This document shows, piece after piece, positions 1-54,059 of a DNA stretch of 54,059 nucleotides. How positions within the stretch are numbered: the first letter of the stretch is position 1; each line of letters opens with the position of its first letter. The notes below the pieces were generated by a model, which saw nothing but the letters and a program-made list of their open reading frames with translations, did no database searches and was not told where the DNA came from. The stretch is from Ilumatobacteraceae bacterium (lineage in GTDB: Bacteria > Actinomycetota > Acidimicrobiia > Acidimicrobiales > Iamiaceae). The DNA lies in the NCBI GenBank assembly GCA_025463265.1, contig JAOBWH010000197.1, forward strand, positions 1 through 54,059, given 5' to 3'. A program made the position numbers and the translations under genes.

Positions 1-182
1 ATCTGGCCGTCGTCGAGCGGCAGCTCGCCGGTGATGCAGCGCAGCAGCGTCGACTTGCCGACGCCGTTGGCTCCGACCAGCGCCGCGTGCTGGCCCGACC
101 GGACCCGGAAGGACACGTCCGAGAACAGCAGGGACCCTCCCGGATGCGCGTAGGCCGCGCCGGTGACGTTGATCGCTGCCAT
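1..182 (-). CDS. ABC-F family ATP-binding protein, N-terminal part (runs off the window)
   Basis: The minus strand reads M-A-A-I-N-V-T-G and then, about 40 residues in, GANGVGKST, a Walker A loop. It is followed by LLRCITGELPLDDGQ, the typical first nucleotide-binding domain of a soluble ABC ATPase. There is no membrane segment at the start, which fits ABC-F proteins (two fused ATPase domains acting on ribosomes) better than a transporter subunit. The rest lies outside the window, so the second domain and the linker cannot be checked. An in-frame ATG four codons upstream (position 194) is an alternative start. It is divergent from the molybdopterin oxidoreductase gene. Confidence 0.75.
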   Translation of the reverse strand, partial: MAAINVTGAAYAHPGGSLLFSDVSFRVRSGQHAALVGANGVGKSTLLRCITGELPLDDGQ

Positions 183-278
183 GGCGTCGATCATCTTCGC
201 CCACCAGCTGCCGCCCCGCCGCACGAGATCTCGCGCGACCGTCGGGCTGGATCGAGGCCGGTACCGGGTAGAACGGTC

Positions 279-2603
279 ATGATGACGACGCCGGCACCGG
301 GTGACGACGAGCGCGACGACGAGACCGGGCTGAAGGTCGGGCCCCGCGAGCGGTCGGCGGCCGGGATCCCGGCGGTGGTGGCGTCGATGCGCCACGCGCA
401 GGCCCAGCTCGGCCCGGTCCGCACCGCCCGGACGCTGCTGAAGCTGAACCAGCCCGACGGGTTCGACTGCCCGGGGTGCGCCTGGCCCGATCCGGGCCAG
501 ACCACCCACTTCGAGTTCTGCGAGAACGGGGCCAAGGCCATCGCCGAGGAGGCCACGGTCCGGCGCATCGATGCTGCGTTCTTCGCCCGCCACCCGGTCG
601 ACGACCTGGCCGGCCGCACCGACTTCTGGCTGGGCCAGCAGGGCCGGCTCACCGAGCCGATGTACCGGCCGGCGGGCGAGCAGCACTACCGGCCCATCTC
701 CTGGGACGACGCGTTCGGCACCGTGGCCGAGGCGCTCGCCGCCAGCGGTGACCCGGACCGGGCCGTCTTCTACACATCGGGCCGGACGAGCAACGAGGCG
801 GCGTTCCTCTACCAGCTGCTCGTCCGCAAGATCGGCACCAACAACCTCCCGGACTGCTCGAACATGTGCCACGAGTCGAGCGGGGTCGCCCTCACCCAGA
901 CCATCGGGATCGGCAAGGGCAGCGTCACCCTCGACGACATCCACGAAGCCGACCTGCTGGTCATCGTGGGCCAGAACCCCGGCACCAACCATCCTCGGAT
1001 GCTGAGCGCGCTGGAGGCGGCGAAGCGCAACGGTGCCGCCATCGTGGCCATCAACCCGATGCCCGAGGCCGGGCTCATCCGTTTCAAGAACCCGCAGCGC
1101 GCCCGGGGCATCGTCGGTCACGGCACCGCCCTCGCCGACGAGTACCTCCAGGTGAAGCTGGGCGCGGATCTCGCGCTCTTCCAGCTGCTGAACCGGCGGC
1201 TGGTCGAGCTGGACGAGGAGCGTGGCGGCGGCGTCTTGGACCGGCCGTTCGTCGACGAGCGGTGCGACGGCGCCGACGAGCTGGTCGAGCACCTGCGCTC
1301 GCTCGACGCGTCCGCCCTGCTGGCGGCCACGGGCCTGCCCGCCGACGAGGTGGAGCGCGTCGCCCAGCTGCTCGCGGGGCGCGAGCGGATCACCATCTGC
1401 TGGGCCATGGGCATCACCCAGCACCGCCAGGCGGTCCCCACCATCCGGGAGATGGTCAACACGCTGCTGCTGCGGGGCAGCATCGGGAAGGCGGGCGCCG
1501 GGGTCTGCCCGGTCCGCGGCCACTCCAACGTGCAGGGCGATCGGACGATGGGCATCTACGAGCAGCCCTCCGACGAGTTCCTCGACGCCCTCGCCGCCGA
1601 GTTCGGCTTCGAGCCGCCCCGGGAGCACGGCTACGACACCGTCGACGCCATCCACGCCATGGCTGCGGGGAAGGTCGACGTGTTCATGGCCATGGGCGGC
1701 AACTTCCTGGCCGCCACCCCGGACACCGGCGCCACGGCCGCAGGGATCGCCCGCACCCAGCTGACCGTGCAGGTGAGCACCAAGCTCAACCGGTCGCACG
1801 TGGTGGGCGGCGGAGCGGCGCTGATCCTGCCCTGCCTCGGCCGCACCGAGATCGACCGGACGGCCGGTGCCGTGCAGCGGGTCACGGTGGAGGACTCGAT
1901 GAGCATGGTCCACGCGTCCGCCGGTCAGCTCGAGCCGGCGTCGCCGCACCTGCGCAGCGAGGTGGCGGTCGTCTGCGGTCTCGCCGAGCGCATCTTCGGA
2001 CCCGGCGACGACGTGCCGTGGGCGGAACTGGCCGCCGACTACGACCGGATCCGCGACCGGATCGAGGTGGTGGTCCCGGGCTTCACCGACTTCAACCGCC
2101 GCATCGACCACCCCGGCGGCTTCGTCCTGCCCCACCCGCCTCGGGACGAGCAGCGGTTCACCACCGCCAACGGTCGGGCGCAGCTGACCACGAACGTGTT
2201 CGCAGGCGATGAGGTCTCGCCGGGGCGGCTGCTCCTCCAGACGCTGCGCTCGCACGACCAGTTCAACACCACCATCTACGGGCTCGACGACCGGTACCGG
2301 GGCATCAAGGACGGTCGGCGCGTCGTGTTCGTCCACGCCGAGGACCTGGCCGTGCTCGCCACGGTCGACGGCCCGGGCGGCGGCCGCTTCGCCGATGGCG
2401 ATGTGGTCGACGTGGTCAGCGAAGCTGCCGACGGCACCGAGCGCCGGGCCGAGGCCTTCCGCCTCGTGGCCTACGACGTGGCCCGTGGCACCTGCGCCGC
2501 CTACTTCCCCGAAGCCAACGTCCTGGTCCCGCTGACCGCCGTCGCCGAGGAGAGCAACACCCCCGCTTCCAAAGCGGTCATCGTCCGCTTCGAGGCCCGT
2601 TGA
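279..2603 (+). CDS. FdhF/YdeP family molybdopterin oxidoreductase
   Basis: A 774-residue protein, close to E. coli YdeP in length. The N-terminal stretch has GFDCPGCAWPDP (Cys64, Cys67) with Cys81 after it, the signature of the FdhF/YdeP branch of formate-dehydrogenase-like enzymes. NLPDCSNMCHESSG (Cys193, Cys197) lies where the molybdenum-binding region of the family sits. The C-terminal third is a molybdopterin-dinucleotide binding domain (LLLQTLRSHDQFNTT, then GDVVDVVS). There is no in-frame TGA, so it is not a selenoprotein. The substrate is unknown; some relatives are linked to acid resistance or formate metabolism. The start was placed at the ATG ATG pair; the second ATG (282) lies 7 nt after a TAGAAC box and could begin a leaderless message. 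Longer readings upstream are low-quality sequence. Confidence 0.88.
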   Translation: MMTTPAPGDDERDDETGLKVGPRERSAAGIPAVVASMRHAQAQLGPVRTARTLLKLNQPDGFDCPGCAWPDPGQTTHFEFCENGAKAIAEEATVRRIDAAFFARHPVDDLAGRTDFWLGQQGRLTEPMYRPAGEQHYRPISWDDAFGTVAEALAASGDPDRAVFYTSGRTSNEAAFLYQLLVRKIGTNNLPDCSNMCHESSGVALTQTIGIGKGSVTLDDIHEADLLVIVGQNPGTNHPRMLSALEAAKRNGAAIVAINPMPEAGLIRFKNPQRARGIVGHGTALADEYLQVKLGADLALFQLLNRRLVELDEERGGGVLDRPFVDERCDGADELVEHLRSLDASALLAATGLPADEVERVAQLLAGRERITICWAMGITQHRQAVPTIREMVNTLLLRGSIGKAGAGVCPVRGHSNVQGDRTMGIYEQPSDEFLDALAAEFGFEPPREHGYDTVDAIHAMAAGKVDVFMAMGGNFLAATPDTGATAAGIARTQLTVQVSTKLNRSHVVGGGAALILPCLGRTEIDRTAGAVQRVTVEDSMSMVHASAGQLEPASPHLRSEVAVVCGLAERIFGPGDDVPWAELAADYDRIRDRIEVVVPGFTDFNRRIDHPGGFVLPHPPRDEQRFTTANGRAQLTTNVFAGDEVSPGRLLLQTLRSHDQFNTTIYGLDDRYRGIKDGRRVVFVHAEDLAVLATVDGPGGGRFADGDVVDVVSEAADGTERRAEAFRLVAYDVARGTCAAYFPEANVLVPLTAVAEESNTPASKAVIVRFEAR

Positions 2604-2609
2604 CCCGGG

Positions 2610-2638
2610 CCTGACCCTCCGGGTGACGCAGGGTCAGG
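2610..2638. terminator. Bidirectional terminator between convergent genes
   Basis: Perfect 9-bp inverted repeat CCTGACCCT / AGGGTCAGG with an 11-nt loop. It sits between the stop of the oxidoreductase gene (2603) and the stop of the M23 peptidase gene, which lies inside the right arm. No clear T-tract follows, which is common in high-GC actinobacteria. Confidence 0.6.
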
Positions 2639-3584
2639 TGGGGAGGGGGAGGCGCTGACCGGTGCTGCCGACCAGGTCGAGGAGGGGCCCGAGGACGTGG
2701 GTCCACCACGGGTCGGGATCGGCCGCGACCGGGGCGCTGGCGGCCGAGGCGCCGCTCGCGGGCACGAGGTCGTTGGGGGTGGGATCGCCGGCGCAGGCGT
2801 CGCCGTCGGACGCGACGGTGAGCGAGCCCCACGGCAGCCGGGCCCAGCTGTCGAACCCGGCGACCTGCGGGAACGAGACCAGCAGATCCCCGCGACAGGC
2901 GAAGAGCGGGCCGGGGTCGACCGATCGGGGGTCGTTCGAGTTGCTGCCGCCCGGGTTCGCGAACTCCTCGAAGTGGAGGTGCGGCGCCGACGCCGAACCG
3001 GTCTCGCCCACCTTGCCGAGGAGGGTGTTCTCATCGACCCACATGCCCTCGCCCGGCACGAACGCCTCCGACAGGTGGGCGTAGAGCGTGGTGACGCCGA
3101 AGCCGTGGTCGATGCTGATCACGTTGCCGAACCCGGAGCCGCCCGGCCTGCCGGTCAGGTTGGTGGCGAAGCCGGCGCCGGCGGCGAAGACGGGGGTGCC
3201 GGTGTCGGCGAGGAAGTCGATGGCCCAACGGTCGTGGTGGCCGCTGCACTCGTAGCCGAACTGCGAGCCGTGCGAGTCCAGCGTGCAGCCCACGGTGACC
3301 TCGCCGCCGGGAAGGTCGCGTCGCAGAGGCAGCCAGCGCGGCGACGAGTAGGTGCCGGGCGCGGCTTCGGCCGTGTCGGGCCGCAGCTCGGCGGGGGTGG
3401 CCGGCTTGGCGGGCTCGGCCGTGGTGGAGCCGGGGGTGGTGGGAGCAGCGGTGGTGGTCGTCACCTCGGGCGCGCTCGTGGCCGCCGGCTCCTGGGCGAA
3501 GGCGGGCGATGCGGCCACGCCCACCAGGACGGTGGCCGCAGCGGCGATGAGGAACGGGGTGCGTCGTCGGAGGAGACGGTGCAG
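2634..3584 (-). CDS. Secreted M23 family metallopeptidase (LytM-like)
   Basis: Peptidoglycan or protein endopeptidase of the lysostaphin type. It opens with a basic stretch (LHRLLRRR) and a hydrophobic signal segment ending at ASPAFA, then a Thr/Pro-rich linker. The catalytic domain shows GHHDRWAIDF, for the zinc-binding His and Asp, and SAPHLHFEEF, the HxH motif. VTTLYAHLS between them is the usual core strand. All zinc ligands expected of M23 are present, so it is probably active outside the cell. The start is uncertain: no ATG, GTG or TTG lies in frame before the signal peptide. I used a CTG at 3584 preceded by GGGAGGG. It is divergent from the YcnI-like gene. Confidence 0.8.
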   Translation of the reverse strand: MHRLLRRRTPFLIAAAATVLVGVAASPAFAQEPAATSAPEVTTTTAAPTTPGSTTAEPAKPATPAELRPDTAEAAPGTYSSPRWLPLRRDLPGGEVTVGCTLDSHGSQFGYECSGHHDRWAIDFLADTGTPVFAAGAGFATNLTGRPGGSGFGNVISIDHGFGVTTLYAHLSEAFVPGEGMWVDENTLLGKVGETGSASAPHLHFEEFANPGGSNSNDPRSVDPGPLFACRGDLLVSFPQVAGFDSWARLPWGSLTVASDGDACAGDPTPNDLVPASGASAASAPVAADPDPWWTHVLGPLLDLVGSTGQRLPLPT

Positions 3585-3762
3585 GCGGATCTCGGGCCCT
3601 CCCGGCCTGGGGTCACGTCCGCACGACGCTAGTGGGCGGTGGAGGGGTGCCTCCAACCTCACCTTCAGGCGCCCGGGTCCCCACGTCAGGGCCGCCTCGG
3701 GAACCAAGATGGAGGTGCCGACGATCCATCGTCGTCCGTTTCGTCGCCCCGCAGGAGTCCTC

Positions 3763-4518
3763 GTGTCCCGTCCCCGCTTGCGCTTCCCGCTCGCCGTCGC
3801 TGCTGCGGTCGGCGTCGCCCTGTGCATCGCCGGCCCCGCCTCGGCCCACATCCACACCGACCCCGAAGAGGTGCAGGCCGGGACCGAGAACTCGGTCGGC
3901 TTCGTGATCGAGCACGGCTGCGAAGGGTCGCCCACCACCCAGGTCGAGCTCCGGCTGCCCGAGGGCGTCACCGCCATCTCCGCCGAGGACCAGGGCGGTT
4001 TCTCCGCTTCGGTCGACGGCCAGGTCGTGAAGTTCACCGGGGGCAGCCTCCCCGACGGCACCGAGCAGGCGTTCACCGTGACGTTCACCGCGCCCGGCGA
4101 AGCGGGCACCATCGACATCCCGCTGATCCAGACCTGCGAGGAGGGCTCGACCGACTGGATCGAGCCTGAGGTGGACGGCCAGCCCGAGCCCGAGCACCCA
4201 GCCCCGCAGCTGGCGGTCGCCGCCAACCCCGACGCCACCACCACGACCTCGACGACGACCGCCGAGTCGACCACCACCGCCGCCGAGGCCGCGAGCACGG
4301 CGGTTGACGCCACCACGACCACCGCGGCACCCGTGGCCCCGGTCGTCGCCCCCGAGGAGGAGGACGACGCCGGCAGCACGGGGCTGATCATCGGCGGCAT
4401 CGTCGTCGTCGCCCTGCTGATCGCCGGTGGCGTGCTCTACGCCCGGTCCCGGAAGGGCGCCGACGCTGGCCCCGCCGACGGCACGACCCCGCCGGAGGGC
4501 GGACCGGTCGACGAGTAG
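3763..4518 (+). CDS. YcnI/DUF1775-like membrane-anchored protein
   Basis: A 251-residue exported protein. A signal peptide (VAAAVGVALCIAGPASA) is cut just before HIHTDP, leaving His at the new N-terminus, as in YcnI copper-binding proteins where that His is a metal ligand. EHGCEGSPTTQVELRLPEGV is the typical DUF1775 strand pattern. A Thr/Ala-rich stalk follows, then one transmembrane helix (LIIGGIVVVALLIAGGVLY) and a short charged tail. The GTG start has an ideal GCAGGAG site 5 nt upstream; longer reading frames upstream overlap the divergent promoter. No CopC/CopD neighbour is visible here, so a copper role is inferred from the family only. Confidence 0.85.
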   Translation: MSRPRLRFPLAVAAAVGVALCIAGPASAHIHTDPEEVQAGTENSVGFVIEHGCEGSPTTQVELRLPEGVTAISAEDQGGFSASVDGQVVKFTGGSLPDGTEQAFTVTFTAPGEAGTIDIPLIQTCEEGSTDWIEPEVDGQPEPEHPAPQLAVAANPDATTTTSTTTAESTTTAAEAASTAVDATTTTAAPVAPVVAPEEEDDAGSTGLIIGGIVVVALLIAGGVLYARSRKGADAGPADGTTPPEGGPVDE

Positions 4519-4673
4519 GAGAGCCCCCGGTCGGGTCGCGTCGGTGAGCTGCCGCTCACCGGCGCCGGTGCCCCTTCCTCCAAGGCGGTGTGCCGAGCCG
4601 GAGCGGTGCAACGTGTTTGGCCTCTGGCGCGGCGGGGAGTCCGTGAGCACTCCACGGACAGAAGAGGAACCTC

Positions 4674-5169
4674 ATGGCACAACCTCGATCGACCACGCGC
4701 AACGCGGGGGCATCCTCGGGCTCCGGCTACTCGGAGCGCAGCCAGATGGGGCTGGGTCAGCGCTTCGCCCTCGTCGTCGGCATCGTGTTCCTCCTCGTCG
4801 GCGCAGCCGGGTTCATCCCGGGCGTGACCAGCAGCTTCGACGACCTGATGTTCGCCGGGCACGACTCCCACGCCGAGTTGCTCGGTGTCTTCCAGGTGTC
4901 GGTCCTGCACAACGTCGTGCACCTCCTCTTCGGGATCGCCGGCATCGTCGCCGCTCGTTCCCTGCGAGGGTCGCGCAGCTACCTCCTCGGTGGTGGCGTG
5001 ATCTACCTGGTCTTGGCGCTGTACGGCTTCGTCATCGATCACGCTTCCGACGCCAACTTCGTGCCGATCAACCGGGCCGACGACTGCTCCACGTCGCGCT
5101 CGGAGCGGGCATGATCGGACTCGGCTCGTGGCCAAGAAGGAGATCGAGGACTCGCTCGGCCGTCGGTGA
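4674..5169 (+). pseudogene. DUF4383 membrane protein gene broken by two apparent 1-nt deletions
   Basis: The intact part (4674-5086) encodes a DUF4383 protein: SERSQMGLGQRF, then helices near residues 30-48, 80-97 and 105-120, then DHASDANFVPINRADD. In frame it then runs into an unrelated tail and stops at 5114. Stepping back one base at about 5086 restores LLHVALGAGMIGLG, the expected last helix. A second step near 5122 gives LVAKKEIEDSLGRR and a stop at 5169. One missing G (TG for TGG, restoring the W of the DDWLH motif) explains the first break. A good AGAGGAACCTC site precedes the ATG. It may be a real pseudogene or assembly indels. The family has no known biochemical function. Confidence 0.7.
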
Positions 5170-5223
5170 CGGTTCGTCGAGGCCGGTTCCTGGCCGGGTG
5201 AACGGATCACACCGGGCCGCAAC

Positions 5224-5430
5224 TCAGGAGTCCGGCGGCGGCTCGATCTCCTGCGCCCGTGTGTCGGCATCGGGTTGGTGCTCGAGCAGTTCCTCAGCTC
5301 GCGCTTCGTTCGCCTCGATATCCGCTGCGGTCTCGTCGGGGGATCGTCCCAGCGCCCGCTCCACGGGATCGGCGTGGCGCTGGCCCCGCCGGCTCTGCGG
5401 GATCCGCTCCTGGGGGTCGTAAGCAGCCAT
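5224..5430 (-). CDS. Small hydrophilic protein of unknown function
   Basis: A 68-residue, strongly charged protein beginning MAAYDPQERIPQ and rich in Glu, Asp, Arg and Gln. It has a probable helical stretch (DETAADIEANEARAEELLEH) and no membrane segment or signal peptide. I do not recognise a family. It lies between the broken DUF4383 gene (convergent) and tRNA-Thr (same strand, upstream), so it could be read from the tRNA promoter. An in-frame ATG 12 codons upstream (5466) is an alternative start, but that extension is Gly/Ala-rich and less protein-like. Confidence 0.55.
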   Translation of the reverse strand: MAAYDPQERIPQSRRGQRHADPVERALGRSPDETAADIEANEARAEELLEHQPDADTRAQEIEPPPDS

Positions 5431-5503
5431 GGCGGCCCCTACCCCGCTGGCGGGTCCGCCAAGCACTCGGCCCGGCTGCGAACCCGAGCCTCACCGGTGG
5501 TCC

Positions 5504-5580
5504 TGGAGCCCGCGGTCGGAATCGAACCGACGACCTGCCGCTTACAAGGCGGCTGCTCTCGCCAACTGAGCTACGCGGGC
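5504..5580 (-). tRNA. tRNA-Thr (anticodon UGU)
   Basis: On the minus strand the cloverleaf folds fully. The acceptor GCCCGCG pairs with CGCGGGC, the D-arm is GCTC/GAGC, and the anticodon stem GCCGC/GCGGC encloses loop CTTGTAA with anticodon TGT. The T-arm GTCGG/CCGAC carries TTCGATT. The discriminator is T and the CCA end is encoded (5506-5504). The UGU anticodon reads ACA and, by wobble, ACG threonine codons. Confidence 0.96.
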
Positions 5581-5598
5581 GGGGCCGGCACGAAACGT

Positions 5599-5613
5599 GG
5601 AGGGGACCCCTCC
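5599..5613. repeat. 15-bp palindrome upstream of tRNA-Thr
   Basis: GGAGGGG-A-CCCCTCC, 7-bp perfect arms around one base, 19 nt before the tRNA 5' end. On the minus strand a TACGAT box (5644-5639) lies further upstream and could be the tRNA promoter -10, placing this palindrome in the leader. The region 5614-5801 otherwise shows nothing recognisable. Confidence 0.35.
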
Positions 5614-5801
5614 GGTGTTGAGCGTCGACTGGACGGCCGATCGTAGGCGAGCGGTGCGCTCGGTCTCGGCGCTGGGAGGTCGTCGGCGATCCGCGTGATC
5701 TCGTCGACCCTCGTCCGGTTTCGAGCGCCAGGCCCGGGATGCTCGAGCCCGCCCAGGCCCACCGGCACCGTCGTGTCGTCGGTCCCCCGACCCGGCTGCG
5801 C

Positions 5802-6476
5802 TCAGGCAGGTGGTGGGGCGTCGATGGCGTGGGCGATGGCGGTGGCGACGGCGGTGAGGTCGACGGGCTCCTCGCTCTCCTGGAGGCCCGATGCGCTGAA
5901 GCCGGCCCAGACGTAGCCCACGAGCAGCTCGACGAACGCGTCCCGAGGGGGGTGTCGGGCCCCGCACCACCACTCGGTGGCGTTGAACACGGCGCCGAGG
6001 GTGGCGTGGGCGAGGGCCTCGGACCCGGCGGGGTCGAGCCCCTGGCGTTCCAGCTCGCTGCGGACGAGGGCGGTGACGGGCGCAGCGACGTCGGCCATCA
6101 CGGCGCCGCCGTCGGCGTTGAGGACGATGAACCGGTAGGTCTCGGGTTGGGCCTCGATGAGCCGCACGAAGATCTCGATGCCGCCGCGGACCACCTGCTT
6201 GGCGGTGAGGGGCTGGACCAGGCCGGTGGCGAACTGCTCGAGGACCTCCCGCCCGTACCGCTCGAGGAGGGCGTCGGTGAGCCCGGCCTTGCCGTCGAAG
6301 TTGTCGTAGAGCGTGGCCTTGGAGACGCCGGCCTCGGCGGCGATCTGCTCCATCGAGGCGGTGGCGCCGTGGGTGGCGATGGCCCGGGTGGCGGCCTCGA
6401 CCAGCGCCGCTCGGCGCTCGGCGGGGTCCTGCTGGGCGCCCCGGGGTCGTCCGGGCCGGCGGGTGGGAGCGGTCAC
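5802..6476 (-). CDS. TetR family transcriptional regulator
   Basis: A 224-residue repressor. The N-terminal helix-turn-helix is plain: RAALVEAATRAIATHG, then MEQIAAEAGVSKATLYDNFDGK. The remainder is an all-helical ligand domain with a GAVFNATEWWCG segment of the TetR_C type. It is divergent from the AurF-like oxygenase gene, and a perfect 21-bp palindrome lies between them, so it very likely represses that gene and possibly itself. The GTG at 6476 was chosen because a TAGGTT -10 box lies exactly 7 nt upstream, which would make a leaderless message; a TTG three codons further up would overlap that box. The ligand is unknown, perhaps an aromatic or lipid substrate of the oxygenase. Confidence 0.92.
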   Translation of the reverse strand: MTAPTRRPGRPRGAQQDPAERRAALVEAATRAIATHGATASMEQIAAEAGVSKATLYDNFDGKAGLTDALLERYGREVLEQFATGLVQPLTAKQVVRGGIEIFVRLIEAQPETYRFIVLNADGGAVMADVAAPVTALVRSELERQGLDPAGSEALAHATLGAVFNATEWWCGARHPPRDAFVELLVGYVWAGFSASGLQESEEPVDLTAVATAIAHAIDAPPPA

Positions 6477-6483
6477 CGACCCC

Positions 6484-6489
6484 AACCTA
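6484..6489 (-). promoter_or_regulatory. -10 box (TAGGTT) of the tetR gene, leaderless type
   Basis: Reads TAGGTT on the minus strand with 7 nt to the GTG start at 6476. Transcription would begin at or next to the start codon. No convincing -35 element lies 17 nt further up. Confidence 0.5.
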
Positions 6490-6515
6490 CCGGGGCGTGA
6501 CGTCGGTCTCGTTCC

Positions 6516-6544
6516 TTGAAACCGACCGTCGGTCGGTTTATGGT
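6516..6544 (+). promoter_or_regulatory. Promoter of the AurF-like gene (TTGAAA-N17-TATGGT)
   Basis: A good sigma-70-type promoter: TTGAAA at 6516-6521, 17-nt spacer, TATGGT at 6539-6544, then 6 nt to the ATG at 6551. No ribosome binding site lies before that ATG, so the message is probably leaderless. The TetR operator fills the spacer. Confidence 0.75.
6519..6539. promoter_or_regulatory. TetR operator, perfect 21-bp palindrome
   Basis: Arms AAACCGACCG and CGGTCGGTTT match perfectly around a single central T. The site lies between divergent tetR and oxygenase genes and covers the space between the -35 and -10 boxes, so a bound repressor would exclude RNA polymerase. ACCGACCG-type half sites are known for other actinobacterial TetR regulators. 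Confidence 0.85.
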
Positions 6545-6550
6545 CCTCCC

Positions 6551-7468
6551 ATGAGCTCCATCGGTGTCGTCGAGCGCGTCGAGCGCCTCAACCGTGCGTC
6601 TGCCAAGCGGGTCATCGACCCCGACGTCGACCTGGCGGGCAACGTCGGCGACGGTCAGCTGGTGGCCGACGAGCTGCTGTCGGTCCACGGCCTCGGCCTC
6701 GACCTGACCGACGAGCAGAAGCGCACCCTCAGCCGGGAGGAGGTGGCGTCGATGTTCGACAACGGCATCCGGTTCGAGGCCGTCCTCGAGGCCGGCTTCG
6801 CGCTGCGCATCGCCCGGGCCGACGACATCACCGACCCGCGCATCACCTACCTGTTCCACGAGATGGGTGAGGAGACCCGCCACCAGCGGCTGTTCCAACG
6901 GGTGATCCGCCAGATCGCGCCGACGGCCAGGAACCCGCTCGCCGCCAACCTCCTGATCCGCTGGTTCGACCGGTTCGGGACCCGCTGGATCCTCAACCAC
7001 CCGGCCACGCTCTACACGATGGTCATCTCCGGTGAGGAGATCCCGGACCTGCTCCAGAAGCTGGCGAGCGAGCACCCCGACACCGATCCGTTCCTCGCCT
7101 CGGTGAACCGGTACCACCGGCAGGAGGAGGCGCGGCACCTCTCGTTCGCCCGGTCGATGCTGCCCGACGTGTGGGCCGAGGCCGGGCGGGGCGAGCGCTG
7201 GGGCATCCGCCACGTCGTGCCCGTCGCCATCCGCCAGATGTACGAGTTCCTGGTGCACCCGGGCGTGTACGAGACCATCGGCCTCGAGGGCTGGCCCACG
7301 TGGAGGGCCGTGAACAAGCTGCCGGAGCGCATCGCCATCCGTGAGCAGGCCACCCGCCCGATCCTCGGTGCGCTCATCGACGCCGGCATGATCTCGCCCC
7401 GCAAGGTCCCCAAGGGCTGGCAGCACCTCTGCGGCGTCCCCGCCCGGGTCGACCGCGCCACCCTCTAG
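6551..7468 (+). CDS. AurF-like diiron oxygenase
   Basis: A 305-residue protein of the AurF (p-aminobenzoate N-oxygenase) ferritin-like fold. Metal-ligand candidates are visible: EMGEETRHQRLF (Glu and His of the first pair), SGEEIPDLL and HRQEEARHLSF (ExxH of the second pair). This is the all-helical non-haem diiron pattern in which O2 is activated by two irons. AurF itself oxidises aryl amines; most homologues in actinobacteria are uncharacterised, so no substrate is claimed. The ATG at 6551 was preferred over an upstream reading that runs through the operator. It is convergent with the PP-loop gene, with one base between the stops, and is regulated by the divergent TetR. Confidence 0.85.
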   Translation: MSSIGVVERVERLNRASAKRVIDPDVDLAGNVGDGQLVADELLSVHGLGLDLTDEQKRTLSREEVASMFDNGIRFEAVLEAGFALRIARADDITDPRITYLFHEMGEETRHQRLFQRVIRQIAPTARNPLAANLLIRWFDRFGTRWILNHPATLYTMVISGEEIPDLLQKLASEHPDTDPFLASVNRYHRQEEARHLSFARSMLPDVWAEAGRGERWGIRHVVPVAIRQMYEFLVHPGVYETIGLEGWPTWRAVNKLPERIAIREQATRPILGALIDAGMISPRKVPKGWQHLCGVPARVDRATL

Positions 7469-7469
7469 A

Positions 7470-8753
7470 TCACGTCGGAGGGCGGAGCCCTTCAGGGGGT
7501 TCGGGGAGCGGGTGGCCGAGGCGTTCGGACCAGCCCTCGTCGAGCACCCGGATCGTGTCGGTGTGATGGGTCCAGTCGATGCCGCGGGCGGGGTCCTTCC
7601 ACGACGGGTGCAGGCTCGGCCGCACGCCCGACCGCTTCTCCCGGATGATCTGGCGCCACTTCTTGGCGTCGGGGCGGGCGGCGCGGCGCAGGGCGTGGAG
7701 GATGGCGTTGCGGACCTCCGGGGCGCGGCCGGTGTCGTCGAGCAGGCGGACGACGTCGATCCAGTGCTGGCGCGACTGGATGGGGGTGGGTCGCATCGTC
7801 CGGAGCTTGTCGAGCGGGATCTCGTCGGGGAAGCCGGTGGCGAGGTGCAGCGCGCCGACCGCCTGGAGCGCAGCCATCGTGATGATGCACTTGCCGCAGC
7901 GGCCGCAGTTGTCGGGGCGGTCCTCCTCGTAGCAGACCTTCAGGAACGGGAGCAGGTCCGGCCGCTGAGCGGCGAGGGCGGCCACCTTGCCGGCCCGGCC
8001 CGCACCGATGTCGCCGTGGCGGACGGTCAGCGCCGAGGTCGACAGGAGCGGGTCCAGCAGCGGGTGCGAGCCGTAGGGGACGAGGGTCGCGTAGCTGTCG
8101 GTCGACGGGATCACGACGTCGCCGACCTCGCCGCCGAGCGACGTGGCCAGGGCGGCGAGGACGCAGCCGTGGACGTCGGACCAGTCCCGGGCGTGGCCGG
8201 TGAGGGCGTGGACGTCGGTGCGCACCACGTGGAGGGGGAGACCGAGGAGGGCGGCGGCCTCGGCGGCGGCTTCGACCTCGGCGGCTGCGGTGGCGGGGGA
8301 GTGGCGGGGCTCGATGCCGTCGAGGAACACGAGGTGCGTGAGCGGCGGACGCGCCTGGGTGTCGAGGGCGGCCTCGTACATGGAGTCGACGCCACGGGAG
8401 AAGTAGGCGGCGGTCCCGGCGCCCCGCTGGTCGACCGCGGTGGCCCGCTCGGCGGCGACGGTGACCCGGGGCAGCGGCAGGGCCGGGACCCACGAGCGGT
8501 AGATGTGGAGCAGCCGGCGGATCCGGTTCAGGTGGCCGGCCTCGACCGTGGCCTCGATGTGCAGGTCGGTTTGGGCGAGGATCGCCGGCCAGATGCCGAG
8601 CCCGACGAGGTGGGCGTGATCGGCGACGTCGCCGGCGATGGGGGCGGGGATCTCGATCTGCAACGAGTCGGCGCCGTGCGAGCCGATGACCCTCGCCCGG
8701 CGGGTCACGGTCGTCTCGGTGACGATCGGATCGAGGGGCTCGATGATCACCAT
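7470..8753 (-). CDS. PP-loop ATP-pyrophosphatase-like protein with zinc knuckle
   Basis: A 427-residue protein. AAYFSRGVDSMYEA (loop at residues 119-124) is a PP-loop, the ATP-binding signature of enzymes that adenylate and replace a carbonyl or carboxyl oxygen. The later CYEEDRPDNCGRCGKC supplies four Cys (274, 283, 286, 289), a likely zinc knuckle. A family of this shape occurs beside FemAB-like acyltransferases in polysaccharide loci. It is not QueC: the context and overall sequence differ. It is translationally coupled to the GNAT gene, its ATG overlapping that gene's stop by 7 nt (ATGGTGA). I infer formation of an amide or similar group on an envelope sugar; this is not shown by the sequence. 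Confidence 0.75.
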   Translation of the reverse strand: MVIIEPLDPIVTETTVTRRARVIGSHGADSLQIEIPAPIAGDVADHAHLVGLGIWPAILAQTDLHIEATVEAGHLNRIRRLLHIYRSWVPALPLPRVTVAAERATAVDQRGAGTAAYFSRGVDSMYEAALDTQARPPLTHLVFLDGIEPRHSPATAAAEVEAAAEAAALLGLPLHVVRTDVHALTGHARDWSDVHGCVLAALATSLGGEVGDVVIPSTDSYATLVPYGSHPLLDPLLSTSALTVRHGDIGAGRAGKVAALAAQRPDLLPFLKVCYEEDRPDNCGRCGKCIITMAALQAVGALHLATGFPDEIPLDKLRTMRPTPIQSRQHWIDVVRLLDDTGRAPEVRNAILHALRRAARPDAKKWRQIIREKRSGVRPSLHPSWKDPARGIDWTHHTDTIRVLDEGWSERLGHPLPEPPEGLRPPT

Positions 8754-9622
8754 CGGTGCAGCTCCACCGTCGCGACGGGCTGGTCGTCGGTCGCCCACCA
8801 CTGCTTGTACTCGTGATCGCCGGTGAGGAGGTGGAAGTCCAGCCCCCGTTCGCACGAGTCCCGCATGGCGTCGACGAGGACCGCCCGACCGACGGAGCGC
8901 TCGGCGTGCGCCGGGTCCCAGCCGGACTGGTGGAACCAGGTCGCGCCGGCGCCGGCCAGCAGGAACAGGGCGGCGACGGGCCGGTCGTCGACGAGGAGGG
9001 TGCGGACGCTGGCGGCACCGTCGTCGCTCATGGCCATCGCGGCGGCGGCCACGGTCGTGTGCTTCTCCTCGGTGAACGACTCCGACCGGTCCGAGAAGCG
9101 CAGGTGGTGGAGGCGGACGAGGTCTTCGAGGGCGTCGAAGATGGTGTCGGGGTCACTGGCGACCTCGATCCGGACGGCCGGCTCGGCCAGCAGGCGATCG
9201 GCCTGCACGGCGATGCGGCGCGCCCGGCGGGATTCGGGACGGGCGAGGTACTCGTCCCAGGTTCCTTCCGCGAGGTGGATGGTGGGGCTGGCGGCGATCT
9301 CGGTGACGGCGGCCCGATCCTCACCGAGCTTCCGGGCCAGGGACTCGGCCGTGGGCAGCGGCAGGCGGCGAAGGCGCAGCGGCTGGTCCCGGGCCTCGGC
9401 GCAGGCCGTCGCCGCGAGCAGGGCGTCGAGGGGCGGATCGAGCCGATCGCTCAGGCGGTCGCCGACCAGGCGGAGGGGACCGCCGACGGTCCAGGCCGTG
9501 ACCGCCTGGTCGTGAGGATCATCACCCCACCGCTCCACCCGCAGCTCCGGTTCGAGGATCTGCGTGTGGGCTCCCAACCAGGCGGGGTGGCGAAACGGGT
9601 TGCCGGGCCACACCGAGGGCAC
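8747..9622 (-). CDS. FemAB/BioF2-like GNAT acyltransferase
   Basis: A 291-residue protein of the type that transfers acyl or aminoacyl groups to envelope glycans. The second half carries the GNAT core: HHLRFSDRSESFTEEKH, then VRTLLVDDRPVAALFLLAGAGATWFHQSGWDPAHAERSVGRAVL and a terminal HLLTGDHEYKQWWA. That DxxYKxxW ending is characteristic of BioF2-like (PF13480) members. Two GTG codons (9622, 9613) are possible starts. The first is only 12 bp from the start codon of the divergent deacetylase gene. Its 3' end overlaps the PP-loop gene, so the two products are probably made together and act in one modification. Confidence 0.8.
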   Translation of the reverse strand: MPSVWPGNPFRHPAWLGAHTQILEPELRVERWGDDPHDQAVTAWTVGGPLRLVGDRLSDRLDPPLDALLAATACAEARDQPLRLRRLPLPTAESLARKLGEDRAAVTEIAASPTIHLAEGTWDEYLARPESRRARRIAVQADRLLAEPAVRIEVASDPDTIFDALEDLVRLHHLRFSDRSESFTEEKHTTVAAAAMAMSDDGAASVRTLLVDDRPVAALFLLAGAGATWFHQSGWDPAHAERSVGRAVLVDAMRDSCERGLDFHLLTGDHEYKQWWATDDQPVATVELHRW

Positions 9623-9634
9623 GATACTCGCAGC

Positions 9635-10447
9635 GTGTCGGCACTGGCCCTGGCGTACCACGGGGTCTCGATGGTGCCGTTCGACGAGGACCGGCACCGG
9701 CTCTTCACACCGCCGGTGGCGCTCGACCGGCAGATCCGCCAGCTCCAGCGCTGGGGGTACGAGCTGGTGACCTTCCGCGACCTCGCATGCCGGGTCGCGT
9801 CGGCGGGTTCGCCAGCGGCGGCCGGTCGCATCGCGGCGCTGACGTTCGACGACGGGTTCGCCGACAACCGCCACGAGCTGCTGCCCGTGCTGGCGGCGCA
9901 CGGCGTCCCGGCGACCGTGTTCGTGGTGGGTGGTTGGATCGGAGGTCTGCATCCGGATGCGCCCGGCACGCCGATCCTCAACGCCGATGACGTGGTGGCA
10001 CTGCGCCAGGCCGGGGTGGAGATCGGCGGTCACGCCATGGGCCACGTCGACCTCCGGGGTGTGGGCGCGGCGGAACTGGCGGCCGACCTGGCGGCGTGCC
10101 GCACCCTGCTGTCGGACCTGATCGGCGGACCGGTGACCTCCTTCGCCTACCCGTTCGGCGATGCCGACGACCGGGTGCGTGCCGCCGTGGCGGCGGCCGG
10201 GTTCACCGCCGCGTGCCGCACCTCGGGGCAGGGCTCGTGGTCGGATCCGTTCGACCTGCCCCGCCAGGCGATGGGCAACGGTTCGTCGCTGCTGGGCCTG
10301 CGCCTCAAGCGGGCCGATCAGTACGAGGCCGTCTTGCGCTGGCCGGGTGCCGCACGGCTGCGGCGGGTCAGCCGCCGGGCGCACAACCGGGCGGAAGCAC
10401 GGCGCGCAGCAGGGCGTTCCACCGCTGCGCCGCCGCCTGCGGTGTGA
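9635..10447 (+). CDS. Polysaccharide deacetylase (NodB domain)
   Basis: A 270-residue protein with all main NodB motifs. ALTFDDGFADN holds the catalytic Asp and metal Asp, EIGGHAMGHVDL holds the two metal His residues, and TSFAYPFGDADD is motif 3. It should remove N-acetyl groups from a sugar polymer. No signal peptide is seen, so it may act on a lipid-linked or intracellular intermediate. The GTG start has GATACT 6 nt upstream, consistent with a leaderless mRNA. The last 26 codons overlap the opposite-strand glycosyltransferase gene. The Arg/Ala-rich tail there looks like read-through of antisense sequence rather than a conserved end. Confidence 0.85.
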   Translation: MSALALAYHGVSMVPFDEDRHRLFTPPVALDRQIRQLQRWGYELVTFRDLACRVASAGSPAAAGRIAALTFDDGFADNRHELLPVLAAHGVPATVFVVGGWIGGLHPDAPGTPILNADDVVALRQAGVEIGGHAMGHVDLRGVGAAELAADLAACRTLLSDLIGGPVTSFAYPFGDADDRVRAAVAAAGFTAACRTSGQGSWSDPFDLPRQAMGNGSSLLGLRLKRADQYEAVLRWPGAARLRRVSRRAHNRAEARRAAGRSTAAPPPAV

Positions 10448-11453
10448 ACTCGGCTGCCCGGCCGGGGCCGCTGGCGGCGAGGCGCACCCGGCGGGCGTCG
10501 TCGTCGAGCAGGTCCGCGATCGCCTGGGCGAGCGCGTCGGCATCGCCGGGCGGGGTGAGGACGCCGTAGCGGCCGCCGTCGAGGATCTCGGACGGCCCGT
10601 CGGTCGCCGAGGCGATGACCGGGACACCGTGGGCGAGCGCCTCGACCACGCTGAGCCCGAACGCCTCGTGCGCCGACGCCTGGATGGCGAGGGCTCCGGC
10701 CGAGTGCCACGGTCCGGGGTCGTCGACGAACCCGAGGTGGTGGACCAGGTCGGCCACGCCGCGGTCCTGGGTCTGCTGGTACAGGCGCTGGGCCAGGTCG
10801 CCCTCGTGGCCGACGACCGCTCCGCCGACGAGCGCCAGGTGCACGTCCCGGCGCCGTTCGCGCAGGGCGGCGACGGCGTCGATCGCGGTGTCCTGGCCCT
10901 TGATCGGGTCCAGCCGGGCGACCATCGACAGCAGCGGCGGGTCGTCGTGGGCGAGGCCGATGGACCCCCGGGCTCCCGTCGCCGCCCGGCGGTGCTGCAC
11001 GACGTCGCCCCAGTCGGCGCCCGGTGCGATGACCTCGACCCGCAGGGCCGGGGCCCGTTCACGGAGCGCCCGTCGAGCCGCCCGGGTGGCGGTGGCGGCG
11101 GCCAGCGCCGGAACCCCCAGGGCGAGCCCCTCGTTTGGCCGGCCGCGGAGGGTCAGGTCCAGCCACCACACCGCAGGGATCTCGGCGTGGGCAGCGGCGC
11201 GCCCGGACCAGGCGTGCCCGGAGGCGCCCATCGAGAGGACGACGTCCGGAGCCAGGTCGGTGAGCGCGTCGGCATCGGCTGAGACCGTGGTGGCGATGCC
11301 GTCGGCCGACAGGTGATCCGCCAACGGACCGGCCTCACCGAGCAGCGCCTGCACGTCCCACCCCAGGTCTCGCAGCGCGGGTGCGACGAGCCCGAGCGTC
11401 CGCTGCGAACCGCCGGCCACCGCCCGCTCGGTGGCGACGACGATGCGGCTCAC
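10368..11453 (-). CDS. GT4-family glycosyltransferase
   Basis: A 361-residue protein. The N-terminus (RIVVATERAVAGGSQRTLGLVAPALRDLGW) is the glycogen-synthase-like first Rossmann half. The second half has LSMVARLDPIKGQD, the nucleotide-sugar segment, and HEAFGLSVVEALAHGVPVIAS, the EX7E motif. A cytosolic retaining transferase building a surface glycan is expected; donor and acceptor are unknown. The GTG start overlaps the stop of the upstream glycosyltransferase as GTGA, so the two are co-translated. Its 3' end overlaps the convergent deacetylase gene by 80 bp. Confidence 0.87.
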   Translation of the reverse strand: MSRIVVATERAVAGGSQRTLGLVAPALRDLGWDVQALLGEAGPLADHLSADGIATTVSADADALTDLAPDVVLSMGASGHAWSGRAAAHAEIPAVWWLDLTLRGRPNEGLALGVPALAAATATRAARRALRERAPALRVEVIAPGADWGDVVQHRRAATGARGSIGLAHDDPPLLSMVARLDPIKGQDTAIDAVAALRERRRDVHLALVGGAVVGHEGDLAQRLYQQTQDRGVADLVHHLGFVDDPGPWHSAGALAIQASAHEAFGLSVVEALAHGVPVIASATDGPSEILDGGRYGVLTPPGDADALAQAIADLLDDDARRVRLAASGPGRAAEFTPQAAAQRWNALLRAVLPPGCAPGG

Positions 11454-12547
11454 GATGCGGTGTCGGCGCGGGCCGCGGCCAGGCCGTCGGCGAAGGCGGC
11501 GGTGGTGGCGGCCGCCGTGTCGTCCCAGGTGCAGGCTCGGACGAACGCCTTTCCGGCGGTGCCCCGGATGCGCCGCTCGGTGGGGTCGTCGGCGACGCGA
11601 GCCATCGTGGCGGCCAGGTCGGCCGCATCGCCGGGGTGGAACGTGAACACGCCTGGCCCGCCGTGCTCGGAGACCGAGGCCAGCTCGGCGGCGATGGCCG
11701 GGCAGCCGTGCGACAGGCTCAACACGAGCGATGACGGCGTCCACTCGTACCCCCGCGCCAGCACGGTGGCGTCGGCGAGCTGGTGGAGCGCGGCGACGTG
11801 CTCGTCGGGGACGTGCCCTCGCTGCACGATGCGGGGATCCTCGCTGCCGCCGGACGTGCCGGGCCGGTCGTCCGCCCCGGCGATGACGAGCGCCACGTCA
11901 TCGCGGTCGAGCTGCTCGAACGCCTCTCGCAGCAGGTCCAGCGCCTTGTCGTGCCGCTGGTGCCCGAACGCGAGGAACACGGTGGCGTCGTCGCTGATCC
12001 CGAGGTCGCAGCGCGTGAGATCGGCGGGCGCGCCGTGCGCGTCGCCGTAGTGGCCGAGCGGCACGGTCCGCACCCGATCCCGTGGCGCCAGGCCGAGGTC
12101 GATGACCCGTGCGGTGGCCACCTGGTTGTGCGTCAGCACGACGTGGGCGTGCCGCCCCAGCTCGACCGCCGCCAGGTGCTCGAGCGTCGGCGCAGTGCCG
12201 CCGAGCTGCGCGACCTCGTGGACGGTCCAGGCCAGCGTGTACCCGAGCTCGGTCGCGTGGGCCAGCTGCTGGCCCAGCCGGGCCGCCGCCTCCGCAGCCG
12301 AGTCCGGGGTCCAGGCTCGGGGCGGCCCCAGCGGCTCGTCATCGTCGACCAGCCGATCGAGCCGCCAGTGCACGTGCAGCACATCGACGTCGTCGGTGTG
12401 TGCCTCCAGCCAGCCGGGCGTCAACCACCCGTGCCCGACCAGCTCGACGCCGTGGCCGGCGAGGTGCGAGTAGAGCAGCCGCTGGTACGGGTTCCGATCC
12501 GACGTGACCGGCAAGCGCGCCACCCGAACCAGACCACCCTCCCGCAT
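11450..12547 (-). CDS. Glycosyltransferase (GT-B, GT4-like)
   Basis: A 365-residue GT-B protein. DVDVLHVHWRLDRLV and LAWTVHEVAQLGG are typical of transferases acting on polysaccharide intermediates. The C-terminal half has TVFLAFGHQRHDKALDLL and EWTPSSLVLSLSHGCPAIAAELASV. In the latter the second Glu of the usual EX7E motif is replaced by a non-acidic residue, so activity or donor choice may differ. The start is the ATG at 12547, 8 nt after a TACGCT box on the minus strand; a GTG at 12568 lies upstream of that box. First gene of a two-gene glycosyltransferase operon. Confidence 0.83.
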   Translation of the reverse strand: MREGGLVRVARLPVTSDRNPYQRLLYSHLAGHGVELVGHGWLTPGWLEAHTDDVDVLHVHWRLDRLVDDDEPLGPPRAWTPDSAAEAAARLGQQLAHATELGYTLAWTVHEVAQLGGTAPTLEHLAAVELGRHAHVVLTHNQVATARVIDLGLAPRDRVRTVPLGHYGDAHGAPADLTRCDLGISDDATVFLAFGHQRHDKALDLLREAFEQLDRDDVALVIAGADDRPGTSGGSEDPRIVQRGHVPDEHVAALHQLADATVLARGYEWTPSSLVLSLSHGCPAIAAELASVSEHGGPGVFTFHPGDAADLAATMARVADDPTERRIRGTAGKAFVRACTWDDTAAATTAAFADGLAAARADTAS

Positions 12548-12555
12548 GCGGGTGA

Positions 12556-12561
12556 AGCGTA
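12556..12561 (-). promoter_or_regulatory. -10 box (TACGCT) of the glycosyltransferase operon
   Basis: TACGCT on the minus strand with 8 nt to the ATG at 12547. It fits the leaderless spacing seen at other genes of this window. No -35 was recognised. Confidence 0.4.
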
Positions 12562-12628
12562 CGTCCACCGAACTCGGCCGTCGCAGTGCGAGCGGGGAAT
12601 CTCGTTGTCGTCCACGCGGAGGCGGCCG

Positions 12629-12634
12629 TAGGGT
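12629..12634 (+). promoter_or_regulatory. -10 box (TAGGGT) of the Uma2 gene
   Basis: TAGGGT followed by 8 nt and the ATG at 12643. There is no purine-rich ribosome site before the ATG, which supports a leaderless message. Confidence 0.4.
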
Positions 12635-12642
12635 TCGTCGGC

Positions 12643-13212
12643 ATGGATGTGGTGGTGATCGACCCTCCCGCAGACCTCATCGCCGAGCGGCAGCGCCTCG
12701 GCCTCGACAAGCACGACGAGGTCTGGGACGGCGACTACCACATGGTTCCTGCAGGTTCGGGTGAGCACCAGCGGACGATCCTCCAGCTGGCGATGGCGTG
12801 GCACCCGCTCCTCGATGCGGCTGGGCTCGACCTCCGACACGAGTGGAACCTCATCCCCGTCGGTGAGCCCGGCTGGAACGATTTCCGGGTCCCCGATCTC
12901 GTGGTCTTCCCTCCCGAGGTGTACGAGGATCGCGGAGCGGTCGGACCCGCAGCACTGGTCGTGGAGATCCGGTCTCCCGGTGATGAGTCGTTCCAGAAGC
13001 TGCCGTTCTTCGAGCGGCTCGATGTGGGCGAGGTCCTGATCGTCGACCGGGACACGAAGGCGGTCCGGCGGTGGGTCAACGGCACGGACGGCCTCCTCGA
13101 GTCCGCGGGTGATGGCGAGGGCCGTCATGTGCTCGCCTGCCTGCCGGTCGAGATCTGGAACGAAGGCGAGACGCTCGTCGTGCTCGCCGACGGGGTGCGC
13201 TGCGAGATCTGA
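12643..13212 (+). CDS. Uma2 family (DUF820) PD-(D/E)XK nuclease-like protein
   Basis: A 189-residue protein of the Uma2 fold, a restriction-endonuclease-like core common in actinobacteria and cyanobacteria. The catalytic pattern is visible as Asp85 in FRVPDLVVF, Glu108 in LVVEIRSPGDES and a Lys at 119. The usual second-strand residue after Glu is Arg here. VGEVLIVDRDTK is the conserved strand that follows. The cellular role of the family is unknown. It stands alone, convergent with the AlkZ-like gene (6 bp between stops). Confidence 0.85.
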   Translation: MDVVVIDPPADLIAERQRLGLDKHDEVWDGDYHMVPAGSGEHQRTILQLAMAWHPLLDAAGLDLRHEWNLIPVGEPGWNDFRVPDLVVFPPEVYEDRGAVGPAALVVEIRSPGDESFQKLPFFERLDVGEVLIVDRDTKAVRRWVNGTDGLLESAGDGEGRHVLACLPVEIWNEGETLVVLADGVRCEI

Positions 13213-13218
13213 CCCGCC

Positions 13219-14316
13219 CTACTGCTCGACGGCGAGGGGCTTCGATCGGACGTCGAGGTAGCGGGCCACGTCGGCGGCGTCGGCTTCGAGGGCGGCCATC
13301 GCCTCCTCGGCGATCGTGGCGATGGGCTTGAGGGTGACCTGGCCCTTGGACATGGTCCAGGTGGCGGCGACCCGACCGTCGACCAGGGCGGTGGGGCGGA
13401 AGATGCCGTTGCTCGTCACGACCCCGTCGTCGGCCTCCACGAACTCCTTGCGGCTGGACCAGCCGTGGAGGATCGGGTCGAACCCGCCGAGCAGGATCGG
13501 GGCGGGCAGGTCGGCCGACGGTGGCTGGTCGACGAGCCGGATCAGCCCTCCGGCGCCCCACGGTTCGGTGCGGTCCTCGATGGAGGCGAAGGCCGTGCGG
13601 CACTCGCCGAGGGCGAGGCCGGTCCACTTCACCAGGTCCTCCGGTGCGGCCGGGCCGTGGCCGCGGAGGTAGCGCTCGGCCAGGCGGGTCAGCTGCACGG
13701 CGCGATCCTCGTCCCGTCGATCGCCGAGCCAGGTCGGGGCGTGGACGAAGGCGTGCTGCCCGTCGACCACTGGCCCCCGGACCACATGACCGTCGATCGC
13801 AGCGGCGTGGATGACGTGGACCAACGCCTGGTGGGCGGTCGGGACGCCCGCCGCGTCGAGGAGCACCTTGAGCTGGTCGCGGGTCTGCGGGCCGGAGCGC
13901 ACGGCTTCGAGCACCACGGCGACGCCTCGTTCGGCCTGGCGTCCATCGACGCCTTCTTGGCGGAGCCTGGTCCGGCTGGCGGTGCGCTGCCGGGGGGTCA
14001 GGAGGTCGTGCAGCCACCAGAAGTCGTCCGCGGCGACGAGGTGGAGGGTCGTCCGCATGAGGGACCCGACCACCAGGGTCCGCCGGTCGGTGAGCGCGGC
14101 GTCGACATCGCCAGCGGTGAGCCCCGTCGACCGGGACCGCACGCTCAGGCGCATCGCCCTCGGGTCCTGGGCCTGGACGGCGAGCAGCTGCTCCACGACC
14201 GCCTCCGGCGACGCTGCGGACCGGCTCGTCAGCAGCTGCGACGCGAGGCGGGCGGCGCGGAGATCGGGGTCAGCAGGTGCGGCGATGGGTCGAGCATGCC
14301 TGAGTGGCGGCTTCAC
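13219..14316 (-). CDS. AlkZ-like winged-helix DNA glycosylase domain protein
   Basis: A 365-residue protein of the winged-helix DNA-binding (HTH_42) family that contains Streptomyces AlkZ and E. coli YcaQ, glycosylases that unhook interstrand crosslinks. LLAVQAQDPRAMRLSV carries the QxQ signature at Gln48-Ala-Gln50, proposed as the catalytic motif of AlkZ. LVVGSLMRTTLHLVAADDFWWL and ILLGGFDPILHGWSSRKEF are further family blocks. The start is GTG, divergent from the small protein gene at 14367 with about 50 bp between. Confidence 0.85.
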   Translation of the reverse strand: MKPPLRHARPIAAPADPDLRAARLASQLLTSRSAASPEAVVEQLLAVQAQDPRAMRLSVRSRSTGLTAGDVDAALTDRRTLVVGSLMRTTLHLVAADDFWWLHDLLTPRQRTASRTRLRQEGVDGRQAERGVAVVLEAVRSGPQTRDQLKVLLDAAGVPTAHQALVHVIHAAAIDGHVVRGPVVDGQHAFVHAPTWLGDRRDEDRAVQLTRLAERYLRGHGPAAPEDLVKWTGLALGECRTAFASIEDRTEPWGAGGLIRLVDQPPSADLPAPILLGGFDPILHGWSSRKEFVEADDGVVTSNGIFRPTALVDGRVAATWTMSKGQVTLKPIATIAEEAMAALEADAADVARYLDVRSKPLAVEQ

Positions 14317-14331
14317 TGTCAGACCCCGTCC

Positions 14332-14337
14332 CTACGG
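14332..14337 (+). promoter_or_regulatory. -10 box (TACGGT), leadered type
   Basis: TACGGT lies 29 nt before the ATG at 14367, giving a leader of about 22 nt that contains GAAGGAG. The same hexamer at nearly the same distance precedes the genes at 25769 and 47270. Confidence 0.5.
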
Positions 14338-14366
14338 TGCTGATCCCCCGTACGAAGGAGCTGACC

Positions 14367-14723
14367 ATGACCGCCACCTTCCCCGACCTCCCCGGTGTCG
14401 ATGCGATCGCCGTCGACGTGATCGGTGCCCGGCCCGGCTGGGACCCCGGCACCGACGCCGAAGCCGTCGAGATCGCCGTGGAAGCGCCCGGCGAGGACCC
14501 GCACGTGCTCTCGCTCAGCATCAGTGCCGCCTACGAGCTCCGAGAGGCGCTCGACGACGCCCTCGGAGCGCCGTTCTGGTGGGAGGAGGCGACCGACGAT
14601 GAGGACGTCACCGATGCCGTCGCGTGCAAGACCCCCAGCGCCATGCGCGCACCCGAGGTCATCGACCTCGCACGGGAGCGTTCGGTCCGGTGGGACGAGG
14701 CGTGGACGCCCTCGCAACGATGA
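14367..14723 (+). CDS. Small acidic protein of unknown function
   Basis: A 118-residue, strongly acidic soluble protein (MTATFPDLPGVDAIAVDVIG...). It has alternating strands, a helical ISAAYELREALDDALG, and APFWWEEATDDEDV. There is no signal peptide or membrane helix. I do not recognise a family. A clear GAAGGAG site and TACGGT promoter box support a real, expressed gene. It is convergent with the YihY remnant. Confidence 0.75.
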   Translation: MTATFPDLPGVDAIAVDVIGARPGWDPGTDAEAVEIAVEAPGEDPHVLSLSISAAYELREALDDALGAPFWWEEATDDEDVTDAVACKTPSAMRAPEVIDLARERSVRWDEAWTPSQR

Positions 14724-14729
14724 GGGCGG

Positions 14730-14930
14730 TCAGGCGAGGTTGACCGCGTCGTCAGAGGGCAGGGCCGACCCGCCGCCGACGTCGTGGTAGCGGTTCCAGA
14801 TGGTGGCGTTCAGCACGGGCGCCGCCACCATCAGCCGGCCCAGCAGGTACAGCCACAACAGGGCCGAGGCGGCCACGCCCAGTGCGCCGTAGGCCGCCGA
14901 CGCCCTGATCTCCGCCGGCCGGTCGGTGGG
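14730..14930 (-). pseudogene. Remnant of a YihY/UPF0761 family membrane protein (C-terminal piece)
   Basis: The last 60 or so codons before the stop read AAYGALGVAASALLWLYLLGRLMVAAPVLNATIW, very like the final helix block of the YihY (formerly RNase BN/BrkB) membrane family. Upstream the frame has no matching sequence and soon meets the nitronate monooxygenase gene. The five or so N-terminal helices are therefore missing and only the end survives. No good start codon exists; a TTG near 14985 is the only in-frame option. It most likely marks an old deletion at this junction. Confidence 0.55.
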
Positions 14931-15025
14931 GGCGGAGCCGGGTCCACGGGAGGTCCTGGATGCGGGCGAACGGAGCGCCCGCAACGTATCGCCCGACCGT
15001 GGGCGGGCGCGGGCCGAGCGGGTCC

Positions 15026-16165
15026 TCAGGCGTCCATCTGGGTGCGGACCGAGTTGATGGCGTCGATGAACTCGTCGACCATCTCGTAGACCACATCGGC
15101 CGAGCGCTTGGTCTCGTTCATGTTCCCGACGATCTGGCCAACGAAGTAGTTGGCCAGCTTCTCCGCACCCGACCCCGGCGTGAGAGCGGCGCGGTCGATG
15201 CGGGCGATGGCTCGGGCGGTGAGGATCGGTTGGAGCGGCATGCCCAGCGGGGGGTGCTCGGGGTTGTCCCACTCCTCGGTCCACGCCGACTTGAGCTGGC
15301 GGGCCGGCTTGCCGGTCCGGGAACGGGAGCGGACGGTGTCGGCCGACGTGGCCTTCAGCATCTTCTCCTTCACCGCCGGGTGCGTCTCGGCCTCCTCGGT
15401 GGTGAGCCACACCGAGCCGCACCACACGCCCTGGGCGCCCAGCGCCATGGCGGCGGCCATCTGCCGGCCGCGCCCGATGCCGCCGGCGCCCAGCACGGGC
15501 ACGGGGGCCACGGCGTCGACGACCTCGGGGATGAGGACCATGGACCCGATCTCGCCCGTGTGGCCCCCGGCTTCACCGCCCTGGGCGACGATGATGTCAA
15601 CCCCGGCGTTGACGTGGCGCTCGGCGTGCACCGCCTTGCCGGCGAGGGCGCCGACCAGGCGGCCCTCCTCCTTGCAGCGGTCGATCATGTGCTGCGGCGG
15701 CGGGCCGAGGGCGTTGGCCACGAACGCCGTCTTGTGGGCGAGGGAGATCTCCAGCTGCGGGCCCGATGCCCGCTCGGAGAAGGGGAGGGGCTGGTCGTCT
15801 CGCACCTGGAACAGGGCGCCACCGGCGTCCTCGGGCATGGGCGGCACGTCGTAGCGGGCGAGGATCTCGTCCACGTACTCCCAGTACTCGCCCGGGATGA
15901 GGCTGGCGATGTCGGACATCGAGTAGCCGCCGCCCTCATCGCCGGCGTACTTGGCCGGGATGATCAGGTCGACGCCGTAGGGCTTGTCGCCGACCTCGGA
16001 CTCGATCCAGTTCAGGTCGATCTCCAGCTGCTCGGGGCTGTGGGCCACGGCACCCAGGACGCCGAGGCCGCCGGCCCGCGAGACCGCGGCCACGACGTCG
16101 CGGCAGTGGCTGAAGGCGAAGATGGGGACGTCGATCCCGAGCAGCTCGGTGATGTCGTTCTTCAT
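15026..16165 (-). CDS. Nitronate monooxygenase / 2-nitropropane dioxygenase family FMN protein
   Basis: A 379-residue TIM-barrel flavoprotein. It has IFAFSHCRDVVAAVSRAGGLGVLG at the N-terminus and VDIIVAQGGEAGGHTGEIGSMVL, the phosphate-binding and catalytic His region. PVLGAGGIGRGRQMAAAMALGAQGVWCGS completes the FMN site. Members oxidise alkyl nitronates or act as enoyl-type reductases, and the substrate here is unknown. A GGCAGGAG site 7 nt before the ATG supports the start. It is divergent from the acyl-CoA carboxylase operon, 95 bp away. Confidence 0.88.
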   Translation of the reverse strand: MKNDITELLGIDVPIFAFSHCRDVVAAVSRAGGLGVLGAVAHSPEQLEIDLNWIESEVGDKPYGVDLIIPAKYAGDEGGGYSMSDIASLIPGEYWEYVDEILARYDVPPMPEDAGGALFQVRDDQPLPFSERASGPQLEISLAHKTAFVANALGPPPQHMIDRCKEEGRLVGALAGKAVHAERHVNAGVDIIVAQGGEAGGHTGEIGSMVLIPEVVDAVAPVPVLGAGGIGRGRQMAAAMALGAQGVWCGSVWLTTEEAETHPAVKEKMLKATSADTVRSRSRTGKPARQLKSAWTEEWDNPEHPPLGMPLQPILTARAIARIDRAALTPGSGAEKLANYFVGQIVGNMNETKRSADVVYEMVDEFIDAINSVRTQMDA

Positions 16166-16248
16166 GGGCGGGCTCCTGCCTTCTGCTGGTGTCCCCGGAT
16201 CATGCGTCAGGCGACAAGGTAATGCTGGCGGCCAGATGTTACCGCAGG

Positions 16249-16254
16249 TACTGT
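16249..16254 (+). promoter_or_regulatory. -10 box (TACTGT) of the acyl-CoA catabolic operon, leaderless type
   Basis: TACTGT, then 6 nt, then the ATG at 16261. No ribosome site precedes the ATG. The operon of six genes to 23986 would start here. Confidence 0.55.
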
Positions 16255-16260
16255 CCGGTC

Positions 16261-17904
16261 ATGGAGCGAACCCTGCTGGCCCCACCGCTGTCCTCTGTCG
16301 TCGACACCGGGAGCGAGACGTTCGTGCGCAACCGGGCCGACATGGTCGAGCAGCTCGAGGTGATCGACGGCCTCCTCGCCGAGGCCGAGGCGGGCGGGGG
16401 TCCCGAGCGGACCGAGCGCCTCCGCAGCCGCGGCAAGCTCCCCATCCGCGAGCGCATCGCCAACGTGCTCGACCCGGACTCGCCCTTCCTGGAGATCAGC
16501 GCCCTCGCCGGGTACGAGTCGGACTACACGATGGGCGGCGGCATGGTCGTCGGCATCGGGGTCATCGCGGGCGTCGAGTGCGTGATCATGGGCAACGACC
16601 CCACGGTCCTCGCCGGCGCCCTCACCCCCTACGCCGGCAAGAAGTGGATGCGGGCCATCGAGATCGCCCGCGACAACAACATGCCGTACGTCTCGTTCGT
16701 TGAGTCGGCCGGCGCCGACCTGCGCATGGGCGGTGGCGGGAGCAGCGGGCCCAAGACCCAGACCACCCACTTCGCCGAGACCGGCCGGTTCTTCTACGAG
16801 ATGATCGAGCTGTCCAAGCTGCGCATCCCCACGGTGTGCGTGGTCTTCGGATCGTCCACCGCCGGCGGGGCGTACCAGCCCGGTCTGTCGGACTACACGA
16901 TCGTCGTGAAGGACCAGTCGAAGGTGTTCCTCGCCGGTCCACCGCTCGTGAAGATGGCCACAGGCGAAGACAGCGACGACGAGTCGCTCGGCGGGGCCGC
17001 GCTCCACGCCGATGTCTCGGGCACCGGCGACTACTTCGCTGACGACGAGATGGACGCCATCCGCCTCTGCCGCGAGGTCGTGTCCCACCTGAACTGGCGC
17101 AAGGCCGGGCCCGAGCCGACGCTCAGCCCCGACGCCCCGCTCCACGACCCCGAGGAGCTCCTCGGCCTGGTGAGCCGGGACCTGCGCACGCCGGTCGACG
17201 TGCGCGACGTCATCGCCCGCACGGTGGACGGGTCCCGCTTCGAGGAGTTCAAGGCCCGCTTCGGGCCGACCATGGTCTGCGGCTGGGCCAGCATCCACGG
17301 CCACCCCGTCGGGGTCCTCGGCAACAACGGGGTGATCTACCCCGACGCGGCGCAGAAGGCCGCCCACTTCATCCAGCTCTGCAACCAGATCGACGTTCCG
17401 CTGGTGTTCCTCCAGAACATCACGGGGTTCATGGTCGGCAAGGACTTCGAGGAGGACGGCATCATCAAGAAGGGCAGCCAGATGATCAACGCCGTCACCA
17501 GCTCGACGGTCCCGCACCTCACGGTCGTCCTCGGCGCGTCGTACGGCGCCGGCACCTACGCCATGTCCGGCCGGGCGTTCGGCAACCGCTTCACCTGGCT
17601 GTGGCCCACCGCCAAGATCGCCGTCATGGGCCCCAAGCAGATCGCCGGGGTGATGTCGATCGTCCGCCGCGGCCAGGCCGCCCGCAAGGGCGAGGAGTTC
17701 AACGAGGAGGAGGACGCCCAGCTGGTGGCCATGGTGGAGGCCATCCAGGAGGAGGGCTCCCTCGCCCTCCGTGCCACGGGCGCCATCACCGACGACGGGA
17801 TCATCGACCCCCGCGACACCCGCGACGTGCTGGGCATGTGCCTGTCGGTGGCGGCCAACCGAGAAGTCGCCGGCACCGAGGGGTACGGGGTGTTCCGGCT
17901 GTGA
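16261..17904 (+). CDS. Acyl-CoA carboxylase, carboxyltransferase (beta) subunit
   Basis: A 547-residue biotin-dependent carboxyltransferase. It has paired crotonase-like domains: VMGNDPTVLAGALTPYAGKKWMRAIEIA and SAGADLRMGGGGSSGPKTQTTHFAETGRFF in the first, GVIYPDAAQKAAHFIQLCNQIDVPLVFLQNITGFMVG in the second. It takes CO2 from carboxybiotin to an acyl-CoA. The order carboxyltransferase, biotin carboxylase, DUF1446, hydratase recalls atuC-atuF-atuA (citronellol/geraniol) and liu (leucine/isovalerate) operons. Methylcrotonyl-CoA or geranyl-CoA is therefore a likelier substrate than propionyl-CoA; this is inference. Its TGA overlaps the GTG of the next gene. Confidence 0.92.
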   Translation: MERTLLAPPLSSVVDTGSETFVRNRADMVEQLEVIDGLLAEAEAGGGPERTERLRSRGKLPIRERIANVLDPDSPFLEISALAGYESDYTMGGGMVVGIGVIAGVECVIMGNDPTVLAGALTPYAGKKWMRAIEIARDNNMPYVSFVESAGADLRMGGGGSSGPKTQTTHFAETGRFFYEMIELSKLRIPTVCVVFGSSTAGGAYQPGLSDYTIVVKDQSKVFLAGPPLVKMATGEDSDDESLGGAALHADVSGTGDYFADDEMDAIRLCREVVSHLNWRKAGPEPTLSPDAPLHDPEELLGLVSRDLRTPVDVRDVIARTVDGSRFEEFKARFGPTMVCGWASIHGHPVGVLGNNGVIYPDAAQKAAHFIQLCNQIDVPLVFLQNITGFMVGKDFEEDGIIKKGSQMINAVTSSTVPHLTVVLGASYGAGTYAMSGRAFGNRFTWLWPTAKIAVMGPKQIAGVMSIVRRGQAARKGEEFNEEEDAQLVAMVEAIQEEGSLALRATGAITDDGIIDPRDTRDVLGMCLSVAANREVAGTEGYGVFRL

Positions 17905-19901
17905 GCACCGACCCCACCCGCACCGTGACCGCCACGCCCATCACGTCGGTCCTCGTGGCCAACCGCGGGGAGATCGCCCGCCGCATCATCCGCACGGCCC
18001 GCTCCATGGGCATCCGCACCGTCGCCGTGTTCGTCGAGGCCGACGCCGGCGCGCCCTTCGTGACCGAGGCCGACGGTGCCGTCCGCATCGACACCCGCTA
18101 CCTCGACGGCGATGCGATCCTCGCTGCCGCCCAGGCCAGCGGAGCCGACGCCATCCATCCCGGCTACGGCTTCCTCTCGGAGAACGCCGCCTTCGCCCGC
18201 CAGGTCATCGAGGCCGGCATCACGTGGGTCGGCCCGACCCCCGCCGTCATCGACGCCATGGGCGACAAGATCACCGCCAAGGCGGCGGCAGCCGGAGCGG
18301 GCGTGCCCACCCTCCCGTCCACCGAGGACCCGGCTGCGGCAGCCGAGGTCGGCTTCCCGCTGCTGGTGAAGGCCTCGGCGGGTGGCGGCGGCAAGGGCAT
18401 GCGCGTCGTGGAACGTCCCGAGGACCTCGACGAGTCGCTCGCCGCCGCCCAGCGCGAGGCCCTGAGCGGATTCGGCGACGACCGGGTGTTCCTCGAGCGG
18501 TACGTCGCCCGTTCCCGCCACGTCGAGATCCAGATCGTCGGCGACCAGCACGGCACGGTCGTCCACCTGGGCGAGCGGGAGTGCTCGATCCAGCGCCGCC
18601 ACCAGAAGGTCATCGAGGAATCGCCCTCGCCCGTGGTCGACGAGGCCATGCGCGCCGCGATGGGCGATGCCGCCCTCGGCCTCGCTCGCGCCATCGGGTA
18701 CACCTCGACGGGCACGGTCGAGTTCCTCGTCGACGACGAGACCCGGGAGTTCTTCTTCTTGGAGGTCAACACCCGCCTCCAGGTCGAGCACCCCGTGACC
18801 GAGGAGGTCACGGGCGTCGACCTCGTGCGCGAGCAGTTCCGGGTGGCCGCCGGCGAGCCGCTCGAACCGGCGGCGGCCAACGCCTCGTTCACCGGCCACG
18901 CCATCGAGGCGCGCCTCTACGCCGAGGACCCCGCCGCCGGCTTCCTCCCCGCCACCGGCACGGTCGTCGCGTTCGCCCCGGCCGTGGAGCCGGCGGTCCG
19001 CTGGGACTCGGGGGTCGAACCCGGCTCGGTGGTCGGCGTCGACTTCGACCCGATGCTGGCCAAGGTCATCGCCCACGCACCCACCCGCACCGAAGCGGCC
19101 GGCCGCCTGGCGCTCGCCCTCGAGCGGCTGCACCTCGGCGGCGTGACCACCAACCGGGACTTCCTGGTCGCCACACTGCGCACGCCCGAGTTCCTGGCCG
19201 GCGACACCACCACGGACTTCATCGAGCGCGTGGGCGTCCCGCTCAGCCGGGAGCCGAACCCGGTCGAGCACGCCCGCATCGCCGCTTCGGCCGCGTTGTG
19301 GCTCCAGGGCCGCAACCGGGAGCAGGCACCGGTCCTCGCCGCCATGCCCAGCGGGTGGCGCAACACGCGCACGCCGGCGCAGTCCGTGTCGTTCCTCGTC
19401 GACGGGACCCCGATCGACACCACCTACCGCCGCCTGCGCGACGGCACCTTCGAGATCGACGGCGGCGCCTGGGCGGCCCGCATCCACGAGTGGTCGCCGT
19501 GCCACATCGACATCGAGAACGGCGGCCACCGCGTCACGGTCGGCGTCACGGCCATCGGTGCCGACCTCTACCTCCAGGTCCCCCGGGGCACCGTCCACGT
19601 CGAGGTCGTCCCTCGCTTCACCGTCCCGGGACCGGCGGAGATCGCCGGTGGGTTCACCGCCCCCATGCCCGGCGTGGTGCTCGAGGTGCGGGTCGAGCCG
19701 GGCCAGAAGGTCACGGCGGGCGAGACGCTGATCGTGCTGGAGGCGATGAAGATGGAGCACCACATGGCCGCGCCGGCCGACGGCACCGTCGCCGAGGTCC
19801 GCGTCGCCAGCGGCGACCAGGTCGCCAACGGCGCCCTCCTCCTGGTCTTCGAGCCGGACACCGAACCTGCGGGCGCCACCCCCGAGGGGACCTCGACATG
19901 A
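17901..19901 (+). CDS. Acyl-CoA carboxylase alpha subunit (biotin carboxylase + biotin carrier)
   Basis: A 666-residue subunit with three blocks. The biotin carboxylase has VLVANRGEIARRIIRTA, LVKASAGGGGKGMRVV for ATP, and FFLEVNTRLQVEHPVTEEVTG. A middle linker spans residues 450-590. The C-terminal biotinyl domain has the attachment Lys in VLEAMKMEHHM. It carboxylates its own biotin with bicarbonate and ATP and hands it to the beta subunit encoded just upstream. The GTG start overlaps the upstream stop (GTGA), and the stop overlaps the next ATG (ATGA), so three proteins are translationally coupled. Confidence 0.95.
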   Translation: MSTDPTRTVTATPITSVLVANRGEIARRIIRTARSMGIRTVAVFVEADAGAPFVTEADGAVRIDTRYLDGDAILAAAQASGADAIHPGYGFLSENAAFARQVIEAGITWVGPTPAVIDAMGDKITAKAAAAGAGVPTLPSTEDPAAAAEVGFPLLVKASAGGGGKGMRVVERPEDLDESLAAAQREALSGFGDDRVFLERYVARSRHVEIQIVGDQHGTVVHLGERECSIQRRHQKVIEESPSPVVDEAMRAAMGDAALGLARAIGYTSTGTVEFLVDDETREFFFLEVNTRLQVEHPVTEEVTGVDLVREQFRVAAGEPLEPAAANASFTGHAIEARLYAEDPAAGFLPATGTVVAFAPAVEPAVRWDSGVEPGSVVGVDFDPMLAKVIAHAPTRTEAAGRLALALERLHLGGVTTNRDFLVATLRTPEFLAGDTTTDFIERVGVPLSREPNPVEHARIAASAALWLQGRNREQAPVLAAMPSGWRNTRTPAQSVSFLVDGTPIDTTYRRLRDGTFEIDGGAWAARIHEWSPCHIDIENGGHRVTVGVTAIGADLYLQVPRGTVHVEVVPRFTVPGPAEIAGGFTAPMPGVVLEVRVEPGQKVTAGETLIVLEAMKMEHHMAAPADGTVAEVRVASGDQVANGALLLVFEPDTEPAGATPEGTST

Positions 19902-21664
19902 CCGACCCGATCCGCATCGCCAACTGCTCCGGGTTCTACGGCGACCGGCTCAGCGCGGCGCGCGAGATGGTGGAGGGCGGTCCCATCGACGTGCTCACCG
20001 GCGACTGGCTGGCCGAGCTCACCATGTTGATCCTCGCCCGCACCCGGATGAAGCGGCCGGGCGGCGGCTACGCCCGCACGTTCGTCACCCAGATGGAGCA
20101 GGTCATGGGGACCTGCCTCGACCGGGGCATCAAGGTCGTCACCAACGCCGGAGGCCTCGACCCCGACGGCTGTGCGGAGGCGGTGGCGGAGGTCGCCGAG
20201 AAGCTGGGACTGAGCCCCACCATCGCCTACGTGAACGGCGACGACCTCCTGCCCCGGTTGGGCGAGCTGGTCGAGGCGGGCGTCCACCTGGACCACTTCG
20301 AGACCGGTGAACCGGTGGGCGACACCAGCCGTTTCCTGACGGCCAACGCCTACCTCGGCGCATGGGGCATCGTCGAGGCGCTGAACGCCGGGGCCGACAT
20401 CGTCGTGACCGGCCGCACCACCGATGCCGCGGTGGTCGCCGCACCGGCGGCGTGGCACCACGGCTGGGCCCGAGACGACTGGGACGCGATGGCCGGGGCG
20501 GTCGTGGCCGGCCACATCATCGAGTGCGGCACCCAGGCCACGGGCGGCAACTACTCCTTCTTCACCGAGCTCACCGGCCTCAGCCGCACCGGGTTCCCGT
20601 GGGCGGAGATCGCCGCCGACGGCTCGAGCACCATCGGCAAGCACGACGGCACGGGCGGCGCCGTCAACGTCGGCACGGTCACCTCGCAGCTGCTCTACGA
20701 GATCGGCTCGCCCGCGTACCTCGGTCCCGATGTCACCGCCCGGTTCGACACGGTCGTGCTCGAGCCGGCCGGCCCGGACCGCGTCCGGGTCAGCGGCACG
20801 AGGGGCGAGCCGCCGCCGGCCACCCTCAAGGTGGCCATGAACGAGCTGGGCGGCTTCCGGACCGATCTCAACGTGGCCCTCACCGGGCTCGACATCGAGG
20901 CCAAGGCCGACCTGGTCGAGGAGGCGTTCTGGGCGTCGGCGACCGTGCCGAAGGCCGACATCGCAAGCGTCACCACCCACCTGGTGCGGACCGACAAGCA
21001 CGACCCGGCCACCAACGAGGAGGCCGTCGCCCTCTGGCGGATCACGCTGAAGGACCCCGACGAGCGCAAGGTGAAGGGCGCCGCCGGTGCCATCAACGAG
21101 CTGGCCCTCGCCACCATCCCCGGCCTGTTCGCCGTGGCCGGGATGGGGGTGGCCAAGCCGTTCGGCGTGTACCGGCCCGCGGTCGTCCCCGCTGACCTGG
21201 TGCCTCAGCACGTGGTGGTGCTGGGCGGGGCCCGCACCGTGGTCGAGTCGGTCGCTCCCGCGCCCACCGGCGCACCCGCTGCAGTGGAACCGCCCGTGGT
21301 CGACCTCCCGCCGGTGCCGGACGGCCCCACGGTGCCGATCGCGCTCGGCCGGGTGTTCGGCACCCGGTCGGGCGACAAGGGCGGCAACGCCAACCTCGGC
21401 GTCTTCGCCCGCACCCCCGAGGCGTACGCCTGGCTGGCCGAGCACCTCACGGTCGAGCGGCTCCAGCAGCTGCTCCCCGAGGCCGCCAGCCTCCGGGTCG
21501 AGCGGTTCGACCTGCCGAACATCTGGTCGGTGAACTTCGTGCTCCACGGCCTGCTCCAGGAGGGGGTGGCCGCGTCCACCCGCCAGGACGGCCAGGCGAA
21601 GGGGCTCGGCGAGTGGCTCCGGGCCCGCACCGTCGAGCTCCCGCTCGACCTGGTCGGCGGATGA
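19898..21664 (+). CDS. AtuA-like DUF1446 acyclic terpene utilisation family protein
   Basis: A 588-residue protein with the two known parts. The N-terminal DUF1446 block (IRIANCSGFYGDRLSAAREMVEGGPIDVLTGDWLAELTM) and ADIVVTGRTTDAAVVAA run to about residue 450. The C-terminal AtuA-like domain then has ALGRVFGTRSGDKGGNANLGVFAR. AtuA is required for growth on citronellol in Pseudomonas, but its reaction is not known. Its place directly after the carboxylase subunits is the main reason to link this operon to branched or terpenoid acyl-CoA breakdown. Coupled to the preceding gene by an ATGA overlap. Confidence 0.9.
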   Translation: MTDPIRIANCSGFYGDRLSAAREMVEGGPIDVLTGDWLAELTMLILARTRMKRPGGGYARTFVTQMEQVMGTCLDRGIKVVTNAGGLDPDGCAEAVAEVAEKLGLSPTIAYVNGDDLLPRLGELVEAGVHLDHFETGEPVGDTSRFLTANAYLGAWGIVEALNAGADIVVTGRTTDAAVVAAPAAWHHGWARDDWDAMAGAVVAGHIIECGTQATGGNYSFFTELTGLSRTGFPWAEIAADGSSTIGKHDGTGGAVNVGTVTSQLLYEIGSPAYLGPDVTARFDTVVLEPAGPDRVRVSGTRGEPPPATLKVAMNELGGFRTDLNVALTGLDIEAKADLVEEAFWASATVPKADIASVTTHLVRTDKHDPATNEEAVALWRITLKDPDERKVKGAAGAINELALATIPGLFAVAGMGVAKPFGVYRPAVVPADLVPQHVVVLGGARTVVESVAPAPTGAPAAVEPPVVDLPPVPDGPTVPIALGRVFGTRSGDKGGNANLGVFARTPEAYAWLAEHLTVERLQQLLPEAASLRVERFDLPNIWSVNFVLHGLLQEGVAASTRQDGQAKGLGEWLRARTVELPLDLVGG

Positions 21665-21671
21665 CGAGCCG

Positions 21672-22391
21672 GTGACCGCATCGACCACCGCACCGGACCA
21701 GGCGGCCACGTCTGCGCCGTCTGCGCCGTCGGAACCGTCCGGGCCGTCGGAGCTGGAGCGGCGGCTGCGGGCCATCCCCGCGCCGCGGCCGATGCTCAGC
21801 CGCGACGACGTCCACCGCCTCACCGACCGCCAGCGCGAGCTGCTCGCCCAGCTCGGCGCCCTGTTCCGCGACGGGTTCGCCGAGCTCACCATGTCGGAGA
21901 TCGCGGCCCGGCTGAACTGCTCGCTGCGCACGCTCTACGGCCTGGCCCCCAGCCGCGACGAGCTGGTGCTCACCGTGGTCGACACGCACCTGTGGCGCAT
22001 CGGCCGGGAGGCGATGGCCGCCATCACCGCAGACATGGCCCCGCTCGACGCCATCCGCACCTACCTCAGCGCGGCCACGTTCGCGGTGAGCGGCACCACC
22101 GAGGCCTACTCCCGCGACCTCGCCGCCATGCCGGCGGCCCGGCGCCGCAACGGCGACCACGCCGACTACGTCGTCGCCGTGACCCGCACCCTGCTCGACC
22201 TCGCCGTCGAGCGCGGCGACATCGCCATGGTCGACACCGCAGCCGTCGCTCACACGTTGGCCACCGTGGGCCAGGAGTTCATCCGCCCCGAGGTGCTGGC
22301 CACCCTCGGCACCCCGCCCAAAGCGGCGGCCGACACCGTCGTCGACCTCATCCTCCGCGGCCTCACCGCCACCCCGAACCGAACGACCTGA
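21672..22391 (+). CDS. TetR-like regulator inside the acyl-CoA operon
   Basis: A 239-residue protein with a low-complexity Ala/Ser/Pro N-terminus, then a helix-turn-helix: RQRELLAQLGALFRDGFAELTMSEIAARLNCSLRTLYGLAPSRDELV. The usual KxxxxYxxF of TetR is replaced by LRTLYGLAP. The helical C-terminal half is of the TetR_C type. Its GTG start is 7 nt after the AtuA-like gene, so it is probably co-transcribed and may control the operon promoter at 16249 by feedback. No palindrome was found near that promoter. Confidence 0.85.
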   Translation: MTASTTAPDQAATSAPSAPSEPSGPSELERRLRAIPAPRPMLSRDDVHRLTDRQRELLAQLGALFRDGFAELTMSEIAARLNCSLRTLYGLAPSRDELVLTVVDTHLWRIGREAMAAITADMAPLDAIRTYLSAATFAVSGTTEAYSRDLAAMPAARRRNGDHADYVVAVTRTLLDLAVERGDIAMVDTAAVAHTLATVGQEFIRPEVLATLGTPPKAAADTVVDLILRGLTATPNRTT

Positions 22392-22403
22392 GAGGCTCAC
22401 CCG

Positions 22404-23213
22404 ATGGACGTGTCCGAAGTCCGAGATGACCTGCTCGCCGAGCAGGAGGCGCTCGACCTGGTCGTGCGCGACCTCACCGCCGAGCAGCTCGCCCTGCCCA
22501 CGCCCAGCCCCCGCTGGACCGTGGCCGATCAGCTCTCGCACCTCATCTACTTCGACCGGGCCGCGGTGATCGCCATCACCGAGCCCGATGAGTTCCCGGC
22601 CCAGGTCCACCTGCTGCTCGAGGCCGCCGCCGGTGGCGATGAAGCGGTCGACGCCTTCGAGATGGACGAGTGGCGCCACCTCCCGCCCGCCGAGCTGCTC
22701 GCCGCCTGGCGGGCCCACCGCGCCGCGCTGGCTGCCGCGGCCGAGACGCTCCGGAACGACACCAGGGTCGCCTGGTACGGGCCGTCGATGGGCTCGAAGT
22801 CGTTCCTCACGGCCCGGCTGATGGAGGTGTGGGCGCACGGCCAGGACATCGTGGACGCGCTGGGCGCCGACCGGCCCGCCACGGACCGGCTGCGCCACAT
22901 CGCCCAGCTCGGGTCCATCACCCGCACGTGGTCGTACCTGAACCGGGGCCTGGAGCCGCCGGAGGGCGAGGTGGCGATCGTGCTCACCTCGCCGTCGGGC
23001 GAGATCTGGACCTATGGCGACGAGGGCACCACCGAGAACACCGTCACCGGACCAGCGGAGGACTTCTGCCTGGTCACCACCCAGCGCCGCCACGTCGACG
23101 ACACCGATCTGGTGGTCACCGGCGACGTGGCCCGGGACTGGCTGGTCCGCGCCCAGGCCTTCGCCGGGCCGGCCACCGATGGCCCCGCCCCTCGCACAGC
23201 GAAGGAGTCCTGA
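22404..23213 (+). CDS. TIGR03084 family protein (DinB/maleylpyruvate isomerase-like)
   Basis: A 269-residue four-helix-bundle protein. TVADQLSHLIYFDRAAVIAI and FLTARLMEVWAHGQDIVDALG supply the His residues that bind metal in this mycothiol-dependent superfamily. The second half (SYLNRGLEPPEGEVAIVLTSPSGEIWTYG) is the SCP2-like domain found in TIGR03084 members. It often sits in lipid and branched acyl-CoA gene clusters of actinobacteria. A thiol-dependent isomerase or transferase role is possible. Its stop overlaps the next start as TGATG. Confidence 0.85.
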   Translation: MDVSEVRDDLLAEQEALDLVVRDLTAEQLALPTPSPRWTVADQLSHLIYFDRAAVIAITEPDEFPAQVHLLLEAAAGGDEAVDAFEMDEWRHLPPAELLAAWRAHRAALAAAAETLRNDTRVAWYGPSMGSKSFLTARLMEVWAHGQDIVDALGADRPATDRLRHIAQLGSITRTWSYLNRGLEPPEGEVAIVLTSPSGEIWTYGDEGTTENTVTGPAEDFCLVTTQRRHVDDTDLVVTGDVARDWLVRAQAFAGPATDGPAPRTAKES

Positions 23214-23986
23214 TGGCCCTCGTCGAGCAGTCCCTCACCGACGGCGTCCTCACCGTCACCCTCGACGACGAGCCGCGCCGCAACGCGCTCAGCGCCGACC
23301 TGCTGGTCGAGCTGATCGACATCCTCGACGCCGCCGATGCCGACGACGCCGTGCGCGTCATCGTCCTCACCAACGCCGGCACGGTGTTCTGCGCAGGCGC
23401 CAACCTGTCGCAGCAGTCGTCGGGTGCCACCGCCGGCCGCACGGTCGACATGGCCGGCGTGTTCGCCCGCTTCCGCACGTCGCCCAAGCCCTATGTCGGG
23501 CGGATCAACGGGCACTGCGTGGCCGGTGGCATGGGGCTGGCGGCGGCGATGGACGTCTCCGTCGCCGTCGACACCGCCCGGTTCGGGTTCACGGAGGTCC
23601 GCGTGGGTGTCGCCCCCGCCATGATCTCGGTGCTCTGCCTCCCGAAGCTGCGCGAGGCCGACGCTCGCGCTGCGTTCCTGCGCGGCAACCGGTTCCTGGC
23701 CGCCGAGGCCGCCCGCATCGGGCTGATCAACCGGTCGGTCCCCGCCGACGAGCTCGACGCCGCCGTCGCCGAAGTGGTGGCCGACCTGCTCGCCGGCGGC
23801 CCCAACGCCATCGCCGCCACCAAGCGCCTGCTCGCCGAGGTCCCGGCTCTGCCCGTCGATGACGCCTTCGCCTGGACCCAGCAGCTCTCCGCCGAGCTCT
23901 TTACCAGCGACGAGGCCAAGGAGGGCATGAGCGCGTTCCTGGAGAAGCGCCCCGCCGCCTGGGTGCCTCCGCCCGACGGCGCCTGA
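23213..23986 (+). CDS. Enoyl-CoA hydratase/isomerase family protein
   Basis: A 257-residue crotonase. NAGTVFCAGANLSQQS and INGHCVAGGMGLAAAMDVSVAV form the oxyanion hole and CoA site, and RFGFTEVRVGVAPAMISV carries the usual catalytic loop. It would hydrate the unsaturated product of the carboxylase (AtuE or methylglutaconyl-CoA hydratase role) in the same pathway. A strong GAAGGAG site and a TGATG overlap couple it to the TIGR03084 gene. It is the last gene of the operon; an acyl-CoA dehydrogenase and a lyase are missing and must lie elsewhere. Confidence 0.92.
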   Translation: MALVEQSLTDGVLTVTLDDEPRRNALSADLLVELIDILDAADADDAVRVIVLTNAGTVFCAGANLSQQSSGATAGRTVDMAGVFARFRTSPKPYVGRINGHCVAGGMGLAAAMDVSVAVDTARFGFTEVRVGVAPAMISVLCLPKLREADARAAFLRGNRFLAAEAARIGLINRSVPADELDAAVAEVVADLLAGGPNAIAATKRLLAEVPALPVDDAFAWTQQLSAELFTSDEAKEGMSAFLEKRPAAWVPPPDGA

Positions 23987-23996
23987 GCGCCGCTGG

Positions 23997-25643
23997 TCAG
24001 GTGGCCGTGGCCGTGGCGTCGCCGCCGGCGGGCTGGACCTCGGGGATGCGGCGGGTGAAGAAGAGCGAGATGAGGGCGAGCAGGGCGAGCACGGCGAGCG
24101 CCGTGTCCATGCCTTCGACCCGGGCGGCCCGGTTGGCCTCGATGATCGCCTGTTGGGAAGCCGTGGACAGGTCGCTGTCATCGAGGGCGTCGGACAGCTG
24201 GCTGTCGGAGACGAAGGGGACCCCCGACGCCAGCTCGACGGTCGCCTGCTGCTGCACGGACGCGGGGACGTCGGCGCTGTCGCCGACGCCGGCGATGGCC
24301 GTGGCCGTCAGCACCGCGATCAGGACGGACCCGGCCAGTGCGGTGCCGAGCGAGGCGCCGAGGTTGGTGGCGGTGTTCTGCAGGCCGCCGACCTCGCCGC
24401 TCTGCTCGGTGGGGACCGACGAGACGGTGACGGCGCCGAGCTGGGACGACAGCGCGCCCATGCCGAGCCCGAGCAGCAGCAGGGGGATGGCGACGACGCT
24501 GGCATCGGCGTAGAGGTCGATGCCGCCGATCAGCGAGACGATCCCGAGGAGCATGAGCGCCAGCCCGCAGCGCACCACCCGCCGCGGCGAGGCCGCCGGC
24601 CAGATCTTGGGGACACCCGCTGCCGCCACCAGCAGGGCCACCGAGAGCGGCATGACCCGGAGGCCGGTCTCGATGGCGTTGAGCTCCAGGACGATGGACA
24701 GGAACAGCGGGACGATGAAGAACACGCCGGCCTGGAGCAGGAACTGGAAGAAGAACATGATGAGCCCGCCGACCAGCGGGGGCACCGCCAGCAGCGACGG
24801 GTCCACGAGCGGCTCCTTGCCCAGGCGGATGAGCCGGTGCTGCCACACGAAGAACAGGTACACCACGCCCAGGCCCGCGGCGATCAGCCAGAACGTGGGC
24901 GAGATGCCGAGCAGCTCGGGCCCACCGGGCTTCGGGGTGACCCAGCCCCACTCGCTCGAGCGCAGCACGCCGAACACCGCAGCGCCCAAGCCCACCACCG
25001 ACAGGAAGGTGCTCGTCAGGTCCAGGTGGTGGTGGCCCTCGGCGGGTGCGTCGGCGATTCTCCGCGACAGCACGAGGATGACCAGGACGAGCACCACCTC
25101 GCCGAAGAACACGAGCCGCCAGGTGGCGTAGGTGGTGGCGAGCCCGCCGATCAGCGGTCCGGCGGCGACGGCGATGGCGCCGGCGGCGGCGACCAGCCCG
25201 TAGGCCTTCGGTCGCTCGGCGGGCGAGAAGTTGCCGGCGACGAGCGCGACGACCGCCGGCAGGATCAGGGCGGCACCCATCCCCTCGAGGAACGACCAGC
25301 CGACGATCATCACGCCGAGCGTGGGCGAGGCCCCGGTGACGAACGAGCCGGAGCCGTAGATCACGCAGCCGATGGCGAACGCCTTGCGGCGGCCGATGAT
25401 CGTCCCGATCTTGCCGCCGGTGATCATGAGCGTGGCCATGACCAGCGTGTAGAGCGTGATGGCCGTCTGGATGCCGGTGATGGTGGTGCCGAGGTCGTCG
25501 GCCACCGTCGCCATGGACACGTTCATGACCGAGCTGTCCAGCGTCATGAGGAACTGGGCGGTCGCCAGGGTGATGAGCACCGCGCCGGCCGCGGCGGTCG
25601 CGGTGGCCGTCGCTCGGTTGGGTGTCCCCACGTCGTCGCTCAT
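23997..25643 (-). CDS. MFS transporter, DHA2 (EmrB/QacA-like) family
   Basis: A 548-residue membrane protein with about 14 predicted helices. It begins AVLITLATAQFLMTLDSSVMNVSM, the DHA2 motif D1. Motif A is GGKIGTIIGRRKAFAIG and motif C is in GAIAVAAGPLIGGLATTYATWRLVFF. It should export drugs or metabolites by proton antiport. A long extracytoplasmic loop between the last helices (residues 465-515) is Asp/Ser-rich. An ATG 11 codons upstream (25676) is an alternative; the 25643 start has GGGGACAGGG in front. It is divergent from the LURP-one gene. Confidence 0.92.
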   Translation of the reverse strand: MSDDVGTPNRATATATAAAGAVLITLATAQFLMTLDSSVMNVSMATVADDLGTTITGIQTAITLYTLVMATLMITGGKIGTIIGRRKAFAIGCVIYGSGSFVTGASPTLGVMIVGWSFLEGMGAALILPAVVALVAGNFSPAERPKAYGLVAAAGAIAVAAGPLIGGLATTYATWRLVFFGEVVLVLVILVLSRRIADAPAEGHHHLDLTSTFLSVVGLGAAVFGVLRSSEWGWVTPKPGGPELLGISPTFWLIAAGLGVVYLFFVWQHRLIRLGKEPLVDPSLLAVPPLVGGLIMFFFQFLLQAGVFFIVPLFLSIVLELNAIETGLRVMPLSVALLVAAAGVPKIWPAASPRRVVRCGLALMLLGIVSLIGGIDLYADASVVAIPLLLLGLGMGALSSQLGAVTVSSVPTEQSGEVGGLQNTATNLGASLGTALAGSVLIAVLTATAIAGVGDSADVPASVQQQATVELASGVPFVSDSQLSDALDDSDLSTASQQAIIEANRAARVEGMDTALAVLALLALISLFFTRRIPEVQPAGGDATATAT

Positions 25644-25734
25644 CGCCCTGTCCCCGTCCTCACCGGTCGCCCGCATCGACGCCCCGGGCCGTTCTAGCTG
25701 GCCCGGGTCGCCGATGTGAGCACCCGGACACCGG

Positions 25735-25740
25735 TACGGT
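25735..25740 (+). promoter_or_regulatory. -10 box (TACGGT), leadered type
   Basis: TACGGT lies 28 nt before the ATG at 25769. The leader contains a strong ACGGAGGAG ribosome site. Confidence 0.5.
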
Positions 25741-25768
25741 CGGGCTGATCGCCAACGGAGGAGCAGGC

Positions 25769-26269
25769 ATGGGGTTGTTCAAGCGGGAGAAGACGGTCAA
25801 GTACCAGATGCGGGAGAAGATGATCTCGATCGGCGACGACTACTGGATCGAGGACTCCGACGGGAACAAGGCGTACCGGGTCGACGGCAAGGCCGTCCGG
25901 TTCCGCGACACGTGGATCCTCCAGGACGCGCAGGGCCAGGAGGTGGCCATGATCCGGGAGAAGAAGGTCGCCGTGCGCGACACCATCAAGATCGAGACCG
26001 GCGGCAAGGAGTACAAGGTCAAGAAGGCGCTGGTCGGGATCCGCGACCGGTACGTCATCGAGACCGACGGCAAGAACCTGAAGGCCCACGGCAACATCCT
26101 CGACCACGAGTACGAGATCGAGCAGGACGGCGACAAGGTGGCCGAGGTCTCCAAGAAGTGGTTCCGCCTGCGAGACACCTACGGCGTGGAGATCGACGCC
26201 GATGTCGACCCCGCCCTGATCTTGTCCATCACCGTGGCGATCGACAGCTTCTCGCACGACCACGGCTGA
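25769..26269 (+). CDS. LURP-one-related (YxjI-like) protein
   Basis: A 166-residue protein made almost wholly of short beta strands in the LURP-one/tubby-like barrel: YQMREKMISIGDDYWIEDSDGNKAYRVDG, then VRFRDTWILQDAQGQEVAMIREKK. Repeated strand-turn units (VRDTIKIETGGKEYKVKKA, IRDRYVIETDGKN) run to the end. Family members are thought to bind lipid or sit at the membrane face, but no activity is established. Expressed from a TACGGT promoter with an excellent ribosome site. Confidence 0.88.
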   Translation: MGLFKREKTVKYQMREKMISIGDDYWIEDSDGNKAYRVDGKAVRFRDTWILQDAQGQEVAMIREKKVAVRDTIKIETGGKEYKVKKALVGIRDRYVIETDGKNLKAHGNILDHEYEIEQDGDKVAEVSKKWFRLRDTYGVEIDADVDPALILSITVAIDSFSHDHG

Positions 26270-26297
26270 GGGCCGACGGCTCACGGCTGACGGCGGA

Positions 26298-26315
26298 CCG
26301 GGCCACGTGGCCCGG
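26298..26315. repeat. 18-bp perfect palindrome
   Basis: CCGGGCCAC joined directly to GTGGCCCGG. It lies between the LURP-one gene and its terminator hairpin and could be a protein site or part of a two-hairpin terminator. Confidence 0.5.
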
Positions 26316-26328
26316 ACCCAGGCGCGAC

Positions 26329-26354
26329 GGTGCCCGCCTCGGAGGGCGGGCACC
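26329..26354. terminator. Bidirectional terminator hairpin
   Basis: Perfect 10-bp arms GGTGCCCGCC / GGCGGGCACC with loop TCGGAG. It lies between the convergent LURP-one gene (stop 26269) and SHOCT gene (stop 26394). Confidence 0.75.
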
Positions 26355-26393
26355 ATCGGTGTTCGGACCAGCTCGAGCGAGCCGGTGGACCCG

Positions 26394-26708
26394 TCAGCTG
26401 TTGAGGACCTTGGCCTTCTGCGCGGAGAACTCCTCGTCGGTGAGGATGCCCTGGCTGTGGAGGTCGGCGAGCTGCTTGAGCAGCTCGATCGGGTCCGCAG
26501 CGGGCGCCGCTGCCGGCGGAGGCGGGGGCGGGGGCGGGGCCTGCTGGGCCTGCACGTCTTGTTGGTAGGCGGCGTTGCGGTCGGCGTAGATCTGGGCGTC
26601 GCGGTCGGTGTACTTCTCGGCCTGACGGCGCTGGACCCGGCCGCTCACGGCGGTGGCGGTGCCGGCGATGACGGCGGTGCGGGCGACTCCTCGGAGCAAT
26701 CCTGGCAT
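26394..26708 (-). CDS. SHOCT domain protein
   Basis: A 104-residue protein. The N-terminus (LLRGVARTAVIAGTATAVSGRV) is an amphipathic or weakly hydrophobic helix. A charged middle with repeated Asp-Arg pairs follows, then eight consecutive prolines. The C-terminal SHOCT domain is DPIELLKQLADLHSQGILTDEEFSAQKAKVL. SHOCT domains are short helical hairpins thought to mediate oligomerisation. It follows the DUF6325 gene with 13 bp between; this pair recurs in actinobacteria, so the two proteins may work together. Confidence 0.88.
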   Translation of the reverse strand: MPGLLRGVARTAVIAGTATAVSGRVQRRQAEKYTDRDAQIYADRNAAYQQDVQAQQAPPPPPPPPAAAPAADPIELLKQLADLHSQGILTDEEFSAQKAKVLNS

Positions 26709-26721
26709 GGTCTGGTTCCTC

Positions 26722-27162
26722 TCAGCTGGCCGCGTCAGCGGCGTCGAGCACTTCGATGACGGTGTCGGCGGGGATGCGGGCGGTGGCCACGACCTCGCCG
26801 CCGGCGGAGCGGGCGGCCCGGATGAACGGGATGGCCCAGGTGTTCTCGTAGACGATCAGGGCGGCGACGGTGCCGGGCTCGAGGGCGTTGCCGGCCTCGT
26901 CGACATCATCGGTGCTGAGGAGTCCGGACTGGGCGCCGGAGAAGGCCGTGAAGCTGCCCAGGTGCTCGTTGTCGAGGTCCTCGATGTTGATGCCCCGGAC
27001 GCTGCCGTCGGCGTCCTTCGCCACGACGAGCAGGTCCCAGATGCGGACGGTCCCGGCGTCGACCAGGTCCAGCAGGGCGGCACCGGCCTCGCCGTTCAGG
27101 CGGTCGCCCTGGAACTCGATCAGGACGAAATCGATCGGTCCGTGTACTTCTTCGTCGGTCAC
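26722..27162 (-). CDS. DUF6325 family protein
   Basis: A 146-residue soluble protein beginning MTDEEVHGPIDFVLIEFQGDRLNGEAGAALLDLVDAGTVRIWDLLVV. That is the conserved first half of DUF6325 (related to DUF1269). TVAALIVYENTWAIPFIRAARSAGGEVVATARIPADTV is the second half. Function unknown. The GTG start is preceded by AGAGGA at about 9 nt. The 226-bp gap upstream, to the divergent DUF2252 gene, holds both promoters and a CCCGCC-CA-GGCGGG hairpin at 27188-27201 but no further gene that I can see. Confidence 0.82.
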   Translation of the reverse strand: MTDEEVHGPIDFVLIEFQGDRLNGEAGAALLDLVDAGTVRIWDLLVVAKDADGSVRGINIEDLDNEHLGSFTAFSGAQSGLLSTDDVDEAGNALEPGTVAALIVYENTWAIPFIRAARSAGGEVVATARIPADTVIEVLDAADAAS

Positions 27163-27388
27163 GCGGTCATTCCTCTGCTGGTGTGCGCCCGCCCAGGCGG
27201 GTGAGTGGGTGGGGGGCACCGATCCGTGATCGGCGCTCGTCTGGGTGTCCGCCGGCGGCCGACGTCGCCATGATCGCACGTGCGCTGTGACCACGCGGCG
27301 ACAAGGGTGATCGGCCTGGTAAGAACGTCTCACCCACACGCGGGAGGGCGCTCGATCGTCCGTCGCGCCCGAGGCTCGGAGACCACCC

Positions 27389-28816
27389 ATGCCCACGTCC
27401 GCCGACAACGCTCCGAACCTGGGTGGCAACCTCGTCACCGTCGAGGATCACGTCGCCGTCGGGAAGGCGGTCCGCAAGGCGGTGCCTCGCTCGTCGCTCG
27501 GCCACTGGAGTCAGGCGCAGCGCACGCACGACCCGGTGACCCTCCTGGAGCAGCAGGCCGAGACCCGGGTGCCCGACCTGGTGCCGATCCGCCACGGCCG
27601 CATGTCGGTCTCGGCGTTCGCCAACTTCCGGGGTGCGGCGCTGATGATGGCGGCGGACCTGGCCACCACCCCGAACACGGGGCTCACCGTGCAGCTGTGC
27701 GGTGATGCCCACCTGAGCAACTTCGGTGGCTTCGCGTCACCGGAGCGGAAGCTGGTCTTCGACCTCAACGACTTCGACGAGACGCTGCCCGGCCCCTTCG
27801 AGTGGGACGTGAAGCGGCTCGTCGCCAGCATCGACGTGGCCGGCCGGTCCAACGGGCTGGAGGAGGAGACCCGCCGAGACATGGTGCTGGGCGCGGCGCG
27901 CTCGTACCGGGAGGCGATGGCCCAGTTCGCGGCCATGCGCGACCTGGAGGTCTGGTACTCGTCGCTCGACGTCGAGGCCGTGCTGGGCACGATGCAGGCC
28001 CAAGCCGACGCAGCCCAGCGCAAGCGGGCGAAGAAGGGGCTGGCCAAGGCCCACGGCAAGGACCAGCTCCGAGCCGCCGCCAAGCTCACCGAGCTCGTCG
28101 ATGGGCATCTGCGTTTCATCGACAACCCGCCGCTGCTCGTCTCCGCCGGGAAGCTGTTCGGCGCCGAGGCCGGCGCCAACCTCGAAGACGCCGTGCGCGG
28201 GTCGCTCGACTCGTACCGCGAGAGCCTCAACGCGGACCGCCGGCACCTGCTGGGGCGCTACCGCTTCATGGACCTGGCTCGGAAGGTGGTGGGTGTCGGC
28301 AGCGTCGGCACCCGGGCGTGGGTCGCCCTGTTCGTCGGCCGCGACGATGACGATCCGCTGGTGCTCCAGGTGAAGGAGGCGCAGCGCTCGGTGCTCGAGG
28401 AGTTCCTCCCGGCGTCGGTGTACGCCACGCACGGGCAGCGGGTCGTCGAGGGGCAGCGCCTGATGCAGGCATCGAGCGACATCCTCCTGGGCTGGCAGCA
28501 GACCGACGGGATCGACGGCGTCCGGCGCGACTACTTCATGCGCCAGCTGTGGGACTGGAAGGCCTCGGTCGAGGTCGAGCTGCTGGAGGCGCCGATGCTC
28601 GCCCGCTACGGCGAGCTGTGCGCGTGGACCCTCGCCCGGGCCCACGCCCGCTCCGGTGACCGGGTGGCCATCGCCGCCTACCTCGGGACCGGTGGCTCGT
28701 TCGACAAGGCGATGGCGGCGTTCGCCGGGGCGTACGCGGACCAGAACGACCGGGACCACGCCGCGCTGGTGGCGGCCATCGCCGACGGTCGGCTCCAAGC
28801 CCAGATGGGGATCTGA
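27389..28816 (+). CDS. DUF2252 family protein (kinase-like fold)
   Basis: A 475-residue protein of DUF2252. FANFRGAALMMAADL, LCGDAHLSNFGGFASPERKLVFDLNDFDETLPGPFEWDVKRLV and a late RQLWDWK segment are family blocks. GDAHLSNF and DLNDFDE resemble the catalytic loop (HxxN) and metal-binding Asp of aminoglycoside-kinase-like folds, so phosphotransfer is plausible but unproven. A GGAGACCACCC sequence precedes the ATG. It overlaps the next gene by 1 nt (TGATG), a membrane-bound kinase-like protein. Confidence 0.9.
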   Translation: MPTSADNAPNLGGNLVTVEDHVAVGKAVRKAVPRSSLGHWSQAQRTHDPVTLLEQQAETRVPDLVPIRHGRMSVSAFANFRGAALMMAADLATTPNTGLTVQLCGDAHLSNFGGFASPERKLVFDLNDFDETLPGPFEWDVKRLVASIDVAGRSNGLEEETRRDMVLGAARSYREAMAQFAAMRDLEVWYSSLDVEAVLGTMQAQADAAQRKRAKKGLAKAHGKDQLRAAAKLTELVDGHLRFIDNPPLLVSAGKLFGAEAGANLEDAVRGSLDSYRESLNADRRHLLGRYRFMDLARKVVGVGSVGTRAWVALFVGRDDDDPLVLQVKEAQRSVLEEFLPASVYATHGQRVVEGQRLMQASSDILLGWQQTDGIDGVRRDYFMRQLWDWKASVEVELLEAPMLARYGELCAWTLARAHARSGDRVAIAAYLGTGGSFDKAMAAFAGAYADQNDRDHAALVAAIADGRLQAQMGI

Positions 28817-30246
28817 TGAGCGCGACCGTGGTGGACGGGGTCGAGATCACCGCCTCGCAGCCGGAGCGGGTCACCCAGGCCCCCAGCGACGTGCTGCGCA
28901 TGGCGGTCGCCGTGGTGTCGCTGCTGGTCGTCACCCTCCTGGGTGGGCTCTTCGGCGACGCGGTGGTCGGGTTCGTCGGCGTGCTCCTGCGGGGTCTCGA
29001 CGGGCTCCCCAGCTGGTTCCTCTCGCTGCTCGCCGTGGGTGCCCAGCTCGTCGGGGTCCTGCTCATCGCCGTGGGCCTCGCCGCCGTCATCCGGTCGCGT
29101 GCATGGCACATCCTCCTCGCCGCGCTCATCGCGGCGATCGCCGCCGGCCTGGTCGCCGGGGCGCTCCGGCTGGTCATGGGCGACCCGGACCCATCGGTGA
29201 CCGGCGCCGAGCCGATCGCCGCCATCGGCGGTGGTGGCGGCTGGTCCGCCGGTGCCCTCGCCGCCCTGGTCGCCGTGGTCACGGCGTCGGCGCCGTGGGT
29301 CCCGCGCCGCTGGCGCCGGTTGGGCTGGGCGCTCACCATCGCCGTCGCCGTGGTCCACTTCGTCGAGTCGCCGGTCGCGTTCGACACGCTGCTGGCGATC
29401 CTCGCGGGCTGGGCCACCGGCTCGGCGGTGACGGTCTTCTTCGGCGGACCGCCCCAGCGCCCCACCGGCTCGGGCATCGCCGCCGGCCTGGCTGCGGTCG
29501 GGGTGCCGCTCGCTCGGCTCGAGCAGGCGAGCCTCGACGCCCGGGGGTCCACGCCCTACTTCGCCACGACCGTCGACGGGTCCGAGCTCTTCGTGAAGGC
29601 GCTCGGCGCCGACGAGCGCAGCGCAGACCTGATGTTCCGGATCTACCGGCGCATCCAACCTCGCGACCTGGGTGACGAGAAGGCCGACGCCTCGCTGCGC
29701 CGGGCGGTCGAGCACGAGGCGCTCGTCGCGCTGATGGCGAGCCAGATGGGCGTGCGCACCCCGCGGGTCGCCGCCTTCGCGTCGACCTCGGCGCCCGACG
29801 GCTTCGTCCTCGCCTACGACGCCATCGCCGGCCGGTCGCTCGACCGGCTCGAGCCCGAGGAGATGACCGACGACGTCCTGGCCCTCGTGTGGGAGCAGCT
29901 GGTGCTCCTGCGGTCCCACCGCGTGGCGCATCGCGATCTCCGCCTCGCCAACGTCTTCCTCGCCGACGACGGTGCCGCATGGATCATCGACTTCGGGTTC
30001 TCCGAGGTGGCGGCGTCGGACCTGCTGCTGGCCACCGACCTCGCCGAGCTCACCGCATCGCTCGCCACGGTCGTCGGCCCCCAGCGTGCGCTGGACTCCG
30101 GCCTCGCCGCCGTCGGTCCCGGGGCCATGGCCACCTCGCTCCCGCGCCTCGAGCTCCCGATGCTGAGCGGTGCCACCCGCACCTCCCTGAAGGGACAGCC
30201 CGAACGGCTCGAGCAGCTCCGCACCCTCGTCGCCGCCCTGCCCTGA
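28816..30246 (+). CDS. Membrane-anchored protein kinase-like (APH/ELK fold) protein
   Basis: A 476-residue protein with two halves. Residues 26-215 contain five to six hydrophobic helices (MAVAVVSLLVVTLLGGLFG, AVGAQLVGVLLIAVGLAAVI, HILLAALIAAIAAGLVAGAL and others). Residues 230-470 form a kinase domain: LFVKAL has the ATP Lys, EHEALVAL the helix-C Glu, HRDLRLANVF the catalytic loop (His372) and IIDFGFSE the DFG (Asp near 391). In many actinobacteria this kinase type is fused to an LPG_synthase_TM domain; that domain is not seen here. It is coupled to DUF2252 upstream and convergent with a PAP2 phosphatase. Its substrate is unknown, perhaps a lipid-linked one. Confidence 0.8.
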   Translation: MSATVVDGVEITASQPERVTQAPSDVLRMAVAVVSLLVVTLLGGLFGDAVVGFVGVLLRGLDGLPSWFLSLLAVGAQLVGVLLIAVGLAAVIRSRAWHILLAALIAAIAAGLVAGALRLVMGDPDPSVTGAEPIAAIGGGGGWSAGALAALVAVVTASAPWVPRRWRRLGWALTIAVAVVHFVESPVAFDTLLAILAGWATGSAVTVFFGGPPQRPTGSGIAAGLAAVGVPLARLEQASLDARGSTPYFATTVDGSELFVKALGADERSADLMFRIYRRIQPRDLGDEKADASLRRAVEHEALVALMASQMGVRTPRVAAFASTSAPDGFVLAYDAIAGRSLDRLEPEEMTDDVLALVWEQLVLLRSHRVAHRDLRLANVFLADDGAAWIIDFGFSEVAASDLLLATDLAELTASLATVVGPQRALDSGLAAVGPGAMATSLPRLELPMLSGATRTSLKGQPERLEQLRTLVAALP

Positions 30247-30254
30247 GGGGGCCT

Positions 30255-30854
30255 TCAGTAGAGGATGGCGGTGAGGACGCCCCCGACGAGGAGGCCCGCA
30301 CCCATGCCGGCGGTGACGTCGAGCGGGTTGTGGGCGCCGACGAACACCCGGCCGACCGCGACGAGCCCGGCCAGCACGAAGGGGATGGCGGCGACTCCGG
30401 CATCGAGGTGGCCGGTGAGCACGGTGGCGATGGCGGCCACCAAGATGACGTGACCCGACGGGAAGCTCATCCCCTGCTGGGGGACATCGGCGCCGCGCAG
30501 CCGGGCGCCGGGCTCGCTGGTCCCGGGCCGCTGGCGCACCTCCATGGAGCCCGCGAGCTGCTTGCGGACCAACCGCTCGGCCACCAGCTTGAGCACCATC
30601 GCCAGGACCACGGCCACGGCCACATCCCACGCGCTGAGCGCCAGGGCGATGGCCAGGCCCACCGCGGTCCCCACCACCAGGTTGCCCAGCTGCATCGGGA
30701 GCCACAGCGGGAGGTACAGCCAGTCCGGCCAGCCGTTCACCGCCCGGAAGACCCGGGCCTCGGCGGGCCGGATGGTGGGGAACCGGGCGCCCGCGATCGA
30801 GCCCGCCAGGATGGCGGCCCCTCCCGCTGCGATCGCTGCCCCGGTGACGTCCAC
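30255..30854 (-). CDS. PAP2 family lipid phosphatase
   Basis: A 199-residue membrane protein with about six helices. The three acid-phosphatase motifs can be seen: KLVAERLVRKQ (first, degenerate), SFPSGHVILV (second) and VGRVFVGAHNPLDV (third, with catalytic His and the Arg-x5-His spacing). It would remove phosphate from phosphatidic acid, undecaprenyl diphosphate or a similar lipid. The GTG start lies 8 nt after TAGGTT. Facing the membrane-bound kinase across 8 bp, it may belong to the same lipid or glycan pathway. Confidence 0.85.
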   Translation of the reverse strand: MDVTGAAIAAGGAAILAGSIAGARFPTIRPAEARVFRAVNGWPDWLYLPLWLPMQLGNLVVGTAVGLAIALALSAWDVAVAVVLAMVLKLVAERLVRKQLAGSMEVRQRPGTSEPGARLRGADVPQQGMSFPSGHVILVAAIATVLTGHLDAGVAAIPFVLAGLVAVGRVFVGAHNPLDVTAGMGAGLLVGGVLTAILY

Positions 30855-30862
30855 GAGCGTCG

Positions 30863-30868
30863 AACCTA
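30863..30868 (-). promoter_or_regulatory. -10 box (TAGGTT) of the PAP2 gene
   Basis: TAGGTT on the minus strand with 8 nt to the GTG at 30854, the same hexamer as at the tetR gene (6484-6489). Confidence 0.4.
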
Positions 30869-31127
30869 CGAGACCGGGGGTCGCCGCACGCTCGCTGCTC
30901 CGGGGGAGCGTCGATCGCCCGCACGGGCGGGCCCCATCCCGGCTTGACCAGAACGTGGTCGCGTGATCACACTGACGGCACTCGGTCCCTCCGAGTCGAT
31001 GGCGCCCCTATGGTGTCGTCGGACCATCGCCGCGGGTGGCGAACTCGTTTCAACCGGTGTCGCCCATGCACGAACGGCCCCCGTCGGCACCAGCCGAGGG
31101 CCACGTTGAGACGAAAGGCACTGCTTC
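30869..31127. other. Intergenic region with probable long 5' leader of the SHOCT/PLDc_N gene
   Basis: About 260 bp without a gene. TTGACC occurs near 30945 and TATGGT at 31009-31014; the latter could start a leader of about 105 nt for the gene at 31128. Within that leader GGCCC...TCGGC / GCCGA...GGGCC can fold into a bulged stem-loop with an ACCA loop near 31076-31103. I cannot match it to a known riboswitch class. Confidence 0.35.
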
Positions 31128-31526
31128 ATGCTCGCTTCCGATTTCGGTACCGGCCAGGTCTTCTGGTCGTTCCTCTGGTTCACGATGTTCTTCATCTGGA
31201 TCTGGCTCCTGATCATGGTGTTCTCGGACATCTTCCGCAGCCACGACCTCAACGGGGTGAGCAAGTTCCTCTGGATCTTCTTCATCATCTTGCTGCCGTA
31301 CCTCGGCGTGTTCGTCTACCTCATCGCCCGCGGCCACAAGATGGGCGAGCACGCGATCGCCGATGCCAAGGCGCGTGACGAGGCGGCCCAGGCCTACATC
31401 CGACAGGCTGCCGGGTCCGCCGGCGGGGGCACTGCGGCCGAGCTCGAGAAGCTGGCCGCCCTCCGCGACAGCGGGGTGCTGGACCAGCAGGAGTTCGACG
31501 CCCAGAAGGCCAAGCTGCTCGCCTGA
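31128..31526 (+). CDS. PLDc_N/SHOCT domain membrane protein
   Basis: A 132-residue protein with two transmembrane helices (VFWSFLWFTMFFIWIWLLIMVFSDIF and FLWIFFIILLPYLGVFVYLIARG) in the PLDc_N (phospholipase D nuclease N-terminal) arrangement. A charged linker follows, then a C-terminal SHOCT hairpin, ELEKLAALRDSGVLDQQEFDAQKAKLL. It is probably a small inner-membrane stress protein, a common actinobacterial type with no defined activity. Ribosome site weak (GAAAGG). Confidence 0.87.
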   Translation: MLASDFGTGQVFWSFLWFTMFFIWIWLLIMVFSDIFRSHDLNGVSKFLWIFFIILLPYLGVFVYLIARGHKMGEHAIADAKARDEAAQAYIRQAAGSAGGGTAAELEKLAALRDSGVLDQQEFDAQKAKLLA

Positions 31527-31629
31527 GCACCGACCCATCTGAGGTCCAGCACGGCACGGAGGCCCTCGGGTCTCCGTGCCGTGCCGCGTCCGGGGTCCCT
31601 CCGGGCCTCGCGGACTGTGTCCAGGCGAG

Positions 31630-31635
31630 TACGGT
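31630..31635 (+). promoter_or_regulatory. -10 box (TACGGT) of the RDD gene, leaderless type
   Basis: TACGGT, 7 nt, then the GTG at 31643. The hexamer is the same as at three leadered genes of the window, but placed at leaderless spacing. Confidence 0.55.
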
Positions 31636-31642
31636 CCGTCCC

Positions 31643-32905
31643 GTGACCGATCGCCGATCGCCCGTGGGCCGCCTGATGGGTGCGGTCGTGCCGTCCGTCG
31701 TCGACGCGGTCGACCCCGACGAGCTGATCGGGCGGCTCGACGTCGACGCCCTCATGGCGAAGGTCGACGTCGACGCGCTCCTGGCCCGGATCGACATCGA
31801 GGCGCTGCTCTCGCGGATCGACGTCGACGCCCTCCTCGGCCGCATCGACGTGGGGGTGCTCATCGCCCGCATCGACATGAACGAGGTGATCGGCAAGGTC
31901 GACCTGAACGTGCTCCTCGCGGACGTCGACCTCAACGCCTTGATGGACGGGGTCGACATCCGGGCCATCATCGCCAAGGCCGGCATCGACGAGATCGTGG
32001 CCGAGGCCAGCACCGGCGTGCTCACCCGCACCCTCGATCTCGCCCGCCGCCAGCTGGTGGGCATCGACATCATCTTGATGGGCGCCATCGACCGGCTGTT
32101 CCGCCGGGAGCGCCCGGCGCTCCCCGACACGCCCACGCTGAGCGCCAGCGGCCGGGCGGCCGGGCCGGTGAGCCGCCTCATCGCCTTCGGCCTGGACCTG
32201 TTCTTCGTGTCGTCGCTCTTCAGCCTGGTGGTCTACTTCGGCCGATCGATGGTGGAGCTGTTCACCGGCGACGCCGTCCAGCCCACGAGCGGGGCCGCCC
32301 CGCTGCTGTGGAGCGCGGCGTACCTCCTCTGGTTCGGGCTCTACCTGTGGGGCAGCATCGAGATCTCCGGGCGAACGCCGGGCAAGGCGCTGGTCGGGCT
32401 GCGGGTGAGCGATCTCGAGGGCCGCCCGCTCGGTCCGGGCCGGGCGCTCGTCCGCACGCTGGTGTTCCCGTTCAGCTTCATCCTCGGCCTCGGCTTCGTC
32501 CCGATGATCACCCGGAAGGACCGCCGCGCCCTGCACGAGCTGGTGGCCGGCTGCAAGGAGATCGTCGACTGGGGTGACCGGCAGGCCGGCATCCCGAGCG
32601 CCCTCGAGGGCTGGGTGGCACGCCAGCGCAACGCCCAGCAGGTCGCCGGGCTCACCGAGCCGGCAGCCGGAGGAGCCGAGGTCATCGAGCTCAAGCTCGA
32701 GGTCGTCCCGAAGGCGGACCAGGCCGACCGGGCCGACCGGGCCGGGACCGAGGCGACCGACGAGACCGAGGAGGGGGCGTTCGATGAGGACGGCGAGCTC
32801 ATCGCCGCGCTCGACTCCACCCCCGTCCTCACCGAGGCGGTCGATCAGACCGAGCTCGAGGACCGCCCCGCAGGCGTGACCGAAGCCGACTACTGGGCCG
32901 GTTAG
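31643..32905 (+). CDS. RDD family membrane protein with N-terminal nonapeptide repeats
   Basis: A 420-residue protein in three parts. Residues 23-121 are eleven back-to-back 9-residue units of the form V/I-D-V-D-A-L-L-x-R/K (for example IDVDALLGR, IDVGVLIAR, VDLNALMDG). Residues 165-310 are an RDD domain: RLIAFGLDLFFVSSLFSLVVYFG, LLWFGLYLWGSIEISGRTPGKALVGLRV and LHELVAGCKEIVDW. The tail is acidic and soluble. RDD proteins are usually three-helix membrane modules of unknown or Na+/H+ antiport role. The repeats are likely a cytoplasmic helical or solenoid platform. It stands between the SHOCT gene and a small anchored protein, all in one direction. Confidence 0.87.
   Translation: MTDRRSPVGRLMGAVVPSVVDAVDPDELIGRLDVDALMAKVDVDALLARIDIEALLSRIDVDALLGRIDVGVLIARIDMNEVIGKVDLNVLLADVDLNALMDGVDIRAIIAKAGIDEIVAEASTGVLTRTLDLARRQLVGIDIILMGAIDRLFRRERPALPDTPTLSASGRAAGPVSRLIAFGLDLFFVSSLFSLVVYFGRSMVELFTGDAVQPTSGAAPLLWSAAYLLWFGLYLWGSIEISGRTPGKALVGLRVSDLEGRPLGPGRALVRTLVFPFSFILGLGFVPMITRKDRRALHELVAGCKEIVDWGDRQAGIPSALEGWVARQRNAQQVAGLTEPAAGGAEVIELKLEVVPKADQADRADRAGTEATDETEEGAFDEDGELIAALDSTPVLTEAVDQTELEDRPAGVTEADYWAG
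31709..32005 (+). repeat. Coding tandem repeat, eleven 27-bp units
   Basis: Codes for the eleven nonapeptides of the RDD protein. The unit centre is ATCGACGTCGACGCC-like, but units are diverged at many bases, so the repeat is held at protein level and is not a recent expansion. Confidence 0.85.
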
Positions 32906-33009
32906 GCCCCTCGCGCCCGCGCCCGCTCGGGTCACCGTCCGTTGCCGCCCGCGGAGATGTCGCGGGGGTCGTTGCCGTGGCGGTGCCGAGCGGCCAACCT
33001 GGGGGAACC

Positions 33010-33627
33010 ATGAGCGACACGCCACCCCCCACGCCCCCCGACCTGCCGGCCTCCTGGCAGGAGGACGACGACGATGCCATCCGTGCCGACAAGCGCGGCC
33101 GCCTCTGGTGGGTGCTCGGTGGCATCGTCCTGGTGGTCCTCCTCGCGGCCGGCGTCTTCGCCTTCGTGCAGGCCCTCCAGCCCGAGGACCGGGCCTGGCC
33201 CGAGGCGTACGGCGGCCGTCCGCAGGGGCTCGGTGGGGAGAAGGACACGGCGATCGACGTCACCCCGAAGGCCCCGCCCGGGGTGTACATCTGGCAGAGC
33301 TTCGACGGCTGGCACCTCTGGCTCGTCAACGGCGATGGCTTCGCCGGACTCACCGGGACGATCTCGTCGAGCGACGACGTCGTCGAGGCCACCAGCTCCT
33401 CGCCCGGCGACGGCGTCGTGACCGCCGAAGGCAGGACCGTCTCCTTCGACCTCTCAGACGGCGCCCCGGTCGCCGGCGTCGACTTCGACCCCGGGTTCGC
33501 CAACAAGCTGACCTTCAACCTCGAGAGCGGCGGTGGGGAGGTCGAGGCGACGCAGGTGTTCACCGGGTCCGACAGCGCACCGGTCGACGCCGTGCCGGTG
33601 GTGGTCGACAAGGCGCCGGTCGACTGA
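33010..33627 (+). CDS. Single-pass membrane protein of unknown function
   Basis: A 205-residue protein. A Pro-rich, acidic cytoplasmic start (SDTPPPTPPDLPASWQEDDDD) precedes one helix (LWWVLGGIVLVVLLAAGVFAFVQAL). The 150-residue outer domain of short beta strands includes GVYIWQSFDGWHLWLVNGDGFAGLTGTI. I do not recognise a family; the pattern suggests a small beta-sandwich. A GGGGGAACC site precedes the ATG. Its stop is 37 bp from the convergent operon end at 33664. Confidence 0.72.
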   Translation: MSDTPPPTPPDLPASWQEDDDDAIRADKRGRLWWVLGGIVLVVLLAAGVFAFVQALQPEDRAWPEAYGGRPQGLGGEKDTAIDVTPKAPPGVYIWQSFDGWHLWLVNGDGFAGLTGTISSSDDVVEATSSSPGDGVVTAEGRTVSFDLSDGAPVAGVDFDPGFANKLTFNLESGGGEVEATQVFTGSDSAPVDAVPVVVDKAPVD

Positions 33628-33663
33628 TGCGGCCTCTCGTCGGCCGGTCTGGCTGATCTCGGA

Positions 33664-35283
33664 TCAGGTCGAGCTGGAGCCGGCCTTCGCCCTGCGCCGG
33701 TCAGCGCGGCTGGGCTGGGGGTGGGCGGCGACGATGTCGGCCCAGGTGGTCTCAGCCCAGCGCTGCGCCTCCGGCCCCGGGTCGGTCCGGGCGAACAGCG
33801 CGGTCGACACCACATCGGCGACATCGGCCAGCCGGGGATCGGGGAGCGGCCCGGCCTGCAGGTCGTCGGCGTAGCGCACCAGCGACTGCGAGCGGCGCCG
33901 GGCCGGCCCGCGCGCCGCGCCCTCGCGGTCCACGTCCCGTGCGAGGCGGACCGCCCACGGCGGGGCGTCTGGGGGCGGGGCCTTCGGGGTTCGCCGGCTC
34001 AGCCACCAGACCAGCGCGCCGAGCGCAGCGAGCGCGACGGCGATCAGGGCGAGGAGGCGGCCGTCGAGCTTGAAGGACCCGTTCTCGTCGTCGTCCTGCT
34101 GGTCCTGGTCCTGGTCGGTCTGCTGATCGGTCGGATCGTCGCCGCTTCCGGCTGTGGCCTCTTCGTCGGTGGCGATGCGGCCCTGCGGGTCGTAGAAGAG
34201 CGTGCGGCCGACGTTGCCGTCCTCGTCGCGCTCCTGGATCACGATGAGGCCGTCGCTGCGCTCGCGGTAGGTGTAGGTCCGGGTGGTGCCGTCGGGCTCC
34301 TCGACGGTGGCGCGGCCGGTGCCGTCGCCGAGGCGCTCGGCCGTGACCACGCTGCCGTCTTCGTACCGCAGCACGCGGGGCGCTTCACCGGCCTCCGGCA
34401 ACAGGGTCGGGGATGGGATGGCGTCTCCGCCGGCCCCCGAGCGCGGCTCGCCGTCGTTCGGCACGAGGAACTGCCCGTCGGGGTTCGGGACGTAGAGGTG
34501 CTCGGACCCGCTGCTCCCCGGTGCCGTGCCCGTGCCGTTCTCGCCCGAGCCGAACTCGCCGGACCCGGCCTCGCCCGATCCGCTCTGGCCGGAGCCGCTC
34601 CGTCCGGAACCCTGGTCGGACCGCTGGCACGAGGGCGTCGACAAGAGCAGGGCGGCCACGAGCGCGAGCGCCAGGGCCACGAGCACGGACGTGGCCACGT
34701 CGCCCTTGCGGAGGTCGTCGCCGGCCGGTCCGCCGGTCACGGCGACCACCTGGGGCTGGCCGGCTCGGCGATCGGCTTCCAGCGACGCGAGCGCGCCGAG
34801 GGCCAGCACCAGCCAGAGCAGCCCGGCGGGATAGGTCCACGTGTCGCCGCCCGCCCCGATCACCACGAGGAACCCGAAGGCGAAGGGGAGGGGGCGGAGG
34901 CGGCGGACGAGGTCCCAGTCGAGGCCGAGGATGAGGGCGCCGGCGAGCGGGACGCAGCCGAACAGGAGGGGGCTCCCCCCGATGAACGCCACCACGATGG
35001 TGAGCACGGCCATCGTGATCAGGGAGGCCACCGCACCGGGGACGGAGCGGAAGTGGCGGCCGAGGTCGGCGAGCAGCCCGATGGCCACGCCGGCCGCGAG
35101 CGCCAGCATCGCCGCGACGCCCCACTCGAGGACGTCGGCGGCACCGCACGCGATCCCGATGGCGACCGCGCCGACGACGTAGACCGCCACCTGGCTGCGG
35201 GCGCCCGCCGGTTCGGTGGCCTTGGCCGGCTCGGTGGGCCACACCTCGGGGAGCGGTGCATGCGGTGGTGCGGGAGCGGTCAC
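33664..35283 (-). CDS. TgpA/DUF4129-operon-type membrane protein without a transglutaminase domain
   Basis: A 539-residue third gene of a MoxR-DUF58 operon, the place usually held by a TgpA-like transglutaminase. Residues 32-230 carry six to seven helices. A Gly/Ser/Glu low-complexity stretch follows (GSGQSGSGEAGSGEFGSG). Next is a soluble block with VLRYEDGSVVTAERLGDGTGRATVEEPDG, YTYRERSDG and TLFYDPQGRI, which resembles YD-type strand repeats. A further helix (ALIAVALAALGALVWWLS) and a DUF4129-like cytoplasmic tail end the protein. I see no Cys-His-Asp transglutaminase triad. Its GTG overlaps the DUF58 stop as GTGA. Confidence 0.75.
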   Translation of the reverse strand: MTAPAPPHAPLPEVWPTEPAKATEPAGARSQVAVYVVGAVAIGIACGAADVLEWGVAAMLALAAGVAIGLLADLGRHFRSVPGAVASLITMAVLTIVVAFIGGSPLLFGCVPLAGALILGLDWDLVRRLRPLPFAFGFLVVIGAGGDTWTYPAGLLWLVLALGALASLEADRRAGQPQVVAVTGGPAGDDLRKGDVATSVLVALALALVAALLLSTPSCQRSDQGSGRSGSGQSGSGEAGSGEFGSGENGTGTAPGSSGSEHLYVPNPDGQFLVPNDGEPRSGAGGDAIPSPTLLPEAGEAPRVLRYEDGSVVTAERLGDGTGRATVEEPDGTTRTYTYRERSDGLIVIQERDEDGNVGRTLFYDPQGRIATDEEATAGSGDDPTDQQTDQDQDQQDDDENGSFKLDGRLLALIAVALAALGALVWWLSRRTPKAPPPDAPPWAVRLARDVDREGAARGPARRRSQSLVRYADDLQAGPLPDPRLADVADVVSTALFARTDPGPEAQRWAETTWADIVAAHPQPSRADRRRAKAGSSST

Positions 35284-36326
35284 GACCAGTGCACCCCCTC
35301 GCGGTCGACCCGGCAGATCAGGCCCCGCCAGCCCGAACCGGAGGGCGCCACCGGCTGGCCGTACGCCGCGGTCGCCAAGCGACGGCGCACCTCCTTGGCG
35401 GTGCGCACCGGGGCGGTGACGGTGGGCAGGGGCACCAGCGGCGGAGGCAGGAGCGAGGGCGGCGGCCCGAACGTGTGCCCGAGCCGCTCGATGCGGGGGA
35501 TCTCCGACGAGGCGTCGAGCGTGGTCAGCTCCACCGCCCACCCGCGCTCGATGGCCGCCGTGGCCACCCAGACGGCTCGGCCGGCGGCCAGCTCCGCCCC
35601 GGTGCCCGGCATGCCCAGGTCGACGATCACCCGCACGAGCACCACCCCGAGGCCGTCGGACTCCCGGACCATCAGCTCGCCGTGGTGGGCGGTGGCCTTC
35701 CAGTGCACCCGCCGCCGCTCATCGCCCGACTGGTAGGGCCGGACCGAACGGAACAGGTCATCGCCGATCGGCGACCCCTCGTTCATGCCGAAGCCGACGG
35801 CGCGCGCCCGGGGCCAGCGGACGTCGGTCTCGATGGGCTTGGGCGTCACGTGCAGCGGCGTCGGCAGCGCCACCAGGTGGCGGCGCCCGGCGGTGGCCAG
35901 CCCCAGCGGGCCCGTGGCCACGGCATCGAGCAGCGCGAAGGGGACCACGCCGCGGCGCAGCTCGGGCCAGTCGAACTCGCCGAGCCGGTCGTGGGCCACC
36001 ACCAGATCCGGGCGGGTCAAGGTGAGCAGGGGGGTGAGGGCGAGCGGCCGGGACCAGCCGAGGACCTGCGCGGTCCAGCGCGACGGCTCGCCCACCGGCA
36101 CCTCGTCGGGGCACCGGAGGTCGACGGTGACGGGCCCCACCGCCCGCCACGCCAGCACCGCGTCGACGATCACGCCGACGATGATGGCGGTGGCGATCGC
36201 CAGCTGGACCTCGATGTCGGAGAAGAGCCAGAACAGGAGGGCGAAGGCGGCGAGCACGATCAGGGCGGACGCCGCGCCGGTGAGGCGCACCCGCACCCGC
36301 TCGGGTCCGCCGACCGTCCGGGCCAC
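35280..36326 (-). CDS. DUF58 domain protein
   Basis: A 348-residue protein. Two N-terminal helices (ASALIVLAAFALLFWLF, IATAIIVGVIVDAVLAW) anchor a beta-rich region. The DUF58 signature RSVRPYQSGDERRRVHWKATAHHGELMVRES follows, then a von Willebrand-A-like half (VVLVRVIVDLG). DUF58 proteins are regular partners of MoxR ATPases and are thought to be remodelled by them. The start is the GTG 6 nt after the MoxR stop; a CTG overlapping that stop is another choice. Middle gene of the operon. Confidence 0.88.
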   Translation of the reverse strand: MARTVGGPERVRVRLTGAASALIVLAAFALLFWLFSDIEVQLAIATAIIVGVIVDAVLAWRAVGPVTVDLRCPDEVPVGEPSRWTAQVLGWSRPLALTPLLTLTRPDLVVAHDRLGEFDWPELRRGVVPFALLDAVATGPLGLATAGRRHLVALPTPLHVTPKPIETDVRWPRARAVGFGMNEGSPIGDDLFRSVRPYQSGDERRRVHWKATAHHGELMVRESDGLGVVLVRVIVDLGMPGTGAELAAGRAVWVATAAIERGWAVELTTLDASSEIPRIERLGHTFGPPPSLLPPPLVPLPTVTAPVRTAKEVRRRLATAAYGQPVAPSGSGWRGLICRVDREGVHWS

Positions 36327-36331
36327 GGAGA

Positions 36332-37318
<987 letters not shown>

Positions 37319-37390
37319 CCCTCTGGTCCGCCTGCGTGGTGCGAGTGTTGCACAGGGTGACGACCCGCCGACCGCCGCGCCCGCCTGCCG

Positions 37391-38797
37391 CTACGCGGTC
37401 CGACCCTGGGGGTGGTGCGAGGCGGCCGCGACCCGGGCGACCAGCGCCTCGCGGCGCTCGAGGAGGTCCGCGAGCTGGCCGCGGCGGTTGAGGCTGGTGC
37501 TCACCGCCCGCCAGCAGCGGTACAGCCGGATGATCTGCTCCGCGAGCCACACGCCGAGCAGGCCGAACACCGGGCAGGTCACGAAGACCAGCAACGAGGC
37601 GCCCCAGCCGCCGCGGGAGCCGAACACCCAGTCGATCTCCGGTGACAGGGGCCAGGTGAACAGGCTGAGCACGTCGGACACCCAGCTGCTGCCCACGTCG
37701 AACACGGCGAGCGCGAACCAGGTGGCCGGGAACGCGACGAAGCCGACGAGCACCCGGTTCGTGCCCTTCGAGACGGGCGCCTTCGCCGCCAGCCCGGCCA
37801 GCACGACGAGCAGCGTGGGGATGAGGTTCACCGCGATCCCCACCAGCGCGAACGGCGCCAGGAGCACGACGTAGACGGCGGTGATCGCGAGCCGCACCAC
37901 CAGGTCCCTCACCGTCACCCGAGGTGCGAGGTAGCGGTCGCTGATCCGCACCGCCCCCAGCAGCAGCTCGTACTCGGCAGCGGCCCGGGCGATGGGATCC
38001 CGCTCGTCGTCGGGCAGGCGGTCGAGGTCCTTCGCCAGCTGCTCGCGCTGGGCCAGCGACACCTCGGCCATCGGCGCCACGCCGTGGGTCCGGAGGACGA
38101 CATCGGCCGCCCGTCGCATCTCCACGGCGTCGAGGAGGGTGTCGTAGTCGGGTGCGGTCGCCGCCAGCTCGGCCCGGATCACGTCGGTGAGCGCCACGAC
38201 GGCGTCGTGGTCCTCGGAGCCGAGCGGCTCGCCGTCGCCGCCCAGGTACGCGGGAGCGGCGGGATCGATGGGCCGGCCGGCGCGGATGACGACCCGTGAT
38301 CGGAGCGCCACCTTGTCCTCGAAGGTGACGCCGACCGGGACGATGTGCATGCCGGGCACGTGCGCCTGCGCCGCATCGAGCGCGAGGCGGGCGGCGCCGG
38401 TGCGCACGGGGGAGAGGTGCTGGTTGTCGTGGGTGGTGCCCTCGGGGAAGATCGCCACGGTCATCCCGTCGTGCAGCTCGGAGATGACCTCCCGGAACGT
38501 GCTGGCGTTGTCGCCGCCACCGTCGGCCTGGCGGTGCACCGGCAGGACGCCGACGACCCGCATGAGGACCGGGACCCCGGGGGTCTTCCAGAGGGTGGCC
38601 TTGGCGATGAAGCGGGGGAGGCGGCCGAGGGCCCCGGCGAGCACCACCGGGTCGACGAACCCGTTGAAGTGGTTGGCGACGATGAGCCGCGGCCCGCTGG
38701 GCAGGTCGTCGAAGCCGATGACCTCGACCGACCGGTACAGCCCGCGCGTGATCAGGCGGGCGACGAAGGAGACGAACCGGTCGATGGACGCGCGCAC
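37391..38797 (-). CDS. 1-acyl-glycerol-phosphate / glycerol-phosphate acyltransferase (PlsC-like)
   Basis: A 468-residue protein. LIVANHFNGFVDPVV gives His43 and Asp49, an HX5D spacing like the eukaryote-type GPAT branch rather than the bacterial HX4D. VAIFPEGTTHD is the substrate-binding FPEGT motif. The C-terminal 200 residues hold three or four helices (LAITAVYVVLLAPFALVGIAVNL and others), so it is an integral membrane enzyme for phospholipid or storage-lipid synthesis. The GTG start was chosen where family similarity begins (SIDRFVSFVARLI). It lies 25 bp after the lipoprotein gene. Confidence 0.87.
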   Translation of the reverse strand: MRASIDRFVSFVARLITRGLYRSVEVIGFDDLPSGPRLIVANHFNGFVDPVVLAGALGRLPRFIAKATLWKTPGVPVLMRVVGVLPVHRQADGGGDNASTFREVISELHDGMTVAIFPEGTTHDNQHLSPVRTGAARLALDAAQAHVPGMHIVPVGVTFEDKVALRSRVVIRAGRPIDPAAPAYLGGDGEPLGSEDHDAVVALTDVIRAELAATAPDYDTLLDAVEMRRAADVVLRTHGVAPMAEVSLAQREQLAKDLDRLPDDERDPIARAAAEYELLLGAVRISDRYLAPRVTVRDLVVRLAITAVYVVLLAPFALVGIAVNLIPTLLVVLAGLAAKAPVSKGTNRVLVGFVAFPATWFALAVFDVGSSWVSDVLSLFTWPLSPEIDWVFGSRGGWGASLLVFVTCPVFGLLGVWLAEQIIRLYRCWRAVSTSLNRRGQLADLLERREALVARVAAASHHPQGRTA

Positions 38798-38822
38798 TAC
38801 CCCGCCCTGTGCGCGAGGGCGG

Positions 38823-39320
38823 TCACCCGGCGGGGCATCCGTCGTTGGTCCAGTCCGAGAAGGTCTGGGCGTCGGCGGTGAGGTCGACGCTGGAGAGGTC
38901 CAGGTGGCCCAGGTCGCCGGCGTCGTCGTAGGCGGCGGCCAGGCGCTCGGTGGCCTCGGCCACGTCGTCGGGCATCGAGGGTTCGTACCGGCGGAAGAAC
39001 TCCACGACCTCGGCGAGGTCGTCGGGGTCGAAGACGTCGGTGTACTCCTGGAGCAGTGCCTGGCAGTCGACCGGGCCACCGGCGGCCGTGGTGGTGCTCG
39101 GCGCCGAGCCGTCGGTGGTGGTGGTGCCCGCGCCCGACGTGGTGGTCGACGATGCCGCCTCGGTGCTGGTGGTCGTCGCCTCGGTGCTGGTGGTCGTGCG
39201 CCCGGCCCTGGTGGTGGTGGGCTGGGCGTCGGACCCGCCCGAGGAGCCGCAGGCCGCGGCGCCCGTGCTCAGGGCGAGGAGGGCTCCGGCGACGGCGAAC
39301 GAGCGGATGGGGTGGGGCAT
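38823..39320 (-). CDS. Lipoprotein of unknown function with Thr-rich linker
   Basis: A 165-residue exported protein. The signal MPHPIRSFAVAGALLALSTGAAAC ends in a lipobox with Cys24 as the lipid site. About 50 residues of Thr/Ser-rich linker follow, then a small helical domain (CQALLQEYTDVFDPDDLAEVVEFFRRYEP...). Two Cys in the domain (near its start and in the final DGCPAG) may form a disulphide. No known family recognised. First gene of a possible minus-strand run leading into the acyltransferase and MoxR genes. Confidence 0.78.
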   Translation of the reverse strand: MPHPIRSFAVAGALLALSTGAAACGSSGGSDAQPTTTRAGRTTTSTEATTTSTEAASSTTTSGAGTTTTDGSAPSTTTAAGGPVDCQALLQEYTDVFDPDDLAEVVEFFRRYEPSMPDDVAEATERLAAAYDDAGDLGHLDLSSVDLTADAQTFSDWTNDGCPAG

Positions 39321-39393
39321 GGCGCGACGTCCTGGAGTGGGCCTGTGGGAAGGGGCCACAGGCTAGGACCCGCAGCCGTGCCAGGCTTCGCTC

Positions 39394-40068
39394 ATGGAGC
39401 CGACCGACCCCAGCGGATCCCCGTGGCTCCGAGTCGACACCGACGAGGTCGACTGGGTGGTGGACGGGTCGTTCCTCACCTCGAACTGGGCGTGCATCTG
39501 GGGTCGGGGGTGTCTGGGCATCCTCGACGATCCGGCCGAGGAGCTGGGGCAGGGCTGCTGCTCGGTCGGCGCCCACATCGACGGCGAGGACGAGGCGCGC
39601 ACCACCGCGGCGCTCGCCGCCCTCCTCGACCCCGCCCGGTTCCAGTTCCACGCCGAGGCCGTCGATGGGGGCGTGTTCAGCGACGCGACCGCCACCAACA
39701 CCCGGGTCGTCGACGGCGCTTGCATCTTCCTCAACCGCCCGGGGTTCCCCGGCGGGGCCGGCTGCGCGCTGCACCTCGGCGCGGTCGCCGACGGCGAGGC
39801 GCCCATGGACTGGAAGCCGTCGGTCTGCTGGCAGCTCCCCATCCGGGTCGACTGGGAACCGCTCGACGGCGGGCGCGAACGGGCCACGCTGCGGCGCTGG
39901 TCGAGGGCGGACTGGGGGGACGATGGCCGCGACATGGCCTGGTGCTGCACCGAGGGCGATCGGGCCTACGTGGGCGACCAGCCGGTGATCGACTCGCTCG
40001 CCGCCGAGCTGGCGGGGGTCGTCGGCGACGAGGTGCTCGTCGAGCTCCGGACCCGGCTCGGCCGCTGA
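39394..40068 (+). CDS. Cys-rich protein, YkgJ/DUF3109-like
   Basis: A 224-residue soluble protein with at least nine Cys in spaced pairs: WACIWGRGCLG, QGCCSVGAH, ACIFLN, AGCALH, PSVCWQLPI and AWCCTEGD. The order C-x-C..CC...C.FL...C.LH...KPxxCxxxP resembles the YkgJ/DUF3109 family of putative iron- or zinc-chelating proteins. A metal cluster is likely; the role is unknown. No signal peptide is present, so it is cytosolic. It is divergent from the lipoprotein gene. Confidence 0.7.
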   Translation: MEPTDPSGSPWLRVDTDEVDWVVDGSFLTSNWACIWGRGCLGILDDPAEELGQGCCSVGAHIDGEDEARTTAALAALLDPARFQFHAEAVDGGVFSDATATNTRVVDGACIFLNRPGFPGGAGCALHLGAVADGEAPMDWKPSVCWQLPIRVDWEPLDGGRERATLRRWSRADWGDDGRDMAWCCTEGDRAYVGDQPVIDSLAAELAGVVGDEVLVELRTRLGR

Positions 40069-40162
40069 CGGCCGGGTGGTGCCTCCGTCACCCGTCCCGG
40101 CGCGTCCGTGGGGCAACATGGTCGACATCGGCGGTCCACCCCACCCAGTACTGGAGCAGTTC

Positions 40163-40906
40163 GTGCGCAACCCTCGGATCCTCATCGGCGCAGTGGCGGT
40201 ATCGCTCGTCCTGCTCACCTCGGCGTGCGGTTCGTCCAGCGGCTCCGACGGCGGCAAGGACGACACGACCACCACCAAGGCCGATGCTGCCACCACGACC
40301 AAGGCCGACGGAGCCGGGGACGACTCCGAGGCGCAGGCCCGGGCCGACTCGGTCACCCTCGAGCTCTCGGACTTCCCGGACGGTTGGAAGGCCACGAAGG
40401 CGTCGGACTCCGACGACGAGAGCCCGCTGTCGAAGTGCGACCCGGCGCTGAGCGACCGGTCCGCGCAGCTCGCCCGGCACGCCACCGACGACTTCTCCAT
40501 CGGCTCGATGAGCGAAGGCGACGGCACCACGGTCGCCGCCCGCACCGTCGTGTTCGAGGACGAGGCCGCGGCCGAGGCCGCGGTCGCGCCCTTCACCGAT
40601 CCCGAGGTGGTCACCTGCATCGACGAAGCTCTGAAGTCGGCCTACTCCGAGAGCGGCGAGGACGTCACGGTCGAGGGCCAGCTGAGCCCCGACGACGAGT
40701 CGTTCGACGTCGACGAGACGGTGTCCCTCAGCGCCACCTACACGGTGTCGGCGCCCGACGGCTCCACCCTGGACGTGAACCTCGGGATCCTGGTGCTGCG
40801 CACCGGCGACGTCGCCACCAACCTGCTGGTCCAGTCCGTCGACCCCGACTTCGACGTCACCACCCTCCCCGTCGACAAGCTCGTCGAGGAGCTCAACGCC
40901 GCCTGA
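40163..40906 (+). CDS. Lipoprotein of unknown function
   Basis: A 247-residue lipoprotein. The signal ILIGAVAVSLVLLTSAC has a textbook lipobox (LTSAC). A Gly/Ser/Thr/Lys-rich linker follows, then a domain of about 190 residues beginning VTLELSDFPDGWKATKASD, a pattern found in actinobacterial surface lipoproteins. Two Cys (SKCDPAL, VTCIDEAL) may pair. The GTG has GGAG 6 nt upstream and TACTGG 8 nt upstream. A strong terminator hairpin follows the stop. Confidence 0.82.
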   Translation: MRNPRILIGAVAVSLVLLTSACGSSSGSDGGKDDTTTTKADAATTTKADGAGDDSEAQARADSVTLELSDFPDGWKATKASDSDDESPLSKCDPALSDRSAQLARHATDDFSIGSMSEGDGTTVAARTVVFEDEAAAEAAVAPFTDPEVVTCIDEALKSAYSESGEDVTVEGQLSPDDESFDVDETVSLSATYTVSAPDGSTLDVNLGILVLRTGDVATNLLVQSVDPDFDVTTLPVDKLVEELNAA

Positions 40907-40916
40907 CCCGCGACGT

Positions 40917-40947
40917 CCGGGCGGCCCGCGGGCGGCGGGCCGCCCGG
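40917..40947. terminator. Strong bidirectional terminator hairpin
   Basis: Perfect 12-bp GC-rich arms CCGGGCGGCCCG / CGGGCCGCCCGG with a 7-nt loop. It lies between the convergent lipoprotein (stop 40906) and FAD oxidoreductase (stop 40970) genes. Confidence 0.85.
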
Positions 40948-40969
40948 CTCACGCAGGGGCCGCCTGCGG

Positions 40970-42361
40970 TCAGGAGTCGAAGCCGAGGCCGAGGCGGTCG
41001 AGGGTCCGGAGCCAGAGGTTGCGGCGGCCGCCGTTGCGATCGGCCTGGGCCAGCGACCAGCGGGTGGCGGAGATCCCCGCCCAGGCCAGGGGCTCGGGCG
41101 GGAACGGGATCGGCGTCGAGCGGACCATCGCGGTGCGGGTGCGCTCGGTCTCCTCGCCGGCGAGGTGGTCGAGCATCACCTGGGCACCGAACCGGGTGGC
41201 GCCGACGCCCAGCCCGGTGAAGCCGGCCGCATACGCGACCCGGCCGTCGAGCGCGGTGCCGAAGAAGGCGCAGAAGCGGGTGCAGGTGTCGATGGGGCCG
41301 CCCCACGTGTGGCTGAAGCGCAGGCCTTCGAGCTGGGGGAACACGGCGAAGAAGTGCTCGGCCAGGGTCTGGGCGGTCGCCGGCGCGTGGTCGTAGCGGT
41401 CCCGGACCCGCCCGCCCCAGTGGTAGATCGCGTCGTAGCCGCCCCACAGGATCCGGTGGTCGGCGGTCTGGCGGTAGTAGTGGAACCGGTTGGCGCTGTC
41501 GCCGATGCCCTGTCGGTCCGACCACCCGATCGCGGTGCGCTGGTCGGGCGTCAGCGGCTCGGTGACCAGCACGTGGTCGTACACGGGCACGGTGAGGAGC
41601 CGGGTCCGCTTCACGAGCGACGGGAACACGTTGGTGCCGAGCGCCACCTGCCGGGCATCGATGGTGCCCCGCGCCGCGGTGAGGCGGACGCCACCTTCGG
41701 GTCGGCGGTCCAGCCCGGTGACGGGGGTGTGCTCGACGATCCGCACGCCGAGGCGCTCGCACGCGTCGGCGAGCCCCCAGGCCAGGCGGGCCGGGTCCAC
41801 GAGGGCGGTGGTCCGGTCGAGGTGGGCGGCCAGGTAGGTGGGTGAGTGGACCTCCGCCTGGATCCGCTCGCGGTCCCAGAACGCCTCGTCGGGATCGTCG
41901 GGATCGGTGGGGATCAGCCCGTCGACCTGGTACGGCTCGGTGGCGACCGTCAGCTCGCCGGTCCGCTCGAAGTCGCAGGCGATCCCGTGGCGGGCGACCG
42001 CTTCCTCGAGCTCGTCGAGGTTGCGGCGGCCGAGGGCGGCGAGGCGGGCGTACTCGTGGGGCCAGCGCTCGCGTCCGTTGGCCTCCCCGTGGGTGAGGCT
42101 CGCGGCGCAGAACCCGCCGTTGCGCCCCGACGCCGCCCAACCGATCCGGTCGCCCTCGATGAGCACGACGTCGCGCTGGGGGTCGCGCTCCTTGGCGAGG
42201 AGCGCCGTCCACAGCCCGCTGTAGCCGCCGCCCACCACCGCCAGGTCGCACGCCGTCGGTCCGGCCAGCGGAGGCCGCGCCGCGGGCCGGTCGGGCCGAT
42301 CGAGCCAGAACGAGCCCCGCTGGGCATCGGCGAGCGAGCGGGTGATGTGCGCGGCCACCAT
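40970..42361 (-). CDS. FAD-dependent amine/amino-acid oxidoreductase (DAO family)
   Basis: A 463-residue flavoprotein. The dinucleotide fold is CDLAVVGGGYSGLWTALLAKE, followed by VVLIEGDRIGWAASGRNGGFC, the SGRNGG motif of gamma-glutamylputrescine-oxidase-like members. VYDHVLVTEPLT, ILWGGYDAIYHW and AYAAGFTGLGVGATRFGAQV complete the DAO domain. It should oxidise a primary or secondary amine to an imine with H2O2 release. The next divergent gene, glutathione peroxidase, may deal with that peroxide, but this is inference. An ATG six codons upstream (42379) is an alternative start. Confidence 0.88.
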   Translation of the reverse strand: MVAAHITRSLADAQRGSFWLDRPDRPAARPPLAGPTACDLAVVGGGYSGLWTALLAKERDPQRDVVLIEGDRIGWAASGRNGGFCAASLTHGEANGRERWPHEYARLAALGRRNLDELEEAVARHGIACDFERTGELTVATEPYQVDGLIPTDPDDPDEAFWDRERIQAEVHSPTYLAAHLDRTTALVDPARLAWGLADACERLGVRIVEHTPVTGLDRRPEGGVRLTAARGTIDARQVALGTNVFPSLVKRTRLLTVPVYDHVLVTEPLTPDQRTAIGWSDRQGIGDSANRFHYYRQTADHRILWGGYDAIYHWGGRVRDRYDHAPATAQTLAEHFFAVFPQLEGLRFSHTWGGPIDTCTRFCAFFGTALDGRVAYAAGFTGLGVGATRFGAQVMLDHLAGEETERTRTAMVRSTPIPFPPEPLAWAGISATRWSLAQADRNGGRRNLWLRTLDRLGLGFDS

Positions 42362-42466
42362 GGCGCCAGCCTGCCCCATCCGTGGAAGGCTGCGGCCCCG
42401 AACGCTGTTGCAGCACCTGCCCGTACGTCCCATGGGCTGTCGCCGTCCCTCGACCCAAGGATCCCC

Positions 42467-42952
42467 GTGACCACGCTCCACGACTTCACCGCCACCTCCC
42501 TCGCCGGCGCCGAGACCGACCTCGCCCAGTACAAGGGCAAAGCCGTCCTGGTGGTCAACACCGCATCGAAGTGCGGCTTCACCCCGCAGTACGAGGGGCT
42601 CGAGAAGCTCTACGAGGAGTACGAGGACAAGGGCCTCGTGGTCCTCGGGTTCCCGTGCGACCAGTTCGGCCACCAGGAGCCGGGCACCGAGGCCGAGATC
42701 GAGGAGTTCTGCCAGCTGAACTACGGCGTGAAGTTCCCGATGTTCGCCAAGGTCGACGTGAACGGGTCCGACGCCCACCCGCTCTACCAGTGGCTGAAGG
42801 ACCAGAAAGGCGGGGTGCTCGGCAGCAAGATCAAGTGGAACTTCACCAAGTTCCTCATCGATCCCGACGGGAACGTCGTCGACCGCTACGCCTCCACCAC
42901 CAAGCCCGAGAAGCTGGTCGACGACATCGAGAAGGTCCTGCCCAAGGCCTGA
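42467..42952 (+). CDS. Glutathione peroxidase family (thioredoxin-dependent type)
   Basis: A 161-residue peroxidase. NTASKCGFTPQY holds the catalytic Cys36 (not selenocysteine). FPCDQFGHQEPG holds Cys64 and the conserved Gln. KWNFTKFLIDPDG supplies the Trp and Asn of the active site. Cys64 and later residues suggest a two-Cys, thioredoxin-linked mechanism, as in most bacterial members. The usual FPCNQF reads FPCDQF here. A CCAAGGA site 7 nt before the GTG supports the start. It removes H2O2 and lipid peroxides. Confidence 0.93.
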   Translation: MTTLHDFTATSLAGAETDLAQYKGKAVLVVNTASKCGFTPQYEGLEKLYEEYEDKGLVVLGFPCDQFGHQEPGTEAEIEEFCQLNYGVKFPMFAKVDVNGSDAHPLYQWLKDQKGGVLGSKIKWNFTKFLIDPDGNVVDRYASTTKPEKLVDDIEKVLPKA

Positions 42953-42999
42953 ACCGCCCCGCAGGGCCGGCCTGCCCGTCGGGCGGGTCCTGGGTGAAG

Positions 43000-43028
43000 T
43001 TGACCGATCGGGGCGACGTGGGTACGTT
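43000..43028 (+). promoter_or_regulatory. Promoter of the tetR-hydroxylase operon (TTGACC-N17-TACGTT)
   Basis: TTGACC at 43000-43005, a 17-nt spacer, TACGTT at 43023-43028, then 7 nt to the GTG at 43036. This is near-consensus sigma-70 spacing with a start point at or beside the start codon. Best-formed promoter in the window. Confidence 0.8.
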
Positions 43029-43052
43029 TTCCGACGTGCCTTCGGAAAACGT
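43024..43052. promoter_or_regulatory. TetR autoregulatory operator across -10 box and start codon
   Basis: Perfect 11-bp arms ACGTTTTCCGA and TCGGAAAACGT separated by 7 nt. The left arm covers the -10 box and the right arm lies in codons 3-6 of the tetR gene, so binding would block initiation directly. Confidence 0.85.
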
Positions 43053-43827
43053 CGTCAGCTCGGAACCGGTCGATCGGCGGGCCCGCAAGCGCGAGGCGCG
43101 GCGGGACCACCTGCTCGACCTCGCGCTCGACCTGGTCGACGCGCACGGCGTCGACGGGCTCACGATGGCGGCGCTCGCTGAGGCCGGCGACTACGCCACC
43201 GCCTCGCTGTACACCTACTTCGCCTCGCGCAGCGCCCTGCTGGCCGCGCTCCAGGAGCGGGCCCTGGTGGTCCTCGGCCGGGTGGCCGACGAGGGGGCCG
43301 CCCGCTGGGACGAGGCCCTCGCCGCCGATCCCGGCGCCACGCCCGAGGTGGCCGCGCTCGCCCGGCTCTGCGCCTTCTCCGACCTGTTCCTCGCCGCGCC
43401 GGTCCAGCACCGCCGGGAGTTCCGCCTCCAGCAGCAGCTGCTCGTCACGCCCGGGGCCGAGGAGGCCGCCGACGCCAGCACGGTGCTGCCGGTCGCCATG
43501 TTGGTGCTCGGGGTGCCCCAGCGGCTGCTCGCCGAAGCGGTCGCCGTCGGCGCGCTGCGCCCAGGTGGCCCGGTGGAGGACCCGCTCGGCGGCCCGGTCG
43601 ACGCCTCGTTCGCACGCACGCTCGCCTGGGTCGTCGCCCTCAACGGCGCGCTGCTCACCGATGGGCTGGTGACCGGGATGCCCACCACGGGCACCGCCCT
43701 CGGCACCCAGCTCACCGACGCCCTGCTCGCCGGATGGGGCGCCGATCCCGTCGCCCTCACGGCCGCCCGCACCCGATCCGCCGGCTGGAAGCCCGTCGGC
43801 CCGCCTCCCGCAAGGACCCTCCGATGA
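43036..43827 (+). CDS. TetR family regulator (autoregulated)
   Basis: A 263-residue regulator. RRARKREARRDHLLDLALDLVDAHGVDGLTMAALAEAGDYATASLYTYFASRSALLAAL is a full TetR DNA-binding domain with the classic YTYFxSR ending. The C-terminal part has ALNGALLTDGL, typical of TetR_C. The GTG start is set by the leaderless promoter 7 nt upstream. A 29-bp palindrome covers the start, so the protein very likely represses its own operon. Its TGA overlaps the ATG of the hydroxylase gene (ATGA), so the two are coupled; the signal molecule may be a lipid. Confidence 0.92.
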   Translation: MPSENVVSSEPVDRRARKREARRDHLLDLALDLVDAHGVDGLTMAALAEAGDYATASLYTYFASRSALLAALQERALVVLGRVADEGAARWDEALAADPGATPEVAALARLCAFSDLFLAAPVQHRREFRLQQQLLVTPGAEEAADASTVLPVAMLVLGVPQRLLAEAVAVGALRPGGPVEDPLGGPVDASFARTLAWVVALNGALLTDGLVTGMPTTGTALGTQLTDALLAGWGADPVALTAARTRSAGWKPVGPPPARTLR

Positions 43828-44459
43828 TCACCGCGCTCTCCCTGCTCGGCGCGTTCGCCGCCGGCTTCGCCCTCTGGATCTTGTTCGAGTACCTGCTCCA
43901 CCGCTTCGCCATGCACCAGCTGCACGGCCGGGGGATCATGAGCCGGGAACACCTCCACCACCACATCGCCGCGGGGTGGACGTTCTCGTTCCTCCACCTC
44001 CTCAGCTGGGCCGGGATGCTCATCGTCGGCTTCGTGCTCTGGCTCCCGCTCGGCTGGATCACGGTCAGCCTCCCGTTCGGGATCACCACCGCGGTGGGCT
44101 GGACCGCCGGCTACTTCTTCTACGAGCACCAGCACGCCCAGGCCCACCTCCGAGCGCCGCGCAACGGCTACGAGACCTGGCTGCGCAAGCACCACTTCCA
44201 CCACCACTTCGGCCACCCGATGGCGAACCACGGGGTCACGCTCCCGATCTGGGACCGGGTGTTCGGCACCCTCGAGGTGCCCGATCAGGTGCGGGTCCCG
44301 CGCCGCATGGCCCAGGCGTGGATGCTCGGCCCCGACGGCGAGATCCGAGACGAGTTCGCCGCCGACTACGTGCTCGTCGGCACGGCCACCACCACCTCGG
44401 AGCGCCAGAGCCAGCTCGACAAGGTCCGCGCCTTCGCCTCCATCGCCCCCGAGGACTGA
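43824..44459 (+). CDS. Fatty acid hydroxylase / sterol desaturase family protein
   Basis: A 211-residue membrane diiron enzyme. Histidine clusters HRFAMH, HLHHH, HQHAQAH and HHFHHHF match the 8-His metal site of the ERG3/FA_hydroxylase family. They sit between hydrophobic segments (LLGAFAAGFALWILFEYLL, LLSWAGMLIVGFVLWLPLGWI). It would hydroxylate or desaturate a membrane lipid with O2. Co-transcribed with, and probably controlled by, the TetR protein encoded just before it. Confidence 0.9.
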   Translation: MITALSLLGAFAAGFALWILFEYLLHRFAMHQLHGRGIMSREHLHHHIAAGWTFSFLHLLSWAGMLIVGFVLWLPLGWITVSLPFGITTAVGWTAGYFFYEHQHAQAHLRAPRNGYETWLRKHHFHHHFGHPMANHGVTLPIWDRVFGTLEVPDQVRVPRRMAQAWMLGPDGEIRDEFAADYVLVGTATTTSERQSQLDKVRAFASIAPED

Positions 44460-44598
44460 CCGGCTCTGTGGGCCCGGTGCGCTTCCATCGCCGCCATCGG
44501 CGACCGGAGGCGAAGGCCCGTGCGCGGCGCGCCCTACAGGACCACGACGGTCCGGCCGATGAGTGAGGACCGGCATCGAGGGGAAGAGAAGCACGCGC

Positions 44599-46728
44599 AT
44601 GACCGACGTGACCGCATCCCCGAGCCGCATCGCGGGAGATCCCGAGGAGTTCCAGCTCGCCTTCGAGCAGGCCCCCATCGGGATCGCACTCGTGGCCCCC
44701 GACGGCCGCTTCCTCTGGGTCAACGCCGCGCTGAGCCGGATCTGCGGCTACCCGGCGGCGGAGCTCCTCCGGCTCACCTTCCAGGACATCACCCACCCGG
44801 AGGACCTCGACGCCGACCTGGCCCAGGTCGAGGAGATGATCGCCGGGAGCATCACGGCGTACACGATGGAGAAGCGGTACTTCCACGCTCGCGGCCACGA
44901 GGTACCGGTGCAGCTCGACGTGTCGCTGGTCCGGGCTCCGGACGGCAGTCCGCGGTACTTCATCTCCCACGTGCAGGACATCACGGAGCGCCGCGGCACC
45001 CGTGACGCCCTGGCCTCGGCTCACGATGCGCTGCGTGCGAGCCAGCAGCGCTTCGCCGCGCTGGTCGAGCGCAGCACCGACATCATCTGCATCATCGACG
45101 AGCAGGGGTGCATCGCCTACCACAGCCCTGCGGCGGAGCGGCTGCTCGGCTACCTGCCCGGCTCGTGGCTCGGCACGCCGTTCACGGCGGTGGTCCACCC
45201 CGAGGATCAGGCCGGGCTCAACGAGACGTTCCGGCGGCTGGTGCTGGACCCGACGCACACCCCGCTGACCGAGGTCCGGGTGACCACCGCCGATGGGGAT
45301 TGGCGGCACGTGGAGATCGTGGCCACCAACCGGCTGAGCGACCCGGCGGTGGGCGGCATCGTCGCCAACGTCCGTGACGTGACGGAGCGCTCCGAGGCCG
45401 CCACCCGGCTCGCCTGGCAGGCGTTCCACGATTCGCTGACCGGGCTGCCCAACCGTGCCCTGCTCGCCGACCGGCTCGGCCACGCCGTGGAGCGCGCCCG
45501 GCGGGCGGGGGACCTCACCGCCTTGCTCTTCTTGGACCTCGATCGCTTCAAGCTGGTCAACGACTCGATGGGTCACGAGGCCGGCGACCTGCTCCTCATC
45601 GAGGTGGCCCAGCGTCTGCAGCAGGCCGTGCGCACCGGCGACTCGGTCGCCCGGCTGGGCGGTGACGAGTTCGTGGTGCTGGTGGAGTCGGTCGGTGAGA
45701 CCGACGAGGTCTCCGCCCTGGCCGAACGCATCGGCGACGTGGTGTCGGCACCGATCCAGCTGCCCCAGGGGATGGTCACCGTCACCGCCTCGATCGGCAT
45801 CGCCTACGACAGCGGCCGAGGGCCCGAGCACCTGCTCCGCGATGCGGACACCGCCCTGTACCGGGCGAAGGACAAGGGCCGGAACCGGTACCACGTCTTC
45901 ACCGAGTCGCTGCGGACCGCGGCGCTCCGTCGCATGACCGCGGAGCAGGAGCTGCGCGACGCACTGGAGCACGGCCGCCTCGAGGTCCACTACCAGCCGA
46001 TCGTGGATCTGGCCGACGGCAACGTCCACGCCGTCGAGGCCCTGCTGCGCATCCGCACCGAGGACGGCGGCCTCGAGCTCCCCGGCGAGTACATCGAGGT
46101 GGCCGACGAGAGCGGGCTGATCGTGCCGGTCGGTGCCGCCGTGCTGGAGATGGCCTGCGCCGCCATGGGCACCTGGCGGGCCAGGTACGGCGACGGCGGG
46201 CCGCACCACGTGGCGGTCAACGTGTCGGCTCGGGAGCTGGCGTCGGCCGGCTTCACCGATCGCGTTCTGCAGGCGCTCGAGGGCAACGACCTGGTGGCCG
46301 CCGACCTGGTCCTGGAGTTCACCGAGGCGACGGTGATCGGGGCCGACCGTCCCACGCTCCGAGCGGTGGACTGGCTGCACCAGCTCGGGGTCGGGCTCTC
46401 CATCGACGACTTCGGCACCGGCTACTCGAGCCTCGCCTACCTGAAGCGGTTCCCGATCCGGTCGGTGAAGCTGGACCGCACGTTCGTCGGCGGGCTCGGC
46501 GTCGACCCGAGCGATGCGGAGATCGTCAAGGCGGTGATCACGCTCGGCCGTTCGCTCGGCCTGGAGGTCGTGGCCGAGGGGATCGAGACCCTCGATCAGC
46601 TCCGCCGCCTGGAGGAGCTGGGGTGCCACTTCGGCCAGGGCTTCCTGCTGGGCCACCCGGTCGCATCGACGGACCTCCGCTTCGGCGGGCCGGTGCTCCC
46701 GGCGTTCACCCGCCGCCCGATGGCCTGA
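44599..46728 (+). CDS. PAS-PAS-GGDEF-EAL cyclic-di-GMP enzyme
   Basis: A 709-residue signalling protein. Two PAS sensor domains lie at about residues 18-130 (FQLAFEQAPIGIALVAPDGRFLWVN) and 148-265 (RFAALVERSTDIICIIDEQG). GGDEF follows at 275-435 with intact RLGGDEF and an RxxD I-site (RTGD) five residues before it. EAL at 450-700 has VEALLRI, DDFGTGYSSL and VVAEGIE. All catalytic signatures are present, so both synthesis and breakdown of c-di-GMP are possible. No membrane helix is seen, so it is cytosolic. The start is the ATG after GGGAAGAGAAG; another ATG lies 12 codons upstream. Confidence 0.95.
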   Translation: MTDVTASPSRIAGDPEEFQLAFEQAPIGIALVAPDGRFLWVNAALSRICGYPAAELLRLTFQDITHPEDLDADLAQVEEMIAGSITAYTMEKRYFHARGHEVPVQLDVSLVRAPDGSPRYFISHVQDITERRGTRDALASAHDALRASQQRFAALVERSTDIICIIDEQGCIAYHSPAAERLLGYLPGSWLGTPFTAVVHPEDQAGLNETFRRLVLDPTHTPLTEVRVTTADGDWRHVEIVATNRLSDPAVGGIVANVRDVTERSEAATRLAWQAFHDSLTGLPNRALLADRLGHAVERARRAGDLTALLFLDLDRFKLVNDSMGHEAGDLLLIEVAQRLQQAVRTGDSVARLGGDEFVVLVESVGETDEVSALAERIGDVVSAPIQLPQGMVTVTASIGIAYDSGRGPEHLLRDADTALYRAKDKGRNRYHVFTESLRTAALRRMTAEQELRDALEHGRLEVHYQPIVDLADGNVHAVEALLRIRTEDGGLELPGEYIEVADESGLIVPVGAAVLEMACAAMGTWRARYGDGGPHHVAVNVSARELASAGFTDRVLQALEGNDLVAADLVLEFTEATVIGADRPTLRAVDWLHQLGVGLSIDDFGTGYSSLAYLKRFPIRSVKLDRTFVGGLGVDPSDAEIVKAVITLGRSLGLEVVAEGIETLDQLRRLEELGCHFGQGFLLGHPVASTDLRFGGPVLPAFTRRPMA

Positions 46729-46767
46729 CGGTCCGACCCCAGTCCCGTTCCCGAACGGCGGGCCGTC

Positions 46768-47118
46768 TCAGTGCCGGCCGGGCACCTGGGGGGCGGTCAC
46801 GCGCGTGCGGATGACCCGGTCGCTGCACCAGATCGCGATCACGCCGATCGCGATGAGCCCGACGACGATGGCGATCACCTTCTTGGCCGCGCTCTCCGAG
46901 TACGTGCTGCTCGTGCACACCAGCTCGAGCTTGGCGTCGTCCGGCGCGTTGGCGGGAAGCCGCCGGCCGTTGTCGAGCTCGGTGTTCGCCGGGCACACCA
47001 TCGGGCTGAGCGGCTGCACCGCGCTGGGCAGGAACAGGCTGGCCACGAGGATGAAGACGGCCAAGAGGATGCAGATCCTTCCGGCCCATCTCAGGAGGAG
47101 GCTGGTCGTCCGTTCCAT
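46768..47118 (-). CDS. Two-helix membrane protein of unknown function
   Basis: A 116-residue protein. The N-terminal helix (LLRWAGRICILLAVFILVASLFL) and C-terminal helix (VIAIVVGLIAIGVIAIWCSD) enclose an outer loop of about 45 residues with two Cys (MVCPANTEL, LVCTSSTYS), likely a disulphide. No family recognised. The start is the ATG 6 nt after TACAGT, a leaderless arrangement; a longer frame upstream crosses that box. It is divergent from the DUF4214 gene and convergent with the c-di-GMP gene. Confidence 0.7.
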   Translation of the reverse strand: MERTTSLLLRWAGRICILLAVFILVASLFLPSAVQPLSPMVCPANTELDNGRRLPANAPDDAKLELVCTSSTYSESAAKKVIAIVVGLIAIGVIAIWCSDRVIRTRVTAPQVPGRH

Positions 47119-47124
47119 CGGCTC

Positions 47125-47130
47125 ACTGTA
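47125..47130 (-). promoter_or_regulatory. -10 box (TACAGT), leaderless type
   Basis: TACAGT on the minus strand with 6 nt to the ATG at 47118; no ribosome site is present. Confidence 0.5.
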
Positions 47131-47235
47131 CGAAACCTCCGTGCGTTCGGACAGAGGCGTTTGATCATTTTCCGTGACCTGACACATACGCCCCGTGTTC
47201 GCCGGGGCTGGGTGGCACCGGTCCGGGTCTGGGCG

Positions 47236-47241
47236 TACGGT
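47236..47241 (+). promoter_or_regulatory. -10 box (TACGGT), leadered type
   Basis: TACGGT lies 28 nt before the ATG at 47270. The leader carries GGAGGGGG. Confidence 0.5.
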
Positions 47242-47269
47242 GGCCGGCAGCGACGGAGGGGGTACCGGG

Positions 47270-48295
47270 ATGGCTCGGAGCGACCGGTTGGGCGGACGGC
47301 GGAGGTTGGTCGCGGTCCTGGTGGTGGGCGGGGTCGCCGCTGGCGTGGTCGCGATCGGCGGGGTGGACCCGGCGGGAGCATCGGGTCAGGCGCCCGTCGC
47401 GGTGGCCGACACCTTCCACGCCGCCGGCGGCGTGGAGCGCACGGTCGACGCCCCCGGCGTCTTGGCCAACGACACCGATGGCGAGGGCGACGCGCTCACG
47501 GCCTCCATCGTCACGGGCGCCTCCAACGGGCAGCTGAGCCTGAAGCCCGATGGTTCGTTCACCTACGAGGCCGACGCCGACTTCACCGGCACCGACACGT
47601 TCGCCTACCGCGCCGACGACGGGACCGAGCTCTCCGAGACCGTGCAGGTCAGCATCGTGGTCCGGTCGCCGTTGGAGTCCTACGTGACCGCGCTCTACGA
47701 CGACTTCTTGTCGCGGGCTCCAGACCCCTCCGGCCTGCGGTTCTGGGTCAGCCGCATCGAGCGCATGGTCGAGACCCGGGAGAGCGTCGCTCGACGCATG
47801 GCGATCTCGCACGAGTACTCGGTGAAGGTCGTCAACCGGATGTATGGCGACGTGCTGGGCCGGAGCGTCGACCCGTCCGGCCGCGAGTACTGGGCGAAGC
47901 GGATCCAGAAGGGGATGAGCCCCTCCACGCTGCTCTTCCAGCTGATGGGGTCCAACGAGTTCCTGACCAGGTCGGGCGGAACGCCGGGTGGCTTCATCGA
48001 CAAGGTCTACGCCGCCATCGTCGACCGTCCGCCCACCGAGACCGAGCGGGCCCAAGCCGTCGCTCGGATCGAGTCCGGTCGGCGGCGCCAGCCGATCATC
48101 GGCGAGCTGTACTTCGGCACGGAGTCGCGGACGCGACGGGTGCGCGTCCAGTACCTCGATCTGCTCGACCGGGAGCCGACCTCGGAGGAGCTCGATGCGG
48201 GGGTGGCCAAGCTGGTCGGGATCGTCGACGACGTCGACTTCGCCGTGTGGCTCGCCAGCAGCACCGAGTACCTGTTCGCGTCCTACACCGAGTAG
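47270..48295 (+). CDS. Exported Ig-like/cadherin-like + DUF4214 protein
   Basis: A 341-residue secreted protein. The signal segment is RRLVAVLVVGGVAAGVVAIGG. Residues 45-125 form a tandem-Ig/cadherin-like domain: VLANDTDGEGDALTASIVTGASNGQLSLKPDGSFTYEADADFTGTDTFAYRADDG. Residues 130-340 hold DUF4214 units (YVTALYDDFLSRAPDPSGLRFWVSRIE and VVNRMYGDVLGRSVDPSGREYWAKRI). DUF4214 is a helical repeat found in S-layer and surface proteins and thought to mediate adhesion or anchoring. It may work with the second DUF4214 protein at 49841. Confidence 0.85.
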   Translation: MARSDRLGGRRRLVAVLVVGGVAAGVVAIGGVDPAGASGQAPVAVADTFHAAGGVERTVDAPGVLANDTDGEGDALTASIVTGASNGQLSLKPDGSFTYEADADFTGTDTFAYRADDGTELSETVQVSIVVRSPLESYVTALYDDFLSRAPDPSGLRFWVSRIERMVETRESVARRMAISHEYSVKVVNRMYGDVLGRSVDPSGREYWAKRIQKGMSPSTLLFQLMGSNEFLTRSGGTPGGFIDKVYAAIVDRPPTETERAQAVARIESGRRRQPIIGELYFGTESRTRRVRVQYLDLLDREPTSEELDAGVAKLVGIVDDVDFAVWLASSTEYLFASYTE

Positions 48296-48297
48296 TC

Positions 48298-48344
48298 GGT
48301 CCGGAGCCCACCGGGCCGCCCCGGCCTACCGGGCTGCGCGGACC
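48298..48344. terminator. Possible terminator structure
   Basis: Outer arms GGTCCG / CGGACC and inner arms AGCCC / GGGCT can pair around a GC-rich loop just after the DUF4214 stop. It is imperfect, and the only structure I see between the convergent stops at 48295 and 48381. Confidence 0.35.
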
Positions 48345-48380
48345 CGGACTTCACCGGGTCTCCGAGCAGTTGCCGTCGGG

Positions 48381-48932
48381 TCAGCGGGCGAGCTGCTCCA
48401 ACAGGTCTCGGTAGGAGGCCAGGTCCGCCACATCGAGGTCCTCGACCTTGCCGCCATCGTCCCACCCGCGCAGCGCCACCGCATCGGCGTGAGCGGGGTG
48501 GGCGGCGAAGCGCGCCGCCTCCTCGGCGTCCATCGGTCCGCCCTGGCGGACGAGGCTGCGCCGGGATCCGTCGGACAGGCCGTCGTGGTACGCCGGGTCG
48601 ACGGCGCATCGGTAGCGCTTGGCCGCCACGTGCAGGGCGATCGGGCCGGTGACCGGCGGCGGGAACACCGCGGCCAGCCAGCGGGCGCCCCGGCCCTCAT
48701 GACCGAGGTCGGCATCGCTCTGGCCGTCGGCGAGGCCGCCGTCGCGCAGCTCGAGCAGGTGCCCGACATCGTGCAGCAGCGCCGCGGCCACCAAGGCGCC
48801 GTCGGCGCCCCCAGCCCGGGCGAGCGCCGCGGTCTGCAGGGCGTGGTCGAGCTGCGACACGTCCTCGTCGTAGTTCTGGGATCCCCACTCGGCGAACAGC
48901 GCCAGCACCTCGGCCACGTCGGCGGCGGGCAT
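48381..48932 (-). CDS. PhnZ-like HD-domain oxygenase
   Basis: A 183-residue HD-domain protein. YDEDVSQLDHALQTAALA, AALLHDVGHLLE (HD pair at 54-55, His58) and later His residues give the mixed-valence diiron site of PhnZ/TmpB-type oxygenases. These cleave the C-P bond of a 1-hydroxy phosphonate to inorganic phosphate. In PhnZ a Tyr-x-x-Glu pair before the QLEH motif gates substrate entry; here the run is one residue shorter (YDED then VSQLDH), so the fit is not exact. It is coupled by TGATG to the dioxygenase gene upstream, as phnY and phnZ are. A 2-aminoethylphosphonate-type substrate is inferred. Confidence 0.8.
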   Translation of the reverse strand: MPAADVAEVLALFAEWGSQNYDEDVSQLDHALQTAALARAGGADGALVAAALLHDVGHLLELRDGGLADGQSDADLGHEGRGARWLAAVFPPPVTGPIALHVAAKRYRCAVDPAYHDGLSDGSRRSLVRQGGPMDAEEAARFAAHPAHADAVALRGWDDGGKVEDLDVADLASYRDLLEQLAR

Positions 48933-49705
48933 CAGACGGCGCGGCCCTGGAAGTCGTCGATGAGCGAGACCTGCACCTTGCCGTCGGCCCGGCCGCCCTC
49001 CGCGGTGAAGCGGGCGATCTTCTCGGCGTAGTAGTCGCTGCGCAGATCGCCCTCGGCCAGGGCGTTGTAGGTGGGGTACAGGGCCCGGCGGGGGAGGCCG
49101 GAGTCGTTGGGACCGCTGCGGTGCGGGGTCCGGGAGTGGAACCAGAGGGTCGAGCCGGCCGGAACCTCCACCGCCTTCCACTCGTAGGACGCCACCAGGT
49201 CGGGGTGGATGCAGCCGCTGTCGTCCATGGCGAGCACCTCGTGGTGCATGCCCTCCACGACCTCGAGGCACCCGTTCTGGAGGGTGGCGTCATCGACGGC
49301 CACCATGCACGACACGTGCGAGGCGATGAACGGGTAGGCGGGGGCGTCCTGGTGCGGTGCGTACCCGGCGCCGCCCGCGAGCTTGTAGTTGACCTTCTCC
49401 TTGTAGAGCACCGCCTGCTGGCCCAGCAGCGCCGACGCCGTGTCGAGCAGCGGACCGGCGGTGAGCAGATCCCGGAGGCCGGTGTGGAACGGGATGATGT
49501 TCTCGCTGCGGCACAGCTTGGGTCCGTCGTCGGTGAGCTCCCGGTGGTGCATCCACCCGTCGCCCTCGTCGGGCCACGACGCCACCTCGTCGACCCAGCC
49601 CTGGAGCTCCGCCACCCCGGCCTCGTCGAGGGTCTGCGTGAGCAGCCACCCCGTCTCCCGGAAGTGGGCGACGCCCGATTCGAGCTCATCGGTGGTGAAC
49701 GACAT
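48932..49705 (-). CDS. PhnY-like phytanoyl-CoA dioxygenase family (Fe/2-oxoglutarate) enzyme
   Basis: A 257-residue non-haem iron, 2-oxoglutarate dioxygenase. The facial triad is His118 and Asp120 in YAPHQDAPAY and His195 in FHSRTPHRSGPN, with the 2-oxoglutarate Arg nearby. CLEVVEGMHHE is another PhyH block. Together with the HD-oxygenase gene immediately downstream it matches the phnY-phnZ pair, where PhnY hydroxylates the carbon next to phosphorus. No phosphonate transporter or transaminase lies in the window. Confidence 0.85.
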   Translation of the reverse strand: MSFTTDELESGVAHFRETGWLLTQTLDEAGVAELQGWVDEVASWPDEGDGWMHHRELTDDGPKLCRSENIIPFHTGLRDLLTAGPLLDTASALLGQQAVLYKEKVNYKLAGGAGYAPHQDAPAYPFIASHVSCMVAVDDATLQNGCLEVVEGMHHEVLAMDDSGCIHPDLVASYEWKAVEVPAGSTLWFHSRTPHRSGPNDSGLPRRALYPTYNALAEGDLRSDYYAEKIARFTAEGGRADGKVQVSLIDDFQGRAV

Positions 49706-49775
49706 GCCCCGAGTCTGCCCGGTGCCCCCAGGCCGGCGCCTGCCCGGATGCCGTCACGGGGTGAGCGGAGGCTCC

Positions 49776-49808
49776 GCCGCTGCTCACGATGAGTAGCCGC
49801 TGCTCACG
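49776..49808. repeat. Two 13-bp direct repeats, 20-bp period
   Basis: GCCGCTGCTCACG at 49776-49788 and again at 49796-49808, about two helical turns apart. GTGAGC at 49761-49766 is an inverted copy of part of the unit. The site lies in the divergent gap between the phnY-like gene and the DUF4214 gene at 49841 and could bind a regulator. Confidence 0.5.
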
Positions 49809-49840
49809 CCAAGGCGCGGGCGGAGGCCCAGGGTGGACTC

Positions 49841-51919
49841 ATGCCCCACCTTCCGCCGGTCTGCCGCCGCACCACCCGCACCATCGGTGCGAACCGCGCT
49901 CGCCGCACCGCTCGCTCACGCGCCCTGCGCACCGCTCCGCTCCTGGCCGCGTCGGTGCTGGCCGCCACCGTCCTCGCCGCGCCTGCCCCCGCGGGCGCGG
50001 CCGCCTCGGACCACCCGGTCACCAGCCGCGCTTCGGCCACGGCGACCGGCGGTCAGACCGCCGGCAGCGCCTTCAGCCCGGCCATCAGCGGCGATGGTCG
50101 GTGGGTGGCGTACCTGTCGAAGGGCCCGGGCCCCGTCCCCGGGTTCGCCCCTTCGCACCTCAACGTCTACCGGTACGACCGTGCGACCGGGGTCTCCGTC
50201 GTGGCCTCGCCCGCGGTGGCCGGCACGGGCGGCCAGGCGAACGCCGATTCCGATGACCCCCAGATCAGCGGCAACGGCCGGTACATCTCGTTCGAGTCCG
50301 ACGCGACCAACCTGGTGTCGGGTGACGGCAACGGCAAGCGGGACATCTTCCGGCGGGACCTGGTGCTGGGGACCACCCAGCTGGTGAGCCGGGTGACGGG
50401 CGGTGGGGCCGCCGGCAACCTCCCCAGCGACAACGCCACCATGTCGGCTGACGGGTCGAGCATCGCCTTCGAGTCGGCGGCGACCAACCTCGTCGCCGGG
50501 GCCGACGCCAACGGCCAGTACGACTCGTTCGTCTGGTCCGGCAACGGCCAGGTGATCCGGCTCGCGAACAAGGTGGGCGGGTCGGCGTCGAACGGCGGGA
50601 CCCTCTACCCGGCCATCAGCGCCGACGGCAGCACGGTGGCCTACCAGTCGTCGTCCTCGAACCTGCCGGTGGCTGGTGTCGGCAGCGGCGACTACGACAT
50701 CTACGTGCAACCCGCCACCGGGGGCACCATCACCCGGGCGAACGTGCCGTCCACCGGCCCCGGCGGGCCGAACCAGGGGGGTTACGTGCCGCAGATCTCC
50801 GGCGACGGGACTCGGGTCATCTTCAACTCGCAGGCGACGAACCTGGTGGCCGCCGACACCAACGCCAAGCGCGATGCCTTCCTCCGCAACCTTTCCGCCG
50901 GCACCACGACCCGCATCTCGACCAATGCGTTCGGGGGCCAGCTGACCGCCGGCGGGGACGTGTTCGGGATCAGCACCGACGGGCAGGTCACCGCCTTCCG
51001 CACGCCCGACGACCAGGTGCTCACCCTCCCCAACCCGTCCTTCCACCAGCACGTCTACGCCCGAGCCGCGAACGGCTCGATCAGCGCGATCGACCTCCGC
51101 GACGCCAACGGTGCCTTCGGCGACACGGGCAGCGGCACCGGTGCGCTGAGCGCCACCGGCCGCTACGTCGTCTTCGACAGCCTGGCCACCGACCTCGTCC
51201 GCAACGACACCAACGCCACCTGGGACGTGTTCGTCCGGGACCGCCAGGCCACGTCGGAGCCGTTCGATTCCTGGTCGGGCCTCGTCCAGCAGCAGCACAC
51301 CGACTTCACCGGGAAGCCGGCGTCGGCCGCGGTGGTCGCCGAGGAAGCGGCCCGGCTCGCGAACGGCGAGACCACCGTCGGCCGGTTCCTCGTCGACATG
51401 GCCCACGATCCGGCCTGGTCGGCGAAGCGGGGCCCGGTGATCCGCCTCTACTGGTCGTTCTTCCTGCGGGCACCCGACAAGAGCGGCATGGCCTACTGGC
51501 TGGCCAAGTCCGAGAACGGGATGAACCTGCCGACCATGGCGGAGAGGTTCGCCGTCTCGTCCGAGTTCGCCAACAGCTACGGGAAGCTCTCGGACACCGA
51601 CTTCGTCGAGCTGGTCTACGGCAACGTCCTCCAGCGGAAGGCGGACGCCGCCGGCCTCGCCCACTGGGTGGCGAAGCTCCAGACGGGGATGACCCGAGGC
51701 GGGATGATGACGCAGTTCTCCGAGTCGTCCGAGGGCAAGCGGGTCATGGCGCCCTACGTCGACGTCCTGCTGCTCCACCTGGGACTGCTCCGGGCGCTCC
51801 CGACCACGGGGGTGTTCGGCGCCGAGACCCTCGCCGTCGCCAACGGCGTGAGCCCGATCAGCCAGATCGCCGACGACCTGCGCATGACCTCCGCGTACGC
51901 CAGTCGCACGGCCAGCTGA
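49841..51919 (+). CDS. Exported WD40/TolB-like beta-propeller + DUF4214 protein
   Basis: A 692-residue secreted protein. A basic N-terminus and signal helix (LLAASVLAATVLAAPAPAGA) come first. Residues 75-470 form six to seven TolB/PD40-like blades with the repeated motif ISGDGRxVxFxSxATNLV (for example PQISGNGRYISFESDATNLV, MSADGSSIAFESAATNLV, ISGDGTRVIFNSQATNLV). Residues 500-690 are DUF4214 helices: RLYWSFFLRAPDKSGMAYWLAKSE and LVYGNVLQRKADAAGLAHWVAKLQ. It probably sits at the cell surface. The upstream gap holds 13-bp direct repeats. Confidence 0.9.
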   Translation: MPHLPPVCRRTTRTIGANRARRTARSRALRTAPLLAASVLAATVLAAPAPAGAAASDHPVTSRASATATGGQTAGSAFSPAISGDGRWVAYLSKGPGPVPGFAPSHLNVYRYDRATGVSVVASPAVAGTGGQANADSDDPQISGNGRYISFESDATNLVSGDGNGKRDIFRRDLVLGTTQLVSRVTGGGAAGNLPSDNATMSADGSSIAFESAATNLVAGADANGQYDSFVWSGNGQVIRLANKVGGSASNGGTLYPAISADGSTVAYQSSSSNLPVAGVGSGDYDIYVQPATGGTITRANVPSTGPGGPNQGGYVPQISGDGTRVIFNSQATNLVAADTNAKRDAFLRNLSAGTTTRISTNAFGGQLTAGGDVFGISTDGQVTAFRTPDDQVLTLPNPSFHQHVYARAANGSISAIDLRDANGAFGDTGSGTGALSATGRYVVFDSLATDLVRNDTNATWDVFVRDRQATSEPFDSWSGLVQQQHTDFTGKPASAAVVAEEAARLANGETTVGRFLVDMAHDPAWSAKRGPVIRLYWSFFLRAPDKSGMAYWLAKSENGMNLPTMAERFAVSSEFANSYGKLSDTDFVELVYGNVLQRKADAAGLAHWVAKLQTGMTRGGMMTQFSESSEGKRVMAPYVDVLLLHLGLLRALPTTGVFGAETLAVANGVSPISQIADDLRMTSAYASRTAS

Positions 51920-51959
51920 CCGGCCGAGCCGGACCGCAGCGACCGGGCGGCAGGCCACG

Positions 51960-51965
51960 TAGCGT
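51960..51965 (+). promoter_or_regulatory. -10 box (TAGCGT), leaderless type
   Basis: TAGCGT, 7 nt, then the GTG at 51973; no ribosome site is present. Confidence 0.5.
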
Positions 51966-51972
51966 CCACCCG

Positions 51973-52908
51973 GTGGAGAACCTGTTCCCGGTCCTGCCCT
52001 TCCGGTCGGAGCTGTACACGCCGGCCGAGCTGTTCGCCGGGTTCTCGGTGGACGATCCGGTGTCGTACGCCGCCACGCCGGACCTGCTCGCCTACCGGTC
52101 GACGCTGCTGGCGCCCAACCGGGAGGTCGGGATGCTGCGGGCGCTGCACGACCAGTCGGTCACCGAGCAGCGGACCGTCCTGCTCGAGGGGCGCCGGGTG
52201 GTGGCGGTCATGGGCGGCCACGCCCTCTCCCGAGATGCCGAGGCGTACCGCCAGGTGGCTGCGCTCGCCCGGTCGCTGACCCGGGCCGGGTTCGTGGTGG
52301 TGTCGGGCGGCGGTCCCGGCGCGATGGAGGCGACGCACCTCGGCGCCGTCCTCGCCGGCGCGGGGGATCTGGCGCTCGACGAGGCCGTCTCCGAGCTGGC
52401 GCGGGTGCCCCGGTTCCCGGACACGACCGGGCTGGTGGGGCCCGACGGCGAGTTCGACCTCGACGTGCTCGCCGCCCTGCACCGGTGGCAGCGGCCGGCG
52501 TTCGCCCTGCTCGACGAGATCGACCCGGCCGGGCGCGGCCAGAGCCTCGCCATCCCGACCTGGTTCTACGGCCACGAGCCGCCGACACCGTTCGCCACCT
52601 CGATCGCCAAGTACTTCTCGAACCCCCTGCGGGAGGACGGGCTGCTGTCGATCGCGGTCGACGGCGTGATCTACGCGCCGGGCCGGGCGGGCACCGTGCA
52701 GGAGATCTTCCAGGACGCGTCGCAGAACGTGTACCGGGTGGTCGACGGCCGGTTCAGCCCGATGGTGTTCCTCGACACCGACGGCTGCTGGACCCGCACG
52801 CTCCCCGTCCTGCCGGTCCTCCGGGAGCTGTTCGGACCCGAGGAGTACGCCCGATCGGTGCTCGTGACCACCGATCTGGGTGCGATCGCGTCCTTCCTCG
52901 GAGCCTGA
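51973..52908 (+). CDS. LOG-like Rossmann-fold nucleotide-binding protein
   Basis: A 311-residue protein related to the LOG/lysine-decarboxylase-like family. RVVAVMGGHALSRD and AGFVVVSGGGPGAMEATHLGAV form the nucleotide site. The family's PGGxGTxxE appears as APGRAGTVQEIFQDA, with Arg in place of the second Gly. LOG enzymes remove ribose phosphate from nucleotides. This longer version (with a 50-residue N-terminal extension and inserted segments) is a separate group of unknown activity. Leaderless GTG start. Confidence 0.8.
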   Translation: MENLFPVLPFRSELYTPAELFAGFSVDDPVSYAATPDLLAYRSTLLAPNREVGMLRALHDQSVTEQRTVLLEGRRVVAVMGGHALSRDAEAYRQVAALARSLTRAGFVVVSGGGPGAMEATHLGAVLAGAGDLALDEAVSELARVPRFPDTTGLVGPDGEFDLDVLAALHRWQRPAFALLDEIDPAGRGQSLAIPTWFYGHEPPTPFATSIAKYFSNPLREDGLLSIAVDGVIYAPGRAGTVQEIFQDASQNVYRVVDGRFSPMVFLDTDGCWTRTLPVLPVLRELFGPEEYARSVLVTTDLGAIASFLGA

Positions 52909-53019
52909 CGCGCCCGTGCCCGGTGCCCCGGACCGGCCCGTCCAGGGTGAGGGGTGCTTGCATCAGATGGGCCGGGAGACCACGCTGGTCCGGATGTACC
53001 CCTCTGATCGGCACCTGCG

Positions 53020-53598
53020 ATGACGGCACCTGAAGCACGGCCCAGCGGGGTCGACAGCAACATCCGCGGCCTGGCGGTGCTCGCGGTGGCGATCATCGTC
53101 GGTGTGCTGCTGCTCGTCTCCTGGGGCGACGACGGCAGCTCGAAGGTGGAGACCGGGTCGGACTCCACCACCACCACCATCGACACCAGCGACCTGGGCA
53201 CCACCACGTCATCGCCCGATGCCGCCACCACCACCGCCGCTGGCGGCGGTGGCGCCGAGCACTCGGCCTCCGAGGTGTCGGTGCTGGTCTTGAACGGGAG
53301 CGGGCAGACCGGCGTGGCGGGGTCGACCTCCACCACCATCGGCGAGGCCGGATACGTGATGAAGCCGGCGACCAACGCACCGGCCGCCGCCGAGACCACC
53401 GCCGTCTACTTCGCCGAGGGCTACGAGTCCGACGCCATCGCAGTGGCCGAGCTCCTCGGCAAGGGCACCGACACGGTGAAGCCCCTCACCGAGGCCTCGC
53501 TCGGCGGCGCTGAGGGCGACGCCGATGTGGTCGTCGTGCTCGGTGCGGACACGCCGCCGGCCTCCGACGGCTCCACCACCACGACCTCCGCCGGCTGA
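53020..53598 (+). CDS. Single-pass membrane protein with LytR C-terminal-like domain
   Basis: A 192-residue protein. One N-terminal helix (LAVLAVAIIVGVLLLVSW) is followed by a Thr/Ser-rich linker of about 45 residues. The domain then reads VSVLVLNGSGQTGVAGSTSTTIGEAGYVM, AVYFAEGYESDAIAVAELLG and ADVVVVLGADT, which is the LytR_C fold seen in actinobacterial envelope proteins. It probably faces the outside and takes part in wall polymer handling. No ribosome site or clear promoter box was seen. It lies just upstream of otsB in the same direction. Confidence 0.82.
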   Translation: MTAPEARPSGVDSNIRGLAVLAVAIIVGVLLLVSWGDDGSSKVETGSDSTTTTIDTSDLGTTTSSPDAATTTAAGGGGAEHSASEVSVLVLNGSGQTGVAGSTSTTIGEAGYVMKPATNAPAAAETTAVYFAEGYESDAIAVAELLGKGTDTVKPLTEASLGGAEGDADVVVVLGADTPPASDGSTTTTSAG

Positions 53599-53624
53599 GC
53601 CCGGGCCTCCGCCCGAGCCCTCCC

Positions 53625-54059
53625 ATGCCTGCCTCGCTGACCGACGCGGTCGCCCCGCTGCGCGCCGACCCGGCGGCGACGGTCCTGCTCTTCGACTTCG
53701 ATGGCACCCTGTCGCCGGTCGTCGACGATCCCGCCGCGGCACGCCTGCTGCCCGGGGTGGCCGACCGGCTCGGACGCCTGGCCGGGTCGTACCGGACCGT
53801 CGGAGCGGTGTCGGGCCGGCCGGTCGGGTTCCTCGCCGCGCACCTGCCGCCGTCGGTCGTGCTGTCGGGCCTGTACGGCCTCGAGTCGATGGTCGACGGA
53901 AAGGTGGTCGACCATCCCGAGGCCGAGCGCTGGCGGCCCGTGGTCGCCGCAGCGATCCGCGCCGCCGAGGCGGCCACCGCACCGGGCCGCCCCGCCCACG
54001 GCGTGCTCGTCGAGGCCAAGGGCCTGTCGATCACCCTGCACACGCGTCGGCGGCCGGAC
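53625..54059 (+). CDS. otsB: Trehalose-6-phosphate phosphatase, N-terminal part (runs off the window)
   Basis: 145 codons to the window end. LLFDFDGTLSPVV carries the HAD nucleophile Asp24 and acid Asp26. VGAVSGRPVGFLAAHLPPSVVLSGLYGLE is the next OtsB block, and AHGVLVEAKGLSITLHTR the start of the cap region. It removes phosphate from trehalose 6-phosphate. Only 26 bp separate it from the LytR_C gene, so the two are probably co-transcribed. The C-terminal metal-binding motif lies outside the window. Confidence 0.9.
   Translation, partial: MPASLTDAVAPLRADPAATVLLFDFDGTLSPVVDDPAAARLLPGVADRLGRLAGSYRTVGAVSGRPVGFLAAHLPPSVVLSGLYGLESMVDGKVVDHPEAERWRPVVAAAIRAAEAATAPGRPAHGVLVEAKGLSITLHTRRRPD

Follow-up and report, generated by a model that had tools for sequence, protein, structure and literature searches.

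The question raised by this locus is what an ATP-dependent PP-loop enzyme contributes among genes for sugar-chain synthesis. In a contig of an Ilumatobacteraceae bacterium (the window, i.e., the whole analysed stretch of 54,059 nucleotides), a sequence-only reading had described five genes at positions 7470–12547 and had proposed that they make a decorated amino-sugar glycan, with a deacetylase freeing the amine to be modified. All five genes were found at these positions by ORF and Pfam analysis. The gene of the PP-loop ATPase (QueC/QatC-like family, 427 aa; 7470..8753, minus strand) overlaps at its start, by 7 bases as read from the ORF coordinates, with the gene of a FemX-like GNAT protein (8747..9622, minus strand; PF13480, E = 6.7e-22), the 5' end of which is approximate, its GTG start being uncertain. 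The polysaccharide deacetylase gene (approximately 9635–10447, plus strand; PF01522, E = 2.8e-25) is located between the GNAT gene and that of the family 4 glycosyltransferase GT4a (10368..11453, minus strand; PF00534, E = 7.8e-32), with which it has a tail-to-tail overlap of about 80 bases on opposite strands. The gene of a further family 4 glycosyltransferase, GT4b (minus strand; PF13692, E = 8.4e-12), extends from 11450 to an ATG at 12547 or a GTG at 12568 and shares 4 bases with GT4a. The families matched by the genes flanking the PP-loop gene were AurF, Acetyltransf_6, deacetylase, and GT4.

The four minus-strand genes are a conserved unit. The GT4b, GT4a, GNAT, and PP-loop genes occurred in identical order and strand in all four of the further loci in which the PP-loop gene has a close relative, and the GNAT and PP-loop genes overlapped by 4 bases in each of these. 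The proposed association of this pair and of the two glycosyltransferases is thereby supported; such recurrence indicates that the arrangement is more than chance. The deacetylase gene runs on the opposite strand, and phmmer (1e-3) matched it to none of the genes called in the four orthologous loci; consequently, it lies outside the unit. Thus, the conserved neighbourhood expected by the sequence-only reading held for the four genes and failed for the deacetylase, whose flanking position is a feature of this window only, so that the proposed freeing of an amine by deacetylation has no conserved gene behind it, and the deacetylase was rejected as a partner. A second gene of the PP-loop family was located divergently upstream of the unit in all four orthologous loci. 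Its overlapping neighbour was a fusion of GT2 and pyruvyl transferase in two of them and, in the third, a GT2 gene truncated by the end of the contig; in the fourth locus, the contig stops there. Of the four genes in the unit, the PP-loop gene showed the strongest conservation (85% identity, dN/dS 0.16 between L080 and L081); between the window and L081, dN/dS was 0.62–0.99, a figure from distant sequences of high G+C from which nothing was concluded. The unit was carried by five genomes only, some of which may be close kin. Among 248 genomes of the order, the GNAT profile gave two matches below 1e-100 (G000, which is the genome studied here, and G364; the next was 4.1e-24), and among 397 genomes, the profile of the PP-loop pair gave two matches below 1e-200 in the same genomes (the next was 2.4e-44). 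Since only these two, whose sequences were included in both profiles, were matched strongly, these draws included no third genome with a close relative of either the GNAT or the PP-loop gene.

The window PP-loop protein carries an SRGVDS loop (residues 119–124) and an NCGRCGKC stretch from residue 282, and it passed no Pfam or NCBIfam cut-off; against the QueC model (PF06508, 7-cyano-7-deazaguanine synthase), it scored 11.8 bits with a cut-off of 22. The QueC metal site C(x)8CxxCxxC, as given in PMC13329287, is present in the protein (C274-x8-C283-x2-C286-x2-C289), whereas SRGVDS replaces the SGGxDS loop of QueC, an extra N-terminal region is found, and the motifs YxQxHxxE, VPxRN, and YPDC were detected in 0 of 54 rows (the window protein being counted twice). 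The canonical QueC of this genome is encoded separately, on contig C172. Because of these motif differences and the separate gene, identity with canonical QueC was rejected, and the concern that the protein might be a tRNA enzyme was eased to the extent that it is distinct from this QueC. At the level of fold, comparison of its model by VIA-align gave the best matches with QatC of the Qat anti-phage system (9y01_B: Z 13.3, rmsd 4.8, 291 aligned, model residues 1–350; 9y02_B: Z 13.3, rmsd 4.4, 294 aligned, model residues 1–360), which suggests a QueC core with a QatC-type N-terminal domain. Lesser matches were QueC (Z 11.2 and 11.0) and Cap9 (10.8), the other listed PP-loop enzymes reaching 9.4 at most, and a Foldseek search of the PDB with the model gave no match at E = 1e-3 or better. 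The likeness to QatC extends, as judged by eye, to a G-S/T-H-P stretch and a downstream basic-x-x-K stretch. The profile comparison with QatC depended on the alignment (probability of 92.7% with the broader A1 and 5% with A6). Unlike QatC, whose cysteine site is given as C-x19-CGxCxxRR in PMC13329287, the window protein has neither the CGxCxxRR end of this site nor the patterns D(x)4R(x)7WxR and P(x)4TK (the test comprised these three of the patterns of that source), and it had no qatA, qatB, or qatD neighbours and no NCBIfam QatC match. Apparently, the protein represents a QueC/QatC-related family that is as yet undescribed.

The distribution of this family is broader than that of the unit. 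A family search gave matches in 46 genomes at E ≤ 1e-3, of which 16 with E < 1e-20 were kept, the other 30 matching only in a region surrounding the PP-loop; from a separate search, the match in G008 (L033) was dropped as a DAHP synthase by eye. The family was seen in Actinomycetota, cyanobacteria, and Alphaproteobacteria and in 11 plasmid records (Azospirillum, 7; Gloeothece, 2; Gemmobacter; Nostoc), in all of which it is annotated as a hypothetical protein. Among 53 family genes, the loop variants were SGGxD (17), SRGxD (17), and TRGxD (8), and the exact C-x8-C-x2-C-x2-C spacing was found in 29. Single-protein scans with the window protein found no relative in genome_contigs, viral_contigs, or phage records, nor did profile A2 match viral_contigs, and thus a link to phages was not observed. 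With PADLOC, single members gave weak matches only, and membership in a defence system was rejected.

The neighbourhood search called for by the sequence-only reading linked the family strongly to glycan genes. Its commonest partner was polysaccharide pyruvyl transferase, sometimes fused to GT2 and, in G261, to the PP-loop domain itself: a pyruvyl transferase gene lay within 10 kb of a family gene in 19 of 31 genomes (0.33 expected); in the remaining 12, no such gene was seen at this distance on the contig concerned, two of these genomes lacking one altogether and some contigs being short. Among 94 immediate neighbours of family genes, PS_pyruv_trans (17) and GT2 (15) were found, whereas neither was among the matches listed for 94 control genes, which included two LytR_cpsA_psr matches. 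It should be noted that the family lists comprise the best 25 of 83 and the best 25 of 134, so that a family matched by only one control gene could lie outside them. The tally covered 44 loci, leaving out L022 and L071 (no called PP-loop gene) and L021 (near-identical to L019); L080 is on the same contig as L065. The controls were 20 random regions from ten genomes, two of which were removed for closeness to a family gene (94 of 124 control genes drawn; genes poorly called in L142), and the neighbours came from more genomes and from plasmids. ABC polysaccharide exporters were observed by eye in some loci. In this genome, which has four family genes, the only pyruvyl transferase found is on contig C75, 6–10 kb from two other family members, and none is beside the window unit; hence, this partner was outside the view of the sequence-only reading. 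Some members, those on C75 and C199 of this genome among them, have immediate neighbours without obvious glycan genes. The wider family nonetheless seems to belong frequently to glycan loci, often adjoining pyruvyl transferase.

The model of the GNAT protein matched FemX (4ii9_A: Z 16.9, rmsd 4.5, 237 aligned, model residues 4–290), which agrees with its earlier description as FemAB-like and suggests a double-GNAT Fem fold; the mean pLDDT was 65, with residues 28–114 below 50, so its first half was tested weakly. PF13480 was the sole sequence match, and an aminoacyl-tRNA donor, as in FemX/FemA transferases, is putative here. The window protein is approximately 17 residues shorter at the N-terminus than its four orthologues. 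By eye, GT4a has the EX7E motif (HEAFGLSVVEA), and the second Glu of this motif is missing in GT4b.

The unit is likely to have a glycan role, and it probably serves to build and decorate a sugar chain of the cell surface. Tentatively, and with somewhat less than even confidence, we interpret the four genes as a cassette for the assembly and decoration of a surface glycan, combining amide formation by the PP-loop enzyme with FemX-like acylation of an amine. The two GT4 enzymes would extend the sugar chain, and the PP-loop enzyme, a putative ATP pyrophosphatase of the QatC/QueC type that combines an N-terminal domain with a QueC-type cysteine site, would adenylate the carboxylate of a uronic acid, of a pyruvylated sugar, or of some small acid and pass it to an amine or ammonia, yielding an amide. 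The GNAT protein would add an aminoacyl or acyl group to an amine on this product. Substrate and donor, the amide nature of the product, and the sequence of the steps are our inference; by sequence alone, amidation would look like ligation, thiolation, or another ATP-driven step, and the likeness of the PP-loop model to its matches may hold for the fold only. Of the decorated-glycan idea, the part resting on the conserved unit, the FemX-like protein, and the glycan linkage of the family survives, without the deacetylase.

A GT4 enzyme, an ATP-dependent ligase, and a GNAT protein also parallel MshA, MshC, and MshD, and the unit could accordingly make a small glycosylated metabolite resembling mycothiol, an acylated amino-sugar conjugate formed by the GT4, an adenylating ligase, and the GNAT. 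GT4a of the window and that of L079 match the MshA model (E = 7.5e-24 and 1.1e-21), MshD is among the fold matches of the GNAT protein (1ozp, Z 11.2), and family members lie near non-ribosomal peptide synthetase genes in two Gloeothece plasmids. However, GT4a reached 84.4 bits with an MshA cut-off of 462.5, so it was not identified as MshA, FemX stands well above MshD as a fold match, the orthologous loci have no deacetylase match, and the commonest partners of the family are pyruvyl transferases and GT2, with polysaccharide exporters in some loci; this explanation is considered rather unlikely. Since many PP-loop enzymes act on tRNA or nucleotides, the protein might also be an ordinary enzyme of this kind placed incidentally beside glycosyltransferase genes, and its family profile does match MnmA and GMP synthase in the PDB (E ~2e-4). 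The gene order kept in four of four loci, the glycan linkage across the family, the four family genes of this genome, and its separate canonical QueC make this improbable.

The closeness of the QatC fold, N-terminal region included, raises another explanation, in which the protein acts like QatC or Cap9 and joins a carboxylated base (e.g., 7-carboxy-7-deazaguanine) to an amine on a protein or sugar, with the glycosyltransferases in the same route. QueC (E < 1e-60) and QueD were found together in all five genomes with the unit and in 5 of 29 others with family members, QueC exceeding its cut-off in 73 of 248 genomes of the order, and a gene for a QueT transporter diverges from the family gene in G011 and G053 (one family). 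Nevertheless, kinship among the unit genomes may explain much of the five-of-five result, both genes are expected for the queuosine pathway, and 21 of the 29 others had neither a strong QueC nor a QueD match. Together with the absence of the tested QatC motifs and the weak single-member PADLOC matches, this makes such an activity improbable. Still more speculative, and hardly to be expected, is a base-decorated surface glycan for which, in the lineage carrying this unit, a QatC-like ligase family recruited to glycan biosynthesis would couple an amino sugar with 7-carboxy-7-deazaguanine or some other heterocyclic acid.

Among known glycan systems, XrtA/PEP-CTERM exopolysaccharide loci bring together GT4 enzymes, a FemAB-like protein, a deacetylase, and an amidotransferase. 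In the window, GT4a and the deacetylase were far below the XrtA-family cut-offs, and the PP-loop protein is of the QueC/QatC type; exosortase (PF09721) had no match in this genome, and identity with the XrtA locus was rejected, although exosortase was matched in the other four unit genomes (on another contig in G364). The N-acetyl sugar amidotransferases WbpG/WbuX (TIGR03573) are similar in being PP-loop enzymes of surface-glycan loci, as PMC13329287 states for WbpG; however, the window protein had no NCBIfam match to them at E up to 1 and a weak profile similarity (probability 56.9).

No published description of the PP-loop family in glycan loci was found among the matches listed from the open-licence literature. 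Should this family indeed form amides on sugar acids, glycan decorations to which no enzyme is assigned could be explained, and the QueC/QatC scaffold would serve glycan chemistry besides tRNA modification and phage defence. Of the 11 plasmid loci, five were inspected, and a two-gene version of the family locus was observed on an Azospirillum plasmid; in Azospirillum brasilense, the family member comes directly after a gene for pyruvyl transferase, which makes the family testable in a cultured, harmless, and plant-beneficial bacterium.

Four minus-strand genes of the window, encoding the glycosyltransferases GT4b and GT4a, a FemX-like GNAT (PF13480) and the PP-loop protein P0001, followed one another in this order from position 12547/12568 down to 7470. 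GT4b and GT4a overlapped by 4 bases and the GNAT and PP-loop genes by 7 bases. A plus-strand polysaccharide deacetylase gene was located between GT4a and GNAT, overlapping GT4a tail to tail by approximately 80 bases and starting approximately 12 bases from the GNAT start. The unit was adjoined at 12586–14316 by genes for Uma2-type endonuclease-like and AlkZ-like DNA glycosylase proteins. An AurF-like diiron N-oxygenase gene (6551–7468; PF11583, E-value = 2 × 10−40) was convergent with the PP-loop gene, their ends being 1 base apart, and a tRNA-Thr gene (5504–5580, minus strand, anticodon TGT) was found near this region.

The nearest relative of P0001 was identified in G364, a genome of a different family of the same order (46% identity by pairwise alignment), and both proteins grouped together with 100/100 support in a tree of 33 rows; the GNAT, GT4a and GT4b identities between this locus and the window were 36%, 38% and 39%, respectively. 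A genome_contigs scan with this pair of PP-loop proteins revealed four loci, L079–L082 (L080 being the G364 contig), all in MAGs labelled Actinobacteria/Actinomycetota. The gene set singled out by the sequence-only reading proved to be a real conserved unit as far as its four minus-strand genes are concerned, with the same order on one strand in all four loci and a 4-base GNAT/PP-loop overlap in each; the deacetylase, which had been counted as a partner, was wrongly included, as it had no match among the called genes of these loci. Between L080 and L081, the PP-loop gene was the best conserved of the four (85% identity, dN/dS 0.16), followed by GT4a (78%, 0.25), GNAT (73%, 0.28) and GT4b (68%, 0.41), these ratios being approximate since dS is rough at the G+C of these genes. 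Profiles to which both the window genome and G364 had contributed rows recovered only these two genomes, at E < 1e-100 for GNAT (248 order genomes) and E < 1e-200 for the PP-loop pair (397 order genomes), and no third genome in either draw contained a close relative of the respective gene.

P0001 had no Pfam match over the cut-off (QueC, 11.8 bits vs. 22) and no NCBIfam match with an E-value of 1 or less, and its sequence matched no PDB chain below E 0.4. Among 16 diverse family members, weak matches to PF19932 (DUF6395) were found in 11 (best E-value 4.5 × 10−4) and to PF06508 (QueC) in 8 (best 0.012), and residues W88, G121, D123, T179, G228, P231, R253, C274, N282, C283, C286, K288 and C289 were invariant in the alignment. 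The C-x8-C-x2-C-x2-C spacing of P0001 is that of the QueC zinc motif printed in PMC13329287; the second glycine of SGGxDS is replaced by arginine. In the 53 family genes, an NCGxCxKC-type end was found in 51 and the exact x8 spacing in 29, while SRGxD and TRGxD occurred in 17 and 8, respectively.

The P0001 model (nine-row alignment, mean pLDDT 81, pTM 0.81) had no Foldseek match in PDB at 1e-3, the best being MnmA (0.042). In VIA-align, QatC was the top match (Z = 13.3; 291 and 294 residues aligned, model residues 1–350 and 1–360), followed by QueC (Z = 11.2 and 11.0) and Cap9 (Z = 10.8), and the remaining PP-loop enzymes among the matches listed did not exceed 9.4. Profile comparison of the family yielded QatC (92.7%), QueC (89.3%) and WbuX (56.9%); with the narrower A6 profile, the QatC value dropped to 5%. 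The scaffold is thus that of QueC/QatC, but the tested substrate motifs of both were absent, and P0001 therefore lies outside both families as tested. The GNAT model was of moderate quality (mean pLDDT 65, residues 28–114 under 50); its first Foldseek matches were a Bacteroides protein (9.8 × 10−6), FemX (1.2 × 10−5) and the aminoacyl-tRNA-dependent peptide synthase Sbb17 (1.6 × 10−5). FemX also led in VIA-align (Z = 16.9), ahead of Sba18/Sbb17 (15.4–15.8), FemA (15.4) and the MprF-type and single-domain GNATs (≤13.1).

Of all 31 genomes with accepted PP-loop family members, the polysaccharide pyruvyl transferase domain PF04230 was present in 29 and lay within 10 kb of a family gene in 19 (within 5 kb in 17), vs. 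0.33 genomes expected at 10 kb from gene numbers and genome sizes, although these counts are not independent events because the genomes share ancestry. The arrangements differed (adjacent, overlapping or fused, as in the single protein of G261) and spanned several phyla. The 94 immediate neighbours at 44 loci included PS_pyruv_trans (17), Glycos_transf_2 (15), Glycos_transf_1 (7) and Acetyltransf_6 (5), none of which was among the best 25 of 134 families of 94 control genes taken from randomly chosen regions in ten of the genomes. Among five plasmid loci, a pyruvyl transferase gene adjoined the family gene in two of Gloeothece and one of Azospirillum and lay two genes from it in Gemmobacter; none was present in the stretch of Nostoc, its exopolysaccharide genes beginning approximately 5 kb off.

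Upstream of the unit, on the other strand, all four related loci carried a second, divergent PP-loop family gene, at which the L080 contig stops. It overlapped the next gene by 4 bases in the three loci where the contig continues: a fusion of GT2 and polysaccharide pyruvyl transferase in L079 and L081 (PF04230 E-values 3.1 × 10−19 and 3 × 10−23) and, in L082, a GT2 truncated where the contig stops. These paralogues (L079 2797–4533, L081 3805–5547, L082 1591–3303) had a common C-terminal extension of approximately 150 residues, with no clear Pfam match for that of L079. The sole PF04230 match of the window genome (contig C75, 786 aa, E-value = 1.5 × 10−19) was near a GT4 gene and 6–10 kb from two further family genes (14286–15473 and 17741–18856); the fourth was on contig C199 (4080–5222). 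As far as read, these three genes had no glycosyltransferase as immediate neighbour, and one was beside an SRAP gene.

According to PMC13329287, PP-loop enzymes of this type, such as QueC and the ligases QatC and Cap9, use ATP to activate a carboxylate. The PP-loop enzyme of the unit may form an amide on a glycan carboxylate or join an acid to an amino sugar, which is the simplest role in a setting of glycosyltransferases and pyruvyl transferases; transfer of an acyl or aminoacyl group would fall to the FemX-like GNAT. The gene set, the linkage and the folds are results of the analysis, and the substrate, product and donor are inferred. The glycan sphere proposed from the sequence alone is probably right, the pyruvyl transferase link having been beyond its view; the novelty lies in the PP-loop enzyme family and its context, the pathway not being of a new kind. 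A tie of the PP-loop enzyme to deazaguanine chemistry would agree with the strong QueC and QueD matches in all five genomes with the unit, but this link is weak because some of them may be close kin, and of the 29 other genomes 5 had both strongly and 21 had neither (among 248 order genomes, 73 had a QueC match over the cut-off). In the window genome, approximately 700 bases separate QueC and QueD on contig C172, as the queuosine pathway would predict. In G053 and G011 (L027 10761–11198, Pfam-tested; L030 10784–11224, by similarity), which belong to one family, a gene for the queuosine precursor transporter QueT lay divergently to the PP-loop family gene. The deazaguanine reading is therefore no more than a rival to the glycan role and the more novel case.

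Other surroundings of family genes were also observed. In two Gloeothece plasmids (L019 and L021), the family member and the pyruvyl transferase were near large non-ribosomal peptide synthetase genes. By eye, family genes in L069 (1–4200) and L070 (9299–11414) were beside an HPr-kinase-like gene, in L069 also with PqqD-like and S26 peptidase-like genes, which looks like a peptide-natural-product setting. In L066, a DUF1611 protein (1400–2467; PF07755, E-value = 4 × 10−55), DUF1611 being a D-glutamate N-acetyltransferase family, was encoded between the PP-loop family gene and the pyruvyl transferase gene.
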